A stretch of 64,000 nt of DNA from Candidatus Flavonifractor merdavium (GTDB lineage Bacteria; Bacillota; Clostridia; Oscillospirales; Oscillospiraceae), in NCBI GenBank assembly GCA_019119335.1, contig DWXF01000022.1, forward strand, positions 1-64,000, in the 5' to 3' direction. Below the pieces are notes generated by a model that did not search any database, had not been told where the DNA came from, and worked only from the letters and a program-made list of their open reading frames with translations. Both the position numbers and the translations under genes were made by a program. Of this stretch, positions 1-64,000 are shown in pieces (the stretch's first letter is position 1; every line of letters starts with the position of its first letter).

Positions 1-97
1 GGCGACTTACAATAAGGAAGCTTTCACCGACCGCAATTCGATGAATATACATACAAGAAAAATGAAACATCTGCAACCCTGTAAAGGAGGGGTTATC

Positions 98-1291
98 GTG
101 CATGAATTTTTAAAACGCACTTGGGCAGAAATCGACCTGAACGCCATCGGACATAATTTTCGGGCCATCCGTTCCACGCTGAAACCCGGCGTGAAAATGT
201 GCTGTGTCGTCAAGGCCGATGCTTACGGCCACGGCGCACCCTTGGTGGCAAGAGAATACCAGCGGCTGGGCGCCGACTGGTTTGCTGTTTCCAATCTGGA
301 AGAGGCCATTCAGCTGCGCCGCTGCGCCATTACCCGGCCGATTCTGATTTTGGGCTATACACCGCCCCAGAAAGCCGAAGAGCTTGCGGAGCTGAACATT
401 TCCCAGAGTGTGCTCTCTCTGGACTATGCCCGCCAGCTTTCCGGCTATGCGCAGGTGGCCGGGGTACAGGTGAAAATGCACCTGAAAGTGGATACCGGCA
501 TGAGCCGCATCGGGTTTGTCTACCAGACGCCGGACGAGAGCGCCGATTCCCTCAACGAAATGGAGGAAGCCTGCCGTCTGCCGGGACTGATTCCGGAAGG
601 AGTCTTCACCCATTTTGCAGTTGCGGATGACGGCAGAGACGGCGAGGACTTTACCCTGCGCCAGTTTGCCTGTTTCAAAGAAGCCATTGACACGCTGGAA
701 AATCGGGGCATCCATTTTGCCATCCGTCACTGTGCCAACAGCGGCGCGGTGGTGGATTATCCGGAATTGCAGCTGGACATGGTGCGCCCGGGCATCATCC
801 TCTATGGAATGGAACCTTCCGACAGCGTACAGCACCCGCTGGATTTACGCCCCGCTATGGAGCTGAAAACGGTCATCTCACAGAAAAAAGCCATTCCCGC
901 CGGGGCAACGGTCAGCTATGGCCGCACCTTTACCGCCGAAAAGGAAACCATCATCGCCACGGTTCCCATCGGCTATGCAGATGGATACCCCCGGAAATTT
1001 TCGGGCAAAGCGGAAATGCTGGTACACGGCAAGCGTGCCCCCATTGTGGGACGGGTGTGCATGGATCAGCTGATGCTGGATGTGACGGACATTCCCGAGG
1101 CCCGAGAGGGCGACGTGGTGACCGTATTCGGCCGGGACGGAAACGCCTTTTTGCCGGTGGACGAGTTGGCCGCACTCAACGACACCATTCATTATGAAAT
1201 GGTGTGTCTGGTGGGAAAACGGGTTCCGCGAATTTACTGGAAAAACGGCAAGCAGGTGGGCGAACTGAACTATATCTGCCCTGCGGAATAA
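98..1291 (+). CDS. alr: alanine racemase
   Basis: PLP-dependent interconversion of L- and D-alanine, supplying D-Ala for peptidoglycan (cytoplasm). The GTG at 98 is preferred over the ATG at 41: an AAAGGAGG site sits 7 nt upstream, and the protein then begins HEFLKRTWAEIDLNAI, the usual family N-terminus. The PLP lysine is K39 in VVKADAYGHG. The second catalytic residue is Y274 in ATVSYGRTF. The product is 397 aa, normal for the family. TIM-barrel substrate motifs (KVDTGMSRIGF, VRPGIILYG, MDQLMLD) are intact. It stands alone on the plus strand, and no convincing terminator follows before the IS element. Confidence 0.96.
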   Translation: MHEFLKRTWAEIDLNAIGHNFRAIRSTLKPGVKMCCVVKADAYGHGAPLVAREYQRLGADWFAVSNLEEAIQLRRCAITRPILILGYTPPQKAEELAELNISQSVLSLDYARQLSGYAQVAGVQVKMHLKVDTGMSRIGFVYQTPDESADSLNEMEEACRLPGLIPEGVFTHFAVADDGRDGEDFTLRQFACFKEAIDTLENRGIHFAIRHCANSGAVVDYPELQLDMVRPGIILYGMEPSDSVQHPLDLRPAMELKTVISQKKAIPAGATVSYGRTFTAEKETIIATVPIGYADGYPRKFSGKAEMLVHGKRAPIVGRVCMDQLMLDVTDIPEAREGDVVTVFGRDGNAFLPVDELAALNDTIHYEMVCLVGKRVPRIYWKNGKQVGELNYICPAE

Positions 1292-1420
1292 CCCCTTCAC
1301 CCCCCTGTTTTTCTCAGGAATTTCCTTGCTTTTTCGACACACGGATGCTATCATTTGAGTAGAAACCGTATCTGCCGATTCTTCAAAAGACCTGCTAACA
1401 AAAGTCAAGTAGAAATTTCA

Positions 1421-1479
1421 GATTTGAGGGGAGCGGCAAAAAGACAACACAAAATCAAGCCGCTGAGCGTCTCAAAATC
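1421..1479. other. hairpin in the transposase 3' flank
   Basis: GATTTGAG at 1421-1428 pairs with CTCAAAATC at 1471-1479 (one bulge). Inside it AGCGGC at 1432-1437 pairs with GCCGCT at 1459-1464, leaving a 21-nt loop. It lies downstream of the transposase stop. IS1111-type members of the family encode their guide (seek) RNA on this side, so it is a secondary candidate for the element's RNA. It could also be an ordinary chromosomal hairpin outside the element. Confidence 0.3.
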
Positions 1480-1515
1480 GAAACGGCGGCCAGCCAGAAT
1501 GGTATGACACGAAAA

Positions 1516-2724
1516 TTAGTTGTGCTCCAGAGAATCCAAGTAGGCTTTCACAGAAGCGTAGTAGATGCGTAGGAACTTGTTGGCGGATGCCATCATGTAG
1601 ACACGGTAGGGCTTGCCCTCAGAGCGTTTCTTGTTCATGAACTGGTAGACCGGCTCATCCATTGGAGCGCATTGCAGGAGGACGCCCATCACCAGAAAAA
1701 GTGTCCTGCGCAGGGAGGCAGATCCCCGCTTGGAAATGCTGCGGCTGCGGACATCTATTTGGCCGGATTGGTAGGGCGGGGCGTCAATACCCGCAAAGGC
1801 CACCAGCGCTTTCTTGGAATGAAAACGGCGCACATCGCCAATTTCAGCTATGAGTTGGGGGCCGAGTGTGGGGCCAACACCAAACATCCCCATCACTACA
1901 GGATACTCCGGCAGAGAAGCTGCCAGAGACTGCATCTCCTGTTTGAGAGCAGCTAACGCGGCGGAAGTTGCCTGGAGTTGGGAAATGGCCTGTTCTACCA
2001 AAAGTTTTGCCGTCTTTGTTTTCGGCATGACACCGAAGCGTCCACAGGCGGAGACATAAATGTCCAGCGCCTTATCTTCACTGAAATTGTAGCCGTGCTT
2101 TCTGCACCACTTCTGGTACTTGGTGGTAAAGGCTTTCTTAGACAGGCCACAGACACATTCGCAATGCCAGAAAGCAGCTACAAAGTCCACCCACTTTTCG
2201 CTGCCATCGGCGCGGGGCGGACTGGTAAACAGGCGGTTTGCATCAGGGAAAGCGGTGTCCAGCAGGGAGATCAAGTTGTTTTTCAGCATGGTCTGTACTT
2301 TGGAATACTGTTGGTACTGGCGGTAGCAGGTCTTCAGCATGAGCCGGGCATCTTCTTCCGGGACATATCTCGGAAGTGTGAGCCAGTGGTCAAGACCGTA
2401 GTTGGCCAGCTTCACGGCATCCTTCTTGTCGGTCTTGCCCCGTCTTAAACTGTTGTTCCCGTAGTCGTGCACCAGCATTGCATTGACTACGGAAACATAA
2501 AGCCCCGCGCCGTGGAGCAGCCAGGCCACCGGCGCATGGTAATTGCCCGTGGATTCCATCACCACACGGGTCTCACCGTCCAGGCTTTTGAGCAGCCTTG
2601 CCAACTCGCTCAGTTCACTGGCGGTGTGGCACACTTCAAAGGGTGAAACCACTACCTCTCCAAAGGGCCGCATGACTGCAATCGTGCTCTTGCCCTTGGA
2701 AACATCGATGCCAACGCAGTTCAT
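1516..2724 (-). CDS. IS110-family DEDD transposase
   Basis: RNA-guided DEDD recombinase of the IS110 family, 402 aa and apparently intact. The N-terminal RuvC-like domain carries D7 (GIDVSKGKS), E57 (VVMESTGNYH), D99 and D102 (KTDKKDAVKLA). The C-terminal Transposase_20 domain contains GMFGVGPTLGPQL and SISKRGSASLRR, the region holding the catalytic serine. ATG at 2724 is preceded by GGAGG. Known family members recombine via a circular intermediate, with target and donor specified by a bridge/seek RNA from the element's non-coding end. Base composition is visibly less GC-rich than the flanking genes, consistent with transfer. Confidence 0.95.
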   Translation of the reverse strand: MNCVGIDVSKGKSTIAVMRPFGEVVVSPFEVCHTASELSELARLLKSLDGETRVVMESTGNYHAPVAWLLHGAGLYVSVVNAMLVHDYGNNSLRRGKTDKKDAVKLANYGLDHWLTLPRYVPEEDARLMLKTCYRQYQQYSKVQTMLKNNLISLLDTAFPDANRLFTSPPRADGSEKWVDFVAAFWHCECVCGLSKKAFTTKYQKWCRKHGYNFSEDKALDIYVSACGRFGVMPKTKTAKLLVEQAISQLQATSAALAALKQEMQSLAASLPEYPVVMGMFGVGPTLGPQLIAEIGDVRRFHSKKALVAFAGIDAPPYQSGQIDVRSRSISKRGSASLRRTLFLVMGVLLQCAPMDEPVYQFMNKKRSEGKPYRVYMMASANKFLRIYYASVKAYLDSLEHN

Positions 2725-2852
2725 TCACATTCCTCCAATATCAAGAATCCGCAACCGGAAATCCATCTTTTCTCGCTGCCGATTCAATCTATTGGGTGAC
2801 ACGAACTCTCCGGTATCCGGTGGCTCAACCTGCTCAAATCGAACGCTGCAAC

Positions 2853-2926
2853 AAGAGGATGGCTGACCGTCTTCAAAGCGGACATACGAAGCCCAAGGGA
2901 GTGAACGTCAGCCAGTTGCTCCTCTT
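2853..2926 (-). ncRNA. candidate bridge RNA hairpin upstream of the IS110 transposase
   Basis: Two perfect 7-bp helices are nested in the 5' flank of the transposase: AAGAGGA (2853-2859) with TCCTCTT (2920-2926), and GGCTGAC (2861-2867) with GTCAGCC (2907-2913). The internal loop is about 39 nt. In IS110-group elements (e.g. IS621) the bridge RNA is transcribed from this side, in the direction of the transposase, and carries large internal loops that base-pair with target and donor. Position, orientation and loop size fit. That this RNA is made, and which bases guide, is inference. Confidence 0.4.
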
Positions 2927-2952
2927 ATTGTAGCTTAGGCACGAGATGGAAA

Positions 2953-2979
2953 GAAAGCCGGACTGGCTGCCCGGCTTTC
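2953..2979. terminator. hairpin between the IS and the response regulator gene
   Basis: GAAAGCCGG (2953-2961) and CCGGCTTTC (2971-2979) form a perfect 9-bp stem with a 9-nt loop. The T-tract is weak on both strands (TTTCC on the minus side). It could insulate the IS from the two-component operon, or be a leader hairpin of that operon. Confidence 0.45.
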
Positions 2980-3013
2980 CTGTCCAAATTTATTGTAATA
3001 GGAGGGAAGGAAT

Positions 3014-3682
3014 ATGGAAGAGCAGGTGCTGCTGGCCGAGGACGAGGAACGGATGCGGACCATCGTCCGGGACTATTTTCAGGCCCACGGGGTAGGCTGC
3101 GACCTGGCAAAGGATGGGGCGGAGGCCCTGGAGCTGCTGCGGCAGCGGGACTACGACGCAGTGCTGCTGGATGTGCTCATGCCGGAGGCCGACGGCTTTA
3201 CGGTGTGCCGGGCGGTACGGGAGCACAGCAGGGTGCCCATCCTGTTCCTCACCGCTCTGGGAGAGGAGCGGGATATGCTCCGGGGCTATGGGCTGGGGGC
3301 GGACGACTATATTACAAAGCCCTTCTCTCTGGCGGTGCTGCTGGCCAAAACCCGTGCCCTGATCCGCCGCAGCCGGGGGGAGGAGGGCGAAACGCTTACC
3401 TGCGGAGCCATTGCGCTCCAGCCGGCCCTCCGCCGGTGTACCGTGGGGGAGGCGACGGTGGAGCTGGCGCCCCGGGACTACGCTCTGCTGCTTTGCCTCA
3501 CGCGCAACCAGGGCCAGGTTCTCAGCCGGGCTCAGCTGCTGGACAAGGTGTGGGGCATTGACTTTGACGGCGGCGAGCGGGCGGTGGACGTGCGTATCCG
3601 GGCCCTCCGGGCCGCCCTGGGTCCGGCAGGAAAGCAGATCCGGACGGTATTCAAGGCGGGCTACAAGCTGGAGGAGGGTTGA
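3014..3682 (+). CDS. OmpR/PhoB-family response regulator
   Basis: Cytoplasmic DNA-binding response regulator of 222 aa. The receiver domain (about 1-115) has acidic residues D10/E11, phosphoacceptor D53 (LLDVLMPE), T80 and K102 (YITKPF). The C-terminal winged helix (about 125-220) contains ELAPRDYALLLCL and GGERAVDVRIRALR, the recognition region of the OmpR class. ATG follows a GGAGGGAAGG site. The partner histidine kinase starts 2 nt after the stop codon, so the two are co-transcribed. The signal and regulon are unknown; the DUF975 gene downstream is the nearest possible target. Confidence 0.93.
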   Translation: MEEQVLLAEDEERMRTIVRDYFQAHGVGCDLAKDGAEALELLRQRDYDAVLLDVLMPEADGFTVCRAVREHSRVPILFLTALGEERDMLRGYGLGADDYITKPFSLAVLLAKTRALIRRSRGEEGETLTCGAIALQPALRRCTVGEATVELAPRDYALLLCLTRNQGQVLSRAQLLDKVWGIDFDGGERAVDVRIRALRAALGPAGKQIRTVFKAGYKLEEG

Positions 3683-3684
3683 AC

Positions 3685-5307
<1,623 letters not shown>

Positions 5308-5352
5308 TGTGATATGATACCTTCACCATAAAGAGATTGTGAGGGATTACCC

Positions 5353-6270
5353 ATGGGATTTAACCGCCCGGAGGCAAAGTATCGGGCCAGAATGGCCATG
5401 CAGGGTGCCTACCCGCACCCCATGCTGGTGACGCTGGTATATGTGCTGCTCACCGGCGTCATTACCAATGTGATCATGTTTTTTGTGTCCGATCCGTTTA
5501 CCACGGCCTATCTCTACATACTGGACGGGGCGGATGTGGATGAGGTCTACCGCTATATTCTGACCGGCCCCCGGGTGACGGTCTATCTGCTGGTGCAGCT
5601 GCTGATCACGCTTTATTTGTGGGTCATGCAGTTCGGCTACACCGCCTACGGCCTGGGCCTGACCCGGCGGACGGGACCGGGCTATCGTACCCTGCTGGAG
5701 GGCTTCCTCAACCTGGGCAAGGCCCTGCTGGTCAGCTTCCTCACCGCCCTGTTCACCGCCCTGTGGGGCCTGCTGGGCATGGTGCCCGGTATTGTGCTCA
5801 CCTTTGTGGGGGCCCTGATGGGACCGATGGGTCTGGGACTTGTGATCTTGGCCATGTTTATGATGATAGGCGGCTGCTTTGCGCTGGAGATCGTCATGTC
5901 CTATCGGTACCGCCTGGCCACCTACTATCTGCTGGACCACCCCGATATGGGCGTTCTGGAGTCCATCTCCAACAGCAAGCAGACCATGCACGGCAAAAAG
6001 GCGGACCTGTTTGTGATGGATCTGTCCTTCCTGGGCTGGCTGATTCTCTCCGTCTTTACCCTGGGCATCCTGGGCCTGTGGGTATCGCCCTACCTGTGTG
6101 CCAGCGAGGCCAACTTCTACCATTGGGCGGTGAACGGCGTATTCCCCGGAGATGATGGCGTTGGGAAGCCCTCCTTCGGCGGGCAGCTCCCCGGCGGTCC
6201 CACCTCCGGCGGGCCGGACTCCGACAGTTCCGACAGCTCCGGCACCTATCACAGCCCCTACGGCGACTGA
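5353..6270 (+). CDS. DUF975 family membrane protein
   Basis: Integral membrane protein of 305 aa with about six hydrophobic segments, including 25-47, 75-100, 130-155 and 165-190. It ends in a Gly/Ser/Pro-rich cytoplasmic-type tail (GGQLPGGPTSGGPDSDSSDS). The order GLTRRTGPGYRTLLEGF, FALEIVMSYRYRLATYYLLD and DLSFLGWLILSVFTLGILGL is typical of the DUF975 family common in Clostridia. No biochemical role is established. It lies 45 nt after the histidine kinase and may be regulated by that pair. A strong bidirectional terminator follows. Confidence 0.85.
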   Translation: MGFNRPEAKYRARMAMQGAYPHPMLVTLVYVLLTGVITNVIMFFVSDPFTTAYLYILDGADVDEVYRYILTGPRVTVYLLVQLLITLYLWVMQFGYTAYGLGLTRRTGPGYRTLLEGFLNLGKALLVSFLTALFTALWGLLGMVPGIVLTFVGALMGPMGLGLVILAMFMMIGGCFALEIVMSYRYRLATYYLLDHPDMGVLESISNSKQTMHGKKADLFVMDLSFLGWLILSVFTLGILGLWVSPYLCASEANFYHWAVNGVFPGDDGVGKPSFGGQLPGGPTSGGPDSDSSDSSGTYHSPYGD

Positions 6271-6280
6271 CGGCAAAAAA

Positions 6281-6310
6281 CGCCGGACTGCCTGTTTTGG
6301 CAGTCCGGCG
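6281..6310. terminator. bidirectional intrinsic terminator
   Basis: A perfect 12-bp stem, CGCCGGACTGCC (6281-6292) with GGCAGTCCGGCG (6299-6310), has a TGTTTT loop. A-tract and T-rich sequence on the two sides let it end both the DUF975 gene and the converging ilvD gene. Confidence 0.9.
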
Positions 6311-6318
6311 CTTTTCCT

Positions 6319-7980
6319 TTATTCCAGCACCGCGCCTCTGGCGGCGGAGGTGACCAGCTTGGCGTACCGGGCCAGATAGCCGGTTTTGACCTTGGGCTCG
6401 GGGCATACCCACTTGGCGCGGCGGGCGGCCAGGGTGGCCTCGTCCACGTTCAGCGTGATGGAGCAGTTGGGGATGTCGATAGAGATGACGTCTCCCTCCT
6501 CCACCAGGGCGATGGGTCCGCCCTGGGCGGCCTCGGGGCAGACGTGGCCGATGGAGGCGCCCCGGGTGGCGCCGGAGAACCGGCCGTCGGTGATGAGGGC
6601 CACGCTCTCCCCCAGACCCATGCCGCAGATGGCGGAGGTGGGGTTGAGCATCTCCCGCATGCCGGGTCCGCCCTTGGGACCCTCGTACCGGATCACCACC
6701 ACGTCGCCGGAGACGATCTTGCCCTCATAGATGGCGGAGATGGCCTCCTCCTCGGAGTTGAATACCCGGGCGGGGCCGGTGTGGCGCATCATCTCGGGGG
6801 CCACGGCGGAGCGCTTCACCACGCAGCCCTCGGGGGCCAGGTTGCCCTTGAGCACCGCGATGCCGCCGTCGGCGGAGTAGGGGTGCTCGATGGGCCGGAT
6901 CAGTTCCGGGTTCCGGTTGACCACCCCCTCCAGATTCTCCTCCAGGGACTTGCCGGTGCAGGTCAGCACGCTGGTGTCCAGCAGGCCTTTCTTGGTCAGC
7001 TCCTTCATAACGGCGTACACGCCGCCGGCGCCCTCCAGGTCTTCCATGTAGGTGTCCCCGGCGGGGGCCAGGTGGCACAGGTTGGGGGTCTTGGAGGAGA
7101 TCTCGTTGGACATGTCCAGATCCAGCTCAATGCCGCACTCGTGGGCGATGGCGGGCAGGTGGAGCATGGTGTTGGTGGAGCAGCCCAGGGCCATGTCCAC
7201 CGTCTCGGCGTTGTGGAAGGCGGCCTCGGTCATGATATCCCGGGGCTTGATGCCCCGGCGTACCAGCTCCATGATCTGCATGCCGGCGTGCTTGGCCAGC
7301 CGCAGCCGGGCGGACCACACGGCGGGAATGGTGCCGTTGCCCCGCAGGCCCATGCCGATGGCCTCGGTGAGGCAGTTCATGGAATTGGCGGTGTACATGC
7401 CGGAGCAGGAGCCGCAGGTGGGGCAGGCGTTGTTCTCGTAGTCCTCCACGCCCTCCTCGTCCAGCTTGCCGGCCTTATAGGCGCCCACCGCCTCAAACAT
7501 ATGGGAGAGGCAGGAGCGGCGGCCGTCGTTGAGCCGGCCGGCCAGCATGGGTCCGCCGGAGCAGAAGATGGTGGGGATATTCACCCGGGCGGCGGCCATC
7601 AGCAGGCCGGGCACGTTCTTGTCGCAGTTGGGGATCATCACCAGTCCGTCAAACTGGTGGGCCAGGGCCATGGCCTCGGTGGAATCGGCGATCAGATCCC
7701 GGGTCACCAGGGAGTATTTCATGCCGATGTGGCCCATGGCGATACCGTCGCACACGGCGATGGCGGGAAACTCCACCGGGGTGCCTCCGGCGGCCCGTAC
7801 ACCGGCCTTTACCGCCTCGGCAATTTTATCCAGATTCATATGTCCGGGCACGATCTCGTTATAGGAGCACACCACCCCGATGAGGGGGCGCTCCAGCTCC
7901 TCCTTGGTGTAGCCCAGAGCGTAAAACAGGGAGCGGTTGGGGGCGCGCTCTACCCCTTTGGTCACATTATCGCTGCGCAT
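6319..7980 (-). CDS. ilvD: dihydroxy-acid dehydratase
   Basis: Fe-S enzyme converting 2,3-dihydroxy-isovalerate and 2,3-dihydroxy-3-methylvalerate to the 2-keto acids that precede valine, leucine and isoleucine. It is 553 aa, the usual IlvD length. Cluster and Mg-binding motifs are present: [26 protein letters not shown] and the C-terminal [18 protein letters not shown] at 7980 has AAGGAGGG upstream. It is separated from ilvC by two lipoprotein genes and has its own promoter with a TATAAT -10 box. Confidence 0.97.
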
Positions 7981-8015
7981 GGCAAGCCCTCCTTGCGGTT
8001 TATTCGTCGGAGTTT

Positions 8016-8063
8016 ATTATAGCGCAGCAATGTGTGAAAAGAAAGATAGCTATGATACAATCT
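8016..8063 (-). promoter_or_regulatory. ilvD promoter and shared ilv upstream element
   Basis: On the minus strand a TATAAT -10 lies at 8016-8021 and no good -35 hexamer is visible. Thirty nucleotides further upstream is AGATTGTATCAT (8052-8063), followed by a TATC and a TTCTTTT stretch. The same 12-mer, spacing and T-rich stretch occur before ilvC. A weak -35 plus a conserved upstream motif suggests an activator or other common regulator. Locally GAAAGAT and ATCTTTC also form a dyad around it. Confidence 0.6.
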
Positions 8064-8070
8064 TTCACAA

Positions 8071-8523
8071 TTATGTGTCCAGCACAAAATAGGCCAGCTG
8101 GCAGCTCTGGGGATCGTACAGGGCGATGGTGCAGTTGAGGGGGAAGTCCCGGCTGTGTCCGGCCGGGGAGCGGTCGGTATACCAGTACCAGCCCTGGGCG
8201 GGGAGCGTGTAGTCCAGCCCCTGGCCGGCCAGCAGAGAGAGGATGGATTCCATCACCATGGCGGGCACCTCATCCAGAGGCAGGGCCTGCCAATCGGCCC
8301 GTCCGGCCAGCTCCTCCGCCAGAACCGCCCCGTTTTCCGGGGTGAAGGCCAGGAGCAGGCAGGAGGTTCCGTCCCCATGAAAGCCCCCGTGGGTGTCAAT
8401 GTTGGTGAGCACGTCCCCGGCGGGCAGGGACAGATCCAGAGCCTGTTCCGCCTCTTTCGCGGGAGAGGCGGAACAGGCCGCCAGCAGGAGTACCGGAAGA
8501 AGCAGCAGCAGTCGTTTCAGCAT
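8071..8523 (-). CDS. small lipoprotein of unknown function
   Basis: A 150-aa protein from the ATG at 8523 (AGGGGG upstream; a longer reading frame adds an unlikely 25 residues). It has a lipoprotein signal, KRLLLLLPVLLLAAC, with the lipidated cysteine in LAAC, and should be anchored on the outer face of the membrane. The mature part contains DTHGGFHGDGTSCLLLAF and a likely C-terminal beta segment. I do not recognise a characterised family. It lies between ilvD and another lipoprotein gene on the same strand and shows no obvious link to amino acid synthesis. Confidence 0.75.
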   Translation of the reverse strand: MLKRLLLLLPVLLLAACSASPAKEAEQALDLSLPAGDVLTNIDTHGGFHGDGTSCLLLAFTPENGAVLAEELAGRADWQALPLDEVPAMVMESILSLLAGQGLDYTLPAQGWYWYTDRSPAGHSRDFPLNCTIALYDPQSCQLAYFVLDT

Positions 8524-8610
8524 GGGCAAGGCCCCCTTTCTGTCCAACAGGATACCACAAGCTATATTATAAATCAATGAATATTTATTGAAAAACAATA
8601 TTTTAAGGAA

Positions 8611-8646
8611 AACGTAAGGGCCGCCTGTCCAGGCGGCCCTTACGTT
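8611..8646 (-). terminator. intrinsic terminator
   Basis: A 16-bp perfect stem (8611-8626 with 8631-8646) with a GTCC loop, followed on the minus strand by TTTTCCTT. It ends the lipoprotein gene at 8653-9132. Confidence 0.9.
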
Positions 8647-8652
8647 TTTTGG

Positions 8653-9132
8653 TCAGGCGATGGTGAACTGGGCGTAGAGCATTTGTTGGTCATAGTCTCC
8701 GCTGTTCCGGAAGTCCACGATCTCCTTGCCCAGCCGGTAGGTGCCGGCGGGGAGGGAGCCGTAGAGCCATTCCCAGTCCACCGTCCACTGGACGGAGTCG
8801 TCCATGGGAATGGCCCATGCCTCTGCGGTCCATGCCACGTCGTACTCCTGGGGGAGCTGCTCCACCGCTGTCCAGCCTTCTCCCTCCAGAACCTCCAGGC
8901 TGTAATAGCTGCCGGTTTGCAGTTCTCCGGTGGGGGAGCTGCCGGACTGGGTGCAGGTGAGGGTGAGGCCGGTGGGGGACACGTCCTCAGCGGAGAGGGC
9001 TACCCCCCAGTCGCTCTCCGCCGCTGGGGGCGTGGTCTCGGCCTGGGGCGGCTGGGCTGCCGTACTCTGGGCGCAGCCCGCCAGGGTGAGGGCGGCGGCC
9101 AGCGCCAGGGCCAGCGTCATATGCTGTTTCAT
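8653..9132 (-). CDS. lipoprotein with immunoglobulin-like domain
   Basis: A 159-aa secreted lipoprotein. The signal peptide (about 1-19) ends in the lipobox LAGC, followed by a Pro/Thr/Ala-rich linker to about residue 40. The remainder (SPTGLTLTC, YYSLEVLEGEGWTAVEQLP, WLYGSLPAGTYRLGKEI) has the pattern of bacterial Ig-like domains found in Clostridia lipoproteins. It is flanked by terminators on both sides and so is probably a single-gene unit inserted between ilvC and ilvD. The ligand is unknown. Confidence 0.75.
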   Translation of the reverse strand: MKQHMTLALALAAALTLAGCAQSTAAQPPQAETTPPAAESDWGVALSAEDVSPTGLTLTCTQSGSSPTGELQTGSYYSLEVLEGEGWTAVEQLPQEYDVAWTAEAWAIPMDDSVQWTVDWEWLYGSLPAGTYRLGKEIVDFRNSGDYDQQMLYAQFTIA

Positions 9133-9189
9133 ATTCTGTCCCTCCTTTGCTCCTTTGGACGAAACCGCACGGGAAAAGTTCCATAAAAA

Positions 9190-9217
9190 CAGGGCCCCGG
9201 AGGATTCCGGAGCCCTG
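9190..9217 (-). terminator. ilvC terminator
   Basis: CAGGGCCCCGGA (9190-9201) pairs with TCCGGAGCCCTG (9206-9217) with one mismatch and a 4-nt loop. On the minus strand it is followed by TTTTTATGG. Confidence 0.88.
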
Positions 9218-9232
9218 TCTACGATCAGTTCT

Positions 9233-10252
9233 TTAGTTGGAAGCGGTATCCAGGTCCTGGTCGCCGCCCCAGATCATGTTGCGGCGCAGCTCCTCGCCCA
9301 CAATCTCCATCTGGTGCTTCTTGAGCTGAGCGCGCTTGGAGTTGAAGAAGGTACGGCCGTTCTTGTTCTCGGCAATCCACTTGCCGGCGAAGGTGCCGTC
9401 CTGGATGTCGGCCAGCACGGCCTTCATGTTCTTCTTGGTCTCCTCATAGGGGAGCACCCGGGGGCCGGAGACATACTCGCCATACTCAGCGGTGTCGGAG
9501 ATGGAGTAATTCATGGCCGCCACGCCGCCCTTGTTGATCAGGTCGATGATCAGCTTCATCTCGTGGATACACTCAAAGTAGGCGTTCTCAGGCTCGTAGC
9601 CAGCCTCCACCAGGGTCTCGAAGCCGCAGCGCATCAGGTCCACCACGCCGCCGCACAGCACGGCCTGCTCGCCGAACAGGTCGGTCTCGGTCTCGTCATG
9701 GAAGGTGGTCTCCATCACGCCGGCCCGGGCGCCGCCGATGCCGGCGATGTAGGCCAGGGCGATCTTGTAGGCGTTGCCGGTGGCGTTCTGCTCCACGGCC
9801 ACCAGGCAGGGCACGCCCTTGCCGTTGACATAGGTGGAGCGGACGGTGTGGCCGGGACCCTTGGGAGCGGCCATAAACACGTCCACGCCGGCGGGGGGGA
9901 CGATCTGCTGATAGCGGATATTGAAGCCGTGGGCGAAGGCCAGGGCCTTGCCCTCGGTCATATAGGGAGCGATGTCCTTCTTGTAGACCTCGGCCTGAAC
10001 CTCGTCGTTGATGAGGATCATCACGATGTCGCCCCACTGGGCGGCCTCAGACACGGTCTTGACCTGCAGACCGGCCTTCTCGGCCTCGGCCCAGCGCTTG
10101 GAGCCCTGGCGCAGGCCCACGCAGACGTCGCAGCCGGAGTCCTTCAGGTTGAGGGCGTGGGCGTGGCCCTGAGAGCCGTAGCCGATAATGGCGATCTTCT
10201 TGCCGTTCAGGTAGGACAGGTCGCAGTCCTTCTCGTAATACATCTTAGCCAT
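9233..10252 (-). CDS. ilvC: ketol-acid reductoisomerase
   Basis: Isomerises and reduces acetolactate or acetohydroxybutyrate to dihydroxy acids, the second common step of valine/isoleucine synthesis. It is a short (class I) enzyme of 339 aa. The Rossmann motif is [17 protein letters not shown], followed by the cofactor-selecting loop GLRQGSKRW, whose Arg and Ser suggest NADPH. Metal and substrate residues lie in [14 protein letters not shown] and ECIHEMK. It sits downstream of ilvN with a 114-nt gap holding its own promoter-like region. Confidence 0.97.
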
Positions 10253-10296
10253 ACACGTTGCACTCCTTTATGATATGCTGTGGATCTTTGTCCCCG

Positions 10297-10343
10297 ATGA
10301 TAGCACAGCGGGGAGAAAAAGAATGATACGCATGATACAATCT
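10297..10343 (-). promoter_or_regulatory. ilvC promoter and shared ilv upstream element
   Basis: A TATCAT -10 is present on the minus strand at 10297-10302, with no good -35. The 12-mer AGATTGTATCAT (10332-10343) lies 29 nt further upstream and is followed by TATCATTCTTTTT, matching the arrangement before ilvD. ilvC may therefore be transcribed separately from ilvBN under a regulator shared with ilvD. Confidence 0.55.
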
Positions 10344-10366
10344 CAAAAAAGATTTCCCGGCAGCCT

Positions 10367-10924
10367 TTACAGGAAGTTCTTGCCCAGGTTGAACTCAGCC
10401 TGCTCTTTGGTCTCGTCGCCGATGGTATAGGCGCCGCGCTCCAGGGCCACCATGCCGGTGCGTACCAGCTCCAGGATGCCGAAGGCCTCCAGCAGCTTCT
10501 GCATGGCTTCGGCCTTGGTCTCGTCGCCGATGAGGGCCAGGGTGAGGGACTTGAGGGACACGTCGATGATGGAGGCCCGGAAGATGTTGGCAATCTGAAT
10601 AATTTCATTGCGGATATCGTGGGTTTCGGCCTTTACCTTGAACATGACCAGCTCCCGGCGGATGGACCGCTCGGGCAGCAGCTCCTGCACCGAGTAGACG
10701 GGGAACTGCTTGCGCAGCTGGTTCATGATCTGCTCGATCATGGGGCCGTCGGCCATCACCTCGATGGTGATACGGGACACGGTGGGGTCGTCGGTGGTGC
10801 CCACCGCCAGGGACTCAATGTTATATCCCTTCCGGGAGAACAGCCGGGACACCTGGCTCAGCACGCCGGCGGAGTTTTCCACCAGCACCGAGAGGGTACG
10901 GCGGATGGCATTGGGTTCATTCAT
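10367..10924 (-). CDS. ilvN: acetolactate synthase small (regulatory) subunit
   Basis: Regulatory subunit of acetohydroxyacid synthase that binds valine for feedback inhibition. It is 185 aa: an N-terminal ACT domain (about 6-80, RRTLSVLVENSAGVLSQVSRLFSRKGYNIESLAVG) followed by the C-terminal ALS_ss domain. The 15-nt gap after ilvB and the GGAGGG site indicate co-transcription and translational coupling with the catalytic subunit. The length is that of the longer IlvH/IlvN type. Confidence 0.95.
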   Translation of the reverse strand: MNEPNAIRRTLSVLVENSAGVLSQVSRLFSRKGYNIESLAVGTTDDPTVSRITIEVMADGPMIEQIMNQLRKQFPVYSVQELLPERSIRRELVMFKVKAETHDIRNEIIQIANIFRASIIDVSLKSLTLALIGDETKAEAMQKLLEAFGILELVRTGMVALERGAYTIGDETKEQAEFNLGKNFL

Positions 10925-10939
10925 GTTCCACGCCCTCCT

Positions 10940-12649
10940 TTAATCCAAAATGAAGTCGGTGACCGGGGTGCCGGCGGAGACCATGGGATGGACCATGGCG
11001 TCCTTGTCGATGGCGCACTCGATCACATAGGGCTTACCGGCAGCCACCGCCCGGCGGAAGGCGGCCTCAAACTCGCTCTGGGTGGCGGCCCGCTCCCCCT
11101 GGATGCCGTAGGCCTCCGCCAGCTTGACGAAATCGGGACCCCGGTCCAGATCGGTCTGGGAGAAGCGCTTATTGTAGATCAGGTTCTGCCACTGGCGGAC
11201 CATGCCCAGGGTGCGGTTGTTGAAGATCACGGTGATCACCGGGATATTGTAGTGCTCGGCGGTGCACAGCTCATGGCAGTTCATGCGGAAGCAGCCGTCG
11301 CCGGTACACTGGACCACCACCTTGCCCGGGTTGCCCACGCTGGCCCCCATGGCGGCTCCCAGGCCGAAGCCCATGGTGCCGAAACCGCCGGAGGTGATGA
11401 ACTGGCCGGGGCGGGAGAAGTGGTAGTACTGGGCGCACCACATCTGATGCTGGCCCACGTCGGTGGCGATGATGGCGTCGCCGTCGGTGACGGCCTGGAT
11501 GGTCTCCAGGATCTCGTGGGGGTGGAGGATCTCGTCCTTCTTCAGGGGAACCTCCTTCTGGGAGAACACCCACTGCTTCCACTCCGGGTAGTCGTGGGCG
11601 GGCAGCTTGGCGTTGAGCAGCTCCAGCACCCGGCGGGCGTCGCCGATGATGTGGTGGTCGGTAACCACATTCTTGTCGATCTCCGCCCGGTCGATGTCGA
11701 TATGGACAATCTTGGCGTTGGGGGCAAAGGTGGCGGGATCGGTGGCCACCCGGTCGGAGAACCGGCAGCCGATGGCGATGAGCAGGTCGCACTGGTCGCT
11801 GGCGTGGTTGGAGGCGTGGGAGCCGTGCATGCCGATCATGCCGGTGAACAGCTGATGGTTGCCCGGGCAGGCGCCGCCGCCCATGATGGTGGAGGCCACC
11901 GGAGCACCCAGGGTCTCAATGAATTTGCGGAACTCAGGCACCGCGCCCCGGGAGCGGATCACGCCGCCGCCCACCAGCACCAGAGGCCGGCGGGCCTCCT
12001 CAATCATGTCCAGCAGGGTCTGGATGTCCCCGGCGTCGGGCTCGGGGGCCTTCAGCTCGTGGCTGGCCCGGCGGAGCATGGCCCCCAGGCGGCCGTGGTT
12101 GGGGTGCTCGGACAGAGGCAGACGCTCGTATTCCGCTTCGGCGGCGGTGACGTTCTTGGCGATATCCACCAGCACCGGGCCGGGCCGGCCGGACCGGGCG
12201 ATGGCAAAGGCCTCCCGGAGCACATCGGCCAGTTGGTTGGGGTCCTTCACCAAGTAGTTGCACTTGGTGATGGGCATGGTGATGCCGGTGATGTCCACCT
12301 CCTGGAAGGAGTCCTTGCCGATGAGGTTCTCACTGACGTTGCAGGTGATGAACACCACGGGGGAGGAGTCGTAATAGGCGGTGGCGATGCCGGTTGTCAG
12401 GTTGGTGGCGCCGGGGCCGGAGGTGGCAAAGCACACCCCCACCTTGCCGGTGGCCCGGGCGTAGCCGTCGGCGGCGTGGGAGGCGCCCTGCTCGTGGGCG
12501 GTGAGGATGTGGCGGATCTTGTCCTTATAGCCGTGCAGCTCAAACTCGTCGTATACATTTAATATGGTGCCGCCGGGGTAGCCGAATACTGTGTCCACTC
12601 CCTGCTCCAGCAGGCACTCCATCAGGATCTGGGCTGTTTTCATTCTCAT
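10940..12649 (-). CDS. ilvB: acetolactate synthase large subunit
   Basis: TPP-, FAD- and Mg-dependent condensation of pyruvate with pyruvate or 2-ketobutyrate, the first committed step for branched-chain amino acids. The start is placed at 12649 (MRMKTAQILMECL): AAAGGAGG lies about 11 nt upstream, and longer frames run into the T-box terminator. Visible motifs are HEQGASHAADGYARATG with the catalytic Glu region and the TPP/Mg motif GDGCFRMNCHEL with a downstream Asn pair. The product is about 569 aa, the normal length. It is first gene of ilvB-ilvN under T-box control. Confidence 0.96.
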   Translation of the reverse strand: MRMKTAQILMECLLEQGVDTVFGYPGGTILNVYDEFELHGYKDKIRHILTAHEQGASHAADGYARATGKVGVCFATSGPGATNLTTGIATAYYDSSPVVFITCNVSENLIGKDSFQEVDITGITMPITKCNYLVKDPNQLADVLREAFAIARSGRPGPVLVDIAKNVTAAEAEYERLPLSEHPNHGRLGAMLRRASHELKAPEPDAGDIQTLLDMIEEARRPLVLVGGGVIRSRGAVPEFRKFIETLGAPVASTIMGGGACPGNHQLFTGMIGMHGSHASNHASDQCDLLIAIGCRFSDRVATDPATFAPNAKIVHIDIDRAEIDKNVVTDHHIIGDARRVLELLNAKLPAHDYPEWKQWVFSQKEVPLKKDEILHPHEILETIQAVTDGDAIIATDVGQHQMWCAQYYHFSRPGQFITSGGFGTMGFGLGAAMGASVGNPGKVVVQCTGDGCFRMNCHELCTAEHYNIPVITVIFNNRTLGMVRQWQNLIYNKRFSQTDLDRGPDFVKLAEAYGIQGERAATQSEFEAAFRRAVAAGKPYVIECAIDKDAMVHPMVSAGTPVTDFILD

Positions 12650-12683
12650 GGGTTGGATGACCTCCTTTGACTGGAATAAAAAA

Positions 12684-12945
12684 CATGGCGGCCTCGTCCC
12701 ATAGGACGAAGCCGCCATGACACTCCGTGGTACCACCTAATTTCGCGGGGCAAACCCGCGCACTCTTGCCCTGATAACGGAGGGTGACCGTCTCCGCCTA
12801 CCTGCACGTTCAGCGGAACTGCTCCCGGGTGACCTTCCAAAGCGGCCTCACGGGAGCTTACACCAGCCGCTCCCTCTCTGCGCTTGCGCGCCGCCCGTAC
12901 TCTCCCGGTCATCGCCTTTGGCCTTCGTAATCTTACGAAAGATAG
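12684..12945 (-). promoter_or_regulatory. T-box riboswitch leader of ilvBN, valine specifier
   Basis: The minus strand carries the T-box sequence AGGTGGTACCACGG (complement of about 12725-12738). A terminator follows, with stem CATGGCGGC/GCCGCCATG inside 12684-12719 and a T6 tract. Stem I features include the GAGAGTACGGG loop-E-like segment and CTGGTGTAAG distal loop. The specifier context is GGAAGGTCACC. The GTC valine codon (complement of 12831-12833) matches the GGAAGGTC context in the valS T-box of the same window. Uncharged tRNA-Val is thus predicted to allow readthrough into ilvB. Confidence 0.9.
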
Positions 12946-12956
12946 ATTTACAAAAT

Positions 12957-12985
12957 ATGATAAGCTTCCCCACCCGGTTTGTCAA
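12957..12985 (-). promoter_or_regulatory. ilvBN sigma-A promoter
   Basis: On the minus strand TTGACA (complement of 12980-12985) and TATCAT (complement of 12957-12962) are separated by 17 nt. This places the transcript start just before the T-box leader. Confidence 0.85.
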
Positions 12986-13183
12986 TGCGGTAAGGCGGGA
13001 TTTTTGAACTTCTACATTTTAAACAAGTAAAGTGCGCTGGAAGCCTTGAAAATGTACCGATCCATCAAAATTTAAACTGGACAGTCTGCGAGAAAAGAGC
13101 CCCGGTTTTTGAGGCGGAAAGAGTGGAAAAGAAACAAAACTGGACAGTTCAGCGAAAAAAGACAGAAAAATGTTAGATTTATC
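12986..13183. promoter_or_regulatory. AT-rich divergent intergenic region with a repeated palindromic motif
   Basis: This stretch between the ilvB promoter and the rnf promoter has no plausible gene. AAACTGGACAGT occurs twice in direct orientation (13074-13085 and 13137-13148, 63 bp apart). Each copy contains the dyad ACTG-GA-CAGT and is followed by a similar purine-rich tail. It may be a tandem operator for rnf. Alternatively it is a remnant of transposon ends, since similar TGGACAGT strings occur at IS3-type termini. Confidence 0.4.
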
Positions 13184-13212
13184 TAGACAATTTCAAGCGA
13201 TTGCGATATGAT
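13184..13212 (+). promoter_or_regulatory. rnf operon promoter
   Basis: TAGACA (13184-13189) and TATGAT (13207-13212) are 17 nt apart, giving a 5' UTR of about 68 nt before rnfC. Confidence 0.75.
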
Positions 13213-13286
13213 TATTCTGTTTGAAATACCGGTCAAACGACTCAGAAAAATGACCCGTGTGTGGGCCAGATTTGCGAGGTGGACCT

Positions 13287-14633
13287 ATGAAGCAAAGCTT
13301 TTATGGCGGCGTGCACCCCCATGACCGGAAGGAGTTGGCACGCCACAAGGAGATTGCGCCGCTGAGCGCGCCTCCCAAGCAGGTGGTCATCGCCATGGCG
13401 ATGCATATCGGCGCCCCCTGCAAGCCCATTGTGGCGGTGGGCGACCACGTCAAGGTGGGCCAGAAGATCGGCGAAGTGGCCGGTCTGGGCGCTCCCATCC
13501 ACGCCTCGGTTTCCGGCGAGGTGAAGGCCGTCGAGCCCCGTCCCTATGTGGGCGGCGGCAAGATGATGTCGGTGGTGATCGAGAACGACTTCCAGGATAC
13601 CTGGGGGAGCGAGCTTGAGCCCCACGCCGACTACTCCAAGCTGAGTGCCGACGAGATCGTCAACATTGTCAAGGAAGCCGGCATCACCGGTATGGGCGGC
13701 GCCGGATTCCCCACCCATGCCAAGATCAGCTCCGGCATCGGCAAGGTGGACACCATCATCCTCAACGGCGCCGAGTGCGAGCCCTACATCACCGCCGACC
13801 ACCGGCTCATGCTGGAGCAGGGCGAGCGGGTTATCGGCGGCGCCCGGATCCTGATGCAGGCCTTTGGCCTGAAGAGCGCCGTCATCGGCGTGGAGGCCAA
13901 CAAGGAGGATGCCATCGAGCACCTGAAGGCTCTGGTGGGCGGCAAGGGGGATGTGATCGTGGAGTCCCTGCGTACCCGCTATCCCCAGGGCGCTGAGAAG
14001 CAGCTCATCCAGCGCATCACCGGCCGGGAGGTGCCGCCCGGAGGACTGCCCGCCCATGTGGGCTGCGCGGTGTTCAACGTGGGCACCGCCGCCGCGGTGT
14101 ATGATGCCGTGGTGTCCGGCAAGCCTGTGACCCACCGTGTACTTACCGTTACCGGCGACTCCATTCAGGAGCCCAAGAACCTGCTGGTACCCCTGGGCAC
14201 CTCCTTCCAGTACCTCATCGACGAGGCCAAGGGCTTCAAGGAGGACCCCGACCGGATCCTCACCGGCGGCCCCATGATGGGTATTGCCCAGTACAACCTG
14301 GACGTGACGTGCATCAAGGGCACCAACGCGGTGCTCTGCCTCACCAAGCGGGAGGCCGCTCCCGTGGTGGAGGAGGAGGTCTGCCTGCGCTGTGGCCGCT
14401 GCGTCAACGTCTGCCCCATGCACCTGACCCCCGTGTACATGCACCTGTATGCCGAGAAGGGCATGTGGAAAGAGGCGGAAGCCCTCAACGTCATGGACTG
14501 TATCGAGTGCGGTTCCTGCAACTACATCTGCCCCGCCCGCATCCATCTGGTCCAGTCCTTCCGGGTGACCAAGGGTGAGCTGCGGAATCTGGCGGCCAAA
14601 GAGAAAGCGGCGAAGGAGGCGGCCAAAGCATGA
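13287..14633 (+). CDS. rnfC: Rnf complex subunit C (Fe-S/flavin, NADH-side)
   Basis: Peripheral subunit of the Na+/H+-translocating ferredoxin:NAD+ oxidoreductase. The ATG at 13287 (GAGGTGG upstream) gives KQSFYGGVHPHDRKELA, the clostridial RnfC start, and 448 aa. It has an N-terminal biotinyl-like barrel (about 30-100), a Complex1_51K-type flavin/NADH fold with GMGGAGFPTHAK, an SLBB region, and two [4Fe-4S] motifs, CLRCGRCVNVCP and CIECGSCNYICP. It is first gene of the operon and overlaps rnfD by 4 nt (ATGA). Confidence 0.96.
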   Translation: MKQSFYGGVHPHDRKELARHKEIAPLSAPPKQVVIAMAMHIGAPCKPIVAVGDHVKVGQKIGEVAGLGAPIHASVSGEVKAVEPRPYVGGGKMMSVVIENDFQDTWGSELEPHADYSKLSADEIVNIVKEAGITGMGGAGFPTHAKISSGIGKVDTIILNGAECEPYITADHRLMLEQGERVIGGARILMQAFGLKSAVIGVEANKEDAIEHLKALVGGKGDVIVESLRTRYPQGAEKQLIQRITGREVPPGGLPAHVGCAVFNVGTAAAVYDAVVSGKPVTHRVLTVTGDSIQEPKNLLVPLGTSFQYLIDEAKGFKEDPDRILTGGPMMGIAQYNLDVTCIKGTNAVLCLTKREAAPVVEEEVCLRCGRCVNVCPMHLTPVYMHLYAEKGMWKEAEALNVMDCIECGSCNYICPARIHLVQSFRVTKGELRNLAAKEKAAKEAAKA

Positions 14634-15691
14634 ACGACGTGAAAAAGCTGAATCTGACGGTGGCTTCGTCCCCCCACGTGGCCTCTCCCATCGACACCCA
14701 GAACCTGATGCGGGACGTGCTCATCGCCCTGGTGCCCGCCCTGGTGTTCGGCGTGGTGTTCTTCGGCCCCCGGGCTCTGGTGGCCACCATCATCTCCGTG
14801 CTGGCCTGCGAGTTCTTTGAGTGGGGCTACCGCAAGCTGATGCACAAGTCCATGGCCAACAAGGACCTGTCCGCCGCCGTTACCGGCGTGCTGCTGGCCT
14901 TCGTGTGCGCCCCCACTCTGCCCTACTGGATGCTGATCATCGGCGACTTCTTTGCCATTGTGGTGGTCAAGCAGCTCTTCGGCGGCCTGGGCCAGAACTT
15001 CATGAACCCCGCCCTGGGCGGCCGTGCCTTCCTGATGCTGTGCTACCCTGTGGCCATGACCACCTGGGTGGTGCCCGGCATCGGCACCGACAAGTGGGCC
15101 GGCCTGCTCTCCGGCTCGGTTACCATGACCGGGGCCGATGTGGTCACCGGCGCCACCCCCCTCTCCGCCGACTTTATGCACGGCGGCCTGCTGCCCGACG
15201 TGTCCCTGCTGGACGCCTTTGTGGGCAACGTGGGCGGCTGTATCGGTGAGATTTCCGCCCTGGCTCTGCTGGCCGGCGGGCTGTACCTCATCGCCCGGGG
15301 CGTGATCCGGGCCCGCATCCCCGTGGCCTATATTGCCACCGTGGCGGTGCTCACCTTCCTGTTCCCCATGGGCGGCAACGACCGGCTGACCTGGATGGCC
15401 TATCAGCTGTTCACCGGCGGCCTGTTCCTGGGCGCCTTCTTTATGGCCACCGACTATGTCACCAGCCCCGTCACCAAGAAGGGCGAGGTCATCTTCGGCA
15501 TCGGCTGCGGCCTGCTGACCGTGTTCATCCGCTACTTCGGCGGCTATCCCGAGGGCGTGAGCTACTCCATCCTGATCATGAACTGCTGCGTGTGGCTCAT
15601 TGACAAGGTGGGTAAGCCCAACCGCTACGGCGTGACCAAGGAAATGAAGGCTGCCGCCAAGGCCGCCAAAAAAGCCGGGAAGGAGGGCTAA
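14630..15691 (+). CDS. rnfD: Rnf complex subunit D (membrane flavoprotein)
   Basis: Integral membrane subunit, 353 aa with about nine to ten hydrophobic segments. It carries covalently bound FMN; the attachment motif TGATPL is present with threonine 176 as acceptor, the residue that ApbE-type transferases modify. NQR2/RnfD family motifs include FGGLGQNFMNPALGGRAFL and MATDYVTSPVT. It is translationally coupled to rnfC, with rnfG starting 4 nt after its stop. Confidence 0.95.
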   Translation: MNDVKKLNLTVASSPHVASPIDTQNLMRDVLIALVPALVFGVVFFGPRALVATIISVLACEFFEWGYRKLMHKSMANKDLSAAVTGVLLAFVCAPTLPYWMLIIGDFFAIVVVKQLFGGLGQNFMNPALGGRAFLMLCYPVAMTTWVVPGIGTDKWAGLLSGSVTMTGADVVTGATPLSADFMHGGLLPDVSLLDAFVGNVGGCIGEISALALLAGGLYLIARGVIRARIPVAYIATVAVLTFLFPMGGNDRLTWMAYQLFTGGLFLGAFFMATDYVTSPVTKKGEVIFGIGCGLLTVFIRYFGGYPEGVSYSILIMNCCVWLIDKVGKPNRYGVTKEMKAAAKAAKKAGKEG

Positions 15692-15694
15692 ACC

Positions 15695-16252
15695 ATGAGC
15701 GAAACTGCAACCAAGAAGAAAGAGCCTGGGATGGCCACTCTGGTTATCGTGCTGTTTGCCATCTGCGCGGTGACGGCCCTGCTGCTGGGCCTGACCAACT
15801 ATGTGACCAAGCCCTTTATTGATGAGAACGCCCGGCTGAAGCAGGAGAAGGCCATGTCCGACGTGCTTCCTGCCGACAGCTATACCGAGGTTACCGACCA
15901 GTACACCGGCGGCGACCCCACCGTGCTCAACGTCTATGACGCCGGGGAGGCCGGCTATGTGGTGCAGGTCAAACCCGCAACCTCCTTCAGCGGCAACCTG
16001 ACCGTGATGGTGGGCGTGGGGGCCGACGGCGCCTGCACCGGTATCTCCATCACCAGCAGCGGTGAGACCTCCGGCCTGGGCTCCAACGCCAGCAAGCCCG
16101 CCTTTGCCGACCAGTTCATCGGCAAGACCGGCGAGGTCAAGGTGACCAAGGACGGCGGCGAGATCAACGCCATCACCGGCGCCACCATCACCTCCCGCGG
16201 CGTGGCCGAGGCCGTTACCAGCGCCATCGCCGCCGCGGCCAGCATGGGCTAA
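15695..16252 (+). CDS. rnfG: Rnf complex subunit G (FMN-binding)
   Basis: Extracytoplasmic FMN subunit anchored by one N-terminal helix (about residues 15-36, MATLVIVLFAICAVTALLLG). It is 185 aa. The FMN_bind domain ends with AITGATITSRGV, where T164 is the expected covalent FMN site. It is the second flavinylated subunit of the complex, and the apbE gene at about 37-38 kb could supply the modification. Confidence 0.95.
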   Translation: MSETATKKKEPGMATLVIVLFAICAVTALLLGLTNYVTKPFIDENARLKQEKAMSDVLPADSYTEVTDQYTGGDPTVLNVYDAGEAGYVVQVKPATSFSGNLTVMVGVGADGACTGISITSSGETSGLGSNASKPAFADQFIGKTGEVKVTKDGGEINAITGATITSRGVAEAVTSAIAAAASMG

Positions 16253-16266
16253 GGAGGTAAGCGAAG

Positions 16267-16914
16267 ATGAATGTAAAGAATCAACTGCGTGACGGCCTGT
16301 TCTTCCAGAACCCCGTTACCGTCCAGCTGCTGGGCATGTGCTCGGTGATGGCCATTACCACCACCCTGTTCAATGGCCTGGGCATGGGCGTATCCGTGCT
16401 GGTCATCCTGACGCTGGCCAACATTATCATTTCCATCCTGCGCAAGATCATCCCCAACAATATCCGTATTGCCTGCTTTATCGTGGTCATCGCCGGCTTT
16501 GTGACCATCGTTGACCTGTGCCTGCAGGCCTTCCTGCCGGACCTGTCCTCCAGCCTGGGCCTGTTCATCCCCCTGATCGTGGTGAACTGTATCATCCTGG
16601 GCCGCGCCGAGGCCTTCGCCTACAAGAACGGCCCCGCCGCTTCCGCTCTGGACGGTATCTTCCAGGGCCTGGGCTACACCATGGTGCTGGTCATCATGTG
16701 CGTGGTCCGTGAGCTGCTGGGCAACGGCACCTTCGGCGGCGGTTTGCTCAACGGCGGCGAGGGCATCCGCATCATCCCAGAGGGTATCCCCGCTCTGGGT
16801 ATGATTCTCCCCGTGGGCGGCTTTTTGACCCTGGCCTGCGTGATCGCTGCCATGCAGTACATCCTGAACAAGCCCAAGAAGGACGAGAAGAAGACTGAGG
16901 AGGTGGCCAAGTAA
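16267..16914 (+). CDS. rnfE: Rnf complex subunit E
   Basis: Integral membrane subunit of 215 aa with about six helices. With RnfA it forms the antiparallel membrane core that holds a central Fe-S centre. The NQR4/RnfE motifs FFQNPVTVQLLGMCSVMA, VVNCIILGRAEAFA and DGIFQGLGYT are present. The charged C-terminus (KPKKDEKKTEEVAK) is cytoplasmic. Its stop codon overlaps the rnfA start by 1 nt. Confidence 0.95.
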   Translation: MNVKNQLRDGLFFQNPVTVQLLGMCSVMAITTTLFNGLGMGVSVLVILTLANIIISILRKIIPNNIRIACFIVVIAGFVTIVDLCLQAFLPDLSSSLGLFIPLIVVNCIILGRAEAFAYKNGPAASALDGIFQGLGYTMVLVIMCVVRELLGNGTFGGGLLNGGEGIRIIPEGIPALGMILPVGGFLTLACVIAAMQYILNKPKKDEKKTEEVAK

Positions 16915-17504
16915 TGGAGTGGAAGGATCTTTTTACCATTGCACTGGGCGCCGTCCTGGTCAATAACTTCATTGTGGCCCAGTTCCTGGGCATCTGCCCC
17001 TTCATGGGCGTGTCCAAGAAGATTGAGACGGCCTCCGGCATGGGCCTGGCGGTTATCTTCGTCATGGGCCTGGCCTCCGCTATCTGCTGGCCCATCAATA
17101 CCTTTATCCTGATGCCTCTGGGTCTGGGCTTCATGCAGACTGTGACCTACATCCTGGTTATCGCCTCTCTGGTGCAGTTCATCGAAATGTTCCTGAAGAA
17201 GGCCATGCCCTCTCTGTACGAGGCCCTGGGCGTGTACCTGCCTCTGATCACCACCAACTGCGCCGTGCTGGGCGTGGTGCTCCAGAACACCCAGAACAGC
17301 TACAACTTCATCGAGAGCGTGGTGTACGGCGTCACCGGCGGCATCGGGTTCCTGCTGGTTATCGTGATTTTCGCCAGCATCCGGGAGCGGATGGAGTTCT
17401 CCGAGTGCCCCAAGGCCTTTGAGGGCTTCCCCATCGCTCTGATGTCCGCCGGCCTGGTGGCCCTGGCCTTCATGGGCTTCTCCGGCCTGAAGGTCTTTGG
17501 TTAA
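16914..17504 (+). CDS. rnfA: Rnf complex subunit A
   Basis: Integral membrane subunit, 196 aa with six hydrophobic helices, homologous to NqrE. The conserved segments VNNFIVAQFLGICPFMG and TTNCAVLGVVLQN contain the cysteines that, with RnfE, ligate the intramembrane Fe-S cluster. The operon order C-D-G-E-A-B matches Clostridium and Acetobacterium. Confidence 0.95.
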   Translation: MEWKDLFTIALGAVLVNNFIVAQFLGICPFMGVSKKIETASGMGLAVIFVMGLASAICWPINTFILMPLGLGFMQTVTYILVIASLVQFIEMFLKKAMPSLYEALGVYLPLITTNCAVLGVVLQNTQNSYNFIESVVYGVTGGIGFLLVIVIFASIRERMEFSECPKAFEGFPIALMSAGLVALAFMGFSGLKVFG

Positions 17505-17519
17505 GGGAGGCGGAAGAGA

Positions 17520-18416
17520 ATGAATACTGTTATTTTTGCTGTGGTGGTCCTGGCTGTGCTGGGCGCCATCTTCGGTCTGGTACTGGCCATCGCCGCCAAG
17601 GTGTTCGCCGTGGAGGTGGACCCCCGTGAAGAGGCCATTCTGGGCTGCCTGCCCGGCGCCAACTGCGGCGGCTGCGGCTTCCCCGGCTGCTCCGGCTATG
17701 CCGCCGCCGTGGTAAAGGGCACCGCCCCTGTCAATGCCTGCGCCGCCGGCGGCGAGGCGGTGGCCGCGCAGATCGGCGAGATCATGGGCGTGGCCGCCGG
17801 CGCCACCGTGAAGCAGATCGCTCAGGTGCACTGCACCGGCTGCGGCCAGAACTACAAGCAGTACAACTATGTGGGCCTCCACGACTGCGTGGCCGCCTCC
17901 AAGCTCCCCGGCGGCGGCGACCTGGGCTGCTCCTACGGCTGCCTGGGCCTGGGTTCCTGTGAGAAGGCCTGTCCCTTTGACGCCATCCACGTCGTCGACG
18001 GCGTGGCCAAGGTGGACGAGGACAAGTGCAAGGCCTGCAGCAAGTGCGTGGACGTGTGCCCCCGGCACATCATCGCTCTGGAGCCCTACAAGACCAAGCG
18101 TCACGTCACCATTCCCTGCTCCTCCCACGACAAGGGTGTGGACGCCCGGAAGGTGTGCGACAACGGCTGTATCGGCTGCTCCCTGTGCGCCAAGAACTGC
18201 CCCAAGGAAGCTATCACCATGGTCAACAACCTGGCCGTCATCGACTACGAGAAGTGCATCGGCTGCGGCATCTGCGCCCAGAAGTGTCCCCGCAAGCTGA
18301 TCACCGTGGACGGCAAGGTGCCCGAGGTGAAGCCCGCGGCGCCCAAGGCGGCTCCCGCCGCCAAGCCTGCGGCTGAGGAGGCCAAGGCTGAGACTCCCGC
18401 CCAGCCCAAGGAGTAA
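17520..18416 (+). CDS. rnfB: Rnf complex subunit B (ferredoxin-side Fe-S protein)
   Basis: Electron-entry subunit accepting electrons from reduced ferredoxin. It is 298 aa with one N-terminal helix (about 3-27). An Fe-S domain follows with CLPGANCGGCGFPGC, then further cysteine clusters: SYGCLGLGSCEKACP, CKACSKCVDVCP, CIGCSLCAKNCP and CIGCGICAQKCP. The Ala/Pro/Lys-rich tail (about 265-298) is disordered. GGAGG lies before the ATG. It is last gene of the operon and ends in a strong terminator. Confidence 0.96.
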   Translation: MNTVIFAVVVLAVLGAIFGLVLAIAAKVFAVEVDPREEAILGCLPGANCGGCGFPGCSGYAAAVVKGTAPVNACAAGGEAVAAQIGEIMGVAAGATVKQIAQVHCTGCGQNYKQYNYVGLHDCVAASKLPGGGDLGCSYGCLGLGSCEKACPFDAIHVVDGVAKVDEDKCKACSKCVDVCPRHIIALEPYKTKRHVTIPCSSHDKGVDARKVCDNGCIGCSLCAKNCPKEAITMVNNLAVIDYEKCIGCGICAQKCPRKLITVDGKVPEVKPAAPKAAPAAKPAAEEAKAETPAQPKE

Positions 18417-18430
18417 GCAAGAAAAAATCA

Positions 18431-18458
18431 GGACCTGCAAGATTTAGCTTGCAGGTCC
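18431..18458. terminator. bidirectional terminator after rnfB
   Basis: GGACCTGCAAG (18431-18441) and CTTGCAGGTCC (18448-18458) form a perfect 11-bp stem with a 6-nt loop, flanked by A6 and T7. It serves rnfB on plus and the DUF1540 gene on minus. Confidence 0.92.
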
Positions 18459-18478
18459 CGATTTTTTTGCCCAGTGGC

Positions 18479-18649
18479 TTAGTGCTGGCCCAGCTGGAAG
18501 GAGGCGCACTCGGTGGAGGCGCACTTGGTGGCGTTGGGCTCGCAGCAGCCGACCTTGATCTCGTTCAGGGTGCAGTAGTTCTGGCCCTGGCAGTGGTGGG
18601 CGCAGCTGGACACGGAGCACTTGATGCTGTTGTTAGGGGTCTGATTCAT
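18479..18649 (-). CDS. DUF1540 domain protein
   Basis: A small Cys-rich protein of 56 aa (MNQTPNNSIKCSVSSCAHHC...). It has eight or more cysteines in the spacing of the DUF1540 family (C-x4-C-x3-C-x5-C, then CC, C and C near the end), which suggests metal binding. AAGGAGGA lies 8 nt before the ATG at 18649. Such proteins are common in spore-forming Clostridia, and their role is unknown. It lies between the rnfB terminator and a membrane protein gene. Confidence 0.85.
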   Translation of the reverse strand: MNQTPNNSIKCSVSSCAHHCQGQNYCTLNEIKVGCCEPNATKCASTECASFQLGQH

Positions 18650-18707
18650 GGAATAATTCCTCCTTACTTCCGTGGTACGCCATTAGTATGGCACGGAAAG
18701 AGGAGGA

Positions 18708-19556
18708 TTATTCGCAATCTTTTTTGCCGGCCCGCTCCGCCTCATGGGGCAGGGCTTTGGGAATGAAGCGCCGGGCAAAGGAACCCTTGCCCCGGTTTTT
18801 TACGTAAAAATAGCCGATAAAGGAAAAGACCACCGCTCCGATGAAGTTGACGAACAGGTCCTTCATGGTGTCCAGAATGCCAATGTCCAGATAGCCCCCC
18901 AGCCCCAGCGGATGCTGGCTGCCGTCGGCGGTGACCACAATGACGTCGGTGATGTTGTGGATGGCCACCGGGGTGTTGCCGCCGGTGGGGTCCAGCATGA
19001 CCGAACCGATGGAGTGGACGATGGTATCCTTCTGCATGTCCAGCAGGAAGAGCTGGTCCATAGTGCACTCAAAGAATTCCCACAGCACGCCGATAGTCAT
19101 GGAGAAGCAGAAGGCCACCACGGCCAGATAGACGGGGGAGAGGCTGAAGGTGAGCCGCTCGTTCCGGTTCAGGATGTCCAGCAGGGAGAAGCCGATAGCG
19201 GCGCACAGGAACCCGTTCAGGGTGTGAAGCATGGTATCCCAGTAAGGGAAGGTGACGTAGTAGGCCCGAATCTCCCCCAGGATCTCCGCGGCAAAGATGA
19301 ACAGGAGAATGATAATCTCCAGCGTGTTGGGGATGTCAATGCGGATCTTCCGCTCCAGAAAGCTGGGCAGGGTAAAGAGGAACAGGGTAAGGACGCACAG
19401 AAAGACGTTTTCAAAGTTGCCGTTGAAGACCTGGGCGATCAGCATGAGGACCACCAGCAGCCGCAGGATAAAGTATACGGCGGCCAGTCCGGGATTTTTC
19501 CGGACCTGATCCCGGAACTGTCTGCGGCGGTCGGCCCGACTTTCACGTTGCTTCAC
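18708..19556 (-). CDS. conserved membrane protein (YjdF/DUF2238-like)
   Basis: A 282-aa integral membrane protein with about seven to eight helices, a basic N-terminus (KQRESRADRRRQFRDQVRKN) and a charged C-terminus ending KDCE. The segment DTMLHTLNGFLCAAIGFSL and a following GVLWEFFECTMDQ resemble YjdF/DUF2238 membrane proteins; this assignment is from pattern memory only. It lies 11 nt after the gamma-carbonic-anhydrase gene and is probably in its operon. Function unknown. Confidence 0.7.
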   Translation of the reverse strand: MKQRESRADRRRQFRDQVRKNPGLAAVYFILRLLVVLMLIAQVFNGNFENVFLCVLTLFLFTLPSFLERKIRIDIPNTLEIIILLFIFAAEILGEIRAYYVTFPYWDTMLHTLNGFLCAAIGFSLLDILNRNERLTFSLSPVYLAVVAFCFSMTIGVLWEFFECTMDQLFLLDMQKDTIVHSIGSVMLDPTGGNTPVAIHNITDVIVVTADGSQHPLGLGGYLDIGILDTMKDLFVNFIGAVVFSFIGYFYVKNRGKGSFARRFIPKALPHEAERAGKKDCE

Positions 19557-19567
19557 AGAGACCTCCT

Positions 19568-20098
19568 TTACCGGGCGGCCGCCGCCGGCAGCTGCAGGGC
19601 GGATACCCGGCGGTATTCCGCTGCCGACTCCACAATGCTTTCGGTCTCCTCGCTCCGGAGGGGGCGGACGACCCTGGCGGGAGAGCCCACCACCAGGCTG
19701 CCCGGCGGAATCACGGTGTCCTGGGTGACCAGGGCGCCCGCCGCTACCAGACTGCCCGAGCCGATGACGCAGCCGTTGAGCAGGATCGCCCCCATGCCGA
19801 TGAGGCAGCGGTCCTCAACGGTGCAGCCGTGGAGAATGGCGGCGTGACCCACGGTGACGTCCTTGCCGATCAACACCGGGAAGGACCTGTCGCAGTGGAC
19901 CACCGCGTTGTCCTGAATATTGGAGCCGTCTCCCACCCGGATGGCGGCTTCATCCCCCCGGAGCACCGCGCCGAACCACACGCTGACTTCCGCGCCCAGG
20001 GAGACGTCTCCCACCAGCGTGGCGTTTTCCGCCACCCGGGCGGAGGGGGTGCAAACAGGGGCCTTGTCCTGATAAGATTGAATCACAGAGACCTTCAC
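19568..20098 (-). CDS. gamma-carbonic-anhydrase family hexapeptide protein
   Basis: A 176-aa left-handed beta-helix protein with repeated hexapeptides (DNAVVHCDR, IGKDVTVGHAAILHG, IGMGAILLNG). Three histidines in the VVHCD and VGHAAILHG segments occupy the positions of gamma-CA zinc ligands. The C-terminal helix (RSEETESIVESAAEYRRV) packs against the trimer in relatives. Bona fide carbonic anhydrase activity is not assured, because many members have unknown substrates. It is first gene of a minus-strand pair with the membrane protein at 18.7 kb. Confidence 0.85.
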   Translation of the reverse strand: MKVSVIQSYQDKAPVCTPSARVAENATLVGDVSLGAEVSVWFGAVLRGDEAAIRVGDGSNIQDNAVVHCDRSFPVLIGKDVTVGHAAILHGCTVEDRCLIGMGAILLNGCVIGSGSLVAAGALVTQDTVIPPGSLVVGSPARVVRPLRSEETESIVESAAEYRRVSALQLPAAAAR

Positions 20099-20212
20099 AC
20101 TCCTTAAAAAAATCTGAAAAATAACATACTGCTTTCATTATAGCCCCGGAGCCGGGGGCTGGCAAGTCAAATCTGGGCGGAGCCGGCATAGGATAGGGAG
20201 GAGGTGAGCAAA

Positions 20213-20425
20213 ATGGATTTGAAGCACAACAAGATCACGGTGGGGGAGCTGATGGATCACCCCAATACCCGGGCGGTGCTCCAGCGGCGGTTTCCCATGC
20301 TGATGAAGCACCCCCTGATGGGGGCCGCCCGGACCATTACATTGGAGCAGATTTTATCGGTGGCCCAGGCCTATGTACCCCAGAAGAAGATTGACGAGAC
20401 CCTGAACGAGCTGCGGCGGGCATAA
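20213..20425 (+). CDS. small protein of unknown function
   Basis: A 70-aa protein beginning at ATG 20213 (GGAGG 8 nt upstream; a GTG three codons earlier overlaps that site). The sequence ITVGELMDHPNTRAVLQRRF ... HPLMGAARTITLEQILSVAQ ... ELRRA resembles the small helical domain in several Clostridia proteins that pairs a DUF1858-like start with a TLEQ helix. No catalytic motif is visible. It is divergent from the gamma-CA gene and single, ending at a GC-rich hairpin. Confidence 0.65.
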   Translation: MDLKHNKITVGELMDHPNTRAVLQRRFPMLMKHPLMGAARTITLEQILSVAQAYVPQKKIDETLNELRRA

Positions 20426-20431
20426 CCATCC

Positions 20432-20460
20432 GGGGCGGGAGAGTGCTTCTCTCCCGCCCC
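20432..20460. terminator. GC-rich hairpin between convergent genes
   Basis: GGGGCGGGAGAG (20432-20443) and CTCTCCCGCCCC (20449-20460) form a perfect 12-bp stem with a 5-nt loop. The T-tract is poor on both sides, so termination may be partial. Confidence 0.65.
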
Positions 20461-20469
20461 CGTTGCCGC

Positions 20470-21012
20470 TCAGGCAGCCCTGCGGCGGGCGGGGGGAAGG
20501 TACCAGCGCAGGGCGTTGGTGTCCCCGGTCCGCCGCAGCACCAGGGCGGTGAGCAGGGTATCCGCCCCCCACAGCAGCAGGGCGGGGGGCAGCGCCCAGA
20601 GAGGAATGGCGCTGACCAGCAGAGCGGCCCAGGGATGGATCACCCACAAAGTCAGTACAGCCAGCCCGCCCCAAAACAGGCTGAACAGGGGACACACCCG
20701 GCCGCCCAGATTCATGGGCAGATGGGAGTAGTCCCAGAAGGACACCCGAAATACCCGCTGGTAAAACAGGCCCGCGCCGTATTCCACCCCGGTGCAGGCC
20801 AGCGCGGCTGCGGGAAAGAGCAGCAGCGGATGCTGCCGCACCGGCTCCGGCAGCAGCAGGATGGCCAGGGCACCCAGCCCGTAAACCGGGCAGACCGGCA
20901 GGAACAGGCGGCACTTTCGGTCCCGCTTGGGCTCCCCCCGAAGGCGCACATACACCACCTCCACCAGAAAACCCAGAAAGCTGTAAAACAAAAAATACCA
21001 GAACCAGGCCAA
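20470..21012 (-). CDS. CmpB-type putative ABC transporter permease (PF06541-like)
   Basis: A 180-aa membrane protein with about five helices. The signature VFRVSFWDYSHLPMNLGG followed by RVCPLFSLFWGG is characteristic of the PF06541 family annotated as putative ABC permease. No ATPase partner is adjacent, so a transport role is doubtful. It is single and convergent with the small protein gene at 20.2 kb. Confidence 0.75.
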   Translation of the reverse strand: MAWFWYFLFYSFLGFLVEVVYVRLRGEPKRDRKCRLFLPVCPVYGLGALAILLLPEPVRQHPLLLFPAAALACTGVEYGAGLFYQRVFRVSFWDYSHLPMNLGGRVCPLFSLFWGGLAVLTLWVIHPWAALLVSAIPLWALPPALLLWGADTLLTALVLRRTGDTNALRWYLPPARRRAA

Positions 21013-21209
21013 CCTTCATCCCCCCTTTTGTGGCTTTAGCATGAGCGAAGGGAGAAAAATCATGCCATGCAGTTTTTAGCAGACAGGCCACTCCATACGG
21101 CCCACAAGGGGCGGCGGGAAAAAGTGTGGAATTTTGTCCATTCTGCTCTTGCCGGAAGATAGTGAAATATGATACGATAGAAAAAATTCAAAAGGGGTAA
21201 TGAAGCGTC

Positions 21210-22268
21210 ATGCGGCATCTGATCGACTTTGGAGACCTGACGAGGGCGGAGTGGGAGTCCCTGTACCAGCGGTGCAGTGAGATTATGGACCACCCCGCCG
21301 ATTTTATGGACGCCTGCCGGGGGCGGGTGATGGCCAGCCTGTTCTATGAGCCCTCCACCCGTACCAACTTTTCCTTCCAGACCGCCATGCTGCGGGTGGG
21401 CGGCACGGTGTTCGGCTTTGCCGATCCCAAGTCCACCTCCACCGCCAAGGGTGAGACCCTGAAGGACACCATCAAGATGGTGTCCGGGTACGCCGACGTG
21501 GTGGTGATGCGCAATCCCAAGGAGGGCGCCGCCAAGGCCGCCTCTCTCTATTCCGACGTGCCGGTGATCAACGCCGGCGACGGCGGCCACATGCACCCCA
21601 CCCAGACCACCGCCGACCTGACCACCATTACCCGGCTGCGGGGCGGGGTGGACGGGCTGTCGGTGGGCCTGTGCGGCGATCTGAAAAACGGCCGTACCGT
21701 CCATTCCCTCATCAAGGCCCTGGCCAAGTTTGACGGGGTGAAGTTTTACCTGATTGCCCCCCGGGAGCTGGCGGTGCCCGAGTATATCCGGGCCTTTATG
21801 AAGGAAAACGGGCTGTGGTTTGTGGAGGTCACCGGCCTGGAGACCGTCATGCCTCAGCTGGACGTGCTCTACATGACCCGCATCCAGCGGGAGCGGTTTG
21901 TGGACCCGCTGGAGTATGAGCGGTGCAAGGGCGTGTATGTCCTCAACCGGCGGAAGCTGGACCGGGCCCGGAAGGACCTGCTGGTGATGCATCCCCTGCC
22001 CCGTGTGGACGAAATCGCCATCGACGTGGACGACGACCCCCGGGCGGTGTACTTTGACCAGGCACGGTACGGCATGTTCGCCCGGATGGCCCTGCTAACC
22101 GACCTGGCCAACCAGGACCGGAAAAAGGCCGAGCCCGTGGAGATCGGCACAACCCCCGTGTGCTCCAACCCCAACTGCATCACCCAGACCGAGCACTATC
22201 TGCCCCCTTTGGTGAAGCAGAACGGCGGTGTGGACTGCTGCGCCTACTGCGACGCCCAGCTGCGGTAA
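21210..22268 (+). CDS. pyrB: aspartate carbamoyltransferase with PyrI-like zinc tail
   Basis: Catalyses carbamoyl phosphate + aspartate to carbamoyl aspartate (pyrimidine synthesis). It is 352 aa, about 40 longer than typical PyrB. The catalytic motifs EPSTRTNFSFQTAM, DPKSTSTAKGETL and HPTQTTADL are intact. The C-terminal extension has C318, C323, C344 and C347 (C-x4-C-x20-C-x2-C), close to the zinc site of the PyrI regulatory subunit (C-x4-C-x22-C-x2-C), without PyrI's nucleotide-binding domain. No pyrI is adjacent. It is monocistronic with its own terminator. Confidence 0.93.
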   Translation: MRHLIDFGDLTRAEWESLYQRCSEIMDHPADFMDACRGRVMASLFYEPSTRTNFSFQTAMLRVGGTVFGFADPKSTSTAKGETLKDTIKMVSGYADVVVMRNPKEGAAKAASLYSDVPVINAGDGGHMHPTQTTADLTTITRLRGGVDGLSVGLCGDLKNGRTVHSLIKALAKFDGVKFYLIAPRELAVPEYIRAFMKENGLWFVEVTGLETVMPQLDVLYMTRIQRERFVDPLEYERCKGVYVLNRRKLDRARKDLLVMHPLPRVDEIAIDVDDDPRAVYFDQARYGMFARMALLTDLANQDRKKAEPVEIGTTPVCSNPNCITQTEHYLPPLVKQNGGVDCCAYCDAQLR

Positions 22269-22289
22269 AAAGAGAACAATGGAAACGAG

Positions 22290-22319
22290 ATGCGGGACGG
22301 CCTGTGAGCCGTCCCGCAT
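22290..22319 (+). terminator. pyrB terminator
   Basis: ATGCGGGACGGC (22290-22301) pairs perfectly with GCCGTCCCGCAT (22308-22319) around a 6-nt loop, followed by TTGTGCTTTTTA. Confidence 0.9.
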
Positions 22320-22418
22320 TGTGCTTTTTAAAAAAGTTTTGGGCCACCTGCGACCTGCTGCCGGTTTTGTCGCTCTATATAGGCAGAAGGGCCTTTCAAA
22401 AGCAGGGAGGGAGAAATC

Positions 22419-22967
22419 ATGACGGACCAGGAACTCATCCGGCTCTATCAGGCCAGAGATCCCCGGGCGGTAGAGGAGACCAGGACCAAATACGGCGCCT
22501 ACTGTGGGACCATCGCCCGCCGTCTGCTGACAGATGAGCGGGATGTAGAGGAATGTCTCAGCGACTGCGCCATGGCAGTGTGGAACGCCATCCCGCCCGC
22601 CTGCCCGGAGCATTTCAAGGGCTGGCTGGGGGCTGTGGTCCGCCACCGGGCGCTGGCCATTGGCAGGGCCAACGGCCGCCGGCCGCCCACGGTGGAGGAG
22701 AGCGCCCTGGAGCTGGCCGCCTGCCTGGCGGAGGGGAACGTTCCCCACAGGCAGCTGGAGGCCAGGGAGTTGGGAGAGGCTCTCTCCCGCTTTCTCTCCC
22801 AGCAGAAGCCGGAGGTGTGCACGGCCTTTTTGCGGCGGTACTGGTATGCCGAAAGCCTGGAGGAGGTGGCCGCCTATATGGGCTGGGGCCTGTCCCGGAC
22901 CAAGAGCGTGCTCTTCCGGACCAGAAAGCGGCTGGGAATCTATTTGAAACAGGAGGGATATTTATGA
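22419..22967 (+). CDS. ECF-type RNA polymerase sigma factor
   Basis: A 182-aa sigma-70 family protein with region 2 (about 5-75, RLLTDERDVEECLSDCAMAVW) and region 4 (about 115-170, FLRRYWYAESLEEVAAYMG, then SRTKSVLFRTRKRL). ATG follows GGGAGG. Its stop overlaps the start of the next gene by 4 nt (ATGA), the usual arrangement of an ECF sigma factor with its membrane anti-sigma factor. The regulon cannot be read from the window. Confidence 0.9.
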   Translation: MTDQELIRLYQARDPRAVEETRTKYGAYCGTIARRLLTDERDVEECLSDCAMAVWNAIPPACPEHFKGWLGAVVRHRALAIGRANGRRPPTVEESALELAACLAEGNVPHRQLEARELGEALSRFLSQQKPEVCTAFLRRYWYAESLEEVAAYMGWGLSRTKSVLFRTRKRLGIYLKQEGYL

Positions 22968-23782
22968 AGCAGCAGGAGCGGCTTCAGGAGGCGCTGGGGT
23001 ATGTAGACCCGGCCCTGGTGGAGGCGGCGGACTGTCCCCGCCGGAGACGGCCCCTCAGGCTGGGGCGGCTGGCGCTGGCGGCGGCCTGCCTGTGTGCGGC
23101 GCTGCTGGGCACGGTGTGGGCGGCGGGCCTGACAGGCGGATTCCGACTGGTGGAGTTTTTTGAAGGCCTGAGTGTTGCGCATGGGGAAGAGACCGTCTAC
23201 GACGGTTACACCCTCTGGGGTGGGGTGTCCTTTACCGCGCTGGAGGATTTGCCTCGGGAGGTCTTGGATACAGCCAAAGCCCACCCCGCCTCCACGGTGG
23301 CGGTGGATGTACACAGCTGGAGCGGGGCAGAGGAGTACTTCGCCCTGGACTTACCGGAAAACGAGTATTTGAATGAGCTGATTCCCTCCGGTTTCCGGAG
23401 CGAGTTGAGCAGCGATCAGGCGGGCCCCACGCTGCTGGAGTGTCGGGCCAGCTATCGCAGCCGTCAAACGCCCGGCCTGCGGCTGAAGGTGAGGATGATG
23501 GCCTATACCGAGCGGATGTACCGGCCCGATGACGAGCTGTCCATCAGCTCCCTGTTTCCCGAGGGCACCGAGTTTACCACCCAGGCGTATACCGCCGCCA
23601 GTGGTCTGGAGGCCCTGGTGACCACCGTGGAGCTGCCCCCAGACGACCCCCGGGGCAGCCGGATGGTGCGGGCCGACTTTGCCCTGAACGGCGTGTGGTA
23701 CCAGGTGGAGGCCAGCAGCCGGACCGAGCCGGCCCAGGCCCTGGAGGCTGTGAAGGCTGTTCTGGACGGTTTTGAACGTTAA
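22964..23782 (+). CDS. membrane anti-sigma factor (putative)
   Basis: A 272-aa protein translated from an ATG overlapping the sigma factor stop. It has a short cytoplasmic N-terminus (about 1-28, PRRRRPLR), one helix (about 29-53, LGRLALAAACLCAALLGTVW) and a long extracytoplasmic domain of about 215 aa with a DUF4179-like feel but no motif I can name confidently. The gene order and topology mark it as the partner that sequesters the ECF sigma factor; this is inferred from context. Confidence 0.75.
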   Translation: MKQQERLQEALGYVDPALVEAADCPRRRRPLRLGRLALAAACLCAALLGTVWAAGLTGGFRLVEFFEGLSVAHGEETVYDGYTLWGGVSFTALEDLPREVLDTAKAHPASTVAVDVHSWSGAEEYFALDLPENEYLNELIPSGFRSELSSDQAGPTLLECRASYRSRQTPGLRLKVRMMAYTERMYRPDDELSISSLFPEGTEFTTQAYTAASGLEALVTTVELPPDDPRGSRMVRADFALNGVWYQVEASSRTEPAQALEAVKAVLDGFER

Positions 23783-23803
23783 GAGAGGAAAAACGGGGTA
23801 TCC

Positions 23804-23832
23804 TTGACAGAACGTGAAAAAGCGGATATAAT
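23804..23832 (+). promoter_or_regulatory. valS promoter, consensus sigma-A
   Basis: TTGACA (23804-23809) and TATAAT (23827-23832) are separated by exactly 17 nt. The start is about 23839, at the beginning of the T-box leader. Confidence 0.93.
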
Positions 23833-23839
23833 AACATTC

Positions 23840-24085
23840 TGAAAAAGACGCAGATGGGAAGGAGTACCCCCACGGAAGGTGCAGAGAGGAGCCGGTCTGG
23901 TGCAAGGCTCTCCGGCGGTGGGGGGAAGGTCGTCCCGGAGTCCCGTTTCCGAATGCGAGTAAGAGGCGGCGGAATCCTCCCGTTACAGAGGCAATGAGTG
24001 TCCCGCAAGGGAAATTCAGGTGGTACCGCGGACTTTACCGGTTCGCCCTGAGCAAAGGCTTGGGGCGGACCGTTTTGTTTTGCCC
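23840..24085 (+). promoter_or_regulatory. T-box riboswitch leader of valS
   Basis: The leader contains stem I elements (GAGAGGAGCCGG, CTGGTGCAAGG), the specifier GTC (23929-23931) in GGAAGGTCGTCC, and the T-box AGGTGGTACCGCGG (24018-24031). A terminator CGGTTCGCCC / GGGGCGGACCG (about 24039-24072) is followed by TTTTGTTTT. Uncharged tRNA-Val stabilises the antiterminator through its ACCA end. GTC is the codon expected for valyl-tRNA synthetase. Confidence 0.95.
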
Positions 24086-24103
24086 CGAAAAGGAGTGTAT
24101 CAG

Positions 24104-26737
24104 ATGAAGAAAGAACTGCCCAAGGTCTATGAGCCCCAGGAGGTGGAGGGCCGGATCTATGAGATGTGGGAGCACAACGGCTGCTTTGAGGGCCGCCGTG
24201 ATCCCGACAAAAAGCCCTTTACTATCGTCATGCCGCCCCCCAACGTCACCGGCCAGCTCCACATGGGCCACGCCATGGACTGCACCCTTCAGGACATCCT
24301 GACCCGGTTCAAGCGGATGCAGGGCTATGCCGCTCTGTGGGTGCCCGGCACCGACCATGCCGGTATCGCTACCCAGATCAAGGTGGAGGAGGAGCTGCGC
24401 ACCAAAGAGGGCCTGTCCCGCTATGACCTGGGCCGGGAGAAGTTCCTGGAGCGGGTGTGGGACTGGAAGCATAAGTACGGCAACCGCATTGTGGAGCAGC
24501 AGAAGAAGCTGGGTTCCTCCTGCGACTGGTCCCGCTCCCGGTTCACCATGGACGAGGGCCTCAGCCGCGCTGTCCGTCACGTGTTTGTCTCCCTGTACAA
24601 GAAGGGACTGATCTATAAGGGCTCCCGCATCATTAACTGGTGCCCCAACTGCGTCACTGCCCTCAGCGACGCCGAGGTGGAGTATCAGGACAAGCCGGGC
24701 AGCTTCTGGCACATCCGCTATCCCATCCAGGGGGAGGAGGGCCGGTATGTCATCGTGGCCACCACCAGGCCGGAGACCATGTTGGGCGACACCGGCGTGG
24801 CCGTCAACCCCAACGACGAGCGGTACAAGGACATTGTGGGCAAGAAGTGCATTCTGCCCCTGGTAGGCCGGGAGATGCCCATTGTGGCCGACGACTATGT
24901 GGACATGGAGTTCGGCACCGGCTGCGTGAAGATGACCCCCGCCCACGACCCCAACGACTTTGAGGTGGGTCTGCGGCAGAACCTGGAGACCATCCGGGTG
25001 CTGGACGACAACGGCAAGGTGGTGGAGGGCTACGGCCGCTACTCCGGCATGGACCGCTACGAGGCCCGGAAGGCCATCGTGGCCGACCTGGAGGAGCAGG
25101 GGTATCTGGTGAAGGTGGAGCCCCACCAGCACAACGTGGGCACCTGCTACCGCTGCCACAACGACGTGGAGCCCCTGATCTCCGCCCAGTGGTTCGTGAA
25201 GATGGGCCCTCTGGCCGAGGAGGCCCTGCGGGTGGTGAACGAGGGGGAGGTCAAGTTTGTCCCCGACCGGTTCTCCAAGATCTACACCAACTGGATGGAG
25301 AACGTCCATGACTGGTGCATCTCCCGCCAGCTGTGGTGGGGCCACCAGATTCCCGCCTGGACCTGCCAGGAGTGCGGCCACATTACCGTGTCCGAGACCG
25401 ACCCCACCGAGTGCGAGCACTGCCACTCCAAGCACATCAAGCAGGAGGAGGACGTGCTGGACACCTGGTTCTCCTCCGCTCTGTGGCCCTTCTCCACCCT
25501 GGGCTGGCCGGAGGAAACCGAGGATCTGAAGTATTTCTACCCCACCGATGTGCTGGTCACCGGCTATGACATCATCTTCTTCTGGGTGGCCCGGATGATC
25601 TTCTCCGGCTGCGAGCACACCGGCAAGCCCCCCTTCCACACCGTGTTCATCCACGGCCTGGTGCGGGACGACAAGGGCAGAAAGATGTCCAAGAGCCTGG
25701 GCAACGGCATCGACCCGCTGGAGATGGCCAATCAGTACGGCGCCGACGCCCTGCGGTTCAACCTGGTCACCGGCAACTCCCCCGGAAACGACATGCGCTT
25801 CTACACCGAGCGGTGCGAGGCCATGCGCAACTTTGCCAACAAGATCTGGAACGCCAGCCGCTTCCTGATGATGAATCTCACCATCGACAAGTGTGAGCTG
25901 CCGGACAAGCTGGAGCTGGAGGACAAGTGGATCCTGTCCAAGCTGAACAGCGTCATCCCCGAGATCACCGAGAACATGGAGCGGTACGAGCTGGGCGTGG
26001 CGGCCCAGAAGGTGTACGACTTCATCTGGGACTCCTACTGCGACTGGTATATCGAGCTGACCAAGACCCGCCTCCAGGGGGAGGACGAGGACTCCAAGGT
26101 GCGGGCCCAGCAGGTGCTGTGCTATGTGCTCACCCAGATTCTCAAGCTGCTGCACCCCTTCATGCCCTTTATTACCGAGGAAATCTGGCAGGCCCTGCCC
26201 CATGAGGGCGACTACCTGATGCTCCAACAGTGGCCGGAGCACCACGCCACCCTGGACTTCCCCGAGGAGGAGAAGGCCATGGAGCTGATCATGGACGCCA
26301 TCCGGGCCATCCGGGCCAGAAGGGCGGAGATGAACGTGCCTCCCTCCAAGAAGGCCCAGTTGACCGTCTCCACCCTGGAGCAGGCGGTGTTCCACCAGGG
26401 CATTCCCTTCCTGAAGCGTCTGGCTTACGCCAGCGACGTGCAGGTGGTGGAGGCCACCCGGGAGATGGATACCCAGGGCATGGTCACCGTCACCACCCAC
26501 GCCGCCCGGCTGTACCTGCCCCTGGCGGAGCTGGTGGATCTGGAGAAGGAGAAGGCCCGTATTGCCAAGGAGCTGGACAAGAACCGCAAGGAGCTGGACA
26601 AGCTGGAGACCAAGCTGAATAACCCCGGCTTTGTGAATAAGGCCCCCGCCCAGGTGGTGGAGGCCGAGCGGGAGCGGGCGGACAAGCTGCGGGCTTTGCT
26701 GGTGAAACTGGAAGAATCCGCCAAAACTCTGGGCTGA
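24104..26737 (+). CDS. valS: valyl-tRNA synthetase
   Basis: Class I aminoacyl-tRNA synthetase charging tRNA-Val. It is 877 aa from the ATG at 24104 (AAGGAGTG upstream). The HIGH motif is HMGH at H53, KMSKS is at residues 527-531, and the editing CP1 domain includes [17 protein letters not shown]. The C-terminal coiled coil (about 810-877, [18 protein letters not shown]) is typical of ValRS. A zinc-type CxxC pair (CQECGHI, CEHCHSK) lies in the insertion. It is controlled by the upstream T-box. Confidence 0.98.
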
Positions 26738-26757
26738 TAAACAGGCGAAAAACGGCG

Positions 26758-26790
26758 AAACGCCGCCATCGAATGTGTATGGCGGCGTTT
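26758..26790 (+). terminator. valS terminator
   Basis: AAACGCCGCCAT (26758-26769) and ATGGCGGCGTTT (26779-26790) form a perfect 12-bp stem with a 9-nt loop and end in T residues. Confidence 0.88.
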
Positions 26791-26828
26791 TCGTGTCCAT
26801 ATTGTCACTCTTTGTAACACGGTAGTGG

Positions 26829-26857
26829 TTGTACTTTTGTCGGTATTCCGGTAAAAT
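26829..26857 (+). promoter_or_regulatory. promoter of the lipoprotein gene at 26.9 kb
   Basis: TTGTAC (26829-26834) and TAAAAT (26852-26857) are 17 nt apart, about 45 nt before the ATG. Confidence 0.7.
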
Positions 26858-26901
26858 ACTAAAAAATCCTGCGTGACGATCAGGAAAGGAGGCTGGGCTC
26901 A

Positions 26902-27651
26902 ATGAAGAAATGGATTCCGCTGCTGGCGCTGCTTCTGCTGCTGGCGGGCTGCACCAGCTCCTGCGGGGAGACGGAGGCCAAAGAGCCCGTCCAGCCGGAG
27001 GAGAGTCCCGGCGCCCAGGTGAGCGCGCAGCCCACCGCCAGCGCCACGCCCTCCGCTGCTCCCACAGTTACGCCCAAGCCCACCCCCACGCCCATAGAGA
27101 CGGAGGAGGTTGTCAGACCCTCTCCCGACCCGGTTCCCACATCCTCCCCGACGCCCACGGCCACGGCTGCTCCCGGGCCCACGGACGAGGAGGTGCTGGC
27201 GGTCTACCGGGAGGCCCAGGAGGCCTATTCCTGGTTCCACCTGGCCCCCATGCCCTTTGATCCGGAGGACAGCCGGGAGGTGGACGGCGTGGTGTATTAC
27301 CGGGTGGACTACCCTGGAATTGACAGCCTGTCCGCGCTGCGGGGATATCTGAAGGGCCTCTTTTCCGACGCCATTGTGGAAAATCTGCTGCCCTATGACG
27401 GGGTGCAGTATCTGGACATCGACGGCGTGCTCTGCGTCCAGGACGGAGGCCGGGGCGACGACATCTACCGGGGTGCGGAATACACTCAGGTCATGCGGGG
27501 CGACAATCCCAACCGCCTGGTGGTGCGGGCCACGGTAGAGGTGGTGGATCCGGAGCAGAACGGCGCGGTGACCGGGAGCGTAACCTATGAGTTTCCCTAC
27601 GAAAAAGTGGGAGAGCAGTGGATTTTCACCGATTTTTCCCTGGTGCGTTGA
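26902..27651 (+). CDS. lipoprotein with Pro/Thr linker and unknown C-terminal domain
   Basis: A 249-aa surface lipoprotein. The signal peptide ends with the lipobox LAGC (C17). A low-complexity linker rich in Pro, Thr, Ala and Ser runs from about residue 28 to 92. The folded C-terminal part (about 95-249) begins VLAVYREAQEAYSWFHLAPMP and ends FPYEKVGEQWIFTDFSLV. That pattern is reminiscent of NTF2-like or IseA-type domains, but I cannot assign it. It has its own promoter and terminator, just upstream of the spoIIA operon. Confidence 0.75.
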   Translation: MKKWIPLLALLLLLAGCTSSCGETEAKEPVQPEESPGAQVSAQPTASATPSAAPTVTPKPTPTPIETEEVVRPSPDPVPTSSPTPTATAAPGPTDEEVLAVYREAQEAYSWFHLAPMPFDPEDSREVDGVVYYRVDYPGIDSLSALRGYLKGLFSDAIVENLLPYDGVQYLDIDGVLCVQDGGRGDDIYRGAEYTQVMRGDNPNRLVVRATVEVVDPEQNGAVTGSVTYEFPYEKVGEQWIFTDFSLVR

Positions 27652-27687
27652 TTGCTTCGACAGAATCGGCGGAAGGCATATGATAGT

Positions 27688-27720
27688 ATCGCGGTATACC
27701 ATTATCTGGTATGCCGCGAT
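27688..27720 (+). terminator. terminator directly before spoIIAA
   Basis: ATCGCGGTATACCA (27688-27701) pairs with TGGTATGCCGCGAT (27707-27720), 14 bp with one wobble, followed by T7. It ends the lipoprotein gene only about 25 nt before the spoIIAA start. Confidence 0.85.
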
Positions 27721-27744
27721 TTTTTTGCACAGGAGGGACAAGCC

Positions 27745-28050
27745 ATGGCAATGAACTGCAGGGCGGAGCACCGTACCCTGTATGCCGCCATTGACGGAGA
27801 GGTGGATCACCACAGAGCCAGGGAGCTGCTGGCAGAGCTGGACCGGCAGCTGGACCTGGAGCTGCCCCGCAGCGTGACGCTGGATCTGGGCGGGGTCAGC
27901 TTTATGGACAGCTCCGGCATTGCCATCCTGCTCCGGGCCCGCCAGCGGGTGAGCGCCCTGGGAGGCGCGCTGCGGGTGGTCCATGTGCCGGAGCAGGCGG
28001 CCAAAGTGCTGCGGGCGGCCGGCGTGGACAAGCTGATGGATTTGGAATAA
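27745..28050 (+). CDS. spoIIAA: anti-anti-sigma factor SpoIIAA
   Basis: STAS-domain antagonist of SpoIIAB, dephosphorylated by SpoIIE to free sigma-F in the forespore. It is 101 aa from the ATG at 27745 (AGGAGGG upstream; the longer frame would cross the terminator). The phosphorylation motif FMDSSGIAILL has S57 equivalent to the regulatory serine of Bacillus SpoIIAA. It is first gene of spoIIAA-spoIIAB-sigF, direct evidence that the organism belongs to a sporulating lineage. Confidence 0.94.
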   Translation: MAMNCRAEHRTLYAAIDGEVDHHRARELLAELDRQLDLELPRSVTLDLGGVSFMDSSGIAILLRARQRVSALGGALRVVHVPEQAAKVLRAAGVDKLMDLE

Positions 28051-28065
28051 GGGGGAAGATACATA

Positions 28066-28509
28066 ATGAAACCGATCAACGAAGCCGTGGTGAGCTTTCT
28101 CAGCCGGTCGGCCAACGAGGGCTTTGCCCGCACCACCGCGGCCTGCTTTGCCGCCCAGCTGGACCCCACCCTGGATGAGGTGAACGACATCCGCACGGCG
28201 GTGAGCGAGGCGGTGACCAACTGCATCGTCCACGCCTACCCGGACACCCTGGGGCTGGTGACCATGCGTCTGCGGCTGTTTGCCGACAACACTCTGGAGG
28301 TTCAGGTGAAGGACAGGGGGGTGGGCATCCCGGATGTGGACCAGGCCCGCCAGCCCATGTATACCACCGGCGGCGCCGAGCGCAGCGGTATGGGCTTTAC
28401 GATTATGGAGAGTTTTATGGACAAGCTGAAGGTGCGCTCCGTTCCCGGCAAGGGCACCGTGGTAACCATGCGCCGGCGGATCGCCCGCCGGGCGGGGGCC
28501 GCGGGGTGA
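28066..28509 (+). CDS. spoIIAB: anti-sigma F factor / serine kinase SpoIIAB
   Basis: A GHKL-fold serine kinase that binds and holds sigma-F and phosphorylates SpoIIAA. It is 147 aa. The N-box is SEAVTNCIVHAYP, the G1 box DRGVGIPDV and the G2 region GAERSGMGFTIM. It starts 15 nt after spoIIAA and overlaps the sigF GTG start by 4 nt, indicating coupled synthesis of inhibitor and sigma factor. The C-terminus (RRRIARRAGAAG) is slightly longer and more basic than in Bacillus. Confidence 0.95.
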   Translation: MKPINEAVVSFLSRSANEGFARTTAACFAAQLDPTLDEVNDIRTAVSEAVTNCIVHAYPDTLGLVTMRLRLFADNTLEVQVKDRGVGIPDVDQARQPMYTTGGAERSGMGFTIMESFMDKLKVRSVPGKGTVVTMRRRIARRAGAAG

Positions 28510-29216
28510 AGGTAGCCGACACCCCGGAGCTGTTGGAGGAGGCCCGCCGGGGGGATAACGAGGCCTGCACCCGGCTCATTGAGGAGAACGGCGGACTGAT
28601 CTGGTCCATTGTCAAACGCTACTACGGCCGGGGGGTGGAGCCGGAGGACCTGTATCAGCTGGGCTGTCTGGGATTTCTCAAGGCGGTGCGGGGGTTTGAC
28701 CCCGCATTTGGCTGCCAGTTTTCCACCTACGCCGTGCCCAAGATCGCCGGGGAGATCCGGCGCTTCCTCCGGGACGACGGGGCGGTGAAGGTGAGCCGTG
28801 GGCTGAAGGAGCGGGCGGGGAGCATCCGGGCGGCCCGGGAGAAGCTGTCCGCCCGGCTGGGCAGGGAGCCCACCCTGTCCGAGTTGGGGGCGGAGACCGG
28901 CCTGGAGCCGGAGGAGATCGCCGCCGCCGAGGAGGCCAATCTGCCGGTGGCCTCCCTCCAGATGGAGACCGGGGACGGTCTGACCCTGGAGAGCGTGCTG
29001 GGTACCGAGGGCATGGAGGAGGGCATCGTGGAGCGGGAGTCCCTCCGCTCCGCCATCGGCAGTCTGCCCGAGCGGGAGCGGCGGGTGGTTCTGCTGCGCT
29101 ACTACCGGGGCATGACTCAGGAACAGACCGCCCGACTGCTGGGGGTCAGCCAGGTCCAGGTCTCCCGCATTGAGCGGCGCACCATGGAGCGGCTGCGCCG
29201 CAAGCTGGAGGAGTGA
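28506..29216 (+). CDS. sigF: sporulation sigma factor sigma-F
   Basis: First forespore-specific sigma factor, 236 aa from a GTG overlapping the spoIIAB stop. Region 2 is DLYQLGCLGFLKAVRGFDP plus FSTYAVPKIAGEIRRFLRD. Region 3 contains LSARLGREPTLSELGAETGL. Region 4 is LPERERRVVLLRYYRGMTQ with the helix-turn-helix QTARLLGVSQVQVSRIERR. Assignment to sigma-F, not sigma-G or sigma-B, follows from the operon. Confidence 0.95.
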   Translation: MKVADTPELLEEARRGDNEACTRLIEENGGLIWSIVKRYYGRGVEPEDLYQLGCLGFLKAVRGFDPAFGCQFSTYAVPKIAGEIRRFLRDDGAVKVSRGLKERAGSIRAAREKLSARLGREPTLSELGAETGLEPEEIAAAEEANLPVASLQMETGDGLTLESVLGTEGMEEGIVERESLRSAIGSLPERERRVVLLRYYRGMTQEQTARLLGVSQVQVSRIERRTMERLRRKLEE

Positions 29217-29217
29217 A

Positions 29218-29249
29218 GGGAGGGGGCGAGCGTCGGCTCGCCCCCTCCC
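29218..29249 (+). terminator. spoIIA operon terminator
   Basis: A 14-bp perfect GC-rich stem (29218-29231 with 29236-29249), GTCG loop, then CCCTTTTG. Confidence 0.9.
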
Positions 29250-29354
29250 CCTTTTGTAGAAAGTGATGGTTGAATCAACCTGGAGAACATGATAAGCTAT
29301 AAAGGAATGTGTGTACGCTCCGGCAAGAGCGGGAATAAAGGAAGTGTACGGTGC

Positions 29355-30809
29355 ATGAGAGCGGACAGCCTTTCTGTCTGGCTGGGCAGGGCAATGCTGG
29401 CGATTTTCCTGGCGGTGTGCGCCGCGGCGCTTGTTCTGGGGGTTACCCAGGAGAGAGCCTATACGCAGGCCTTCCTGCTGGCGCTGGTGTGCGTGGCCGC
29501 CGCGCTGTGGCTCCTGCGGCCGCTGTGCCGGTTGGCGGCGGAGCTTGGTACATTGCGGATATGGATTGCCCTGACCGCCCTCTGTCTGGCGGTCAAGGGG
29601 GCGTGGGTGCTGCTGGTGCAAGTGCCTATGTCGGGGGATTACGCGGTATTCTGGGGGTATGCTCAGTCCCTGGCCCAGTCGGAGACCATTGACGGGGGCC
29701 GGTATATGGCCCTGTTTCCCCATATTTTCGGATACGCCTCCTTTTTAAGCTGGTTTATCCGGGTGCTGGGGCCTTTGCCTCTGCTGGCCCAGACTCTCAA
29801 TGTGGTCCTGTCGGCGTGCTCCGGCAGCCTGTTGTTTTTGCTGGGGGAGCGTTGGTGGGGCCTGCCCGCCGGGATCTCTGCCTATCTGTTCTGGATCGCC
29901 TGCCCCTCCCAGACCATGTACAACAGCCTGGTACTGTCCGAGCCGCTGTATACCACCCTGATTTTGCTGTTTCTGCTGCTGGCCACCTGCCTGACCCGGT
30001 GGAGCGGCAGGCCCCGTCCCGTGCTGCGGGGCGCGCTGTGGGGGATAGCTGCGGGGCTGCTGCTGCGGTGGATCAACGGCCTGCGGCCCATTGCCGCCAT
30101 TCTGCTTATCGCCAGTTTCCTGTGGGTGCTGCTGCTGCGGAGCGGCAAGCTGAAGGATGGGGGGACGAGACGGCTGTTTCTCCCCTTCCTGGCGGTGATG
30201 ACGGCGGTGTATCTGGTCACCGGCCCCCTGTGGAACGCCCATATCGCCAGGCGGATTGGGGAGGAGCCTTCCACCACGCCCGGATACAGCGTACTGGTGG
30301 GCTTCAATCCTGCCTCCGGCGGCCGGTGGAATCAGCAGGACAGCGATACCCTGTTCGGATACAGCGACCAGCCCGGCGCCACGGCCCAGCAGGCCCAGGC
30401 GGCGGCCATGGAGGACGCCAAAGCCCGTATCACCTCGGGCCAGGTGGACTTTACCGCCCTGTTTCAGCAGAAAATCCGCACCTTTTTGGGCTCAGACGAC
30501 ACCTGCGTGGGGTACAGCTCCGCCGTTCTGCGGCATACCGAGCTGTTTTCCAAGGTCTGCAACGGCTTCTATTACGGTATTGTGCTGCTGTCTCTGGCCG
30601 GCGCCGTCCAGCTGTGGCGGCGGGGGGCGGGATCGGCGGCCCTGCTGGCCCCCCTCTATGTGCTGGGCCTGACCTCGGCACAGATGCTGGTGGAGGTGGC
30701 GGGCCGATATCATTACTCCCTCATTCCCATGCTGGTGCTGGTGGCCCAGGCCGGCCTGTGGGATACCGGAACGAGCCAGGCGGCGCGTCCGCGCCGGAAA
30801 CACCAATGA
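29355..30809 (+). CDS. polytopic membrane glycosyltransferase (GT-C type)
   Basis: A 484-aa membrane protein with about eleven helices, from the ATG at 29355 (GGAAG about 11 nt upstream; an ATG at 29289 is possible). The first periplasmic-type loop has PMSGDYAVFWGYAQSLAQ, with the acidic pair expected for GT-C enzymes that use a polyprenyl-linked sugar donor. It is followed by gtrB- and gtrA-type genes, so it likely transfers the sugar that GtrB loads and GtrA flips. The acceptor (teichoic acid, polysaccharide or protein) is unknown. Confidence 0.75.
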   Translation: MRADSLSVWLGRAMLAIFLAVCAAALVLGVTQERAYTQAFLLALVCVAAALWLLRPLCRLAAELGTLRIWIALTALCLAVKGAWVLLVQVPMSGDYAVFWGYAQSLAQSETIDGGRYMALFPHIFGYASFLSWFIRVLGPLPLLAQTLNVVLSACSGSLLFLLGERWWGLPAGISAYLFWIACPSQTMYNSLVLSEPLYTTLILLFLLLATCLTRWSGRPRPVLRGALWGIAAGLLLRWINGLRPIAAILLIASFLWVLLLRSGKLKDGGTRRLFLPFLAVMTAVYLVTGPLWNAHIARRIGEEPSTTPGYSVLVGFNPASGGRWNQQDSDTLFGYSDQPGATAQQAQAAAMEDAKARITSGQVDFTALFQQKIRTFLGSDDTCVGYSSAVLRHTELFSKVCNGFYYGIVLLSLAGAVQLWRRGAGSAALLAPLYVLGLTSAQMLVEVAGRYHYSLIPMLVLVAQAGLWDTGTSQAARPRRKHQ

Positions 30810-30827
30810 GAAAGAAGGCATGACACG

Positions 30828-31793
30828 ATGGCGGACATTCTTTATATCGTTGTCCCCTGTTACAATGAGGAGGCGGTTCTGCCCGAAACCTCCCGCCGGC
30901 TGAAGGAGAAGCTGGAGGGGCTGATGGCGGCGGGGAAGATCGCCCCGGAGAGCCGGGTGCTCTTTGTCAACGACGGCTCCAAGGATAAAACCTGGGAGAT
31001 CATCTCCCAGCTCCATGAACAGTGTCCCCTGTTCTCCGGCGCGGACCTGACCCGCAACCGGGGGCACCAGAACGCCCTGCTGGCGGGGCTGATGACCGCC
31101 AAGGACCGGTGCGACATGGCCATCTCCATGGACGCCGACCTCCAGGACGACATTGACGCGGTGGACGCCATGGTGGAGCAGTATTACGCCGGGTGCGATA
31201 TTGTGTACGGCGTACGCTCCTCCCGAAAGAAGGACACCTTTTTCAAGCGGTTTACCGCCGAAGGCTTTTATAAGCTGATGAACGCCATGGGGGCGGAGAC
31301 GGTGTTCAACCACGCCGACTACCGCCTCATGTCCAGGCGGGCCCTGGAGGGGCTGGCTCAGTTCAAGGAGGTCAACCTCTTCCTCCGGGGCATCGTGCCC
31401 ATGATCGGCTACCGCACCGCCGCGGTCTCCTATGAGCGGGGGGAGCGGTTTGCCGGCGAGAGCAAGTACCCCCTCAAGAAGATGCTCTCCTTTGCCATGG
31501 AGGGCATCACCTCCCTGTCGGTAAAGCCCATCCGCATGATCACTGGCCTGGGCTTTCTGGTGTTTCTCATCAGCATTGCCATGCTGATTTACTCCATTGT
31601 CCGCTGGGCCATGGGGGAGACCATTCTGGGCTGGGCCAGCCTGATCTGCTCGGTGTGGGCCATCGGCGGCCTGATCCTGCTCTCCCTGGGGGTTATCGGC
31701 GAGTATATCGGCAAGATCTATCTGGAGACCAAGGAGCGGCCCCGGTTCCTGCTCCGGGAGGTATTGGAGGACAGAGATGGCAAAGCTGATTGA
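30828..31793 (+). CDS. GtrB-type polyprenyl-phosphate glycosyltransferase (GT2)
   Basis: A 321-aa enzyme with an N-terminal GT-A domain and two C-terminal helices (about 235-257 and 270-292). Motifs are VVPCYNEEAVLPETS, FVNDGSKDKTW and MDADLQDD, the nucleotide-sugar and metal site. It transfers a hexose, usually glucose, from a nucleotide sugar to undecaprenyl phosphate on the cytoplasmic face. Its end overlaps the next gene by 17 nt, making a coupled GtrB-GtrA pair. Confidence 0.9.
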   Translation: MADILYIVVPCYNEEAVLPETSRRLKEKLEGLMAAGKIAPESRVLFVNDGSKDKTWEIISQLHEQCPLFSGADLTRNRGHQNALLAGLMTAKDRCDMAISMDADLQDDIDAVDAMVEQYYAGCDIVYGVRSSRKKDTFFKRFTAEGFYKLMNAMGAETVFNHADYRLMSRRALEGLAQFKEVNLFLRGIVPMIGYRTAAVSYERGERFAGESKYPLKKMLSFAMEGITSLSVKPIRMITGLGFLVFLISIAMLIYSIVRWAMGETILGWASLICSVWAIGGLILLSLGVIGEYIGKIYLETKERPRFLLREVLEDRDGKAD

Positions 31794-32193
31794 TCAGAGC
31801 ATCCCCAAGTTCCTGCTGGTAGGGGTGCTCAACACCCTGGTGGGCGCGGGGATCATGTTCCTGCTGTACAACGTGGCGGGCTGGGGCTACTGGCCCTCCA
31901 CCGCCGCCAACTATCTGGTGGGCGGCGTGGTGAGCTTTTTCCTCAACAAGTATTTCACCTTCCAGAACAAGGAGCGCAGCTGGTGGCAGGTGGTCAAATT
32001 CGTCATCACCGTGGCGGTGTGCTGGGTGCTGGCCTATGCCATTGCCAAGCCTCTGGTGCTCCAGGTGCTCTCCGGCCAGAGTGTGAAGCTCCAGGAAAAC
32101 GTGGCCATGCTGGCGGGTATGTGCATTTACACCGGCCTGAATTATTTCGGACAGCGGTTCTTTGCCTTTAAGAAGGGGGACAAAAAGGATTAA
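31777..32193 (+). CDS. GtrA-like flippase
   Basis: A 138-aa protein with four helices. FLLVGVLNTLVGAGIMFLLY and NYLVGGVVSFFLNKYFTFQN match the GtrA/PF04138 pattern. It is thought to flip the polyprenyl-phosphate sugar to the outer leaflet for the GT-C enzyme encoded first in the operon. The C-terminus is basic and cytoplasmic (KKGDKKD). Confidence 0.9.
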   Translation: MAKLIDQSIPKFLLVGVLNTLVGAGIMFLLYNVAGWGYWPSTAANYLVGGVVSFFLNKYFTFQNKERSWWQVVKFVITVAVCWVLAYAIAKPLVLQVLSGQSVKLQENVAMLAGMCIYTGLNYFGQRFFAFKKGDKKD

Positions 32194-32291
32194 ATTTGCA
32201 TGAAATCTCCATGACTGCTCTTGCGCGGCGGGGCGGAACGGGGTACAATAAGCCCAGCAAAACCAATGACGAGCCGTAAGGAGGTTATCAT

Positions 32292-32681
32292 ATGGCTTTT
32301 TTTGACGAACTGAAGGACCGGGCCATGGACCTGGGCCGGGCCGGCGTGGCCAAGTCCAAGCAGCTGGCGGAGATCACCAAGCTGAGCCTGAACAATGCCG
32401 GCGAGGAGGACGCCATCCGCAAGGCCTATATTGAGATTGGCAAGCTGTATTACGCCGAGCGGGGCATGGCGGCCGAGCCCGCCTATGTGGCCCTGTGCGA
32501 GCGGATCACCGCCGCCAAGATCAATATTGAGGAGAACAAGAACCGCATTGCCGAGCTCAAGCAGGAGGGCAACATCAGCGACGATGAGGCCGCCAGCTAT
32601 GTGGAGACCAACGTGCCCCCCGAGGAGCCGGTGGGAGGCGAGGCCGCTGCGCCCAGCGAGGAGATTCCCCCTCAGGAATAA
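32292..32681 (+). CDS. small coiled-coil cytoplasmic protein of unknown function
   Basis: A 129-aa charged, helical protein: MAFFDELKDRAMDLG, a heptad-like helix to about residue 90 (ITAAKINIEENKNRIAELKQ), then an acidic Pro/Glu tail. Similar short proteins starting MAFFD and often carrying a C-terminal zinc ribbon are widespread in Clostridia; here no zinc ribbon is present. AAGGAGG lies before the ATG, and the gene has its own terminator. Function unknown. Confidence 0.75.
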   Translation: MAFFDELKDRAMDLGRAGVAKSKQLAEITKLSLNNAGEEDAIRKAYIEIGKLYYAERGMAAEPAYVALCERITAAKINIEENKNRIAELKQEGNISDDEAASYVETNVPPEEPVGGEAAAPSEEIPPQE

Positions 32682-32690
32682 GCAGAAAAA

Positions 32691-32713
32691 AGACCGCTGC
32701 GCCGCAGCGGTCT
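32691..32713. terminator. intrinsic terminator
   Basis: AGACCGCTGC (32691-32700) and GCAGCGGTCT (32704-32713) with a GCC loop, flanked by A6 and T6. It can act on both strands. Confidence 0.9.
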
Positions 32714-32762
32714 TTTTTATTTGGCTCTGTTAGCCCTGAGTGTTGATACGAAAAAATAAAGG

Positions 32763-33041
32763 TTAATTTATCAGCTCATCTAACCTGGATAAAAACTTTT
32801 TTCGATTAAATATGATAAACTTGTAAGCAATACCGTTTTTCATGGCGAACGTGACGGTTGGGAAACATAGTGTCCATCCTGTTTTGATCTTCTCAATACT
32901 GTTGTATGGCATTTCCAGATGGCGATATTTTGTTTCCACCTGCAGTTTATTTGTCCTATATAGCACTTTGTCACGTTTCAGATAGATTGCACCACCAAGG
33001 ATACCCTCATGGAAGAAACTTGCCATAAAAGCATCTTTCAT
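32763..33041 (-). CDS. AT-rich small protein, PH/GRAM-like
   Basis: A 92-aa protein from the ATG at 33041 (AGAGG 6 nt upstream; an earlier ATG at 33068 lacks a good site). Alternating hydrophobic strands (GGAIYLKRDKVLYRTNK, HLEMPYNSIEKIKTGW, VTFAMKNGIAYKFIIF) and a C-terminal helix (KKFLSRLDELIN) fit a bacterial PH/GRAM-type fold. The gene is far more AT-rich than anything around it, suggesting recent acquisition. No partner gene or mobile element is visible next to it. Confidence 0.65.
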   Translation of the reverse strand: MKDAFMASFFHEGILGGAIYLKRDKVLYRTNKLQVETKYRHLEMPYNSIEKIKTGWTLCFPTVTFAMKNGIAYKFIIFNRKKFLSRLDELIN

Positions 33042-33107
33042 ATCTGATCCTCTTTTACATGCTGTCATATATCAACTGCTGTCCCTTGTCAGGGTTTTCA
33101 AAGCCTG

Positions 33108-34262
33108 TTATTTCAGCAGCCTGCCCAGAGGTCCCCGCTTCAGTTCCACCGCCTTCTGGGGACAGAGCTCGTGACAGCAGTAGCAGCGGATGCAAGAGCC
33201 GGGGTGGACTCTGGCCTTGCTGTTTTCCATGGTGATGGCCTTACCGGGGCAGGCGTTTTGACAGATGCCGCAGCCCACGCAGCGGTTGGGGCGGATGCGG
33301 GGCGTCTGGGAGAGAAGTGCCTTGCACAGCTTTTTGGCCGGGGCGGCCAGGGGGCCCAGAAACTCCATCAGATCCCGCCGCACGTTGGCGGGGAACCGGT
33401 AGTCCGGGATGCGCAGCTGTTCCCAGCTGCCCCCCACCAGCTCCACCTCCTCCGCCCGGTTGGGGGTCAGACCCCGTCGCTGGGCGGCCAACAGCAGCGG
33501 ATTGGAGTCCCGGGGCAGGCCCATGAGCTCCGCCGCCGCCACGTCCAGGGCCAGGGGATTTTCCGCCACCAGCAGCAGACCCACCCGCCGGGGGGTGCCG
33601 GAGGCGCCAGGCCCCTCCCCCTCCATGGCCAGAACCCCGTCCATGATGGACAGCCGGGGGGAGAGAAAGTCCGTCAGATCCAGCACCACGTCGGCGAAAT
33701 CCGTCCGGTCCGGGTGGCTGCCGTGAAAGCCCACCTTGGACAGGCCGGGGATGATGCCGAAATTGTTTTTCACCGCTCCGGTCATGCCCATCAGCACGTG
33801 GGTTTTCATCTTGCACAGGTCCAGCACCCCGTCGGCCTCCGCCGCCGGAGCGATCACCTCCGCCTGGCGGAGGGCTTTTCCCCGGGGCAGGGACACCAGC
33901 CGGGTGGATGCGTCATAACACACCTCCGCCCCCGACTGGGCGGCGGCCTGGGCCATGCCCGTTTTCTCGTACAGGTGCCGGAGGGTGGACTCCTTCTGGA
34001 GAGCCCCGCCGGGGCTGTCGGCGATCACCGCCCGCCCGCCGGCCTGGATGACCAGTTTGGCCACCGCCGCCACCACCGCCGGGTGGGTGCAGATTGCAGA
34101 CTCCGGCGGGGCGGGGCGGAGCAGATTGGCCTTCAGCAGGATCCGTTCCCCCGGCCTGACAAAACGGCCCATCCCGCCCATCTGCTCCAGGACGGCCCCC
34201 AGGGCCTCCTCCACCTGGTCATAGTCGGGGCAGGGGACCACATAGACCCGATTTCCCTCCAT
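33108..34262 (-). CDS. DUF362 protein with C-terminal 2[4Fe-4S] ferredoxin domain
   Basis: A 384-aa protein. The DUF362 domain (about 1-300) includes ERILLKANLLRPAPPE, IADSPGGAL and CKMKTHVLMGMTGAVKNNFG. The C-terminal ferredoxin (about 325-375) has CVGCGICQNACP and CIRCYCCHELCP. DUF362 proteins are uncharacterised iron-sulfur proteins of anaerobes, probably redox enzymes. It starts 3 nt after the cdd stop, so the two are co-transcribed, although a shared pathway is not obvious. Confidence 0.88.
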   Translation of the reverse strand: MEGNRVYVVPCPDYDQVEEALGAVLEQMGGMGRFVRPGERILLKANLLRPAPPESAICTHPAVVAAVAKLVIQAGGRAVIADSPGGALQKESTLRHLYEKTGMAQAAAQSGAEVCYDASTRLVSLPRGKALRQAEVIAPAAEADGVLDLCKMKTHVLMGMTGAVKNNFGIIPGLSKVGFHGSHPDRTDFADVVLDLTDFLSPRLSIMDGVLAMEGEGPGASGTPRRVGLLLVAENPLALDVAAAELMGLPRDSNPLLLAAQRRGLTPNRAEEVELVGGSWEQLRIPDYRFPANVRRDLMEFLGPLAAPAKKLCKALLSQTPRIRPNRCVGCGICQNACPGKAITMENSKARVHPGSCIRCYCCHELCPQKAVELKRGPLGRLLK

Positions 34263-34265
34263 GGC

Positions 34266-34661
34266 TCAGTCCATGGACTTGGGTCCGAAGCCGTGGGGCA
34301 GCAGCTCCTTCAGCGACAGCTTCACAAAGCTGTGGTCCTTCCGGGCTACCAGCACGGTGAGGTCGGGCGCGAATTCATACAGCATCTGCCGGCAGGCGCC
34401 GCAGGGCCAGCAGGGGTCGGTGGAGTTGCCCACCACGGCGATGCGGGTAAAATCGTCCCGGTGCCCCTCGCTTACCGCCTTCACCAGGGCGGTGCGCTCG
34501 GCGCAGATGGTGGAGCCGTAGGCGGAGTTTTCCACATTACAGCCGGTGAAGATGGTGCCGTCGGCACACTCCAGCGCCGCCCCCACGGGGAAGTGGGAGT
34601 AGGGCACGTAGGAGCGCTCCAGCATGGTAAAGGCCAGTTCCACCAATTCCTGATCGGTCAT
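34266..34661 (-). CDS. cdd: cytidine deaminase
   Basis: Zinc enzyme converting cytidine or deoxycytidine to uridine or deoxyuridine in pyrimidine salvage. It is 131 aa, the homotetrameric short form. The zinc motif CAE lies in STICAERTALVKA and the second half PCGAC in CWPCGACRQMLYEF. FTGCNVENSAYG is the conserved substrate loop. It is first gene of a cdd-DUF362 pair, with AAGGAGG upstream of the ATG. Confidence 0.96.
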   Translation of the reverse strand: MTDQELVELAFTMLERSYVPYSHFPVGAALECADGTIFTGCNVENSAYGSTICAERTALVKAVSEGHRDDFTRIAVVGNSTDPCWPCGACRQMLYEFAPDLTVLVARKDHSFVKLSLKELLPHGFGPKSMD

Positions 34662-34680
34662 ATTGGCCGCCTCCTTCCAT

Positions 34681-34719
34681 AAAAAAGTGGTACAATGGAT
34701 TGGACATCCATTGTACCAC
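34681..34719 (-). terminator. terminator of the polysaccharide deacetylase gene
   Basis: GTGGTACAATGGA (34687-34699) and TCCATTGTACCAC (34707-34719) form a perfect 13-bp stem with a 7-nt loop, followed on the minus strand by TTTTTT (34681-34686). Confidence 0.9.
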
Positions 34720-34751
34720 AGGGTTGGGTTTTCTGCAATGGGCGTTGGTTG

Positions 34752-36017
34752 TTACCAGCTGGTGCCCAGATTGGGGCGCACATCCAGGTCGATGATCTCC
34801 CGGGCGTCGTAGAACTGCTCGTACCACTTCAGGGCCTTGCCGTTGCGCAGGGTGGTTCCGTCGGGGTGGAGCCGGTCGCAGATGACGGCGGAGATGTCGT
34901 CCTTGATATAGGAGAAGGAATTGATGCCCACGCTGGCGAAGATCCGGAAGCCCTGGCTCTGGAGGTACTGGAACACCGGGCCGGTGGTGTGCCAGTCGTC
35001 CCCGTCGGGGCGGCCGCCGTGGGGATAGAAGAGAATGTTGGTGGGACCCACCAGGCTGCCCACCTCCTCGGCCCAGCGGACGGTGTCCCGCTGCACCGAC
35101 TCCAGGGGCCGGCTGTCCAGCCGGATGTGGCCCCAGGTGTGGGAGCCGAAGGTCCAGCCGGTCTCCTTCAGCCGCTCAATGATGGGTTTTACCGCCTCGA
35201 TTTCCGCCTGGCGCTTGGCGTCGAAGGCGGGGCGGGCGGGGTCGTCGGCGGCGATGTCGATGTCGTTCTGGGTGCGGTAGCCGAAGATGCCCTCATACCC
35301 GGTGAGGGAGTAGATGGCCTTGGCACCGTTGAGGGAGAAGTCGGGGTGCTCCAGCACGAAGTTGTCCAGAATGGGGGTGGCGTCCAGGTCCTGGGTCAGG
35401 GAGACCTCCCCGGTGAAGGGGTCCTTTGTCTCGGCCCAGATCTGTCCGTCCTCTCCCAGCACCAGCTTGGAAGTGAAACCCTCCTCCAGCATGTACTGGT
35501 AGTAGTTCACATCGTCAAAGGAGATCACCAGGGGCTTTTTCCCCTCCGGGAGCATCAGGGTGTTGCGCTGCATCCGGGTGACGCCGTTTTCATCGGTGAC
35601 CTCGCTCCACACGTCGCCCATGTTCACCAGGATATAGCCCTTGTCGTACACGCTCTGCAGGATCTTCTTGAACTCGTCGGCGGTAACCATCCAGTCGTCC
35701 AGGCCCTTCTGCCGGTCGGCGGAGATGGCGCTGGAGAAGGTGTACTCCGGATAGGCGATGACCGGGTGGAAAAACAGATGCTCCACCACCTGGTCAGGGC
35801 CCCAGGCCTGGGTGAGCTGGTCCTCGCTCCAGTAATTGCGCACCGCGTCATAGGGGTCGGGGGTAGGGGTGGGCGTGGGCTCCGGCGTGGGCGTGGCCTC
35901 CGCGGCTGGGGTGTTGTTGGGGCCAACCGTGTCCGAGCCTTTTCCGCAGGCGGCCAGGGGGAGCATCAAAGCGGCCGCCAGAGCCAGCGCGGCCGCGCGC
36001 CGAAACATACCATTCAT
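34752..36017 (-). CDS. lipoprotein polysaccharide deacetylase (NodB fold)
   Basis: A 421-aa lipoprotein with signal peptide ending LAAC (C24) and a Pro/Thr-rich linker to about residue 55. The NodB-type domain shows PLVISFDDVNYYQ (catalytic/metal Asp pair) and GSHTWGH (His-x3-His metal site). It ends with FYPHGGRPD and a C-terminal strand region. It is expected to deacetylate cell-wall or other surface polysaccharide N-acetyl groups. A long insertion between the SFDD and HTWGH motifs (about 120 residues) is larger than usual. Monocistronic. Confidence 0.85.
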   Translation of the reverse strand: MNGMFRRAAALALAAALMLPLAACGKGSDTVGPNNTPAAEATPTPEPTPTPTPDPYDAVRNYWSEDQLTQAWGPDQVVEHLFFHPVIAYPEYTFSSAISADRQKGLDDWMVTADEFKKILQSVYDKGYILVNMGDVWSEVTDENGVTRMQRNTLMLPEGKKPLVISFDDVNYYQYMLEEGFTSKLVLGEDGQIWAETKDPFTGEVSLTQDLDATPILDNFVLEHPDFSLNGAKAIYSLTGYEGIFGYRTQNDIDIAADDPARPAFDAKRQAEIEAVKPIIERLKETGWTFGSHTWGHIRLDSRPLESVQRDTVRWAEEVGSLVGPTNILFYPHGGRPDGDDWHTTGPVFQYLQSQGFRIFASVGINSFSYIKDDISAVICDRLHPDGTTLRNGKALKWYEQFYDAREIIDLDVRPNLGTSW

Positions 36018-36099
36018 AGGGATCGAACCTCCTGTTTCTTTCTAGGCACCATCTTACGACACAGTACGGGAAAAGCAACTACAATTCGATGACAAATCC

Positions 36100-36615
36100 T
36101 TAAGATTTTATGTCGCCCGGGGCGGGGACCCGGTGGACCAGCAGCATGGACACGCCGCCGGTGACCGCCCCGGTGACCAGAGAGCAGAACAGCAGGGGGG
36201 GCAGGTAGACCAGCGGGGCCCGACCGCCCAGCACCACCATGGCGGCCAGGATCTGCCCGGTGTTGTGGGCGGCAGCCCCGGCGATGGACACGCCGAACAG
36301 GGACAGGCAGCTGAGCCGCAGCAGCAGGGCCATCACGGCCAGAGCCAGCAGTCCGCCGGACAGGGAGAAGGCCAGGGCGGTCAGGTTGCCCCCCAGCAGG
36401 GACCCCAGCAGGCACCGGGCCACCAGGATCAGCAGGGCGTCCCGGCCGGACAGGCGGCACAGGGCGTATACCGTCACCAGATTGGCCAGGCCCAGCCGCA
36501 GGCCGGGGAGGGGAAAGAGCACCGTCAGGGGTACCAGTCCCTCCGCCACAGAGAGGGCCAGGGCCAGGGCGGTCAGCACCGCGCAGCGGGTCAGCCGCCG
36601 CAGGGATGTGGACAA
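36100..36615 (-). CDS. Gx transporter family membrane protein (HepI/EetB-like)
   Basis: A 171-aa membrane protein with about five helices. LPGLRLGLANLVTVYAL and GAAAHNTGQILAAM match the Gx transporter family, often misannotated as heptaprenyl diphosphate synthase component I. It follows a NusG-II protein and ApbE on the same strand. An equivalent trio (FmnB, EetA, EetB) is part of the Listeria extracellular electron transfer locus. Here it may belong to a membrane flavoprotein maturation or electron-transfer module. Confidence 0.8.
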   Translation of the reverse strand: MSTSLRRLTRCAVLTALALALSVAEGLVPLTVLFPLPGLRLGLANLVTVYALCRLSGRDALLILVARCLLGSLLGGNLTALAFSLSGGLLALAVMALLLRLSCLSLFGVSIAGAAAHNTGQILAAMVVLGGRAPLVYLPPLLFCSLVTGAVTGGVSMLLVHRVPAPGDIKS

Positions 36616-36666
36616 GAGGCTTCACCTCCGCTTTGTTAGGAAAAATTTGGGCGAAACGGGGAACTT

Positions 36667-37074
36667 TCAGCCGGTTACGGCGTCTATTCCCTCAGAGGGT
36701 TCCCCCTCCAGCGCAATCACCAGCCGGTTGGGCAGACAGATGAGCTGCTGTCCCGCCCGGCTGGCCCAGCCGGTGTGGACGCAGTCCTGGCCGGGGCAGC
36801 TGCTTTCCGCGATGCGGATGCGGCCGTGCTCGGCCTGGATGGTCAGGGGATAGGGGGCGCCGTCCACCTCCAGGGTTACCGGTTCGGTCAGGGTGGTCAG
36901 GTTGTACTGTGCGATGGTTTCACCATCTAAGACGACGCGGGCCGACAAAAAGTTTCCGCTTTCCTGCCGGAGAAAAAAGAGAAGGGCCACGGCGGCTCCC
37001 ACCACCAGAACCGCCACCAGCAGGTCCCAGGGGGTGGGCCGCCGCCGGTCAGCGGCGGATAATCTGGCAGTCAT
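36667..37074 (-). CDS. NusG domain II-containing protein (EetA-like)
   Basis: A 135-aa protein with one N-terminal helix (about 16-36, PWDLLVAVLVVGAAVALLFF) and an extracytoplasmic NusG-II domain with the hallmark SCPGQDCVHTGW and QLICLPNRLVI. The ATG at 37074 lies inside the apbE 3' end (26-nt overlap) with GAGGAGC upstream. NusG-II proteins are regular neighbours of ApbE and Gx transporters, and their two cysteines may act in redox or cofactor handling. The molecular role is unknown. Confidence 0.85.
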   Translation of the reverse strand: MTARLSAADRRRPTPWDLLVAVLVVGAAVALLFFLRQESGNFLSARVVLDGETIAQYNLTTLTEPVTLEVDGAPYPLTIQAEHGRIRIAESSCPGQDCVHTGWASRAGQQLICLPNRLVIALEGEPSEGIDAVTG

Positions 37075-38077
37075 AACCCAGCTCCTCTCCGGTAAAGGTA
37101 AACCCGGCCTCCAGCCCTTCGGTGACCAGCAGCTGGTTTTCCTCGGTACACAGTACCAGTTCAAAATCCTCCTGGCTCCGCCAGAACTCCAGGGCCTCCT
37201 CCGGCCCGGCCACAAACAGGGCGGTGGAGAGGGCGTCGGCCAGCAGGTGGTCGGCGGAGATTACCGTCACCGATTTCAGGCCGGAGTCGGCGGGATAGCC
37301 GGTTTCGGGGTCAATGATGTGGTGGTAGCGCACGCCGTTTTCCTCAAAGTAGCGCTCGTAGCCTCCGGAGGTGGAGGCGGTCTGGTCCTCCAGAGAGAGG
37401 ATGCACAGGTACTGGCTGTCGTTTTCCGGGTCGGCCACCCCCACCCGCCAGGCTGTGCCGTCGGTTTTGGGGCCGATGGCGGTGATGTTGCGGCCCAGGT
37501 CCAGCAGGGCGGAGGTGACCCCGGCCTCCCGCAGGGCCTCCTCCGCCTTGGCGGCGGCGTAGCCCTTGGCCACCGCGCCCAGATCTACCGCCATGCCCGC
37601 CCGCTCCAGCCGGGCGGTACCCGCAGCTTCGTCCACCCACAGTCCCTCGCTGCCCACCAGAGCCATGGCGGCGGACAGGGTCTCGCTGTCGGGTACATGC
37701 CGGTCCTCCCCGGTAAAGCCCCAGGCGTCCATCACCGGGGCGATGGTGATGTCAAAATCGCCGGGCAGCAGCTGGGAGACGGATTTGGAAAAGGCCAGCA
37801 GGCGGGCCGTATCTGCGTCCAGCGCCACGTCCGTGCCGTCTCCGGCGTGGGCGTTGAGCTGAGAGATCAGGCTGTCCGCCTTGGTGCGGGAGAGCTGAGC
37901 GTCCAGCGCCTCGATCTCCCGCCGGGCGGAGGCGGCCGCCTCCGCCGCTCCGCTGCCGTAGGTATGGATGGACATGACGGTGTCCATGCTGAAAAATTGT
38001 TCTTCCGCCTCCTGGGCGCCGCAGCCGGGCAAAAGGAAAAAAAGCGGCGCCAGGAGGAAAGAAATCAAGCGTTTCAT
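37049..38077 (-). CDS. apbE: FAD:protein FMN transferase (ApbE), lipoprotein
   Basis: Extracytoplasmic Mg-dependent enzyme that moves FMN from FAD onto Thr/Ser of target flavoproteins. It is 342 aa with signal peptide and lipobox LPGC (C19). Motifs present are FFSMDTVMSIHTYG, AVAKGYAAAKAEEALREAG and IIDPETGYPADSG. Natural targets in this window are RnfD (T176) and RnfG (T164), which carry TGAT sites. It is first gene of an apbE-NusGII-Gx transporter operon. Confidence 0.93.
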   Translation of the reverse strand: MKRLISFLLAPLFFLLPGCGAQEAEEQFFSMDTVMSIHTYGSGAAEAAASARREIEALDAQLSRTKADSLISQLNAHAGDGTDVALDADTARLLAFSKSVSQLLPGDFDITIAPVMDAWGFTGEDRHVPDSETLSAAMALVGSEGLWVDEAAGTARLERAGMAVDLGAVAKGYAAAKAEEALREAGVTSALLDLGRNITAIGPKTDGTAWRVGVADPENDSQYLCILSLEDQTASTSGGYERYFEENGVRYHHIIDPETGYPADSGLKSVTVISADHLLADALSTALFVAGPEEALEFWRSQEDFELVLCTEENQLLVTEGLEAGFTFTGEELGYDCQIIRR

Positions 38078-38271
38078 GGCATACTCCTATAATAGTAAGG
38101 CTGGGATAGGCAGACGACATTCTATCACATTTTTTGTAGATTGGAAAGAGGAAAGGGAATCTTGACTTGCAATATGGCTCGAATTCTGGTAAACTATACG
38201 AGATTGATGATTTCGCAGGCGCCAGTGCTCCAGGAGACGGACCGAGGGCGCCGCGCACAGGAGATGGATGC

Positions 38272-39045
38272 ATGAATAAGAAAGAACAGCAGGCGCAGCG
38301 GGCGAAGCAGGAGGACGTGGTCCTGAACAAGGTCCTCTGGTGGATTGTGGGTTCCGTCATTCTGGAAGCGCTGCTGCTTTTGCTCAATCGGGTATATGTC
38401 AACTATACCGCCTCTGAAATTGAGTTTGCCTACGCCCTCCGGGGTGTATTCAAGGTGCTGGCCATTGTGCTGCCTATTTGCTTTGTGGCGCTGGCCGCCC
38501 TCTGGCTGGCTGCCAGAAAGTCAGGCAAGCTGGTGAAGCTTACCGGTGTGCTGGCCCTCGTCGCCCTGATTTTGGCGGTATGCGCCGTGGTGGTTCGGAT
38601 CTTTGACGTCAGCGGGGTCAAGTTCCTCTACATCGCCGTGCCTGTGGTGGCGGTGCTGGCCCTGATCTACTACCTCTATCAGCGGGAATTCTTTGTTTCC
38701 GCCGTGCTCTGCGCCCTGGGCCTGCTGGGAATCAGGCTGCTGCCCCGGGTGAGAGGCGCCTCTCTGGTGGGCTATGCCTACGCCGTGGGGGTGGCGGTGC
38801 TTCTGGTGGCGGCGGTGGTGCTGTTCCGGATGATGCAGAAGAGCCAGGGCAAGCTGACCGTAAAGGGTGCGCCCATGCAGGTGTTTCCCAAGGGGGCCAA
38901 CTACGCCCTGCTGTATGTGACCTGCGCTCTGGTGGCGGTGGTGGCCATTGCCGCGGTGATGATGGGCGCCCTGGCCCTGCTGTACGGGGTGCTGGTGGCC
39001 TGGCTGCTGATTCTGGCCGTCTACTATACCGTGCGCCTCATGTGA
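38272..39045 (+). CDS. polytopic membrane protein of unknown function
   Basis: A 257-aa membrane protein from the ATG at 38272 (AGGAGA upstream; the frame stays open further 5' without a good site). It has about seven helices, a charged N-terminus (NKKEQQAQRAKQEDVVLNK) and one cytoplasmic loop (RMMQKSQGKLTVKGAPMQV). I do not recognise a family. It stands alone, divergent from apbE across about 190 nt, and ends at a strong bidirectional terminator. Confidence 0.7.
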   Translation: MNKKEQQAQRAKQEDVVLNKVLWWIVGSVILEALLLLLNRVYVNYTASEIEFAYALRGVFKVLAIVLPICFVALAALWLAARKSGKLVKLTGVLALVALILAVCAVVVRIFDVSGVKFLYIAVPVVAVLALIYYLYQREFFVSAVLCALGLLGIRLLPRVRGASLVGYAYAVGVAVLLVAAVVLFRMMQKSQGKLTVKGAPMQVFPKGANYALLYVTCALVAVVAIAAVMMGALALLYGVLVAWLLILAVYYTVRLM

Positions 39046-39052
39046 CAAAGAG

Positions 39053-39087
39053 AAAAAATCCCCGGAGCTTGGCTCCGGGGATTTTTT
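39053..39087. terminator. bidirectional terminator
   Basis: A stem including CCCCGGAGC / GCTCCGGGG with a TTG loop, flanked by A6 and T7 (39053-39068 with 39072-39087). It serves the membrane protein gene on plus and the aldolase gene on minus. Confidence 0.93.
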
Positions 39088-39093
39088 TGTTTC

Positions 39094-40122
39094 TTACAGA
39101 TTGGGAAGGGCGGAGAGCAGACCATCCACATCGGCCTGGGTGGTGTGGAAGCAGGTAACAAAACGGATCACGGTATGGCTCTCGTCGTAGGGGCACCACA
39201 CCTCGCAGTCGCATACCTCGTCAACCTTGGGCTTGATCTGATTGGGGATCACGGCGAACACCTGGTTGGTGGGGGACTCCACCCACAGCGTCCAGCCCTT
39301 GGCCTTCAGCCCATCCTGGAGCCGGGCGGCCATCTCATTGCCCTGGCGGGCCATCTTGAAGTAGAGGTCGTCCTCAAAGAGGGTGAGGAAGGTGACGCCC
39401 TGGATCCACCCCTTCTCCATCACCGCCCCCATCCGCTTTTTCATGCGGAAGAAGCCGTCGGTGAGCTCGGGGCGGGTGATCACCAGGGCCTCGCCGAACA
39501 TGGCGCCGTTTTTGGTGCCGCCGATGTAAAAGGCGTCCACCAGATGGGCAAACTCCGGCAGGGTCAGGTCGTTGGCGTCGGAGGTGAGGGCGGCCCCCAG
39601 CCGGGCGCCGTCCACAAAGAGGAGCAGGCCGTTTTTATGGCAGAACTCCGACAGGGCGGTGAGCTCCGCCTTGGTGTACACCGCGCCGTTTTCAGTGGAG
39701 TTGGAGATGTACACCAGCCCCGGCTTGGTCAGGTGGGGGTCCTGGTGGAGCTCCAGCAGGGGGGGCAGCATGTCGGGGGTGATCTTGCCCTCCGGAGTAG
39801 CGGGCACGGTGAGGATCTTGTGGCCGGTGGCCTCAAAGGCGCCCACCTCATGGCCGTTGAGATGGCCGGAGTCGGGGCAGATGGCGGCCTCCCAGGGTTT
39901 GAGCAGGAAGGAGCAGGCCACCACGTTGGTCTGGGTGCCTCCGATGAGGAACTCCACCATGGCGTCGGGACAGCCGCACACTTCCCGGATGCGGTCCTTG
40001 GCCCGGGCGGTGTACTGGTCGTCGCCGTAGCCCCAGTTGCCCTCCAGGTTGACGGCGCATACCGCGTCCATCACCTTGGGATGGGCGCCGAAGGAGTAGT
40101 CGTTGCGGAACAGATACTTCAT
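39094..40122 (-). CDS. low-specificity threonine aldolase family enzyme
   Basis: PLP-dependent fold type I enzyme of 342 aa, related to low-specificity threonine aldolase (ltaE), cleaving L-threonine/allo-threonine to glycine and acetaldehyde. The PLP lysine lies in YIGGTKNGAMFG and the cofactor-binding Asp in LLLFVDGARLGAAL. The N-terminal FRNDYSFGAHPKVMDA is typical of this clostridial subgroup. Exact substrate preference cannot be read. It lies downstream of glnS behind a GC-rich hairpin. Confidence 0.87.
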   Translation of the reverse strand: MKYLFRNDYSFGAHPKVMDAVCAVNLEGNWGYGDDQYTARAKDRIREVCGCPDAMVEFLIGGTQTNVVACSFLLKPWEAAICPDSGHLNGHEVGAFEATGHKILTVPATPEGKITPDMLPPLLELHQDPHLTKPGLVYISNSTENGAVYTKAELTALSEFCHKNGLLLFVDGARLGAALTSDANDLTLPEFAHLVDAFYIGGTKNGAMFGEALVITRPELTDGFFRMKKRMGAVMEKGWIQGVTFLTLFEDDLYFKMARQGNEMAARLQDGLKAKGWTLWVESPTNQVFAVIPNQIKPKVDEVCDCEVWCPYDESHTVIRFVTCFHTTQADVDGLLSALPNL

Positions 40123-40146
40123 GGTTGTAACCTCCCGATAACATAG

Positions 40147-40171
40147 AGCGGGCGGCCAGGGGCCGCCCGCT
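40147..40171. terminator. GC hairpin between glnS and the aldolase gene
   Basis: AGCGGGCGGCC (40147-40157) and GGCCGCCCGCT (40161-40171) form a perfect 11-bp stem with a 3-nt loop. No clear T-tract follows on the minus strand, so attenuation or partial termination is likely. Confidence 0.5.
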
Positions 40172-40182
40172 ATTTGGTGTGG

Positions 40183-41865
40183 TTAGAATTTAAAGGAGTC
40201 CTTCAGGCTCACCGACCGGTTGAACACCAGATGGTCGGGGGCGGAGTCCTTGTTGTCCACGCAGAAATAGCCCTGCCGCAGGAACTGGAAGGAGGCGGGA
40301 GCCTCCGCGCCGGCCAGACCGGCCTCCACCTTGGCGCCGGAGAGCACCTCCAGGGAGCCGGGATTCAGGCAGTCCAGGAAGTTCTTGTCGCCGGCGTCGG
40401 GCTCGGCGTCGGAGAAGAGGTTGTCGTAGAGGCGGATCTCCGCGTCCACGGCGGTGGCGGCGTCCACCCAGTGGATGGTGGCTCCCTTGATCTTCCGGCC
40501 GTCGGCGGGGTCGCCGCCCTTGCTGTCCGGGTCGTAGGTGGCGGTGATCCTGGTCACGTTGCCGTTCTCATCGGTCTCGCAGCCGGTGCACTTGATCACA
40601 TAGGCCCCCTTCAGGCGGCACTCCGGCCCGTCGGGGTAGAGCCGCTTGTACTTGGGCACCGGGGCGGGCAGGAAGTCGTCGGCCTCGATATACAGCTCCC
40701 GGGAGAAGGTGACCTGACGGCTGCCGTCCTCCGGGCGGTTGGGGTTATTCTCCACGGTGAAGCTCTCGCTCTGCCCCTCGGGGAAGTTGGTGATCTCCAG
40801 CTTCACCGGGCGGAGCACCGCCATCCGGCGCTGGGCGGTTTCGTTCAGGTCCTCCCGCAGGCAGTGCTCCAGGAAGGCGTATTCCACCGTGGAGGCCGCC
40901 TTGCTGACGCCGTTGCGCTCGGAGAAGTTACGGATGGCCCGGGGGGTGTAGCCCCGCCGGCGCAGGCCGCACAGGGTGGGCATTCGGGGGTCGTCCCAGC
41001 CGGACACCCGGCCCTCCTCCACCAGCTGGCGCAGCTTACGCTTGCTCATGACGGTGTAGTTGATGCCCAGCCGGGCAAACTCGATCTGCCGGGGCTTTGC
41101 GGGCACGGGGCAGTTCTGGATCACCCAGTCGTACAGGGGCCGGTGGTCCTCAAACTCCAGGGAGCACAGGGAGTGGGTGATCCCCTCCAGGGCGTCCTCG
41201 ATGGGGTGGGCAAAGTCGTACATGGGGTAGATGCACCACTTGTCCCCCTGCCGGTGATGGTGCATGTGGTTGATGCGGTAGATCACCGGGTCCCGCATGT
41301 TGAAGTTGCCGCTGGTCAGGTCGATCTTGGCCCGCAAGGTGTACTTGCCGTTGGGGAACTCGCCCGCCCGCATCCGGGCGAACAGGTCCAGGGACTCCTC
41401 CACCGGCCGGTCCCGCCAGGGGGAGCGGGCGGGGGTGTTCACGTCGCCGCGGTACTCCCTGAACTCCTCCGGGGTGAGCTCGCACACGTAGGCCAGCCCC
41501 TTCTTGATGAGCTCCACGGCGTATTCGTACATCTGCTCAAAATAATCCGAGGCAAAGTAGAACCGGTCGCCCCAGTCGTAGCCCAGCCAGTGGATATCCT
41601 CCTGGATGGCCTCCACGTACTCCACATCCTCCTTGGTGGGGTTGGTGTCGTCCATGCGGAGGTTGCACAGCCCGCCGTACTTCTCCGCCGTGCCGAAGTC
41701 TACGAAGATCGCCTTGGCATGGCCGATATGCAGGTAGCCGTTGGGCTCCGGAGGAAACCGGGTGTGGACGGTCATGCCTTGGAACTGACCACCCTGGGCG
41801 ATGTCCTCATCAATAAAATCATGGATAAAGTTCTGCGTCATGGTGGGCTTCAGTTCTTCTGGCAT
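40183..41865 (-). CDS. glnS: glutaminyl-tRNA synthetase
   Basis: Class Ib synthetase charging tRNA-Gln directly. It is 560 aa from the ATG at 41865 (AAGGAG 9 nt upstream). The HIGH motif is in PPEPNGYLHIGHAKAI and the KMSKS equivalent is VMSKRKL. The C-terminal two-barrel anticodon-binding domain is complete (RLYPDGPECRLKGAYVIKC). The AEKYGGLCNLRMDDTNP segment and barrel domain separate it from bacterial GluRS. A GlnRS in Clostridia implies that the transamidation route is not the only source of Gln-tRNA. Confidence 0.95.
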   Translation of the reverse strand: MPEELKPTMTQNFIHDFIDEDIAQGGQFQGMTVHTRFPPEPNGYLHIGHAKAIFVDFGTAEKYGGLCNLRMDDTNPTKEDVEYVEAIQEDIHWLGYDWGDRFYFASDYFEQMYEYAVELIKKGLAYVCELTPEEFREYRGDVNTPARSPWRDRPVEESLDLFARMRAGEFPNGKYTLRAKIDLTSGNFNMRDPVIYRINHMHHHRQGDKWCIYPMYDFAHPIEDALEGITHSLCSLEFEDHRPLYDWVIQNCPVPAKPRQIEFARLGINYTVMSKRKLRQLVEEGRVSGWDDPRMPTLCGLRRRGYTPRAIRNFSERNGVSKAASTVEYAFLEHCLREDLNETAQRRMAVLRPVKLEITNFPEGQSESFTVENNPNRPEDGSRQVTFSRELYIEADDFLPAPVPKYKRLYPDGPECRLKGAYVIKCTGCETDENGNVTRITATYDPDSKGGDPADGRKIKGATIHWVDAATAVDAEIRLYDNLFSDAEPDAGDKNFLDCLNPGSLEVLSGAKVEAGLAGAEAPASFQFLRQGYFCVDNKDSAPDHLVFNRSVSLKDSFKF

Positions 41866-41974
41866 TTGATTCACTCCTTCTATCTTGATATGAACTAATA
41901 TTGTACCCCCAACGGCGGCAAAATGCAAGAGCGGAACCCGGCGGAGGGGGCGGTAAAAAATTTTTATAAAGGTA

Positions 41975-42002
41975 TTGACATATTAGAATATTTGAATATA
42001 AT
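41975..42002 (+). promoter_or_regulatory. arsR-trx operon promoter with overlapping dyad operator
   Basis: TTGACA (41975-41980) and TATAAT (41997-42002) are separated by 16 nt. The dyad ATATT-TG-AATAT (41988-41999) sits over the spacer/-10 region. SmtB/ArsR repressors bind similar AT-rich dyads, so autoregulation by the ArsR protein encoded next is likely. Confidence 0.8.
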
Positions 42003-42035
42003 AATATTAGAAATTGCGGATGGAGGTGAGCCACA

Positions 42036-42347
42036 GTGGAGCTGGAATCCTGTTACGGTGAGAAGGCGGAGCTGCTCAAGGCCCTGTCCCATCCTCTGCG
42101 GCTGCGGATTGTCCGGGGACTGCTGCTCAACGGCTGCCGCAATGTGGGCTGCATGGAGGCCAATACCGGCCAGTCCCAGTCCTGTATCTCCCAGCATCTC
42201 ATGCGGCTGAAGGCCGCGGGTGTGGTGCGGGCGGCCCGGTCGGGCAACGAGGTCTACTATGAGGTGGCCGATCCGGCGGCGGCGGCAGTGGTTTCGGCGC
42301 TGTTCGGGGACAGGGAGGAGGAGTATCAGTGTACGATATCGCGGTGA
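42036..42347 (+). CDS. ArsR-family transcriptional repressor
   Basis: A 103-aa winged-helix repressor from GTG 42036 (GGAGGTGAG upstream). ALSHPLRLRIVRGLL is the classic ArsR N-terminal helix, and QSQSCISQHLMRLKAAGVV is the recognition helix. Cysteines C6, C34, C39 and C49 are available as redox or thiol sensors, and no canonical metal-binding CxC in alpha-3 is seen. It overlaps the reductase gene by 19 nt and controls a disulfide-reduction operon, so a thiol or oxidative cue is plausible. Confidence 0.88.
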   Translation: MELESCYGEKAELLKALSHPLRLRIVRGLLLNGCRNVGCMEANTGQSQSCISQHLMRLKAAGVVRAARSGNEVYYEVADPAAAAVVSALFGDREEEYQCTISR

Positions 42348-43186
42348 TCGGCGGCGGCCCGGCTGGGCTGTCGGCGGCGGTGCAGGGGCGGGCCAGAGGC
42401 CGGTCGGTGCTGATGGTCAGCGGAGACATCCGGGATAATCCCCTCTACAAGACCGAGCGTATTGACAACTACCTGGGCTTTTACAACGTTACCGGCGCCC
42501 GGCTGCTGGACCAGTTCCGGTACCAGGCCAGACGGATGGGCGTGGAGGAGAAAGAGGGCCGGGTACTGAATATCATGCCCATGAACGGCACATTCTACCT
42601 GAGTATCGGCAGCGATATGGAACAGGCCCGGGCGGTGGTGCTGGCCACCGGGGTGGTCCGCTCCGCCAAGTACCCCGGGGAGGAGGCCCATCTGGGCGCG
42701 GGGGTGAGCTACTGCGCCACCTGCGACGGGATGCTCTACCGGGGCAAGGAGATCACGGTGGTGGGCCTGGCGGCCGACGCCCCGGCGGAGGCCAACTGGC
42801 TGCGGGAGATCGGCTGCAAAGTCACCTATGTGGGCCCCGGCCAGCCTGACGGCCTGCGGCCGGACATTCCGGCGGTAAAGGCGGGCAAGGTGGAGATCCT
42901 GGGGGAACAGAAGGTGGAGGGCCTTCGGGCTGGCAGCGCCGTTATTCCCTGCGAGGGCGTGTTTATCCTCCGCTCCTCCATGGCTCCCACAGACCTGCTC
43001 CCCGGACTGGAGCTGGAGGGCAATTATCTCAGGGTGGACCGGAATATGTCCACCAACATACCCGGCGTGTTTGCCGCCGGAGACTGCACCGGACTTCCCC
43101 TTCAGGTTTCCAAGGCCGTGGGGGAGGGTCAGGTGGCGGGCCACCGGGCGGCGGAATATCTGGAGCATTTGGACCAACAGGCATAA
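42329..43186 (+). CDS. thioredoxin reductase-like flavoprotein lacking the NADPH motif
   Basis: A 285-aa FAD protein of the thioredoxin reductase fold, about 25-30 residues shorter than NADPH-dependent enzymes. FAD motifs are IAVIGGGPAGLSAAVQG and FAAGDCTGLPLQVSKAVGEG. The redox pair is C129/C132 in SYCATCDGMLY. The NADPH domain is degenerate: where GGGNSA would lie there is VVGLAADAPAEANWL, and the HRR segment is replaced by YVGPGQPDG. This matches pyridine-nucleotide-independent ferredoxin-linked flavin thioredoxin reductases known from Clostridia. It is followed directly by thioredoxin. Confidence 0.85.
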   Translation: MYDIAVIGGGPAGLSAAVQGRARGRSVLMVSGDIRDNPLYKTERIDNYLGFYNVTGARLLDQFRYQARRMGVEEKEGRVLNIMPMNGTFYLSIGSDMEQARAVVLATGVVRSAKYPGEEAHLGAGVSYCATCDGMLYRGKEITVVGLAADAPAEANWLREIGCKVTYVGPGQPDGLRPDIPAVKAGKVEILGEQKVEGLRAGSAVIPCEGVFILRSSMAPTDLLPGLELEGNYLRVDRNMSTNIPGVFAAGDCTGLPLQVSKAVGEGQVAGHRAAEYLEHLDQQA

Positions 43187-43213
43187 CATATACAAAGAAA
43201 GGACGATTTGATT

Positions 43214-43528
43214 ATGGCGATCATTCATTTGACCAAGGACGGATTTGACAAGGCCACGGCCAGCGGTATCTCCATGGTGGATTTCTGGGCCTCCTGGTGC
43301 GGCCCCTGCAAGATGCTGGCCCCTGTGATGGAGGACCTGGCGGGCAAGTATGAGGGCAAGGCCCTGGTGGGTAAGGTGAACGTGGACGACGAGCCCGACC
43401 TGGCCATGCGCTTCGGCGTCATGAGCATTCCCACCGTAGTGTTCCTCAAGGACGGCAAGGAGTTTGACCGGAAGGTGGGGGTTATGCCTCCCGCCGCCTA
43501 CACCGCCGTGCTGGACGCCAATCTGTAA
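43214..43528 (+). CDS. trxA: thioredoxin
   Basis: A 104-aa thioredoxin from the ATG at 43214. The active site WCGPC lies in FWASWCGPCKMLAPVMEDL. The cis-proline is in MSIPTVVFLKDG. It lies 27 nt after the reductase-like gene and is the expected electron acceptor. It is last gene of the operon, with a strong terminator. Confidence 0.96.
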   Translation: MAIIHLTKDGFDKATASGISMVDFWASWCGPCKMLAPVMEDLAGKYEGKALVGKVNVDDEPDLAMRFGVMSIPTVVFLKDGKEFDRKVGVMPPAAYTAVLDANL

Positions 43529-43538
43529 CACCCTGTTT

Positions 43539-43574
43539 CCCCGCCGTCCGCTGGAGTTCCAGCGGACGGCGGGG
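43539..43574 (+). terminator. trx operon terminator
   Basis: A 16-bp perfect stem CCCCGCCGTCCGCTGG / CCAGCGGACGGCGGGG (43539-43554, 43559-43574) with an AGTT loop, then CTTTTCC. Confidence 0.92.
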
Positions 43575-43591
43575 CTTTTCCATATCCCGCA

Positions 43592-43620
43592 TTGTCAAAT
43601 TCAGCCACAGCGTGTAAAAT
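43592..43620 (+). promoter_or_regulatory. promoter of the two-component operon
   Basis: TTGTCA (43592-43597) and TAAAAT (43615-43620) are 17 nt apart, about 54 nt before the response regulator ATG. Confidence 0.75.
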
Positions 43621-43673
43621 AATGACACAGACTGAGGGGCGAACGCCCTGAGATTGGATGGAGGAGCGAGACA

Positions 43674-44366
43674 ATGCGCATTTTGGTGGTAGAGGACGAG
43701 CAGGACCTGAATCTTCTGATCCGGAAGGTGCTGACAAAGGCAGGCTATACGGTGGACGGCTGCTGGGACGGGGAGGAGGCCCAGCTCCATCTGCTGGGGG
43801 CGGAGTACGACGCGGTGATCCTGGACGTAATGATGCCCAAGAAGGACGGGTACACTGTGATCAAGGAGATGCGGGAGCAGGGCAGCGACGTGCCGGTGCT
43901 CTTCCTCACCGCCCGCGACAGTATTGCCGACCGGGTGAAAGGCCTGGATCTGGGGGCGGACGACTACTTAATCAAGCCCTTTGACTTTGACGAGCTGCTG
44001 GCCCGGCTCCGGGCCATGACCCGCAAGCATGTGGGGCAGCGGAAGAATCAGTTTGTGGTGGGGGATCTGGTGCTGGATGTGGAGCAGCACCGGGTGACCC
44101 GGGGGGGCGTGGAGCTCACTCTGCTGCCCAAGGAGTTCTCCATTCTGGAGCATCTGATGCGCAATAAGAATAAGGTAGTCTCCCGGGAGCAGCTGGAGAA
44201 CCGGATCTGGAACTATGAATACTCCGGCAGCTCCAACAATGTGGACGGCTACATGAGCCGCCTGCGGAAGAAGGTGGACGGTGAGCACAGCCAGAAGCTG
44301 ATCTACACCATCAAGGGTCTGGGCTGGACCATCCGGGAGGCCAAGGAGGAAGGGGAGACCACGTGA
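43674..44366 (+). CDS. OmpR/PhoB-family response regulator
   Basis: A 230-aa regulator. The receiver domain has E7/D8, phosphoacceptor D51 (AVILDVMMPKKDG) and YLIKPFDFDELLARL. The winged helix (about 130-225) includes TLLPKEFSILEHLM and GSSNNVDGYMSRLRKK. The kinase gene overlaps its stop by 4 nt (GTGA). Tandem TTTCATGTT repeats in front of the PepSY gene downstream look like its binding site. Confidence 0.94.
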   Translation: MRILVVEDEQDLNLLIRKVLTKAGYTVDGCWDGEEAQLHLLGAEYDAVILDVMMPKKDGYTVIKEMREQGSDVPVLFLTARDSIADRVKGLDLGADDYLIKPFDFDELLARLRAMTRKHVGQRKNQFVVGDLVLDVEQHRVTRGGVELTLLPKEFSILEHLMRNKNKVVSREQLENRIWNYEYSGSSNNVDGYMSRLRKKVDGEHSQKLIYTIKGLGWTIREAKEEGETT

Positions 44367-45727
44367 GGAATGTAACGATCAAGGTGCGCATCACCGTCTG
44401 GTATCTGCTCCTGATGACCATGATGGCCGGGCTGCTGCTGGCCTTTCTGCTGCTCATCAGCGGCACCGTCACCACCCAGACGGCCATGGAGCAGCTATCC
44501 CAGACCGTCCGGGCCAATCTGCACCAGGTGGAGATGGCGGACGGCTCCCTTCAGTTGGGCGAGGACTTCAACTTTTATGAGGACGGAGTTTACAGCCTGA
44601 TTTACAGCCAGAACGAGGCCCTGCTGGCCGGTCAGGTGCCGGTGAACTTCAGCACGGAGGAGCCCTTTGAAAACGGTCTGACCCGTGTGGTGGAGGTGGG
44701 GGCCGACCAGTACTACGTGCTGGACTTCTGGATTCCCATAGGCTGGGAAAACGGGGTGTGGATCCGGGGGATTCTGGAGGTGCCCCGCAGCTCCGCCGCG
44801 CTGACCAACCTGCTCCGCGCCGCCATGATCACCCTGCCCATTTTCATCCTGCTGGCCGCCGTGGGGGGCTACCTGATCGCCCGCCGGGCCTTCCGCCCCC
44901 TGGAGCAGATTACCACCACAGCGGCCGCTATCAGCGAGGCCTCCGACCTGTCGGCACGGGTGGAGATTCCCCCGGGAAAAAATGAGTTTGTCCGCCTGGC
45001 CCAGACCTTCAATCAGATGTTTGAGCGGCTGGAGCGCTCCTTTGAGGCGGAGACCCAGTTCACCGCCGATGCCTCCCATGAGCTGCGCACCCCCGTATCT
45101 GTAATCAAAAGCGCCTGTGAATACGCGGAGAAATATGAGGAGACCCCGGAGGAGCATCTGGAGACCATCTCCATGATCCACCGGCAGGCGGACAAGATGT
45201 CCCGGCTCATCGGCCAGCTGCTGAGCATCACCCGGCTGGACCAGGGCACCGATATGGCCTGTCAGGAAAAGGTGGACCTGTCCGCTCTGGTGGAGGAGCT
45301 GTGCGCCGAGCAGACCTATCCCAAGGACCGGCTGCTCTGCCAGTGTGAACCGGGGGTCCTGGCCCGGGTGGATACGGCCCTCATCACCCGCCTCACCCAA
45401 AATCTGATCGACAACGGCTTTAAATATGGAAAGTCGGACGGCCACGTGTGGGTGGAGCTGCGCCGGACGGCGGAGGAGATTCAGCTCAGCGTCAAGGACG
45501 ACGGCATCGGCATCGACCGGGAGCAGCAGGAGAAGGTGTGGCAGCGGTTTTATCAGGTGGACCCCTCCCGCAGCGAGCGGGGGGGAGCCGGGCTGGGGCT
45601 GTCCATGGTGCGGAAGATCGCCCAGGCCCACGGGGGCTATATGACACTGGACAGCATTCCCGGTCTGGGCAGCACCTTCGCCCTCCACCTTCCGCTGGAG
45701 GGAATGGAACTGAAAGAAAAAATTTGA
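44363..45727 (+). CDS. sensor histidine kinase (HAMP-HisKA-HATPase)
   Basis: A 454-aa membrane kinase from a GTG overlapping the regulator stop. TM1 is about residues 12-35, an extracytoplasmic sensor about 36-150, TM2 about 152-172 and HAMP about 173-225 (RRAFRPLEQITTTAAAI). The phosphoacceptor is H239 in DASHELRTPVSV. The N-box is LTQNLIDNGFKYG, and GGAGLGLSMVRKI is the G2 box. Architecture and the neighbouring PepSY lipoproteins resemble systems sensing cell-envelope conditions. Confidence 0.94.
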   Translation: MRNVTIKVRITVWYLLLMTMMAGLLLAFLLLISGTVTTQTAMEQLSQTVRANLHQVEMADGSLQLGEDFNFYEDGVYSLIYSQNEALLAGQVPVNFSTEEPFENGLTRVVEVGADQYYVLDFWIPIGWENGVWIRGILEVPRSSAALTNLLRAAMITLPIFILLAAVGGYLIARRAFRPLEQITTTAAAISEASDLSARVEIPPGKNEFVRLAQTFNQMFERLERSFEAETQFTADASHELRTPVSVIKSACEYAEKYEETPEEHLETISMIHRQADKMSRLIGQLLSITRLDQGTDMACQEKVDLSALVEELCAEQTYPKDRLLCQCEPGVLARVDTALITRLTQNLIDNGFKYGKSDGHVWVELRRTAEEIQLSVKDDGIGIDREQQEKVWQRFYQVDPSRSERGGAGLGLSMVRKIAQAHGGYMTLDSIPGLGSTFALHLPLEGMELKEKI

Positions 45728-45740
45728 AAAGTTAATTTGA

Positions 45741-45760
45741 TTTCATGTTTATTTCATGTT
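45741..45760 (+). promoter_or_regulatory. tandem response-regulator box
   Basis: TTTCATGTT occurs twice in direct orientation (45741-45749 and 45752-45760) with 11-bp spacing, the arrangement bound by OmpR/PhoB-family dimers. It lies about 45 nt before the PepSY gene, with a GGATATAG -10-like segment just downstream. Confidence 0.6.
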
Positions 45761-45804
45761 GGACTGGTAGGATATAGCCAACAAGAAGAAGGGAGGCATT
45801 TCAA

Positions 45805-46689
45805 ATGAAACGAAATGCAATTTACGGCCTGTGTGCCGCCGCGATGCTGATGACCGGTCTGGCCGGCTGTGGACAGCAGGGCAGCCAGGCGGAATATATT
45901 GGAATCGACGCAGCCAAGGCCATTGCGCTGGAGAGCGCCGGAGTATCGGAGGCCAACGCCTCCTTCTCCACCGCCGGACTGGATAAGCAGAACGGGATGG
46001 ACTTCTACGCCGTGGACTTTACCGCCAACGGCCAGTCCTATGAGTACGACATCGACGCCGTTACCGGCGTGGTGATCAGCAGCGTCACCCCCCAGTCCGG
46101 GAATGAGCAGGTGACGGCAGGGGCGGAGGCCTCTGCCACCCCCGCGCCTCAGACCACACCCGTTGCCACCCCGGCGGCCAGCACCCCGGATACCGCGAAT
46201 ACCGGCGCCCAGCAGAATGGCAGCACCCAGGCCAGCGCCGGCATCACCGAGAGCAAGGCCAAGGAGATCGCACTGGCCGACGCGGGCCTGTCCTCCAGCC
46301 AGGTGACTTTCATCAAGAGCAAGCTGGACTGGGACGACGGCCGCCAGGTGTACGATGTGGAGTTCTACACCAGCGACTACAAGGAGTACGACTACGAGAT
46401 CGACGCTTCCACCGGGAAGATCATCTCCTATGACTACGACGCCGACAGCTACACCCCGCCGGCAACCTCCAGCGGCAACGCCATCACCGCCGATGAGGCC
46501 AAGCAGATCGCCCTGGCGGAGGTGCCCGGCGCTACCACCAGCGACATCTATGAGTTTGAGCTGGACCGGGACGATGGTCGGCTGGAGTACGAGGGTACCA
46601 TCTACTACGGCGGTGTGGAGTATGAGTTTACCATCGACGGTTACAGCGGCGCCATCCGCGGTTGGGAAGTAGACCGCAACGGCCGCTGA
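45805..46689 (+). CDS. PepSY-domain lipoprotein
   Basis: A 294-aa lipoprotein (lipobox LAGC, C22) with three PepSY repeats: about 29-92, 148-215 and 225-290. Repeat units read AKAIALESAGV...YEYDIDAVTGVVIS and AKEIALADAGLSSSQ...YDYEIDASTG. A Thr/Pro/Ala-rich linker separates the first from the second. PepSY domains are thought to inhibit or chaperone extracytoplasmic peptidases. It lies directly downstream of the two-component pair and is probably its target. Confidence 0.9.
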   Translation: MKRNAIYGLCAAAMLMTGLAGCGQQGSQAEYIGIDAAKAIALESAGVSEANASFSTAGLDKQNGMDFYAVDFTANGQSYEYDIDAVTGVVISSVTPQSGNEQVTAGAEASATPAPQTTPVATPAASTPDTANTGAQQNGSTQASAGITESKAKEIALADAGLSSSQVTFIKSKLDWDDGRQVYDVEFYTSDYKEYDYEIDASTGKIISYDYDADSYTPPATSSGNAITADEAKQIALAEVPGATTSDIYEFELDRDDGRLEYEGTIYYGGVEYEFTIDGYSGAIRGWEVDRNGR

Positions 46690-46745
46690 TCAAATAAAGT
46701 TTCTGTTACAATCAAACTGAAATATTTGAATAGGAGGAAAGAACA

Positions 46746-47837
46746 ATGAAGGCTAACAACAGACTGGTGAAGCGGGCAGGCGCTCTGGTGCTCTGCGGGG
46801 CTCTGGCGGCCAGTACGTTCCTGATGAGCGCCGGCGCGGTGAATACCAACGTGACCGCCCAGCTCTCCCCCAATATCAACGTGGTGGTGGACGGGACCAC
46901 CCGCACCTTCTACAACGCCGGGGGAACCGAGGTACACCCCATCGTCTATAACGGCACCACCTACCTGCCCCTGCGGGCCATCGGCGAGCTGATGGGCAAG
47001 AACGTGAACTGGGATCAGAGCAGCATGACCGCTTCTCTCGGCGGCACCCGTACCGACGGCGGCGTGGCCGGTACCCCCGACAATACCACCGTGACCCAGA
47101 ATGTGTCCGCAGTGATCTCCACCGATATCACCGTGACGGTGGACGGTGTGGTCCGCACCTTCAGCAATGCCAACGGCACCACGGTGTATCCCCTGGTCTA
47201 TAACGGCTCCATCTACCTGCCCCTGCGGGCCATCGGCAACCTGATGGGCAAGAATGTGGGCTGGGACGGCTCCACCAGCACCGCCACCCTGAGCAGCGAC
47301 GGCCCGGTGATCACCGACGCCGACAGCTTCGGAAATGGCAATAACACCGGCAACACCGGCAATACTGGCAATACTGGCAACACCGGCCTGATTACCGCCG
47401 ACCAGGCCAAGAGCAAGGCGCTGGCTCACGCCGGCCTCAGCTCCAGCCAGGTCACCTTCGTGCAGGCCAAGCTGGAGTGGGACGACGGCATCCAGATTTA
47501 CGACGTGGAGTTCTACACCAGCGACTATAAGGAGTACGACTACGAGGTCAACGCCAAGACCGGCGATATCCTCAGCTTTGACTACGACGCCGACTACTAT
47601 ACTCCTCCCGCCAACCAGACCGGCACCACCATCAGCCGGGATAAGGCCATCAGCATCGCCCTGTCCTATGTGTCCGGCGCCACCCAGTCCAACGTCCGCT
47701 CCTGCAAGCTGGACCGGGACGACGGCCGGATGGAGTACGAGGTGGAGATCGTTTACGGTACCATGGAGTACGACTTTGAGATTGATGCCTACACCGGCAC
47801 GGTGATCTCCCGGGACTCCGATTCCATCTACGACTGA
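46746..47837 (+). CDS. secreted stalk (copper amine oxidase N-like) and PepSY protein
   Basis: A 363-aa secreted protein. The signal peptide is about 1-31 (LVLCGALAASTFLMSAGA). Two Cu_amine_oxidN1-type stalk repeats follow (NINVVVDGTTRTFYN...YLPLRAIGELMGKNVNW and its copy ending YLPLRAIGNLMGKNVGW). After a GNTGNTGNTG linker come two PepSY domains (about 215-290 and 295-360). The first PepSY domain is nearly identical to one in the upstream lipoprotein. It probably sits on the cell surface. GGAGG lies before the ATG. Confidence 0.88.
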   Translation: MKANNRLVKRAGALVLCGALAASTFLMSAGAVNTNVTAQLSPNINVVVDGTTRTFYNAGGTEVHPIVYNGTTYLPLRAIGELMGKNVNWDQSSMTASLGGTRTDGGVAGTPDNTTVTQNVSAVISTDITVTVDGVVRTFSNANGTTVYPLVYNGSIYLPLRAIGNLMGKNVGWDGSTSTATLSSDGPVITDADSFGNGNNTGNTGNTGNTGNTGLITADQAKSKALAHAGLSSSQVTFVQAKLEWDDGIQIYDVEFYTSDYKEYDYEVNAKTGDILSFDYDADYYTPPANQTGTTISRDKAISIALSYVSGATQSNVRSCKLDRDDGRMEYEVEIVYGTMEYDFEIDAYTGTVISRDSDSIYD

Positions 47838-47865
47838 TATCCAACCATAAGGAGGAGCATCCGCT

Positions 47866-48237
47866 GTGAACAAGGGTCAGAAATGGTTTAAGCTCTATGC
47901 CGAGCAGCCCAAGGCCTCCAATCTGTCCATCGCGGGAGGGGCGGTGAAGCTGCTGTCCTACTTCCTGATGGCGGCCGCCCTGCTCTTTACCCTGGCGGTG
48001 GTTCTGGTTGGCTTCCGCATCGCCATGGCCGGCGGCATCGGGACCGCGTTTATCTTCCTCATGGACGAACTGGAGGACCAGATTTTCGGGGCCTTCCTTC
48101 TCTGGGGCATGGTGGCGGCCTGCCGCTATGTGTCCAGCGTTCTCCAGGAGAAGGCCGACCTGCTGGCCCTGGGAGACCGGCAGCCGGAACTGGCGGAGAT
48201 TGTGCCGGAGGCGGAGCAGGATACCACGACAGGCTGA
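47866..48237 (+). CDS. small membrane protein of unknown function
   Basis: A 123-aa protein from GTG 47866 (AGGAGGAG upstream), 28 nt after the stalk/PepSY gene. It has two helices (about 32-56 and 63-88, FLMAAALLFTLAVVLVGF and QIFGAFLLWGMVAACRYV) and an acidic C-terminal tail. It is possibly last gene of the PepSY operon. No family recognised. Confidence 0.7.
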   Translation: MNKGQKWFKLYAEQPKASNLSIAGGAVKLLSYFLMAAALLFTLAVVLVGFRIAMAGGIGTAFIFLMDELEDQIFGAFLLWGMVAACRYVSSVLQEKADLLALGDRQPELAEIVPEAEQDTTTG

Positions 48238-48243
48238 AAACAG

Positions 48244-48280
48244 AACACGCGGGGCGACCGGAAGGGCCGCCCCGCGTGTT
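48244..48280. terminator. terminator between convergent genes
   Basis: AACACGCGGGGCG (48244-48256) and CGCCCCGCGTGTT (48268-48280) form a 13-bp stem with an 11-nt loop, then TTTG. Confidence 0.85.
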
Positions 48281-48296
48281 TTTGCTTGTGATGGTG

Positions 48297-48752
48297 TTAA
48301 TGGGACCGGCCGGAGAGCATGGCGTTGCGCTCGGCCTGGGTACAGTGGTAGTCTCCATCTCCGCTGCGGCGGTAGGAGCCCCGGACCAGGTCCCCGCCGA
48401 TGTACACCGGCAACTGGTCCCGCTCTGCCATGGGCACGAAGATGGCCACGATGTCTCCGCCGTCCACGTGGAGAATCTGGATGTCTTCCTCCTTCAGCAG
48501 GTTGACGCTCACCACCTTGGGGTCGGAGAGCAGCGTGCAGAACTGCTCCACCAGTTCCTGGGGGTCCAGCAGGCCCTGGACCCGGAGGGAGTGGTCGGGC
48601 AGCTCCTCCACCCCCAGCAGGATCACCCCGCCGTAGGTGTTGGCAAAAGCGGAATAGGTCTCCCAAATGCTGTGGGGCAGCCCGCCGGTGGCCAGCTTGG
48701 CCTCCAGCCGGTTGTTTTCCCGGTAGTGGGTGATCTGGCTGATGTCAAACAT
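48297..48752 (-). CDS. stand-alone AlbA_2 (Schlafen-like) domain protein
   Basis: A 151-aa protein that is essentially one AlbA_2/Schlafen-type domain: YRENNRLEAKLATGGLPHSIWETYSAFANTYGGVILLGVEE, then VAIFVPMAERDQLPVYIGG and a RGSYRRSGDGDYHCTQ motif near the end. Usual members are 400-500-aa putative regulators with C-terminal helicase-like or winged-helix parts. Here translation stops right after the domain. Either a natural short form or a truncated gene. It lies 16 nt downstream of the patatin gene. Confidence 0.8.
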   Translation of the reverse strand: MFDISQITHYRENNRLEAKLATGGLPHSIWETYSAFANTYGGVILLGVEELPDHSLRVQGLLDPQELVEQFCTLLSDPKVVSVNLLKEEDIQILHVDGGDIVAIFVPMAERDQLPVYIGGDLVRGSYRRSGDGDYHCTQAERNAMLSGRSH

Positions 48753-48768
48753 GAGCGCCTTTCTCCTT

Positions 48769-49608
48769 TCAGCGGCTCAGGAAGGCCTCCAGCTTGGCGC
48801 CGTCCTGATAGCCGTAGCCGTACAGCCGGTCCAGAGCCAGCCCGTTGCGGCGCAGGGTGCTGATACCATTGATGTCTGCCGGGGCCAGCAGCAGGGCCTT
48901 GCCCTGCTCCTCCAGGGCCAGCACCTCGTCTACCGCCTGGTTGTAATTCAGGTGGCGCTGAAGGAGGGCCTCCAGGGTCTTGGGGTAGTGGTGGAGGGCC
49001 AGCCGGGCCACGCCGGGGTGGCTCAGGGGCGGCCGGCGGAAGTCCCGGGGCCGGGTGAGCAGCACCACTAGCTTGTCGCACCCGTCTGCCAGGGCACGGC
49101 GGTAGGGCACCGGATCGGCCACGCCGCCGTCGAAGTAGGGCACCCCGTTGATCCGGTAGGGCCGGCAGGCGATAGGCAGGCAGCAGGAGGCCTTGACCAC
49201 CGAGAAATCGTCAGGGCGCACGTCGTCCTTGGTGAAGTAGCGGGGCAGCCCGGTGTAGGCGTCGGTAGCCACCGCCACATACTGGCTGGAGTTGGCGGCG
49301 AAGGCGGCGTAATCCACAGGATCCTCCCCGTGGGAGTCGCTGAGGGTGGAGTAGATATAGTCCACGTCCACATAGGAGCCGGTGGTCATAAAGTTGTGCA
49401 GGCTCATATACTCCCGGCGGTTGGCGTAGTTGGTGTAAAACCTGCGGTTGCGCCCCCGTTGTCCCGCCAGGAAGGAGACCAGGTTGGCGCTTCCGGCGGA
49501 TACGCCCAGGCAATAGTCGATGGAAATATGGTGGTCCAGCAGATAGTCGTATACTCCGGCGGTGTAAATGCCCCGCATTCCGCCGCCCACGTCGATGATA
49601 CCAACCAT
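48769..49608 (-). CDS. patatin-like phospholipase
   Basis: A 279-aa serine lipase of the patatin/RssA type, from the ATG at 49608 (GGGAGGCGG 8 nt upstream; the longer frame reads through a tRNA terminator). The oxyanion loop is GGGMRGIY, the nucleophile S37 in GVSAGS, and the catalytic Asp in YFDGGVADPVP. Cytoplasmic lipid acyl hydrolase; substrate unknown. It probably forms an operon with the AlbA_2 gene. Confidence 0.92.
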   Translation of the reverse strand: MVGIIDVGGGMRGIYTAGVYDYLLDHHISIDYCLGVSAGSANLVSFLAGQRGRNRRFYTNYANRREYMSLHNFMTTGSYVDVDYIYSTLSDSHGEDPVDYAAFAANSSQYVAVATDAYTGLPRYFTKDDVRPDDFSVVKASCCLPIACRPYRINGVPYFDGGVADPVPYRRALADGCDKLVVLLTRPRDFRRPPLSHPGVARLALHHYPKTLEALLQRHLNYNQAVDEVLALEEQGKALLLAPADINGISTLRRNGLALDRLYGYGYQDGAKLEAFLSR

Positions 49609-49636
49609 AAGATACCGCCTCCCCGGATAAAGTAAA

Positions 49637-49668
49637 AAAGCCTTGAAACCCAATGGTTTCAAGGCTTT
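49637..49668 (-). terminator. terminator of the minus-strand tRNA-Leu pair
   Basis: AAAGCCTTGAAACC (49637-49650) and GGTTTCAAGGCTTT (49655-49668) form a perfect 14-bp stem with CAAT loop, followed on the minus strand by TTTTTAC. Confidence 0.92.
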
Positions 49669-49669
49669 C

Positions 49670-49757
49670 TGGTGCGCGAGGCGGGACTTGAACCCGCACG
49701 TGCGTAATGCACACTAGAACCTGAATCTAGCGAGTCTGCCAATTCCACCACTCGCGC
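49670..49757 (-). tRNA. tRNA-Leu (CAG)
   Basis: An 88-nt class II tRNA with encoded CCA. The acceptor stem is GCGCGAG/CTCGCGC, the anticodon loop TTCAGGT gives CAG, a long variable arm (GTGTGCATTACGCAC) is present, and the T-loop is GGTTCAAGTCC. It is identical to the plus-strand copy at 50023-50110. It lies 3 nt downstream of tRNA-Leu(GAG) in one transcript. Confidence 0.96.
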
Positions 49758-49760
49758 ATA

Positions 49761-49846
49761 TGGTGCGGATGACGGGACTCGAACCCGTACGGCCGTGGGC
49801 CACTAGCACCTCAAGCTAGCCAGTCTACCAGTTCCAGCACATCCGC
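49761..49846 (-). tRNA. tRNA-Leu (GAG)
   Basis: An 86-nt class II tRNA with encoded CCA. The acceptor stem is GCGGATG/CATCCGC, the anticodon loop TTGAGGT gives GAG (codons CTC/CTT), a long variable arm is present, and the T-loop is GGTTCGAGTCC. It is first of two tRNA genes on the minus strand. Confidence 0.96.
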
Positions 49847-49958
49847 AAAACACAGCCCTCAAAAGACTGCTTGATTATTATAGCGGGCCGGGGAGGATTT
49901 GTCAACCTTAATTCGCGGGATGTCCGGGAAAAAATTTGGAGAAAGAATGAAAAAACTG

Positions 49959-49987
49959 TTGACAACCGGGCGCGGGCATGGTAATAT
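49959..49987 (+). promoter_or_regulatory. promoter of the plus-strand tRNA-Leu
   Basis: TTGACA (49959-49964) and TAATAT (49982-49987) are separated by 17 nt, about 36 nt before the mature tRNA end. Confidence 0.85.
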
Positions 49988-50022
49988 AAATCTCGCGCTG
50001 AGGAGCAGCACAAATTAAATAT

Positions 50023-50110
50023 GCGCGAGTGGTGGAATTGGCAGACTCGCTAGATTCAGGTTCTAGTGTGCATTACGCACGTGCGGGTTCAAGTCCCGCC
50101 TCGCGCACCA
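50023..50110 (+). tRNA. tRNA-Leu (CAG), second copy
   Basis: An 88-nt class II tRNA, identical base for base to 49670-49757 but in the opposite orientation, with its own promoter and terminator. Anticodon CAG, reading CTG, the most used leucine codon in this GC-rich genome. Confidence 0.96.
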
Positions 50111-50159
50111 ACAAATGATCCGGACCTTTTCCGAGAGGAAAGAGGTTTGGATCATTTGT
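50111..50159 (+). terminator. tRNA-Leu terminator
   Basis: ACAAATGATCC (50111-50121) and GGATCATTTGT (50149-50159) form a perfect 11-bp stem with a 27-nt loop that folds partly on itself, then TTTTA. Confidence 0.8.
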
Positions 50160-50211
50160 TTTATTCACATTCTATACCGGCATCAAGGCCGGGAAAGGGG
50201 AGAGAACCGCC

Positions 50212-50727
50212 ATGACGCTGATATTAAGCGACAGACCGCTCCACATACCGGACATGGACCAAACCACCACGGAGCTGATTGACCTGTCCGCTTTGAAGAT
50301 TGCCAACTGTGTGGGCTGCTTTGGCTGCTGGACCAAGACGCCGGGGAAGTGTGTCATCCGGGACGACGCGGTGGGGGTGTACCCCCGCATTGCGGCCAGT
50401 GACCGGGTGCTGTATGTCAGCCGGGTGAAATACGGCAGCTATGACACGGTGATGAAAACCATGCTGGAGCGGGCCATTCCGGTGCAGCAGGCTTTTATCC
50501 GCCTGCTGGACGGGGAGACCCATCATGTGCAGCGGGCTGTGGTCCCCAAGCAGGCGGTGATTTTGGGCTACGGAGACACATCCACCGAGGAGCGGGAGAT
50601 TTTCCGGCAGCTGGTGGCCCGCAACGCCAAGAATATGAACTTTGCCCAGTATCGGGTGGAATTTGCGCCGGAGGATGCCGTGGAGCAGATGGTGCGGGAG
50701 GAGGTGGCGTCATGGGCAAGATCCTGA
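50212..50727 (+). CDS. flavodoxin-fold NAD(P)H-dependent oxidoreductase, atypical N-terminus
   Basis: A 171-aa protein with the flavodoxin-like signature NCVGCFGCWTKTPGKCVIRDD, typical of iron-sulfur flavoprotein/NAD(P)H oxidoreductases, then SPVKYGS-type loop SRVKYGSYDTVMKTMLER. The usual first strand with an NGSPR FMN-phosphate loop is missing; the protein begins MTLILSDRPLHIPDMD. It overlaps the next gene by 16 nt, and that gene does have the NGSPR loop. The two products may work as a pair. Confidence 0.75.
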   Translation: MTLILSDRPLHIPDMDQTTTELIDLSALKIANCVGCFGCWTKTPGKCVIRDDAVGVYPRIAASDRVLYVSRVKYGSYDTVMKTMLERAIPVQQAFIRLLDGETHHVQRAVVPKQAVILGYGDTSTEEREIFRQLVARNAKNMNFAQYRVEFAPEDAVEQMVREEVASWARS

Positions 50728-51317
50728 TGTTAAATGGAAGTCCCAGAGCGCCCCGGTCCAACTCCAAGCAATACGCCGAGCTGTTTTCCCGGGCCTGTAA
50801 ATGGGATACCGAGTATGCCGCCATCACCCGGACCAACCACCTGGAGCTTTGCCGGCGGCTGGAGGACTTCAGCGATCTCTTGTTTGTGTTTCCCCTCTAT
50901 GCCGACAGCCTTCCCGTGACGCTGCTCCACTTTTTAAAGACTCTGGAGGCCCATCCTCGGCAACGCAAGCCCACGGTGTCCGTGCTGATCAACTGCGGCT
51001 TTCTGGAGCCGGAGCAGAACGAGCTGGCGGTGAAGATCCTGGAGCTGTACTGCCGGCAAAACGGCTATCCCTTCGGCTCCGTGCTGGCCATCGGCGGCGG
51101 GGAGGCCATTCTGGGCACGCCCTTCCGGATTTTTGTCCGCTCCAAACTGAAAAAGCTGGCGGCCTCGCTGGAGAGAGGGGCCTATGGGCGCTGGAAGGTG
51201 ACCATGCCCATTTCCAAGGGGATGTTTTTGAAGGCCTCCACCAAGTACTGGCTCAGGTATGGGGCGAAAAACGGCGTCACCGGGGAGCAGATGGCCACCA
51301 TGCGGATCGAGGAATAG
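50712..51317 (+). CDS. flavodoxin-fold NAD(P)H-dependent oxidoreductase
   Basis: A 201-aa protein starting MGKILMLNGSPRAPRSNSKQ, the FMN-binding first loop of the NADPH-dependent FMN reductase family, followed by FVFPLYADSLPVTLLHFLK and a GGGEAILGTPF loop. It lacks the GCxxCW segment found in the overlapping upstream gene. The C-terminal part is basic (FRIFVRSKLKKLAASLERG). A redox partner role is inferred; substrates are unknown. Confidence 0.75.
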   Translation: MGKILMLNGSPRAPRSNSKQYAELFSRACKWDTEYAAITRTNHLELCRRLEDFSDLLFVFPLYADSLPVTLLHFLKTLEAHPRQRKPTVSVLINCGFLEPEQNELAVKILELYCRQNGYPFGSVLAIGGGEAILGTPFRIFVRSKLKKLAASLERGAYGRWKVTMPISKGMFLKASTKYWLRYGAKNGVTGEQMATMRIEE

Positions 51318-51352
51318 GGGCTGTTCTTGTCTTTTGCCCCCATATCCCCTAT

Positions 51353-51584
51353 AATAATGTCTGCTGAATAAACCGCAAAGCGGTTTATTCTCGCGGCGGC
51401 AGCCGCACAATTCCATCAAAGCGGCGCAGAAGAGCCGCTTTGATGGAATTCAGCCATTGTTACAATGCGTAGTTCCACTGGTGCGTGAATACGCACCAGT
51501 GGAACGTGCAAGGGTTTTGGGTGAAATGCTCCAAAACCCTTGCACGAGAACAAAGCTGTTGGCTTTGTTCAGTACGCATTATAA
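51353..51584. other. hairpin-array block: two tandem three-arm multi-branch structures
   Basis: This gene-free stretch is almost entirely self-complementary. Unit 1: closing helix AATAATG+GCTG (51353-51366, 3-nt bulge) with CAGC+CATTGTT (51451-51461), enclosing hairpins 51366-51390 (11 bp), 51393-51406 (5 bp) and 51409-51450 (17 bp). Unit 2: closing helix AATGCGTA/TACGCATT (51464-51471, 51573-51580), enclosing 51472-51505 (15 bp), 51506-51545 (15 bp) and 51548-51570 (9 bp). All six stems are perfect and arms are spaced by 0-2 nt. No promoter, T-tract or reading frame explains it. Structured RNA or mobile palindromic element. Confidence 0.8.
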
Positions 51585-51629
51585 TAGAACCGATAACGGC
51601 CCTGACCGGGGCATAAAGGGGGAATTACC

Positions 51630-52250
51630 ATGGCAGGCGGAATTTTCAATCCCGAAAATGGCTTTTACCGCGTGACGGAGAAGCTGGTGGACCTGGTACT
51701 GCTCAGCGTGTTCTGGCTGTTCTGCTGCATTCCGGTGGTGACCATTGGCCCCTCCACCGCGGCCCTCTATGATGCGGTGGTGCGCTGCCTCCGCCGGGAT
51801 GAGCGCAACAGCTGGGCCATCTTCTTCCGCACATTTCGGGCGAATTTAAAGGTAGGGACCCTGACCACCCTGGTGCTGCTGCCGGTGGCGGTGCTGCTGG
51901 TGTTTCTCCAGGGCCTGCTCTACCAGACCGCGGGGTCGTCGGCGGGCTACGTGCTCTATGTGGCCTATCAGTTTTTTCTCCTGCTGCCGCTGGGGATGAG
52001 CTGCTATCTCTTTCCGGTGCTGTCCCGGTTCACCTTCCGCACCGGGGGGCTGCTGCTCAACTGCGCCAAGCTGGCCGTGGCCCATTTGCCCTCCACCATC
52101 CTGATGGGGCTGCTGCTGGCCCTGTCCATCTGGTGCTGCTCCTATGTCCCGGTGCTGGCCGCCGTGCTGCCTGCCCTGCTGGCACTGGCCCACTCCTGGC
52201 CGCTGGAGCGCATCTTCCGGCCCTATATCCAGGCCCAACAAGACGAATAA
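51630..52250 (+). CDS. YesL/DUF624 family membrane protein
   Basis: A 206-aa membrane protein with about five helices. The start GIFNPENGFYRVTEKLVDLVLLSVFWLF and CIPVVTIGPSTAALYDAVVRCL are diagnostic of the YesL/DUF624 family, often located next to sugar ABC transporters. Here it lies beside the sialic acid locus but on the other side of convergent genes. AAGGGGG lies before the ATG. Function unknown. Confidence 0.88.
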   Translation: MAGGIFNPENGFYRVTEKLVDLVLLSVFWLFCCIPVVTIGPSTAALYDAVVRCLRRDERNSWAIFFRTFRANLKVGTLTTLVLLPVAVLLVFLQGLLYQTAGSSAGYVLYVAYQFFLLLPLGMSCYLFPVLSRFTFRTGGLLLNCAKLAVAHLPSTILMGLLLALSIWCCSYVPVLAAVLPALLALAHSWPLERIFRPYIQAQQDE

Positions 52251-52281
52251 AAAAAGAGACCGCCTCCGGCGGTCTCTTTTT
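52251..52281. terminator. bidirectional terminator
   Basis: AGAGACCGCC and GGCGGTCTCT with a TCC loop, flanked by A7 and T8. It separates the YesL gene from the GDSL hydrolase gene. Confidence 0.93.
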
Positions 52282-52282
52282 T

Positions 52283-52924
52283 TTACAGCAATGTGGGGAC
52301 GAGCTCCGCCAGTTTCCGGGCCAAAAGCCGGTGGCTCTCCTTTGTCAGGTGCATGTGGTCCACGGTGTTCTGAGCCAGGCCCAGCTGGTTGGCATCCAGA
52401 AAGGAGCACCCCTGCTCTCTGGCGGCGGCCCGGAACTGGCCGGGCAGCCGGAGGGACTTTTCCACGCACCCGGCCCCCATCTCCTGGGCCACAGGGGAGC
52501 GCTCCACTCCCTTGCCGATGGCCAGCGGGGCGATCACCAGGATGTTGGCCCCGCCCGGCCCCCAGCAGTCTATGGTCCGGGCCTTCCGGACCAGCCGGGT
52601 CAGGCCCTTTCCAATGGCACAGGCGTTGGCGCCCAGCCGCTCTTTGGTGTCGTTGGTGCCCAGCATGATCACCAGCAGGTCCACCGGGGCGTGGCTGTTC
52701 AGGCAGGGATAGAGATAGGGCAGGGCGGGCATTCCCTCCTCCACCGGGTCCTCAAAAACCGTAGTGCGTCCGGGCAGACCCTCCTCCACCACCAGATAGT
52801 CCCGGCCCAGGAGCGCCTGCAGCAGGCAGGTCCATCGCTCCTCCTCCCCAAAGCGGAAGGAGGGGGCCTCGGGGCTGTATCCGTGGGTGTTGGAATCCCC
52901 CAGACAGACGATATGCCGGCGCAC
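52283..52924 (-). CDS. SGNH/GDSL-family esterase
   Basis: A 213-aa cytoplasmic SGNH hydrolase. Block I is CLGDSNTHGYS (nucleophile S11), block III LGTNDTKERLG, and block V DHMHLTKESH with the catalytic Asp/His. No signal peptide. It sits immediately after the ROK-like gene (stop and start adjacent), at the end of the sialic acid locus. Removal of O-acetyl groups from imported sialic acid is a reasonable guess, but other acyl sugars are possible. Confidence 0.88.
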   Translation of the reverse strand: MRRHIVCLGDSNTHGYSPEAPSFRFGEEERWTCLLQALLGRDYLVVEEGLPGRTTVFEDPVEEGMPALPYLYPCLNSHAPVDLLVIMLGTNDTKERLGANACAIGKGLTRLVRKARTIDCWGPGGANILVIAPLAIGKGVERSPVAQEMGAGCVEKSLRLPGQFRAAAREQGCSFLDANQLGLAQNTVDHMHLTKESHRLLARKLAELVPTLL

Positions 52925-54304
52925 TTACTTCAGCTCGGGCAGGGAGGCGGCGGCCACCGACTGACCCACCCGGCGGGCCTTCTCGTCGGGCAGGGTGGGG
53001 ATGATCTTTCCGGAGAGCTCCGGGTACTCGTCGGCCAGCACCTGCTTGCAGGTGTCCAGAATGATGTCGCCGCCCTTGCCGGACATGACCCGGCCCAGCA
53101 GCAGCACGTGCTTGAAGCCGTAGAAGTGGTGGTACAGGGCCAGGGAGTGGCCCAGATACACGCCGATGGAGCGGTAAATGGTCTCCGCCGGGGAGTTGGG
53201 GCTCTCCATGATCTTCTGGACTTCCTTCAGCTTCTCGGCGGGGGAGAGGTCGGGGGAGAGGTTGATACCGGCGGCGGGGGCCAGCTTGATCACGCCGTCC
53301 TGAGAGAAATACTTCACGCCGCAGCCGATGTCGCCGGACCACTCGTCTTCCATGGCGGCAGGATTGGCGTCCACGGGGGCGAAGGCCAGCTCGTTGAGCC
53401 AGCCGGTGATGTTGCCGTTCTGGTCCACGTAGCCCACCGCCTCGCTGGTGCCCATGGCGATGCCCATGATGTTGTTTTCCTCCAGGCTCATGGCCCCGGC
53501 CAGGGCGGACACGTCGCCGTCGTTGGCCACCACGTAGGGCACATCGCCGAAGGTGTCGGTGATGGCCCGGATGTAAATATCCTTCACCTTGGCGTCAAAG
53601 TCCTCCTTGGACACCTTCAGGAACAGGGAGGCCACCATGGTGCGGTTTTCGATGTAGATGCCGGCGGAGGACACGCCCACTGCGTCCACCCGGGGCATGT
53701 GCGCGGCGGCCGACTTGAGGGCGGCCACAATGCCGTCGTAGTGGTAGTCGGGGTCGGAAGTGGTCTTGGGGTGCCACACCACCTCCTCGGAGAACACCGG
53801 CTCGCCGTCGATCACGGCGGACACCTTCCGGTCGGAGCCGCCCGCGTCAAAGCCGATGCGGCAGCCGCCCAGGTGGCGGCCTACCGCCTGAGGATTGCTG
53901 TACTCGGCGGGCAGGGCGTCGCAGAATACCACCTCAAAGGGCTTTTCATAGACGTTGGACATGAACTCGGCGTCGAAGGACCGCTGTCCCCCCGCGCACC
54001 AGGTGGCCTTCATGGCCTCAAAAATATCCTTGTCGCCGCAGATATAGACCTTGAAGCCGCCCATGTACCACAGCATGGTCTTGATCAGCCGGTCCACGTA
54101 GTACCGGTCGGCCTGGGCCATCTCCGGGGTGCCGTGGATGAAGGTATGGTATACCGCCACCTCGCCGCCGGCCCGCTCCACCGCCACGCCCAGGGGCTTT
54201 TTGGCGTCCTTTAGAAAGGCCTGAAAGAATTTGCCCAGAGGCAGAAAGCCGGGGTCCAGCTCCGGGCTGTGCTTGACGGAGACCTCAATTCCAAGATGAT
54301 TCAT
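52925..54304 (-). CDS. ROK/ASKHA-fold protein, putative amino sugar kinase
   Basis: A 459-aa protein with an actin-like ATPase fold: phosphate loop GFDAGGSDRKVSAVIDG at about residues 150-166, preceded by an unusual 150-residue N-terminal region, and a second half with NDGDVSALAGAMSLEENNIMGIAMGTSEAVG. The ROK zinc motif CxCGxxGC is not present, so it is a divergent member. In context it could phosphorylate GlcNAc or ManNAc, the one step otherwise missing from the locus. Divergent from the epimerase gene, with AAAAGGAGGAG upstream. Confidence 0.65.
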   Translation of the reverse strand: MNHLGIEVSVKHSPELDPGFLPLGKFFQAFLKDAKKPLGVAVERAGGEVAVYHTFIHGTPEMAQADRYYVDRLIKTMLWYMGGFKVYICGDKDIFEAMKATWCAGGQRSFDAEFMSNVYEKPFEVVFCDALPAEYSNPQAVGRHLGGCRIGFDAGGSDRKVSAVIDGEPVFSEEVVWHPKTTSDPDYHYDGIVAALKSAAAHMPRVDAVGVSSAGIYIENRTMVASLFLKVSKEDFDAKVKDIYIRAITDTFGDVPYVVANDGDVSALAGAMSLEENNIMGIAMGTSEAVGYVDQNGNITGWLNELAFAPVDANPAAMEDEWSGDIGCGVKYFSQDGVIKLAPAAGINLSPDLSPAEKLKEVQKIMESPNSPAETIYRSIGVYLGHSLALYHHFYGFKHVLLLGRVMSGKGGDIILDTCKQVLADEYPELSGKIIPTLPDEKARRVGQSVAAASLPELK

Positions 54305-54384
54305 AGAAACCTCTCCTCCTTTTGTATGAAACAGACAGCATTCCTTGCTTATAGGCTATCAGTTTTTTTAAATCTGTCAAGCAT

Positions 54385-54404
54385 ATTTTCAGAGTTTTGA
54401 AAAT
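54385..54404. promoter_or_regulatory. palindromic operator candidate in the divergent sialic acid promoter
   Basis: ATTTTCA-N6-TGAAAAT is a perfect 7-bp-arm dyad midway between the ROK-like and epimerase genes, next to a TTGACA on each strand. A TGAAAAT half-site recurs at 56589-56595 before the ABC transporter. The RpiR-family protein encoded in the locus is the likely ligand. Confidence 0.55.
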
Positions 54405-54420
54405 TATTTTCTTTTTTCCC

Positions 54421-54449
54421 TTGACGGGGCGTAAACCGGCGGGTATGAT
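54421..54449 (+). promoter_or_regulatory. promoter of the epimerase-rpiR operon
   Basis: TTGACG (54421-54426) and TATGAT (54444-54449) are 17 nt apart, about 50 nt before the epimerase start. Confidence 0.8.
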
Positions 54450-54498
54450 GGAGGCAGTTCAAGCCGTTTTTAAGTTTGGAAAGGTGGGTTTGATAGCA

Positions 54499-55710
54499 AT
54501 GGATATGACCGCGCGCCTGCAAGGGCATCAGAAGTGGATCCAGGAGGAGCTGGAGCGCAGCGTAGCCTTCTGGCTGAACAACGGAATGGACCTGGTCCAC
54601 GGGGGGGTCTATACCTGTCTGGACCGGGAGGGCAAGGTGTTTTCCACCGACAAGAGCGTGTGGATGCAGGGCCGGTGCGCCTGGACCTTTGCCTACCTGT
54701 GCCACGTGTACGGGGTTAAAGAGGAGTGGCTGAAGGCCAGCCGCAGCTGTCTGGACTTTATGGAGAAGTACTGCATCAACCGGGCCGCGGGCAATCGGAT
54801 GTACTTCACCGTCACCGCCGACGGCAAGCCCCTGCGCCAGCGCCGGTACTGCTTCTCCGAGGGCTTTTACGCCATTGCCAACGCGGAGTATTACGGCGTC
54901 ACCGGGGAGAAGGTGTGCCTGGAGCGGGCCCGGGCGGCCTATGAGCTGATCTGGAATCTGAACCAGGGCCTCATCAAGGACCCCACCGGCCTGGGCGCCA
55001 AGACCATTCCCGAGACCCGGTCCGGCCGGGCTCTGGCCAATCCCATGATCTACCTGAATATCACCTCCGTCCTCCGTCGGGTGGATCCGGAGCAGGAGGC
55101 CCTGTACGACCAGCGGGCCAAGCAGTGTGTGGAGGAGATTTTCCGCTACCATTACAAGCCCGAGCTGGGCTGCACCCTGGAGAGTGTGGGCCCCAACGGG
55201 GAGTTCCGGGGCGACGTGACCGAGGGCCGGGTGGTCAATCCCGGCCACGACATCGAGTGCTCCTGGTTCCTGATGGAGGACGCCAACCGTCGGGGGGACA
55301 AGGACCAGCACGCCACGGCGGTGAAGATCTTCGACCAGGCCATCAACGCCGGCTGGGACTATCAGTACGGCGGCCTGCTCTACTTTATTGACTGCCTGGG
55401 CCGTCCCCCCGAGGCCTATGAGCACGACATGAAGCTGTGGTGGCCCCACGACGAGATCCTGATTGCTTCTCTGATGATCTACCGTGACACCGGCGACGAG
55501 AAGTACCTGACCTGGTTCGAGCGTACCCTGGACTACTGTAAGGAGCACTTCTCCGACCCCGAGTTCGGCGACTGGTACGGCTATCTCCGCCGGGACGGCA
55601 AGCCCACGGAGCCCGCCTGCAAGGGCAGCACCTTCAAGGGCCCCTTCCACCTGCCGCGCATGCTCATCATGTGCGACCGGATGCTGGACCAGCTGTTGAA
55701 CAAGGAATGA
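54499..55710 (+). CDS. N-acylglucosamine 2-epimerase
   Basis: AGE/RenBP-type enzyme interconverting ManNAc and GlcNAc without phosphorylation. It is 403 aa from the ATG at 54499 (AAGGTGGG upstream). The (alpha/alpha)6-barrel motifs GGVYTCLDREGKV, NPGHDIECSWFLMEDA and WWPHDEILIASLMIY contain the conserved catalytic His residues. It replaces NanE/NanK of the Escherichia route; Bacteroides uses a comparable epimerase for sialic acid. First gene of a pair with the RpiR regulator. Confidence 0.93.
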   Translation: MDMTARLQGHQKWIQEELERSVAFWLNNGMDLVHGGVYTCLDREGKVFSTDKSVWMQGRCAWTFAYLCHVYGVKEEWLKASRSCLDFMEKYCINRAAGNRMYFTVTADGKPLRQRRYCFSEGFYAIANAEYYGVTGEKVCLERARAAYELIWNLNQGLIKDPTGLGAKTIPETRSGRALANPMIYLNITSVLRRVDPEQEALYDQRAKQCVEEIFRYHYKPELGCTLESVGPNGEFRGDVTEGRVVNPGHDIECSWFLMEDANRRGDKDQHATAVKIFDQAINAGWDYQYGGLLYFIDCLGRPPEAYEHDMKLWWPHDEILIASLMIYRDTGDEKYLTWFERTLDYCKEHFSDPEFGDWYGYLRRDGKPTEPACKGSTFKGPFHLPRMLIMCDRMLDQLLNKE

Positions 55711-55720
55711 GGGGGCGCCT

Positions 55721-56581
55721 ATGCCCTTGGGTAATGTTTTTGAAAAAATCAACACTGAGTATTACGAATTGACCAGTGCAGAGAAAAAGGTGGCCGACTA
55801 CGCAGTGATCCACCAGCAGCGCACCCAGTTCATGTCCATCTCCGAACTGGCGGAGGAGGCGGGGGTGGCGGAGGCCACCATCTCCCGTTTTTGCCGCCGG
55901 CTGGGCTATAAGGGATACAGTGCGTTCAAGCTGGCCATTGCCACCGCCACCGCCACCGCCGGCCGGGGCGAGCAGTCCCCCAGGGAGGACCAGGTGCTGT
56001 CGGCGGACAGCGTGCAGGAGATGGCCCGGAAGGTGTATGACGCCGATCTGGCGGCCATGACCCAGACCCTGGAGCTTGTCCAGCCGGAGACCATCCGCAA
56101 GGCGGCGGATCTGCTGGTGTCGGCCAACCGGGTGCTGTGCATGGGACAGGGGGGCTCCATGATCCTGGCCCAGGAGTGCGCCCATCTGTTCAGCACCGTA
56201 CAGCCCAATTTTGTTCCCGTGATGGACTCCCACCTGCAGGCCATGGCCGCCGCCCAGCTGACGCCGGGAGACGCGGTGATCTACTTCTCCTACTCCGGTT
56301 CCACCAAGGAGCTGCTGAAAAACCTCCGTATCATCCGGGAGCGGAAGGCCAGGGTGCTGCTGATCACCCGTTTCCCCAAGTCCCCCGGCGCCTCCTTCGC
56401 CGACGTGGTGCTCCAGTGCGGCTCCCGGGAGGGTCCGCTGCAGGGCGGCTCCGTGGCCGCCCGTATCGCCCAGCTCTATCTGCTGGACGTGCTCTTCGGC
56501 GAGGTGTGCCGCCGGGACCCGGAGGGCTGTCTGAGGAGGCAGGAGATGGTGGCCGAGGTGCTGTCTGATAAGCATATCTGA
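55721..56581 (+). CDS. RpiR/MurR-family transcriptional regulator
   Basis: A 286-aa regulator with an N-terminal HTH_6 domain (about 1-77; LAEEAGVAEATISRFCRRLGYKGYSAFKLA) and a C-terminal SIS sugar-phosphate binding domain (about 120-260; YFSYSGSTKELLKNLR). It lies 10 nt after the epimerase gene. It likely senses ManNAc-6-P, GlcNAc-6-P or a related sugar phosphate and controls the divergent and downstream promoters, both of which have TGAAAAT elements. Confidence 0.92.
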   Translation: MPLGNVFEKINTEYYELTSAEKKVADYAVIHQQRTQFMSISELAEEAGVAEATISRFCRRLGYKGYSAFKLAIATATATAGRGEQSPREDQVLSADSVQEMARKVYDADLAAMTQTLELVQPETIRKAADLLVSANRVLCMGQGGSMILAQECAHLFSTVQPNFVPVMDSHLQAMAAAQLTPGDAVIYFSYSGSTKELLKNLRIIRERKARVLLITRFPKSPGASFADVVLQCGSREGPLQGGSVAARIAQLYLLDVLFGEVCRRDPEGCLRRQEMVAEVLSDKHI

Positions 56582-56645
56582 CGGCGGTTGAAAATGAAAG
56601 AAATTTGCAGAAGGAAAAAGCGAAGAAAAAATTTTTGAAATCGTA

Positions 56646-56674
56646 TTGACAAATCCTGTACGGAACTGTACAAT
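56646..56674 (+). promoter_or_regulatory. promoter of the sugar ABC transporter operon
   Basis: TTGACA (56646-56651) and TACAAT (56669-56674) are 17 nt apart. CTGTAC is repeated across the spacer and -10 and could be a second control site. Confidence 0.88.
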
Positions 56675-56735
56675 CTATACAACGGTTCCTTTGTAGGAAA
56701 GAAGCAATTTTATAAAAAATGAGGAGGATATGACT

Positions 56736-58085
56736 ATGAACATGAAGAAACCGCTTGCCCTCCTGCTGGCCGCTGGCATGACCCTCGGCCTGGCTGCCTG
56801 CGGCGGTACCCAGGGCAGCACCCAGTCCCCCGCTGCCGGCGGCGAGACCGGCGGCAGCAACACCGGCAGCACGGTGGAGCTGAGCCTGTGGGCCTTCAAC
56901 ATCGGCGGCTTTACCGAGGCTTCCAACTGGGATTCCCTGATCGCCGCCTTTAACGAGGCCAACCCCGGCATCAATGTCACCGTCACCCCCATCAACTACC
57001 AGGACGGCGACCAGAAGCTGACCACCGCCATCAGCTCCAACAATGCCCCCGACATCATCTTTGAGGGTCCCGAGCGCATCGTGGGCAACTATGCCCGCAA
57101 CGGCCTGATGGTGGACCTGGGCGACCTGTGGACTTCCGGCGGCTCCGACATCGCCGAGGGTATCTCCTCCGTGTCCCAGCTGGACGGTACTTACTATATG
57201 TATCCCCTGAGCGTGGCCGCCCACTGCATGGCCATTAACTACGAGGCCTTTGAGGCCGCCGGCGCCCTGCAGTATCTGGACGAGGAGAACCGCACCTGGA
57301 CCACCGACAACTTCGTGAAGGCCATGGAGGCCGTTCGCGATGCCGCCGCTAACGGCACCATCGCTGTAAAGGTTCCCGGTATCATCTACTGCGGCGCTCA
57401 GGGCGGCGACCAGGGCACCCGTGCTCTGGTGAACAACCTGTACTCCGACTACTATGTCAATGAGGACGGCACCTCTTATCTGGCCAACAGCGAGAATAAC
57501 GTGAAGGCCCTGACCCTGCTGCAGGATATGGTGAACAACGGCTCTATGAGCGCCAACGCCAGCTTCGCCGCTGCCGACGAGCTGCAGGCCTTTGCCAACC
57601 AGACCGCCGCCGTGACCTTCTGCTGGAACTACTCCAACTACACCCAGTATGCCGAGCAGACTCAGTTCACTCCCTTCGCCATGGCTTTCCCCTCTGACGA
57701 CGGTGTGCCTGAGCTGGAGATGGCCGGCCCCTATGGCTTTGGTATCTTCAACAACGGCGACGAGGCCAAGATCGAGGCCGCCAAGAAGTTCATCCAGTTC
57801 ATCTGCGACGACCAGACCGCCGGCGTGGAGGCTGTGAAGACCACCGGCTTCTTCCCCGTGCACTCCAGCTGGGGCGACGTCTATGCCGATGCCGAGGACG
57901 CCGAGCTCCGCGCTCCCTTTGCTCTGATGAGCGATTATCTGGGCCGTTACTACAACCTGACCGGCGGTTGGACCGAGCAGCGCGCCCTGTGGTGGCCCAT
58001 GCTGGCTGAGATCATGACCACCGGCGCCGACGTGCAGACCGCGGCTGACAACTTTGTTCAGCAGGCTAACGCCAACATCGGCTGA
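56736..58085 (+). CDS. ABC transporter sugar-binding lipoprotein
   Basis: A 449-aa family 1 extracellular solute-binding protein. The ATG at 56736 is chosen because GGAGG ends 8 nt before it (the in-frame ATG at 56730 is too close). Lipobox LAAC at C22, followed by a Gly/Ser/Thr linker. FNEANPGINVTVTPINYQDG and SSNNAPDIIFEGPERIV are typical. Linked to nanA and nagAB, it most likely binds sialic acid or a sialoside. It precedes two permeases behind a partial terminator. Confidence 0.92.
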   Translation: MNMKKPLALLLAAGMTLGLAACGGTQGSTQSPAAGGETGGSNTGSTVELSLWAFNIGGFTEASNWDSLIAAFNEANPGINVTVTPINYQDGDQKLTTAISSNNAPDIIFEGPERIVGNYARNGLMVDLGDLWTSGGSDIAEGISSVSQLDGTYYMYPLSVAAHCMAINYEAFEAAGALQYLDEENRTWTTDNFVKAMEAVRDAAANGTIAVKVPGIIYCGAQGGDQGTRALVNNLYSDYYVNEDGTSYLANSENNVKALTLLQDMVNNGSMSANASFAAADELQAFANQTAAVTFCWNYSNYTQYAEQTQFTPFAMAFPSDDGVPELEMAGPYGFGIFNNGDEAKIEAAKKFIQFICDDQTAGVEAVKTTGFFPVHSSWGDVYADAEDAELRAPFALMSDYLGRYYNLTGGWTEQRALWWPMLAEIMTTGADVQTAADNFVQQANANIG

Positions 58086-58131
58086 CCCTGAGCCGACAAG
58101 CCTGACGTGAGGTAACAATGTTGTGCCCGCT

Positions 58132-58162
58132 CCCTGAGAGGGGGCGGGCACATTTTTTATCT
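58132..58162 (+). terminator. partial terminator between binding protein and permeases
   Basis: A 13-bp stem (58132-58144 with 58150-58162; one T-G wobble) with a TGAGA loop is followed by T6. As the permease genes lack an obvious promoter of their own, it probably lowers their expression relative to the binding protein. Confidence 0.85.
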
Positions 58163-58211
58163 CCGGGAGGTCCCGGACAAGCGATACTAGATTGAAAGAG
58201 GGGAGAGACTC

Positions 58212-59147
58212 ATGGCGCAAAACACCGTAGCGGCTCCGGCCCAGACCAAGCCAAAGAAGCAGAAGCCATCCCAATTCTCCGGCATGAGCAAGGCATTGGT
58301 CCGGAGAGAGACCATTTCCGCCTACTTATTCCTGCTGCCCAGCCTGATTTTCTTTGTTTCCTTTGTGGTGGTACCCATGTTTATCTGCGTGGTGTACAGC
58401 TTCCTGGACTACGGTCTGGGCGGCGTAAAGGGCTTTGCTGGATTTGATAACTACATCAAATTATTTCAGGACCCCGTTTTCCACCGGGGCTTTCTGAACA
58501 CGGTGCTCATCGTGGTGGTGGCGGTGCCCACGGTTACCGCCTTCTCCCTGTGGGTGAGCTCCGCCATCTACAAGATGCACCCCCTGCCCCGCTCCTTCTT
58601 CCGCTGTGTGTTCTACCTGCCGGTGGTCACCGGCTCGGTGGCCATCACCGTGGTGTGGAAGTGGATCCTCCACCCCTATTACGGCCTGCTCAACCAGGTG
58701 GCCGGCACCGGTACCTTTGACTGGCTGGGCAATCAGCACACCGCCATCTGGTTTATCATCCTGATTCTGTTTACCACCTCCATCGGCCAGCCCATCGTGC
58801 TGTATGTGGCGGCCCTGGGCAACGTGGACCAGTCCCTGGTGGAGGCCGCTCAGGTGGACGGCGCCACCAAGCTCCAGGTGTTCTGGAAGATCAAATGGCC
58901 CCAGATCATGCCCACCACCCTGTACGTACTGGTCATCACCACCATCAACTCCTTCCAGTGCTTCGCCCTCATCCAGCTGCTGACCAAGGGCGGCCCGCTG
59001 AACTCCACCATGACCATCATGTATCAGGTGTACGACACCGCCTACCGGCTCAACGATCTGGGCTACGCCAACGCCATCGGCGTGGTGCTGGCCATCATCA
59101 TCGCCATTTTCTCCGCGGTCCAGTTCAAGCTGGCCAAGACTGAGTAA
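58212..59147 (+). CDS. ABC transporter permease (MalF-like)
   Basis: A 311-aa permease with six helices and a 30-residue charged N-terminus. The EAA loop reads EAAQVDGATKLQVFWKIKWP, with LYVLVITTINSFQCFALIQLLT following. GAGGGGAGAG lies upstream of the ATG. It pairs with the next permease; the ATPase is encoded at the end of the locus. Confidence 0.94.
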   Translation: MAQNTVAAPAQTKPKKQKPSQFSGMSKALVRRETISAYLFLLPSLIFFVSFVVVPMFICVVYSFLDYGLGGVKGFAGFDNYIKLFQDPVFHRGFLNTVLIVVVAVPTVTAFSLWVSSAIYKMHPLPRSFFRCVFYLPVVTGSVAITVVWKWILHPYYGLLNQVAGTGTFDWLGNQHTAIWFIILILFTTSIGQPIVLYVAALGNVDQSLVEAAQVDGATKLQVFWKIKWPQIMPTTLYVLVITTINSFQCFALIQLLTKGGPLNSTMTIMYQVYDTAYRLNDLGYANAIGVVLAIIIAIFSAVQFKLAKTE

Positions 59148-59162
59148 GGGGGGAGAGAGAAC

Positions 59163-60008
59163 ATGAAAGCGAAAACCACCGATCTGAGCGGAACGTCCAC
59201 CGGCTATAAGGTATTTGCCGCCGTGGTGCTGGTGCTGCTGGCGATTTTCTTCCTGTTCCCCCTGTACTGGATCGTCACCGGCTCCTTCAAGAACGTCATT
59301 GAGATCAACGCCAACTATCCCATCTGGTTCCCCCAGAACCCTACTGTGGAGAACTACGCCGAGCTGTTTGAGCGCCCCGCGTTTAAGTGGCTGTTCAACA
59401 TCATCTTCATCTCCGCCGCCGCCATGGTGCTCACCTGCCTCACCGCCGCGCTGGCCGGCTATGCCCTGGGCAAGAAGCGGTTCTATGGCCGGGCCGTCCT
59501 GTTTACCATTATTATCTGCGCCATGGCCCTGCCCAAGCAGGTCATTGTTATCCCCCTGCTGCAGGAGATGACCTTCTTCCACATGAACGACAACCTGTGG
59601 GCCGTGATTCTGCCCACCGTGGGCTGGCCCTTCGGCGTGTTCCTGATGAAGCAGTTCTCCGAGACCATCCCCAACGAGATCCTGGAGGCGGCCCGGGTGG
59701 ACGGCGCGGGCGAGCTGCGTACCTTCTTCAGCGTGGTGTTCCCCATGATCAAGCCGGGCATCGGCGCGCTGGCTATCTTTACCTTCGTCAATACCTGGAA
59801 CGACTACTTCCTCCAGCTGGTCATGCTGACCAGTGACAAGAACTGGACCCTGCCCCTGGCCATCGCCAACCTGCAGGGTGAAATGTCCACCGACTTCGGC
59901 CTGATCATGGCCGGTGCGGCCCTGGCGGCCATCCCCATTGTGGTGGTGTTCATCGCCTTCCAGAAATACTTCACGCAGGGTATTGCCATGGGCGCGGTAA
60001 AGGGTTAA
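59163..60008 (+). CDS. ABC transporter permease (MalG-like)
   Basis: A 281-aa permease with six helices. The EAA loop is EAARVDGAGELRTFFSVVFP, and the MalG-type C-terminus (FIAFQKYFTQGIAMGAVKG) is present. It starts 15 nt after the first permease and forms the second half of the membrane channel. Confidence 0.95.
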   Translation: MKAKTTDLSGTSTGYKVFAAVVLVLLAIFFLFPLYWIVTGSFKNVIEINANYPIWFPQNPTVENYAELFERPAFKWLFNIIFISAAAMVLTCLTAALAGYALGKKRFYGRAVLFTIIICAMALPKQVIVIPLLQEMTFFHMNDNLWAVILPTVGWPFGVFLMKQFSETIPNEILEAARVDGAGELRTFFSVVFPMIKPGIGALAIFTFVNTWNDYFLQLVMLTSDKNWTLPLAIANLQGEMSTDFGLIMAGAALAAIPIVVVFIAFQKYFTQGIAMGAVKG

Positions 60009-60042
60009 AATTGTATATCAAGATTGAGAGAAGGATTGTAAT

Positions 60043-60948
60043 ATGAGCGACCTGAAAAAGTACCAGGGCGTCATCCCTGCTTTTTATGCCTGCTATGATG
60101 AGGCGGGCAACATTTCTCCCGAGGGCGTCCGCGCCCTGACCCGGCACCTGATCGGCAAGGGGGTCAACGGCCTGTATGTGGGCGGTTCCTCCGGCGAGTG
60201 CATCTACCACAGCGTGGCTGAGCGTAAGCTGGTGCTGGAGAACGTGATGGCCGAGGCCAAAGGCAAGGTGGTCATCATCGCCCATGTGGCCTGCAACAAC
60301 ACCGCCGACTCCTGCGAGCTGGCCGCCCACGCCGAGAGCCTGGGCGTGGACGCCATCGCCGCCATCCCTCCCATCTATTTCCACCTGCCTGAGTACGGTA
60401 TTGCCCAGTACTGGAACGATATTTCCGCCGCCGCTCCCAATACCGACTTCATCATCTACAACATCCCCCAGCTGGCCGGCGTGGCCCTCACCCCGTCCCT
60501 GCTGGCTGAGATGAAGAAGAACCCCCGTGTCATCGGTGTGAAGAACTCCTCCATGCCCGTCCAGGATATCCAGATGTGGCGGGACGCCGGGGTTATCGTG
60601 TTCAACGGGCCCGACGAGCAGTACATCTCCGGCCTGGCCATGGGCGCCTGCGCCGGTATCGGCGGCACCTACGCCGTCATGCCCGAGCTGTTCCTGAAGA
60701 TTTACGACCACTTCCAGAAGGGCGAGATGGAGCCCGCCCGTCAGATCCAGAACGACATTGACCGCATCATCTATAAGATGTGCTCCGCCCACGGCAACCT
60801 GTATGCCGTGATGAAGGCCATTCTGGCCAAGAGCGGCGTGGTCTGCGGCTCTGTCCGCAAGCCCATGCCCGGCCTCATTGACAGCGATGCCGCCGTGGTG
60901 GACGAGGCCGCCGCCATGATCGCCGCCGCCATCGCCAAGTATTGCTGA
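60043..60948 (+). CDS. nanA: N-acetylneuraminate lyase
   Basis: Aldolase splitting N-acetylneuraminate into ManNAc and pyruvate; (beta/alpha)8 barrel of the DHDPS/NAL family, 301 aa. The carboxylate loop is GGSSGECIYHS, the catalytic Tyr Y139 (IIYNIPQLAG) and Schiff-base Lys K167 (IGVKNSS), closely matching Y137/K165 of E. coli NanA. Assignment to NAL over other family members is supported by nagB, nagA and the epimerase next to it. Confidence 0.93.
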   Translation: MSDLKKYQGVIPAFYACYDEAGNISPEGVRALTRHLIGKGVNGLYVGGSSGECIYHSVAERKLVLENVMAEAKGKVVIIAHVACNNTADSCELAAHAESLGVDAIAAIPPIYFHLPEYGIAQYWNDISAAAPNTDFIIYNIPQLAGVALTPSLLAEMKKNPRVIGVKNSSMPVQDIQMWRDAGVIVFNGPDEQYISGLAMGACAGIGGTYAVMPELFLKIYDHFQKGEMEPARQIQNDIDRIIYKMCSAHGNLYAVMKAILAKSGVVCGSVRKPMPGLIDSDAAVVDEAAAMIAAAIAKYC

Positions 60949-60963
60949 TAGGAGAAAACCGGT

Positions 60964-61716
60964 ATGCGTATTTATCAATCGGAAGATTATAAGTCCATGA
61001 GCCGCCGGGCGGCCAATATCATTTCCGCTCAGGTGATCTACAAGCCCGACTGCGTGCTGGGTCTGGCCACCGGCGGAACCCCGGTGGGTACCTACAAGCA
61101 GCTGGTGGACTGGTACAAGGAGGGGGATCTGTCCTTTGCCGAGGTCCGCTCGGTGAACCTGGACGAGTATCTGGGCCTGTCCCCCCACCATGAGCAGAGC
61201 TACCGCTATTTCATGCAGAGCAATCTGTTTGATCACATTGACATCAAGCCGGAGAATACCCACGTGCTCAACGGCCTGGCCAAAGATCCCCAGGCGGAGT
61301 GCGCGGCTTACAACAAGCTGATCCAGGACCTGGGCGGCATTGACCTGCAGCTGCTGGGCATGGGCCACAACGGCCATATCGCCTTTAACGAGCCCGGCGA
61401 CGACTTCGGCCTGGAGACCCATCTGGTCACCCTCACCGACCGCACCATTGACGCGAACACCCGGTTCTTCGACAGCCGGGACGACGTGCCCCGCCAGGCC
61501 CTGAGCATGGGCATCAAGAACATCATGAACGCCCGGCGGATCCTGATGGTGGTCAGCGGCGAGGACAAGGCGGAGGCCGTGCTCAAGGCCTTTGCCGGCC
61601 CCGTGACCAAGGAGGTGCCCGCCTCCGTGCTGCAGCTCCACCCCGACGTGACTCTGGTGGCTGACAAGGCCGCCCTCAGCAAACTGGTGGAAGCAGGTGT
61701 GCCTGTATGCGGATAA
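60964..61716 (+). CDS. nagB: glucosamine-6-phosphate deaminase
   Basis: Converts glucosamine-6-phosphate to fructose-6-phosphate and ammonia. It is 250 aa. Motifs are LGLATGGTPVGTYKQL (phosphate loop), SVNLDEYLGL (catalytic Asp) and GMGHNGHIAFNEPG (Asn/His pair). It ends without the long C-terminal extension of the allosteric E. coli enzyme. It overlaps nagA by 10 nt. Confidence 0.97.
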   Translation: MRIYQSEDYKSMSRRAANIISAQVIYKPDCVLGLATGGTPVGTYKQLVDWYKEGDLSFAEVRSVNLDEYLGLSPHHEQSYRYFMQSNLFDHIDIKPENTHVLNGLAKDPQAECAAYNKLIQDLGGIDLQLLGMGHNGHIAFNEPGDDFGLETHLVTLTDRTIDANTRFFDSRDDVPRQALSMGIKNIMNARRILMVVSGEDKAEAVLKAFAGPVTKEVPASVLQLHPDVTLVADKAALSKLVEAGVPVCG

Positions 61717-62828
61717 CCGGCGGTCAGGTCTTTGACCTGCAGGAGGGGTTTGTACAGCGGGACGTGTGCTTTGACGGCCGCCTCCTCTCCAATTCCAGCT
61801 CCGACGGCCAGAGCTATGATGCCACTGGCTGCTATGTGATTCCCGGGCTCACAGACCTGCACTTCCACGGCTGCAAGGGCCACGATTTTTCCGACGGCGA
61901 CCCGGAGGGGCTGCAGGTGATGGCTGAGTATGAGCTGTCCCGGGGCGTGACCCAGATCTGTCCGGCGGGCATGACCCTGCTGGAGGAGCAGCTGACTAAA
62001 ATCTGCCAGGTAGCCGCCGCCCACCGGGCGGCCGACATGCCAGGCGCCGCCCTGTGCGGCATCAACCTGGAGGGACCCTTCCTCTCCATGGCCAAGAAGG
62101 GCGCCCAGAACGGGGACTGGCTCCACGCCCCTGACGTGGCCATGCTCCGCCGCCTGATGGCGGCCTCTCAGGGCCTGGTGAAGCTGGTGTCCCTGGCTCC
62201 CGAGGAGCCCGGCGCCATGGAGTTTATTGAGGCGGTGGAGAGTGAGGTCACCGTCTCACTGGCCCACACCACGGCGGACTACGACACCGCTATGGAGGCC
62301 TTCCGTCTGGGCGCCCGTCAGGTGACCCACCTGTTCAATGCCATGCCCCCCTTCAGCCACCGGGCTCCCGGCGTGGTTGGGGCGGCCTTGGATACCCCCC
62401 TGTGCAATGTAGAGCTGATCTGCGACGGCGTACATATCCACCCCGCGGTGGTGAGGGCCGTGTTCAAGATGTTCGGCGCCAAGCGGGTGATCCTGATTTC
62501 GGACACCATGCGGGCCGCCGGTATGCCCGACGGCGCCTATACCCTGGGCGGTCAGGACGTGACCGTAAAGGGCAAGTACGCCACCCTGGCCGACGGCACC
62601 CTGGCCGGCTCGGTCACCGACCTGATGAGCTGCATGAAAACCGCTGTGTCCTTCGGCATTCCCCTGGCGGATGCCGTGCGGGCCGCCGCGGTGAACCCGG
62701 CCAAGTCCATCGGCATTTTCAGCCGGGCCGGCAGCCTGGAGCCCGGCAAGCGGGCCAATGTGGTCATTCTGGATGAAAATCTGGAAGTGAAAGATGTCTT
62801 TTTCCGCGGCAAGCCAGTCAGCCGCTGA
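61707..62828 (+). CDS. nagA: N-acetylglucosamine-6-phosphate deacetylase
   Basis: Amidohydrolase converting GlcNAc-6-P to GlcN-6-P and acetate. It is 373 aa. The metal motif is LTDLHFHGCKGHDF. Other motifs are GINLEGPFLS (metal-bridging Glu), VSLAHTTADYD, VTHLFNAMPPFSHR and LISDTMRAAG with the catalytic Asp. Translation is coupled to nagB by overlap. It provides the step between sugar phosphorylation and NagB. Confidence 0.96.
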   Translation: MRITGGQVFDLQEGFVQRDVCFDGRLLSNSSSDGQSYDATGCYVIPGLTDLHFHGCKGHDFSDGDPEGLQVMAEYELSRGVTQICPAGMTLLEEQLTKICQVAAAHRAADMPGAALCGINLEGPFLSMAKKGAQNGDWLHAPDVAMLRRLMAASQGLVKLVSLAPEEPGAMEFIEAVESEVTVSLAHTTADYDTAMEAFRLGARQVTHLFNAMPPFSHRAPGVVGAALDTPLCNVELICDGVHIHPAVVRAVFKMFGAKRVILISDTMRAAGMPDGAYTLGGQDVTVKGKYATLADGTLAGSVTDLMSCMKTAVSFGIPLADAVRAAAVNPAKSIGIFSRAGSLEPGKRANVVILDENLEVKDVFFRGKPVSR

Positions 62829-62849
62829 TAAAGAACCCCCAAATCAAGC

Positions 62850-62987
62850 CTCCGGTCCTACTCCATTTTCATAGGGCCGGGAGAGCCGTCAAAAAGGAGG
62901 AAAAAACCGCCGGCCGGCGGTGCGGCAGTGTGGAGACCTGTCGTAAAGTCCGTGGGGCAGCCACTCCCCACGGGTGAGAGGGCGGTT
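62850..62987 (+). promoter_or_regulatory. structured, riboswitch-like leader of the ABC ATPase gene
   Basis: Helices seen: a hairpin at 62850-62860/62872-62883; AACCGCC (62905-62911) with GGCGGTT (62981-62987) closing a three-way junction; GCGGCAG/CTGTCGT (62922-62928, 62938-62944); and CCGTGGGG/CCCCACGG (62950-62957, 62966-62973). Joining strands are AAAGT and GTGAGAG. AACCGCC can instead pair with GGCGGT at 62916-62921, giving two exclusive states. It matches no riboswitch class I know. A cis-regulatory motif before msiK ATPase genes is known in Actinobacteria; homology is untested. Confidence 0.5.
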
Positions 62988-63017
62988 GCGGAGGCAGCGT
63001 CCTTACGGCCAAGCATT

Positions 63018-64000
63018 ATGGCAACAGTATCTCTGAAAGGCATCAAGAAGATCTACGACAACAAGGTGACCGCCGTCCACGACTTCAATCTGGAGATCGC
63101 GGACAAGGAATTCATCGTGCTGGTTGGACCTTCCGGCTGCGGCAAGTCCACCACGCTGCGGATGGTGGCCGGTCTGGAGGACATCTCTGAGGGCGATCTG
63201 CTCATCGGCGGCAAGCGGATGAACGACGTGGAGCCCAAGGACCGGGACATCGCCATGGTGTTCCAGAGCTACGCGCTGTACCCCCATATGACGGTATATG
63301 AGAACATGGCTTTCGCTCTGAAGCTGCGGAAGGTGCCCAAGGAGGAGATCGACAAGAAGGTGCGGGAGGCCGCCGCCATTCTGGATATCACCCAGTATCT
63401 GGACCGCAAGCCCAAGGCTCTGTCCGGCGGCCAGCGCCAGCGTGTGGCCATCGGCCGGGCCATCGTCCGTGATCCCCAGGTGTTCCTGATGGACGAGCCG
63501 CTGTCTAACCTGGACGCCAAGCTGCGTAACCAGATGCGTGCCGAGATCATCAAGCTGCGCCAGCGCATCAACACCACCTTCATCTACGTGACCCACGACC
63601 AGACCGAGGCCATGACCCTGGGCGACCGGATCGTGATTATGAAGGACGGCTTCATCCAGCAGATCGGCACCCCTCAGGAGGTGTTTGACCGCCCCGCCAA
63701 CCTGTTTGTGGCCGGCTTTATCGGCACGCCTCAGATGAACTTCTTTGACGGCAATCTGAGCAAGCAGGGCGGCAAGTACCAGATCACCGTGGGCACCGCG
63801 GTGATGGAGCTGGCCGACAAGGCCCAGCAGATTCTGACCGAGAAGGGCGTCGAGGAGATGGACGTGGTTGTGGGCGTCCGGCCCGAGCACATTACCTTCG
63901 CTCCTACCGCTGGGCCTCACACCATCTCCAGCAAGGTGGACGTGTCCGAGATGATGGGCAGCGAGGTGTACCTCCACGTCAACGCCGTGGGCAAGGACGT
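63018..64000 (+). CDS. sugar ABC transporter ATPase (MsmX/MsiK/UgpC type), partial
   Basis: ATP-binding subunit running off the window end (327 codons seen of about 370). Walker A is GPSGCGKST, followed by the Q-loop MVFQSYALYPHMTVYENM, signature LSGGQRQR, Walker B VFLMDEPLSNLDAKLR and H-loop THDQTEAM. The TOBE domain starts near residue 240 (GFIGTPQMNFFDG). Such ATPases commonly energise several sugar importers, here presumably including the sialic acid permeases. No Shine-Dalgarno sequence is seen within 15 nt of the ATG; the nearest GGAGG is 23 nt away. Confidence 0.95.
   Translation, partial: MATVSLKGIKKIYDNKVTAVHDFNLEIADKEFIVLVGPSGCGKSTTLRMVAGLEDISEGDLLIGGKRMNDVEPKDRDIAMVFQSYALYPHMTVYENMAFALKLRKVPKEEIDKKVREAAAILDITQYLDRKPKALSGGQRQRVAIGRAIVRDPQVFLMDEPLSNLDAKLRNQMRAEIIKLRQRINTTFIYVTHDQTEAMTLGDRIVIMKDGFIQQIGTPQEVFDRPANLFVAGFIGTPQMNFFDGNLSKQGGKYQITVGTAVMELADKAQQILTEKGVEEMDVVVGVRPEHITFAPTAGPHTISSKVDVSEMMGSEVYLHVNAVGKD

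Follow-up and report, generated by a model that had tools for sequence, protein, structure and literature searches.

Why should a short intergenic block of a bacterial genome be built of perfect hairpins packed almost end to end, in two sets of three? The question is raised by one locus in the window, the stretch of 64,000 nucleotides of Candidatus Flavonifractor merdavium DNA that was analyzed here as a whole. Earlier suggestions for the locus included a structured RNA and a mobile palindromic element. The explanation that best accounts for the observations, with a probability of approximately 0.82, is that the block is a resident copy of a non-autonomous MITE of the Oscillospiraceae.

Folding and layout of the hairpin block

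A preliminary description of the DNA reported six hairpins, with stems of 11, 5, 17, 15, 15, and 9 bp, grouped within two closing helices, and all of these are present. Perfect arms of 11, 17, 15, 16, and 9 bp were recovered in an arm search, the fifth stem counting as 15 or 16 bp, and the remaining stem, GCGGC/GCCGC of 5 bp at 51393–51406, was read directly. The second closing helix pairs AATGCGTA with TACGCATT (51464–51471/51573–51580) and the first is imperfect. Folded as RNA, the block gave a z-score of −14.48 with none of 100 shuffled sequences folding equally well. Folded as DNA, the two strands gave z-scores of −18.4 and −17.6, equaled by none of 200 shuffles each. The hairpins in the window are real and beyond chance. 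The further 7-bp helix proposed just upstream, ATAGGGG/CCCCTAT at 51314–51352, also exists but is not part of the element, as it is host sequence that also occurs at the near-identical locus of genome G014, and the window is its sole carrier among 116 left flanks. The features of the locus are as follows.

51356..51580, + strand: complete MITE, 225 bp; TIRs and a 5-bp duplication on either side read from the sequence, same borders in relatives, related empty site
51356..51368, + strand: left TIR, AATGTCTGCTGAA; sequence, matches IS ends
51568..51580, − strand: right TIR, TTCAGTACGCATT, reverse complement AATGCGTACTGAA; sequence and copies in relatives
51351..51355: left target-site duplication, ATAAT, within TATAAT at 51350–51355; sequence and border logic
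51581..51585: right target-site duplication, ATAAT, creating a second TATAAT at 51580–51585; sequence and border logic
51356..51458, + strand: unit 1, a TIR pair closing H1 (51366–51390), H2 (51393–51406), and H3 (51409–51450); folds and arm search
51459..51463: unit junction, GTTAC, 5 bp, the length of the target duplication; sequence
51464..51580, + strand: unit 2, AATGCGTA/TACGCATT closing H4 (51472–51505), H5 (51505–51546), and H6 (51548–51570); folds and arm search
51327..51355, + strand: promoter-like site with the insertion in its −10 box, TTGTCT, 17 nt, TATAAT; promoter scan
51630..52250, + strand: downstream gene, DUF624 protein (PF04854, E = 3.6e-14), starting 45 nt past the right duplication
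50712..51317, + strand: upstream co-directional gene, 201 aa, without a Pfam match at E 0.001

The element was oriented by its −35-facing end. The two TIRs of the window copy, AATGTCTGCTGAA and AATGCGTACTGAA, are alike at 10 of 13 positions. H6 is shortened in this copy, and 87 of 120 copies with paired ends are 254–259 bp long. No open reading frame of at least 60 aa lies inside 51356–51580; the frames at 50801–51367, 50934–51419, and 51457–51675 cross from or into the flanks. Other structured features occur elsewhere in the window. A perfect inverted repeat of 92 bp (49670–49761/50019–50110) holds two tRNA genes that face apart, with a third tRNA gene nearby at 49764–49846, and Rfam places a malK-I RNA at 62843–63023 and T-box leaders at 23842–24053 and 12699–12921.

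Target duplication and empty sites

The copies share the ends AATGTCTGCTGAA on the left and TTCAGTACGCATT on the right. The base beside the left end was A in all 62 of the copies tabulated first and that beside the right end was T in 98%, whereas the outer positions varied. Thus, the A and the T belong with the element and the duplication comprises the five bases ANNNT. Exact 5-bp duplications were observed in 79 of the 120 paired copies, a set in which the right end was picked with the duplication included in the score; an earlier set in which the right end was picked regardless of duplication gave 49 of 62. Only 4 bp matched in 11 of the 120 copies, neither an exact 4-bp nor an exact 5-bp duplication was evident in 30, and in one copy the match extends to 6 bp. 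Differing targets are duplicated as well, among them TATTGTA, TATGATA, TATACTA, and TACAATA.

Sites that lack the element also were recovered. Genome G007 possesses TTGCGC-n18-TATAATGAGGCCC with a single TATAAT at the orthologous site that in locus L099 of genome G015 is filled as TATAAT, 257 bp of element, and ATAATGAGGCCC. Genome G004 similarly has a single intact TATAAT at the site equivalent to that in L099. A second empty site, less clean, emerged from the comparison of L172 with L154.

Dispersed copies

The genome of the window contains one full copy. Matches at E < 1e-10 were obtained in 19 of 149 genomes, the window's own included, and 14 of these are among the 20 genomes of the genus; the threshold matters as the search was run at E 10, at which every genome lists something. 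The pattern TANNNTAATGNSTRCTGAAYA, which combines target and end with one mismatch allowed, was present in 15 of the 20 genus genomes compared to none of the 20 for the reversed-pattern control. At least 119 stretches of named genomes contain the left end, including genomes of Flavonifractor, Pseudoflavonifractor, Intestinimonas, Oscillibacter, and 'Candidatus Galloscillospira', some of the stretches being ends of a related IS. The element is multicopy, with several copies in many genus genomes. In G014, in which the neighboring proteins are 96% and 99% identical, the same insertion is present with an internal deletion. Phages and plasmids queried by blastn with one copy produced no match, and neither did viral contigs searched with the exact left-end pattern. 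Two candidates were set aside: a similarity at 7988–8022 of the window was judged a promoter-leader look-alike and left out of the copy count, and an apparent element of 3,088 bp in L296 proved on reading to be two neighboring copies. No paper linking MITEs to Oscillospiraceae or Flavonifractor was retrieved from the literature library searched.

Dispersed copies had been proposed as the test of a mobile element, and the scattered relatives across the Oscillospiraceae, together with the TIRs, the 5-bp duplication, and the empty site, bear out mobility. The element is short (below ~600 bp), lacks a transposase gene, possesses TIRs and a target-site duplication, shares its ends with an IS, and is multicopy, which are the attributes of a MITE.

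Maintenance of pairing between the arms

The conservation of the hairpins was assessed in an alignment of 89 of the 120 copies (235–262 bp, with at least three of five duplication positions matching), of which 69 remained after a 92% redundancy filter. Counted from both strands, the stems of the 69 copies contain 5987 Watson-Crick, 197 G-T, 189 A-C, and 289 other pairs, and Watson-Crick pairs account for 89.9% of the total compared to 78.9% with shuffled columns. Ten comparisons of copies that are 97–99.9% identical disclosed 24 changes in a single arm and no double changes. Copies that are 70–80% identical differed by 1577 single and 1097 double changes. The comparisons in both ranges are non-independent. 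The view that perfect stems imply selection on pairing therefore holds in part: pairing is kept over the long term, yet in young copies it erodes through changes to single arms. We read this as conservation of pairing at the DNA level in the mobile lineage and not in each resident copy.

The stems could instead be a mutational by-product of template switching between the arms of quasi-palindromes that arises free of selection. Such switching is described as both creating and maintaining hairpins in the portions of the two sources drawn on here (PMC8794818; PMC7202029), and the mismatches display no clear G-U preference. However, the 24 single changes versus no double changes indicate that resident copies are not repaired quickly, and the three-arm architecture is kept as well, which is left unexplained by repair alone. 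A wholly mutational origin of the stems is accordingly rather unlikely, while template-switch repair may contribute to the pairing in the MITE.

Insertion into −10 boxes

The block had been considered devoid of a promoter, which is wrong: TTGTCT-17-TATAAT at 51327–51355 adjoins the left end, and the promoter scan that located this site found one compared to 0.5 expected in shuffles. Target preference was evaluated at 86 independent sites, derived from 94 of the 120 copies (at least four of five duplication positions matching, long flanks) by merging similar flanks. The target conformed to TANNNT at 78 sites and was TATAAT at 42, with TATAAT on the opposite strand at 7. TTG stood upstream at a spacing of 16–18 nt at 30 sites, compared to 14 for the mirror and 0 to 7 for shifted controls. 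The extended −10 motif TGn was present at 23 sites (mirror, 9). At the 7 reverse targets, TTG was on the other strand in 5. Loci L217–L335 had been retrieved by means of a pattern that includes the final T of the target, and some of L194–L206 by means of TANNNTA; the 50 independent sites fetched without target bases gave TANNNT at 44, TATAAT at 25, and the reverse at 2, with TTG at 20 (mirror, 6) and TGn at 12 (mirror, 6). Control sites in the same sequences were compared with 87 sites, as the right flank was not required in this case. TTG lay upstream of 324 of 3075 control TANNNTA sites and of 77 of 182 control TATAATA sites, the latter proportion being similar to that for TATAAT targets of the element (21 of 42). 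Because TATAATA controls have TTG as frequently, a preference for TATAAT alone could explain the placement at promoters. The element sits in promoter-like sites, and a taste for the sequence TATAAT could itself suffice to put it there.

Gene starts (SD-like, at least 120 codons) were situated within 60 nt on the right side in 44 and on the left side in 18 of the 87 copies among the 120 that were used for this count. These start-codon counts replaced an assignment of gene orientation by longest open frame (69 away, 44 toward, n = 120) that was noisy. Overall, the MITE has TIRs, duplicates ANNNT upon insertion, and occupies −10-like boxes (TANNNT, mostly TATAAT), and in its usual orientation the host −35 and −10 boxes abut the left end while the duplicated −10 box is at the right end beside the gene. 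The rebuilt promoter proximal to the gene is weak on paper, 24 of the 66 copies of full length having TTG at a spacing of 17 nt and the window copy having TGTTGG at the rebuilt −35 position.

The strong orientation bias (42 versus 7) and the proximity of gene starts on the right side are what might be anticipated if the element were a promoter or insulator cassette selected by the host, in which the −10/−35 layout or a cruciform tunes the downstream gene. Left ends that lack a paired right end, away from contig edges, are also relevant: 39 of 47 are followed within 350 nt by an SD-preceded frame of at least 100 codons. However, this list is uncurated and the count uncontrolled, and the left end itself was used to retrieve the loci. 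At least one entry is spurious (L200 1045), and others are the separate element in L222 described below and the near-complete or short copies of L166 and L304. The partial left ends fit the decay of copies into gene leaders and no more. Moreover, partial copies are common and presence between species of the genus is patchy, so that selection of the element as a host cassette is improbable.

Transcribed RNA and single-strand mobility as alternatives

Features of the MITE could also suit a structured non-coding or leader RNA made from the left-end promoter. The promoter-like site points into the element, a gene start often is just downstream, stems covary (H4 shows as many as 24 additional types of Watson-Crick pair), and mismatches confined to single copies lean toward G-T (39:22). 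However, the pairs that RNA would tolerate are not favored: G-T and A-C pairs are near equal in number (197:189), whereas a control set of 30 tRNAs taken from the same sequences has 27 G-T and no A-C pairs in its acceptor and T stems. The ratio of G-T to A-C was 13:14, 5:7, and 4:6 in subfamily consensuses, and this balance is not merely due to the decay of dead copies. States present in at least four copies gave 22:19. A structure counted on the + strand only in 89 copies gave 312 G-T and 239 A-C, the strand-symmetric count of 197:189 being preferred; both this ratio and that of 39:22 for single-copy mismatches are far from the tRNA pattern. Individual helices vary, with ratios of 16:5 for H1, 11:29 for the first closing helix, 24:42 for H4, and 36:22 for H5. 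Thus, pairing is not maintained as + strand RNA, although transcription of both strands with selection on each would likewise yield near-equal counts. No Rfam family covers the block at the gathering cut-off, and without the cut-off (E 5) there were ten matches to microRNA families and one to an sRNA, all 11 below the cut-offs of their families. In view of these data, of the dispersal of copies flanked by target duplications, and of the empty site, the suggestion of a structured RNA is not supported, and we regard it as very improbable.

Finally, movement as a REP/REPIN-type palindromic repeat by a Y1 transposase can be assigned a negligible probability even though the element is intergenic, palindromic, and dispersed, since it has 5-bp duplications at both ends and TIRs in common with DDE-type IS, and neither target duplication nor such TIRs are expected of Y1 enzymes, which perform single-strand transposition.

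Origin of the two units

The two three-arm structures of the MITE are probably two units, brought together long ago by tandem insertion. The first unit ends in CATT and the second starts with AATG, with exactly five bases, GTTAC, between them, which matches the gap that tandem insertion leaves. Locus L324 has a second left end directly after the right TATAAT of one copy. In L222, from an Eubacteriales MAG, positions 179–303 form a 125-bp element with a 4-bp duplication, AAGT, and related ends. Like the window MITE, it comprises three hairpins closed by similar ends, one hairpin having a GCAAGG motif, but it is a single unit, has the shorter duplication, and was represented by one copy in the fetched loci. 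The L222 element is a possible single-unit relative of the MITE. The start of another hairpin-rich element, with the similar end AATGTCTACTGAACAA and the target TACCGT, was noted in L197 (2573–2681), where it is cut by the contig end; no further copy of this type was detected among the fetched loci.

Candidate mobilizer

Ends similar to those of the MITE flank a transposase of the IS5 family (NF033578, DUF772, DDE_Tnp_1_2). In an IS on plasmid pY3-3 of Enterococcus lactis, the ends AATGTCTACTGAATAA and AATGTCTGCTGAATAA surround an NF033578 transposase. Its right end is identical to the left end of the window copy over 16 bases and its left end at 15 of 16, and the target is likewise of the form T-A...T. 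Unlike the MITE, this IS is 1.6 kb in length with a transposase gene, generates a 4-bp and not a 5-bp duplication, and shows no hairpin array. An IS end from the Oscillospiraceae, AATGTCTACTGAATAAACCGCAAAACGG (L269), matches the window copy at 26 of 28 bases and is followed by a transposase N-terminus, and the 17-nt sequence CAAAAACCTTGCACTTG is common to the IS leader in G173 and H5 of the copy in L089. On sequence comparison, these matches show that the MITE ends and part of one hairpin are held in common with an IS bearing an IS5-family DDE transposase.

IS or IS-like ends co-occur with the element in G070, G006 (ends only), and the MAG of L335; the G006 contigs break inside the IS-like ends. 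An IS-leader query aligned at 87.5% with 48 bases of an Enterococcus faecalis plasmid, in a region lacking an annotated transposase. A recognizable transposase of the family was found in 6 of 119 genomes, one of them in the genus (G005). None was found in the 81.6%-complete genome of the window or in the 14 genus genomes with strong matches, and a multi-copy IS may be lost from short-read assemblies. No complete autonomous element flanked by a 5-bp duplication was found in a search for one. Mobilization of the MITE in trans is likely to be by the IS5-type transposase or by a closely related enzyme whose stagger is 5 bp. The two IS copies in which both ends are visible have 4-bp duplications (ATTT), so that the duplications of the IS and the MITE are not equal in length; as the former leaves 4 bp and the latter 5 bp, the exact mobilizer is unproven.

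A model for the element

Ordinary double-strand transposition of the MITE would be effected by a transposase acting in trans, and the duplicated box would leave promoter parts on both sides of the insertion, which would explain the survival of insertions in this orientation. The arms might stay complementary as DNA by forming a cruciform, as single-strand hairpins during replication or transposition, or through template-switch repair. Resident copies would decay, and left ends could persist in gene leaders. Five genus genomes (L161, L174, L186, L199, and L200) have a promoter with a left-end relic, TTGACAG...TATGATAATGTCTGCTGAATC, followed by a leader with a CCCGCGG hairpin; this relic is perhaps an old copy that turned into a fixed leader. 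More speculatively, and with low probability, the transposon may target the −10 box of active promoters, possibly by way of open-complex DNA that is melted or supercoiled, in a preferred orientation in which the 5-bp stagger duplicates the −10 box and the host gene keeps a promoter, the array of DNA that extrudes hairpins being selected for this lifestyle.

The element constitutes a new MITE family of an ordinary kind with an unusual target, an orientation bias, and an all-hairpin body. A function for the host is unproven. The element illustrates how a parasite can occupy a promoter exactly and perhaps still be tolerated, because duplication of the −10 box keeps parts of a promoter to the left and to the right of it. 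It is also likely to give rise to new 5′ leaders in gut bacteria. Further, it provides a clean case in which selection for DNA folding can be weighed against template-switch mutation as the means by which mobile DNA keeps its hairpins, given that the comparison of G-U and A-C pairs makes selection on + strand RNA unlikely.

Comparison with known systems

Among hairpin-forming repeats, bcr1 is reportedly the subject of work by Okstad et al. in 2004. It is a repeat of ~150 bp in the Bacillus cereus group that is mobile-element-like and has a conserved secondary structure, according to the part of the source relied on here (PMC2267715). The host is different from that of the window MITE, and the two are likened by description. 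The IS-derived bacterial MITEs, including Correia, RUP, BOX, and others, within the portion of the source considered (PMC10969869) are similarly short, without an open reading frame, bounded by inverted ends and target-site duplications, and intergenic, and they carry or touch promoters. That portion describes promoters that are carried by MITEs, rather than targeting of the −10 box. By comparison with these MITEs as so described, the element studied here is distinguished in that the −10 box itself is the target, with an orientation bias of 42:7, and in that nearly all of its body consists of six hairpins in two fused units.
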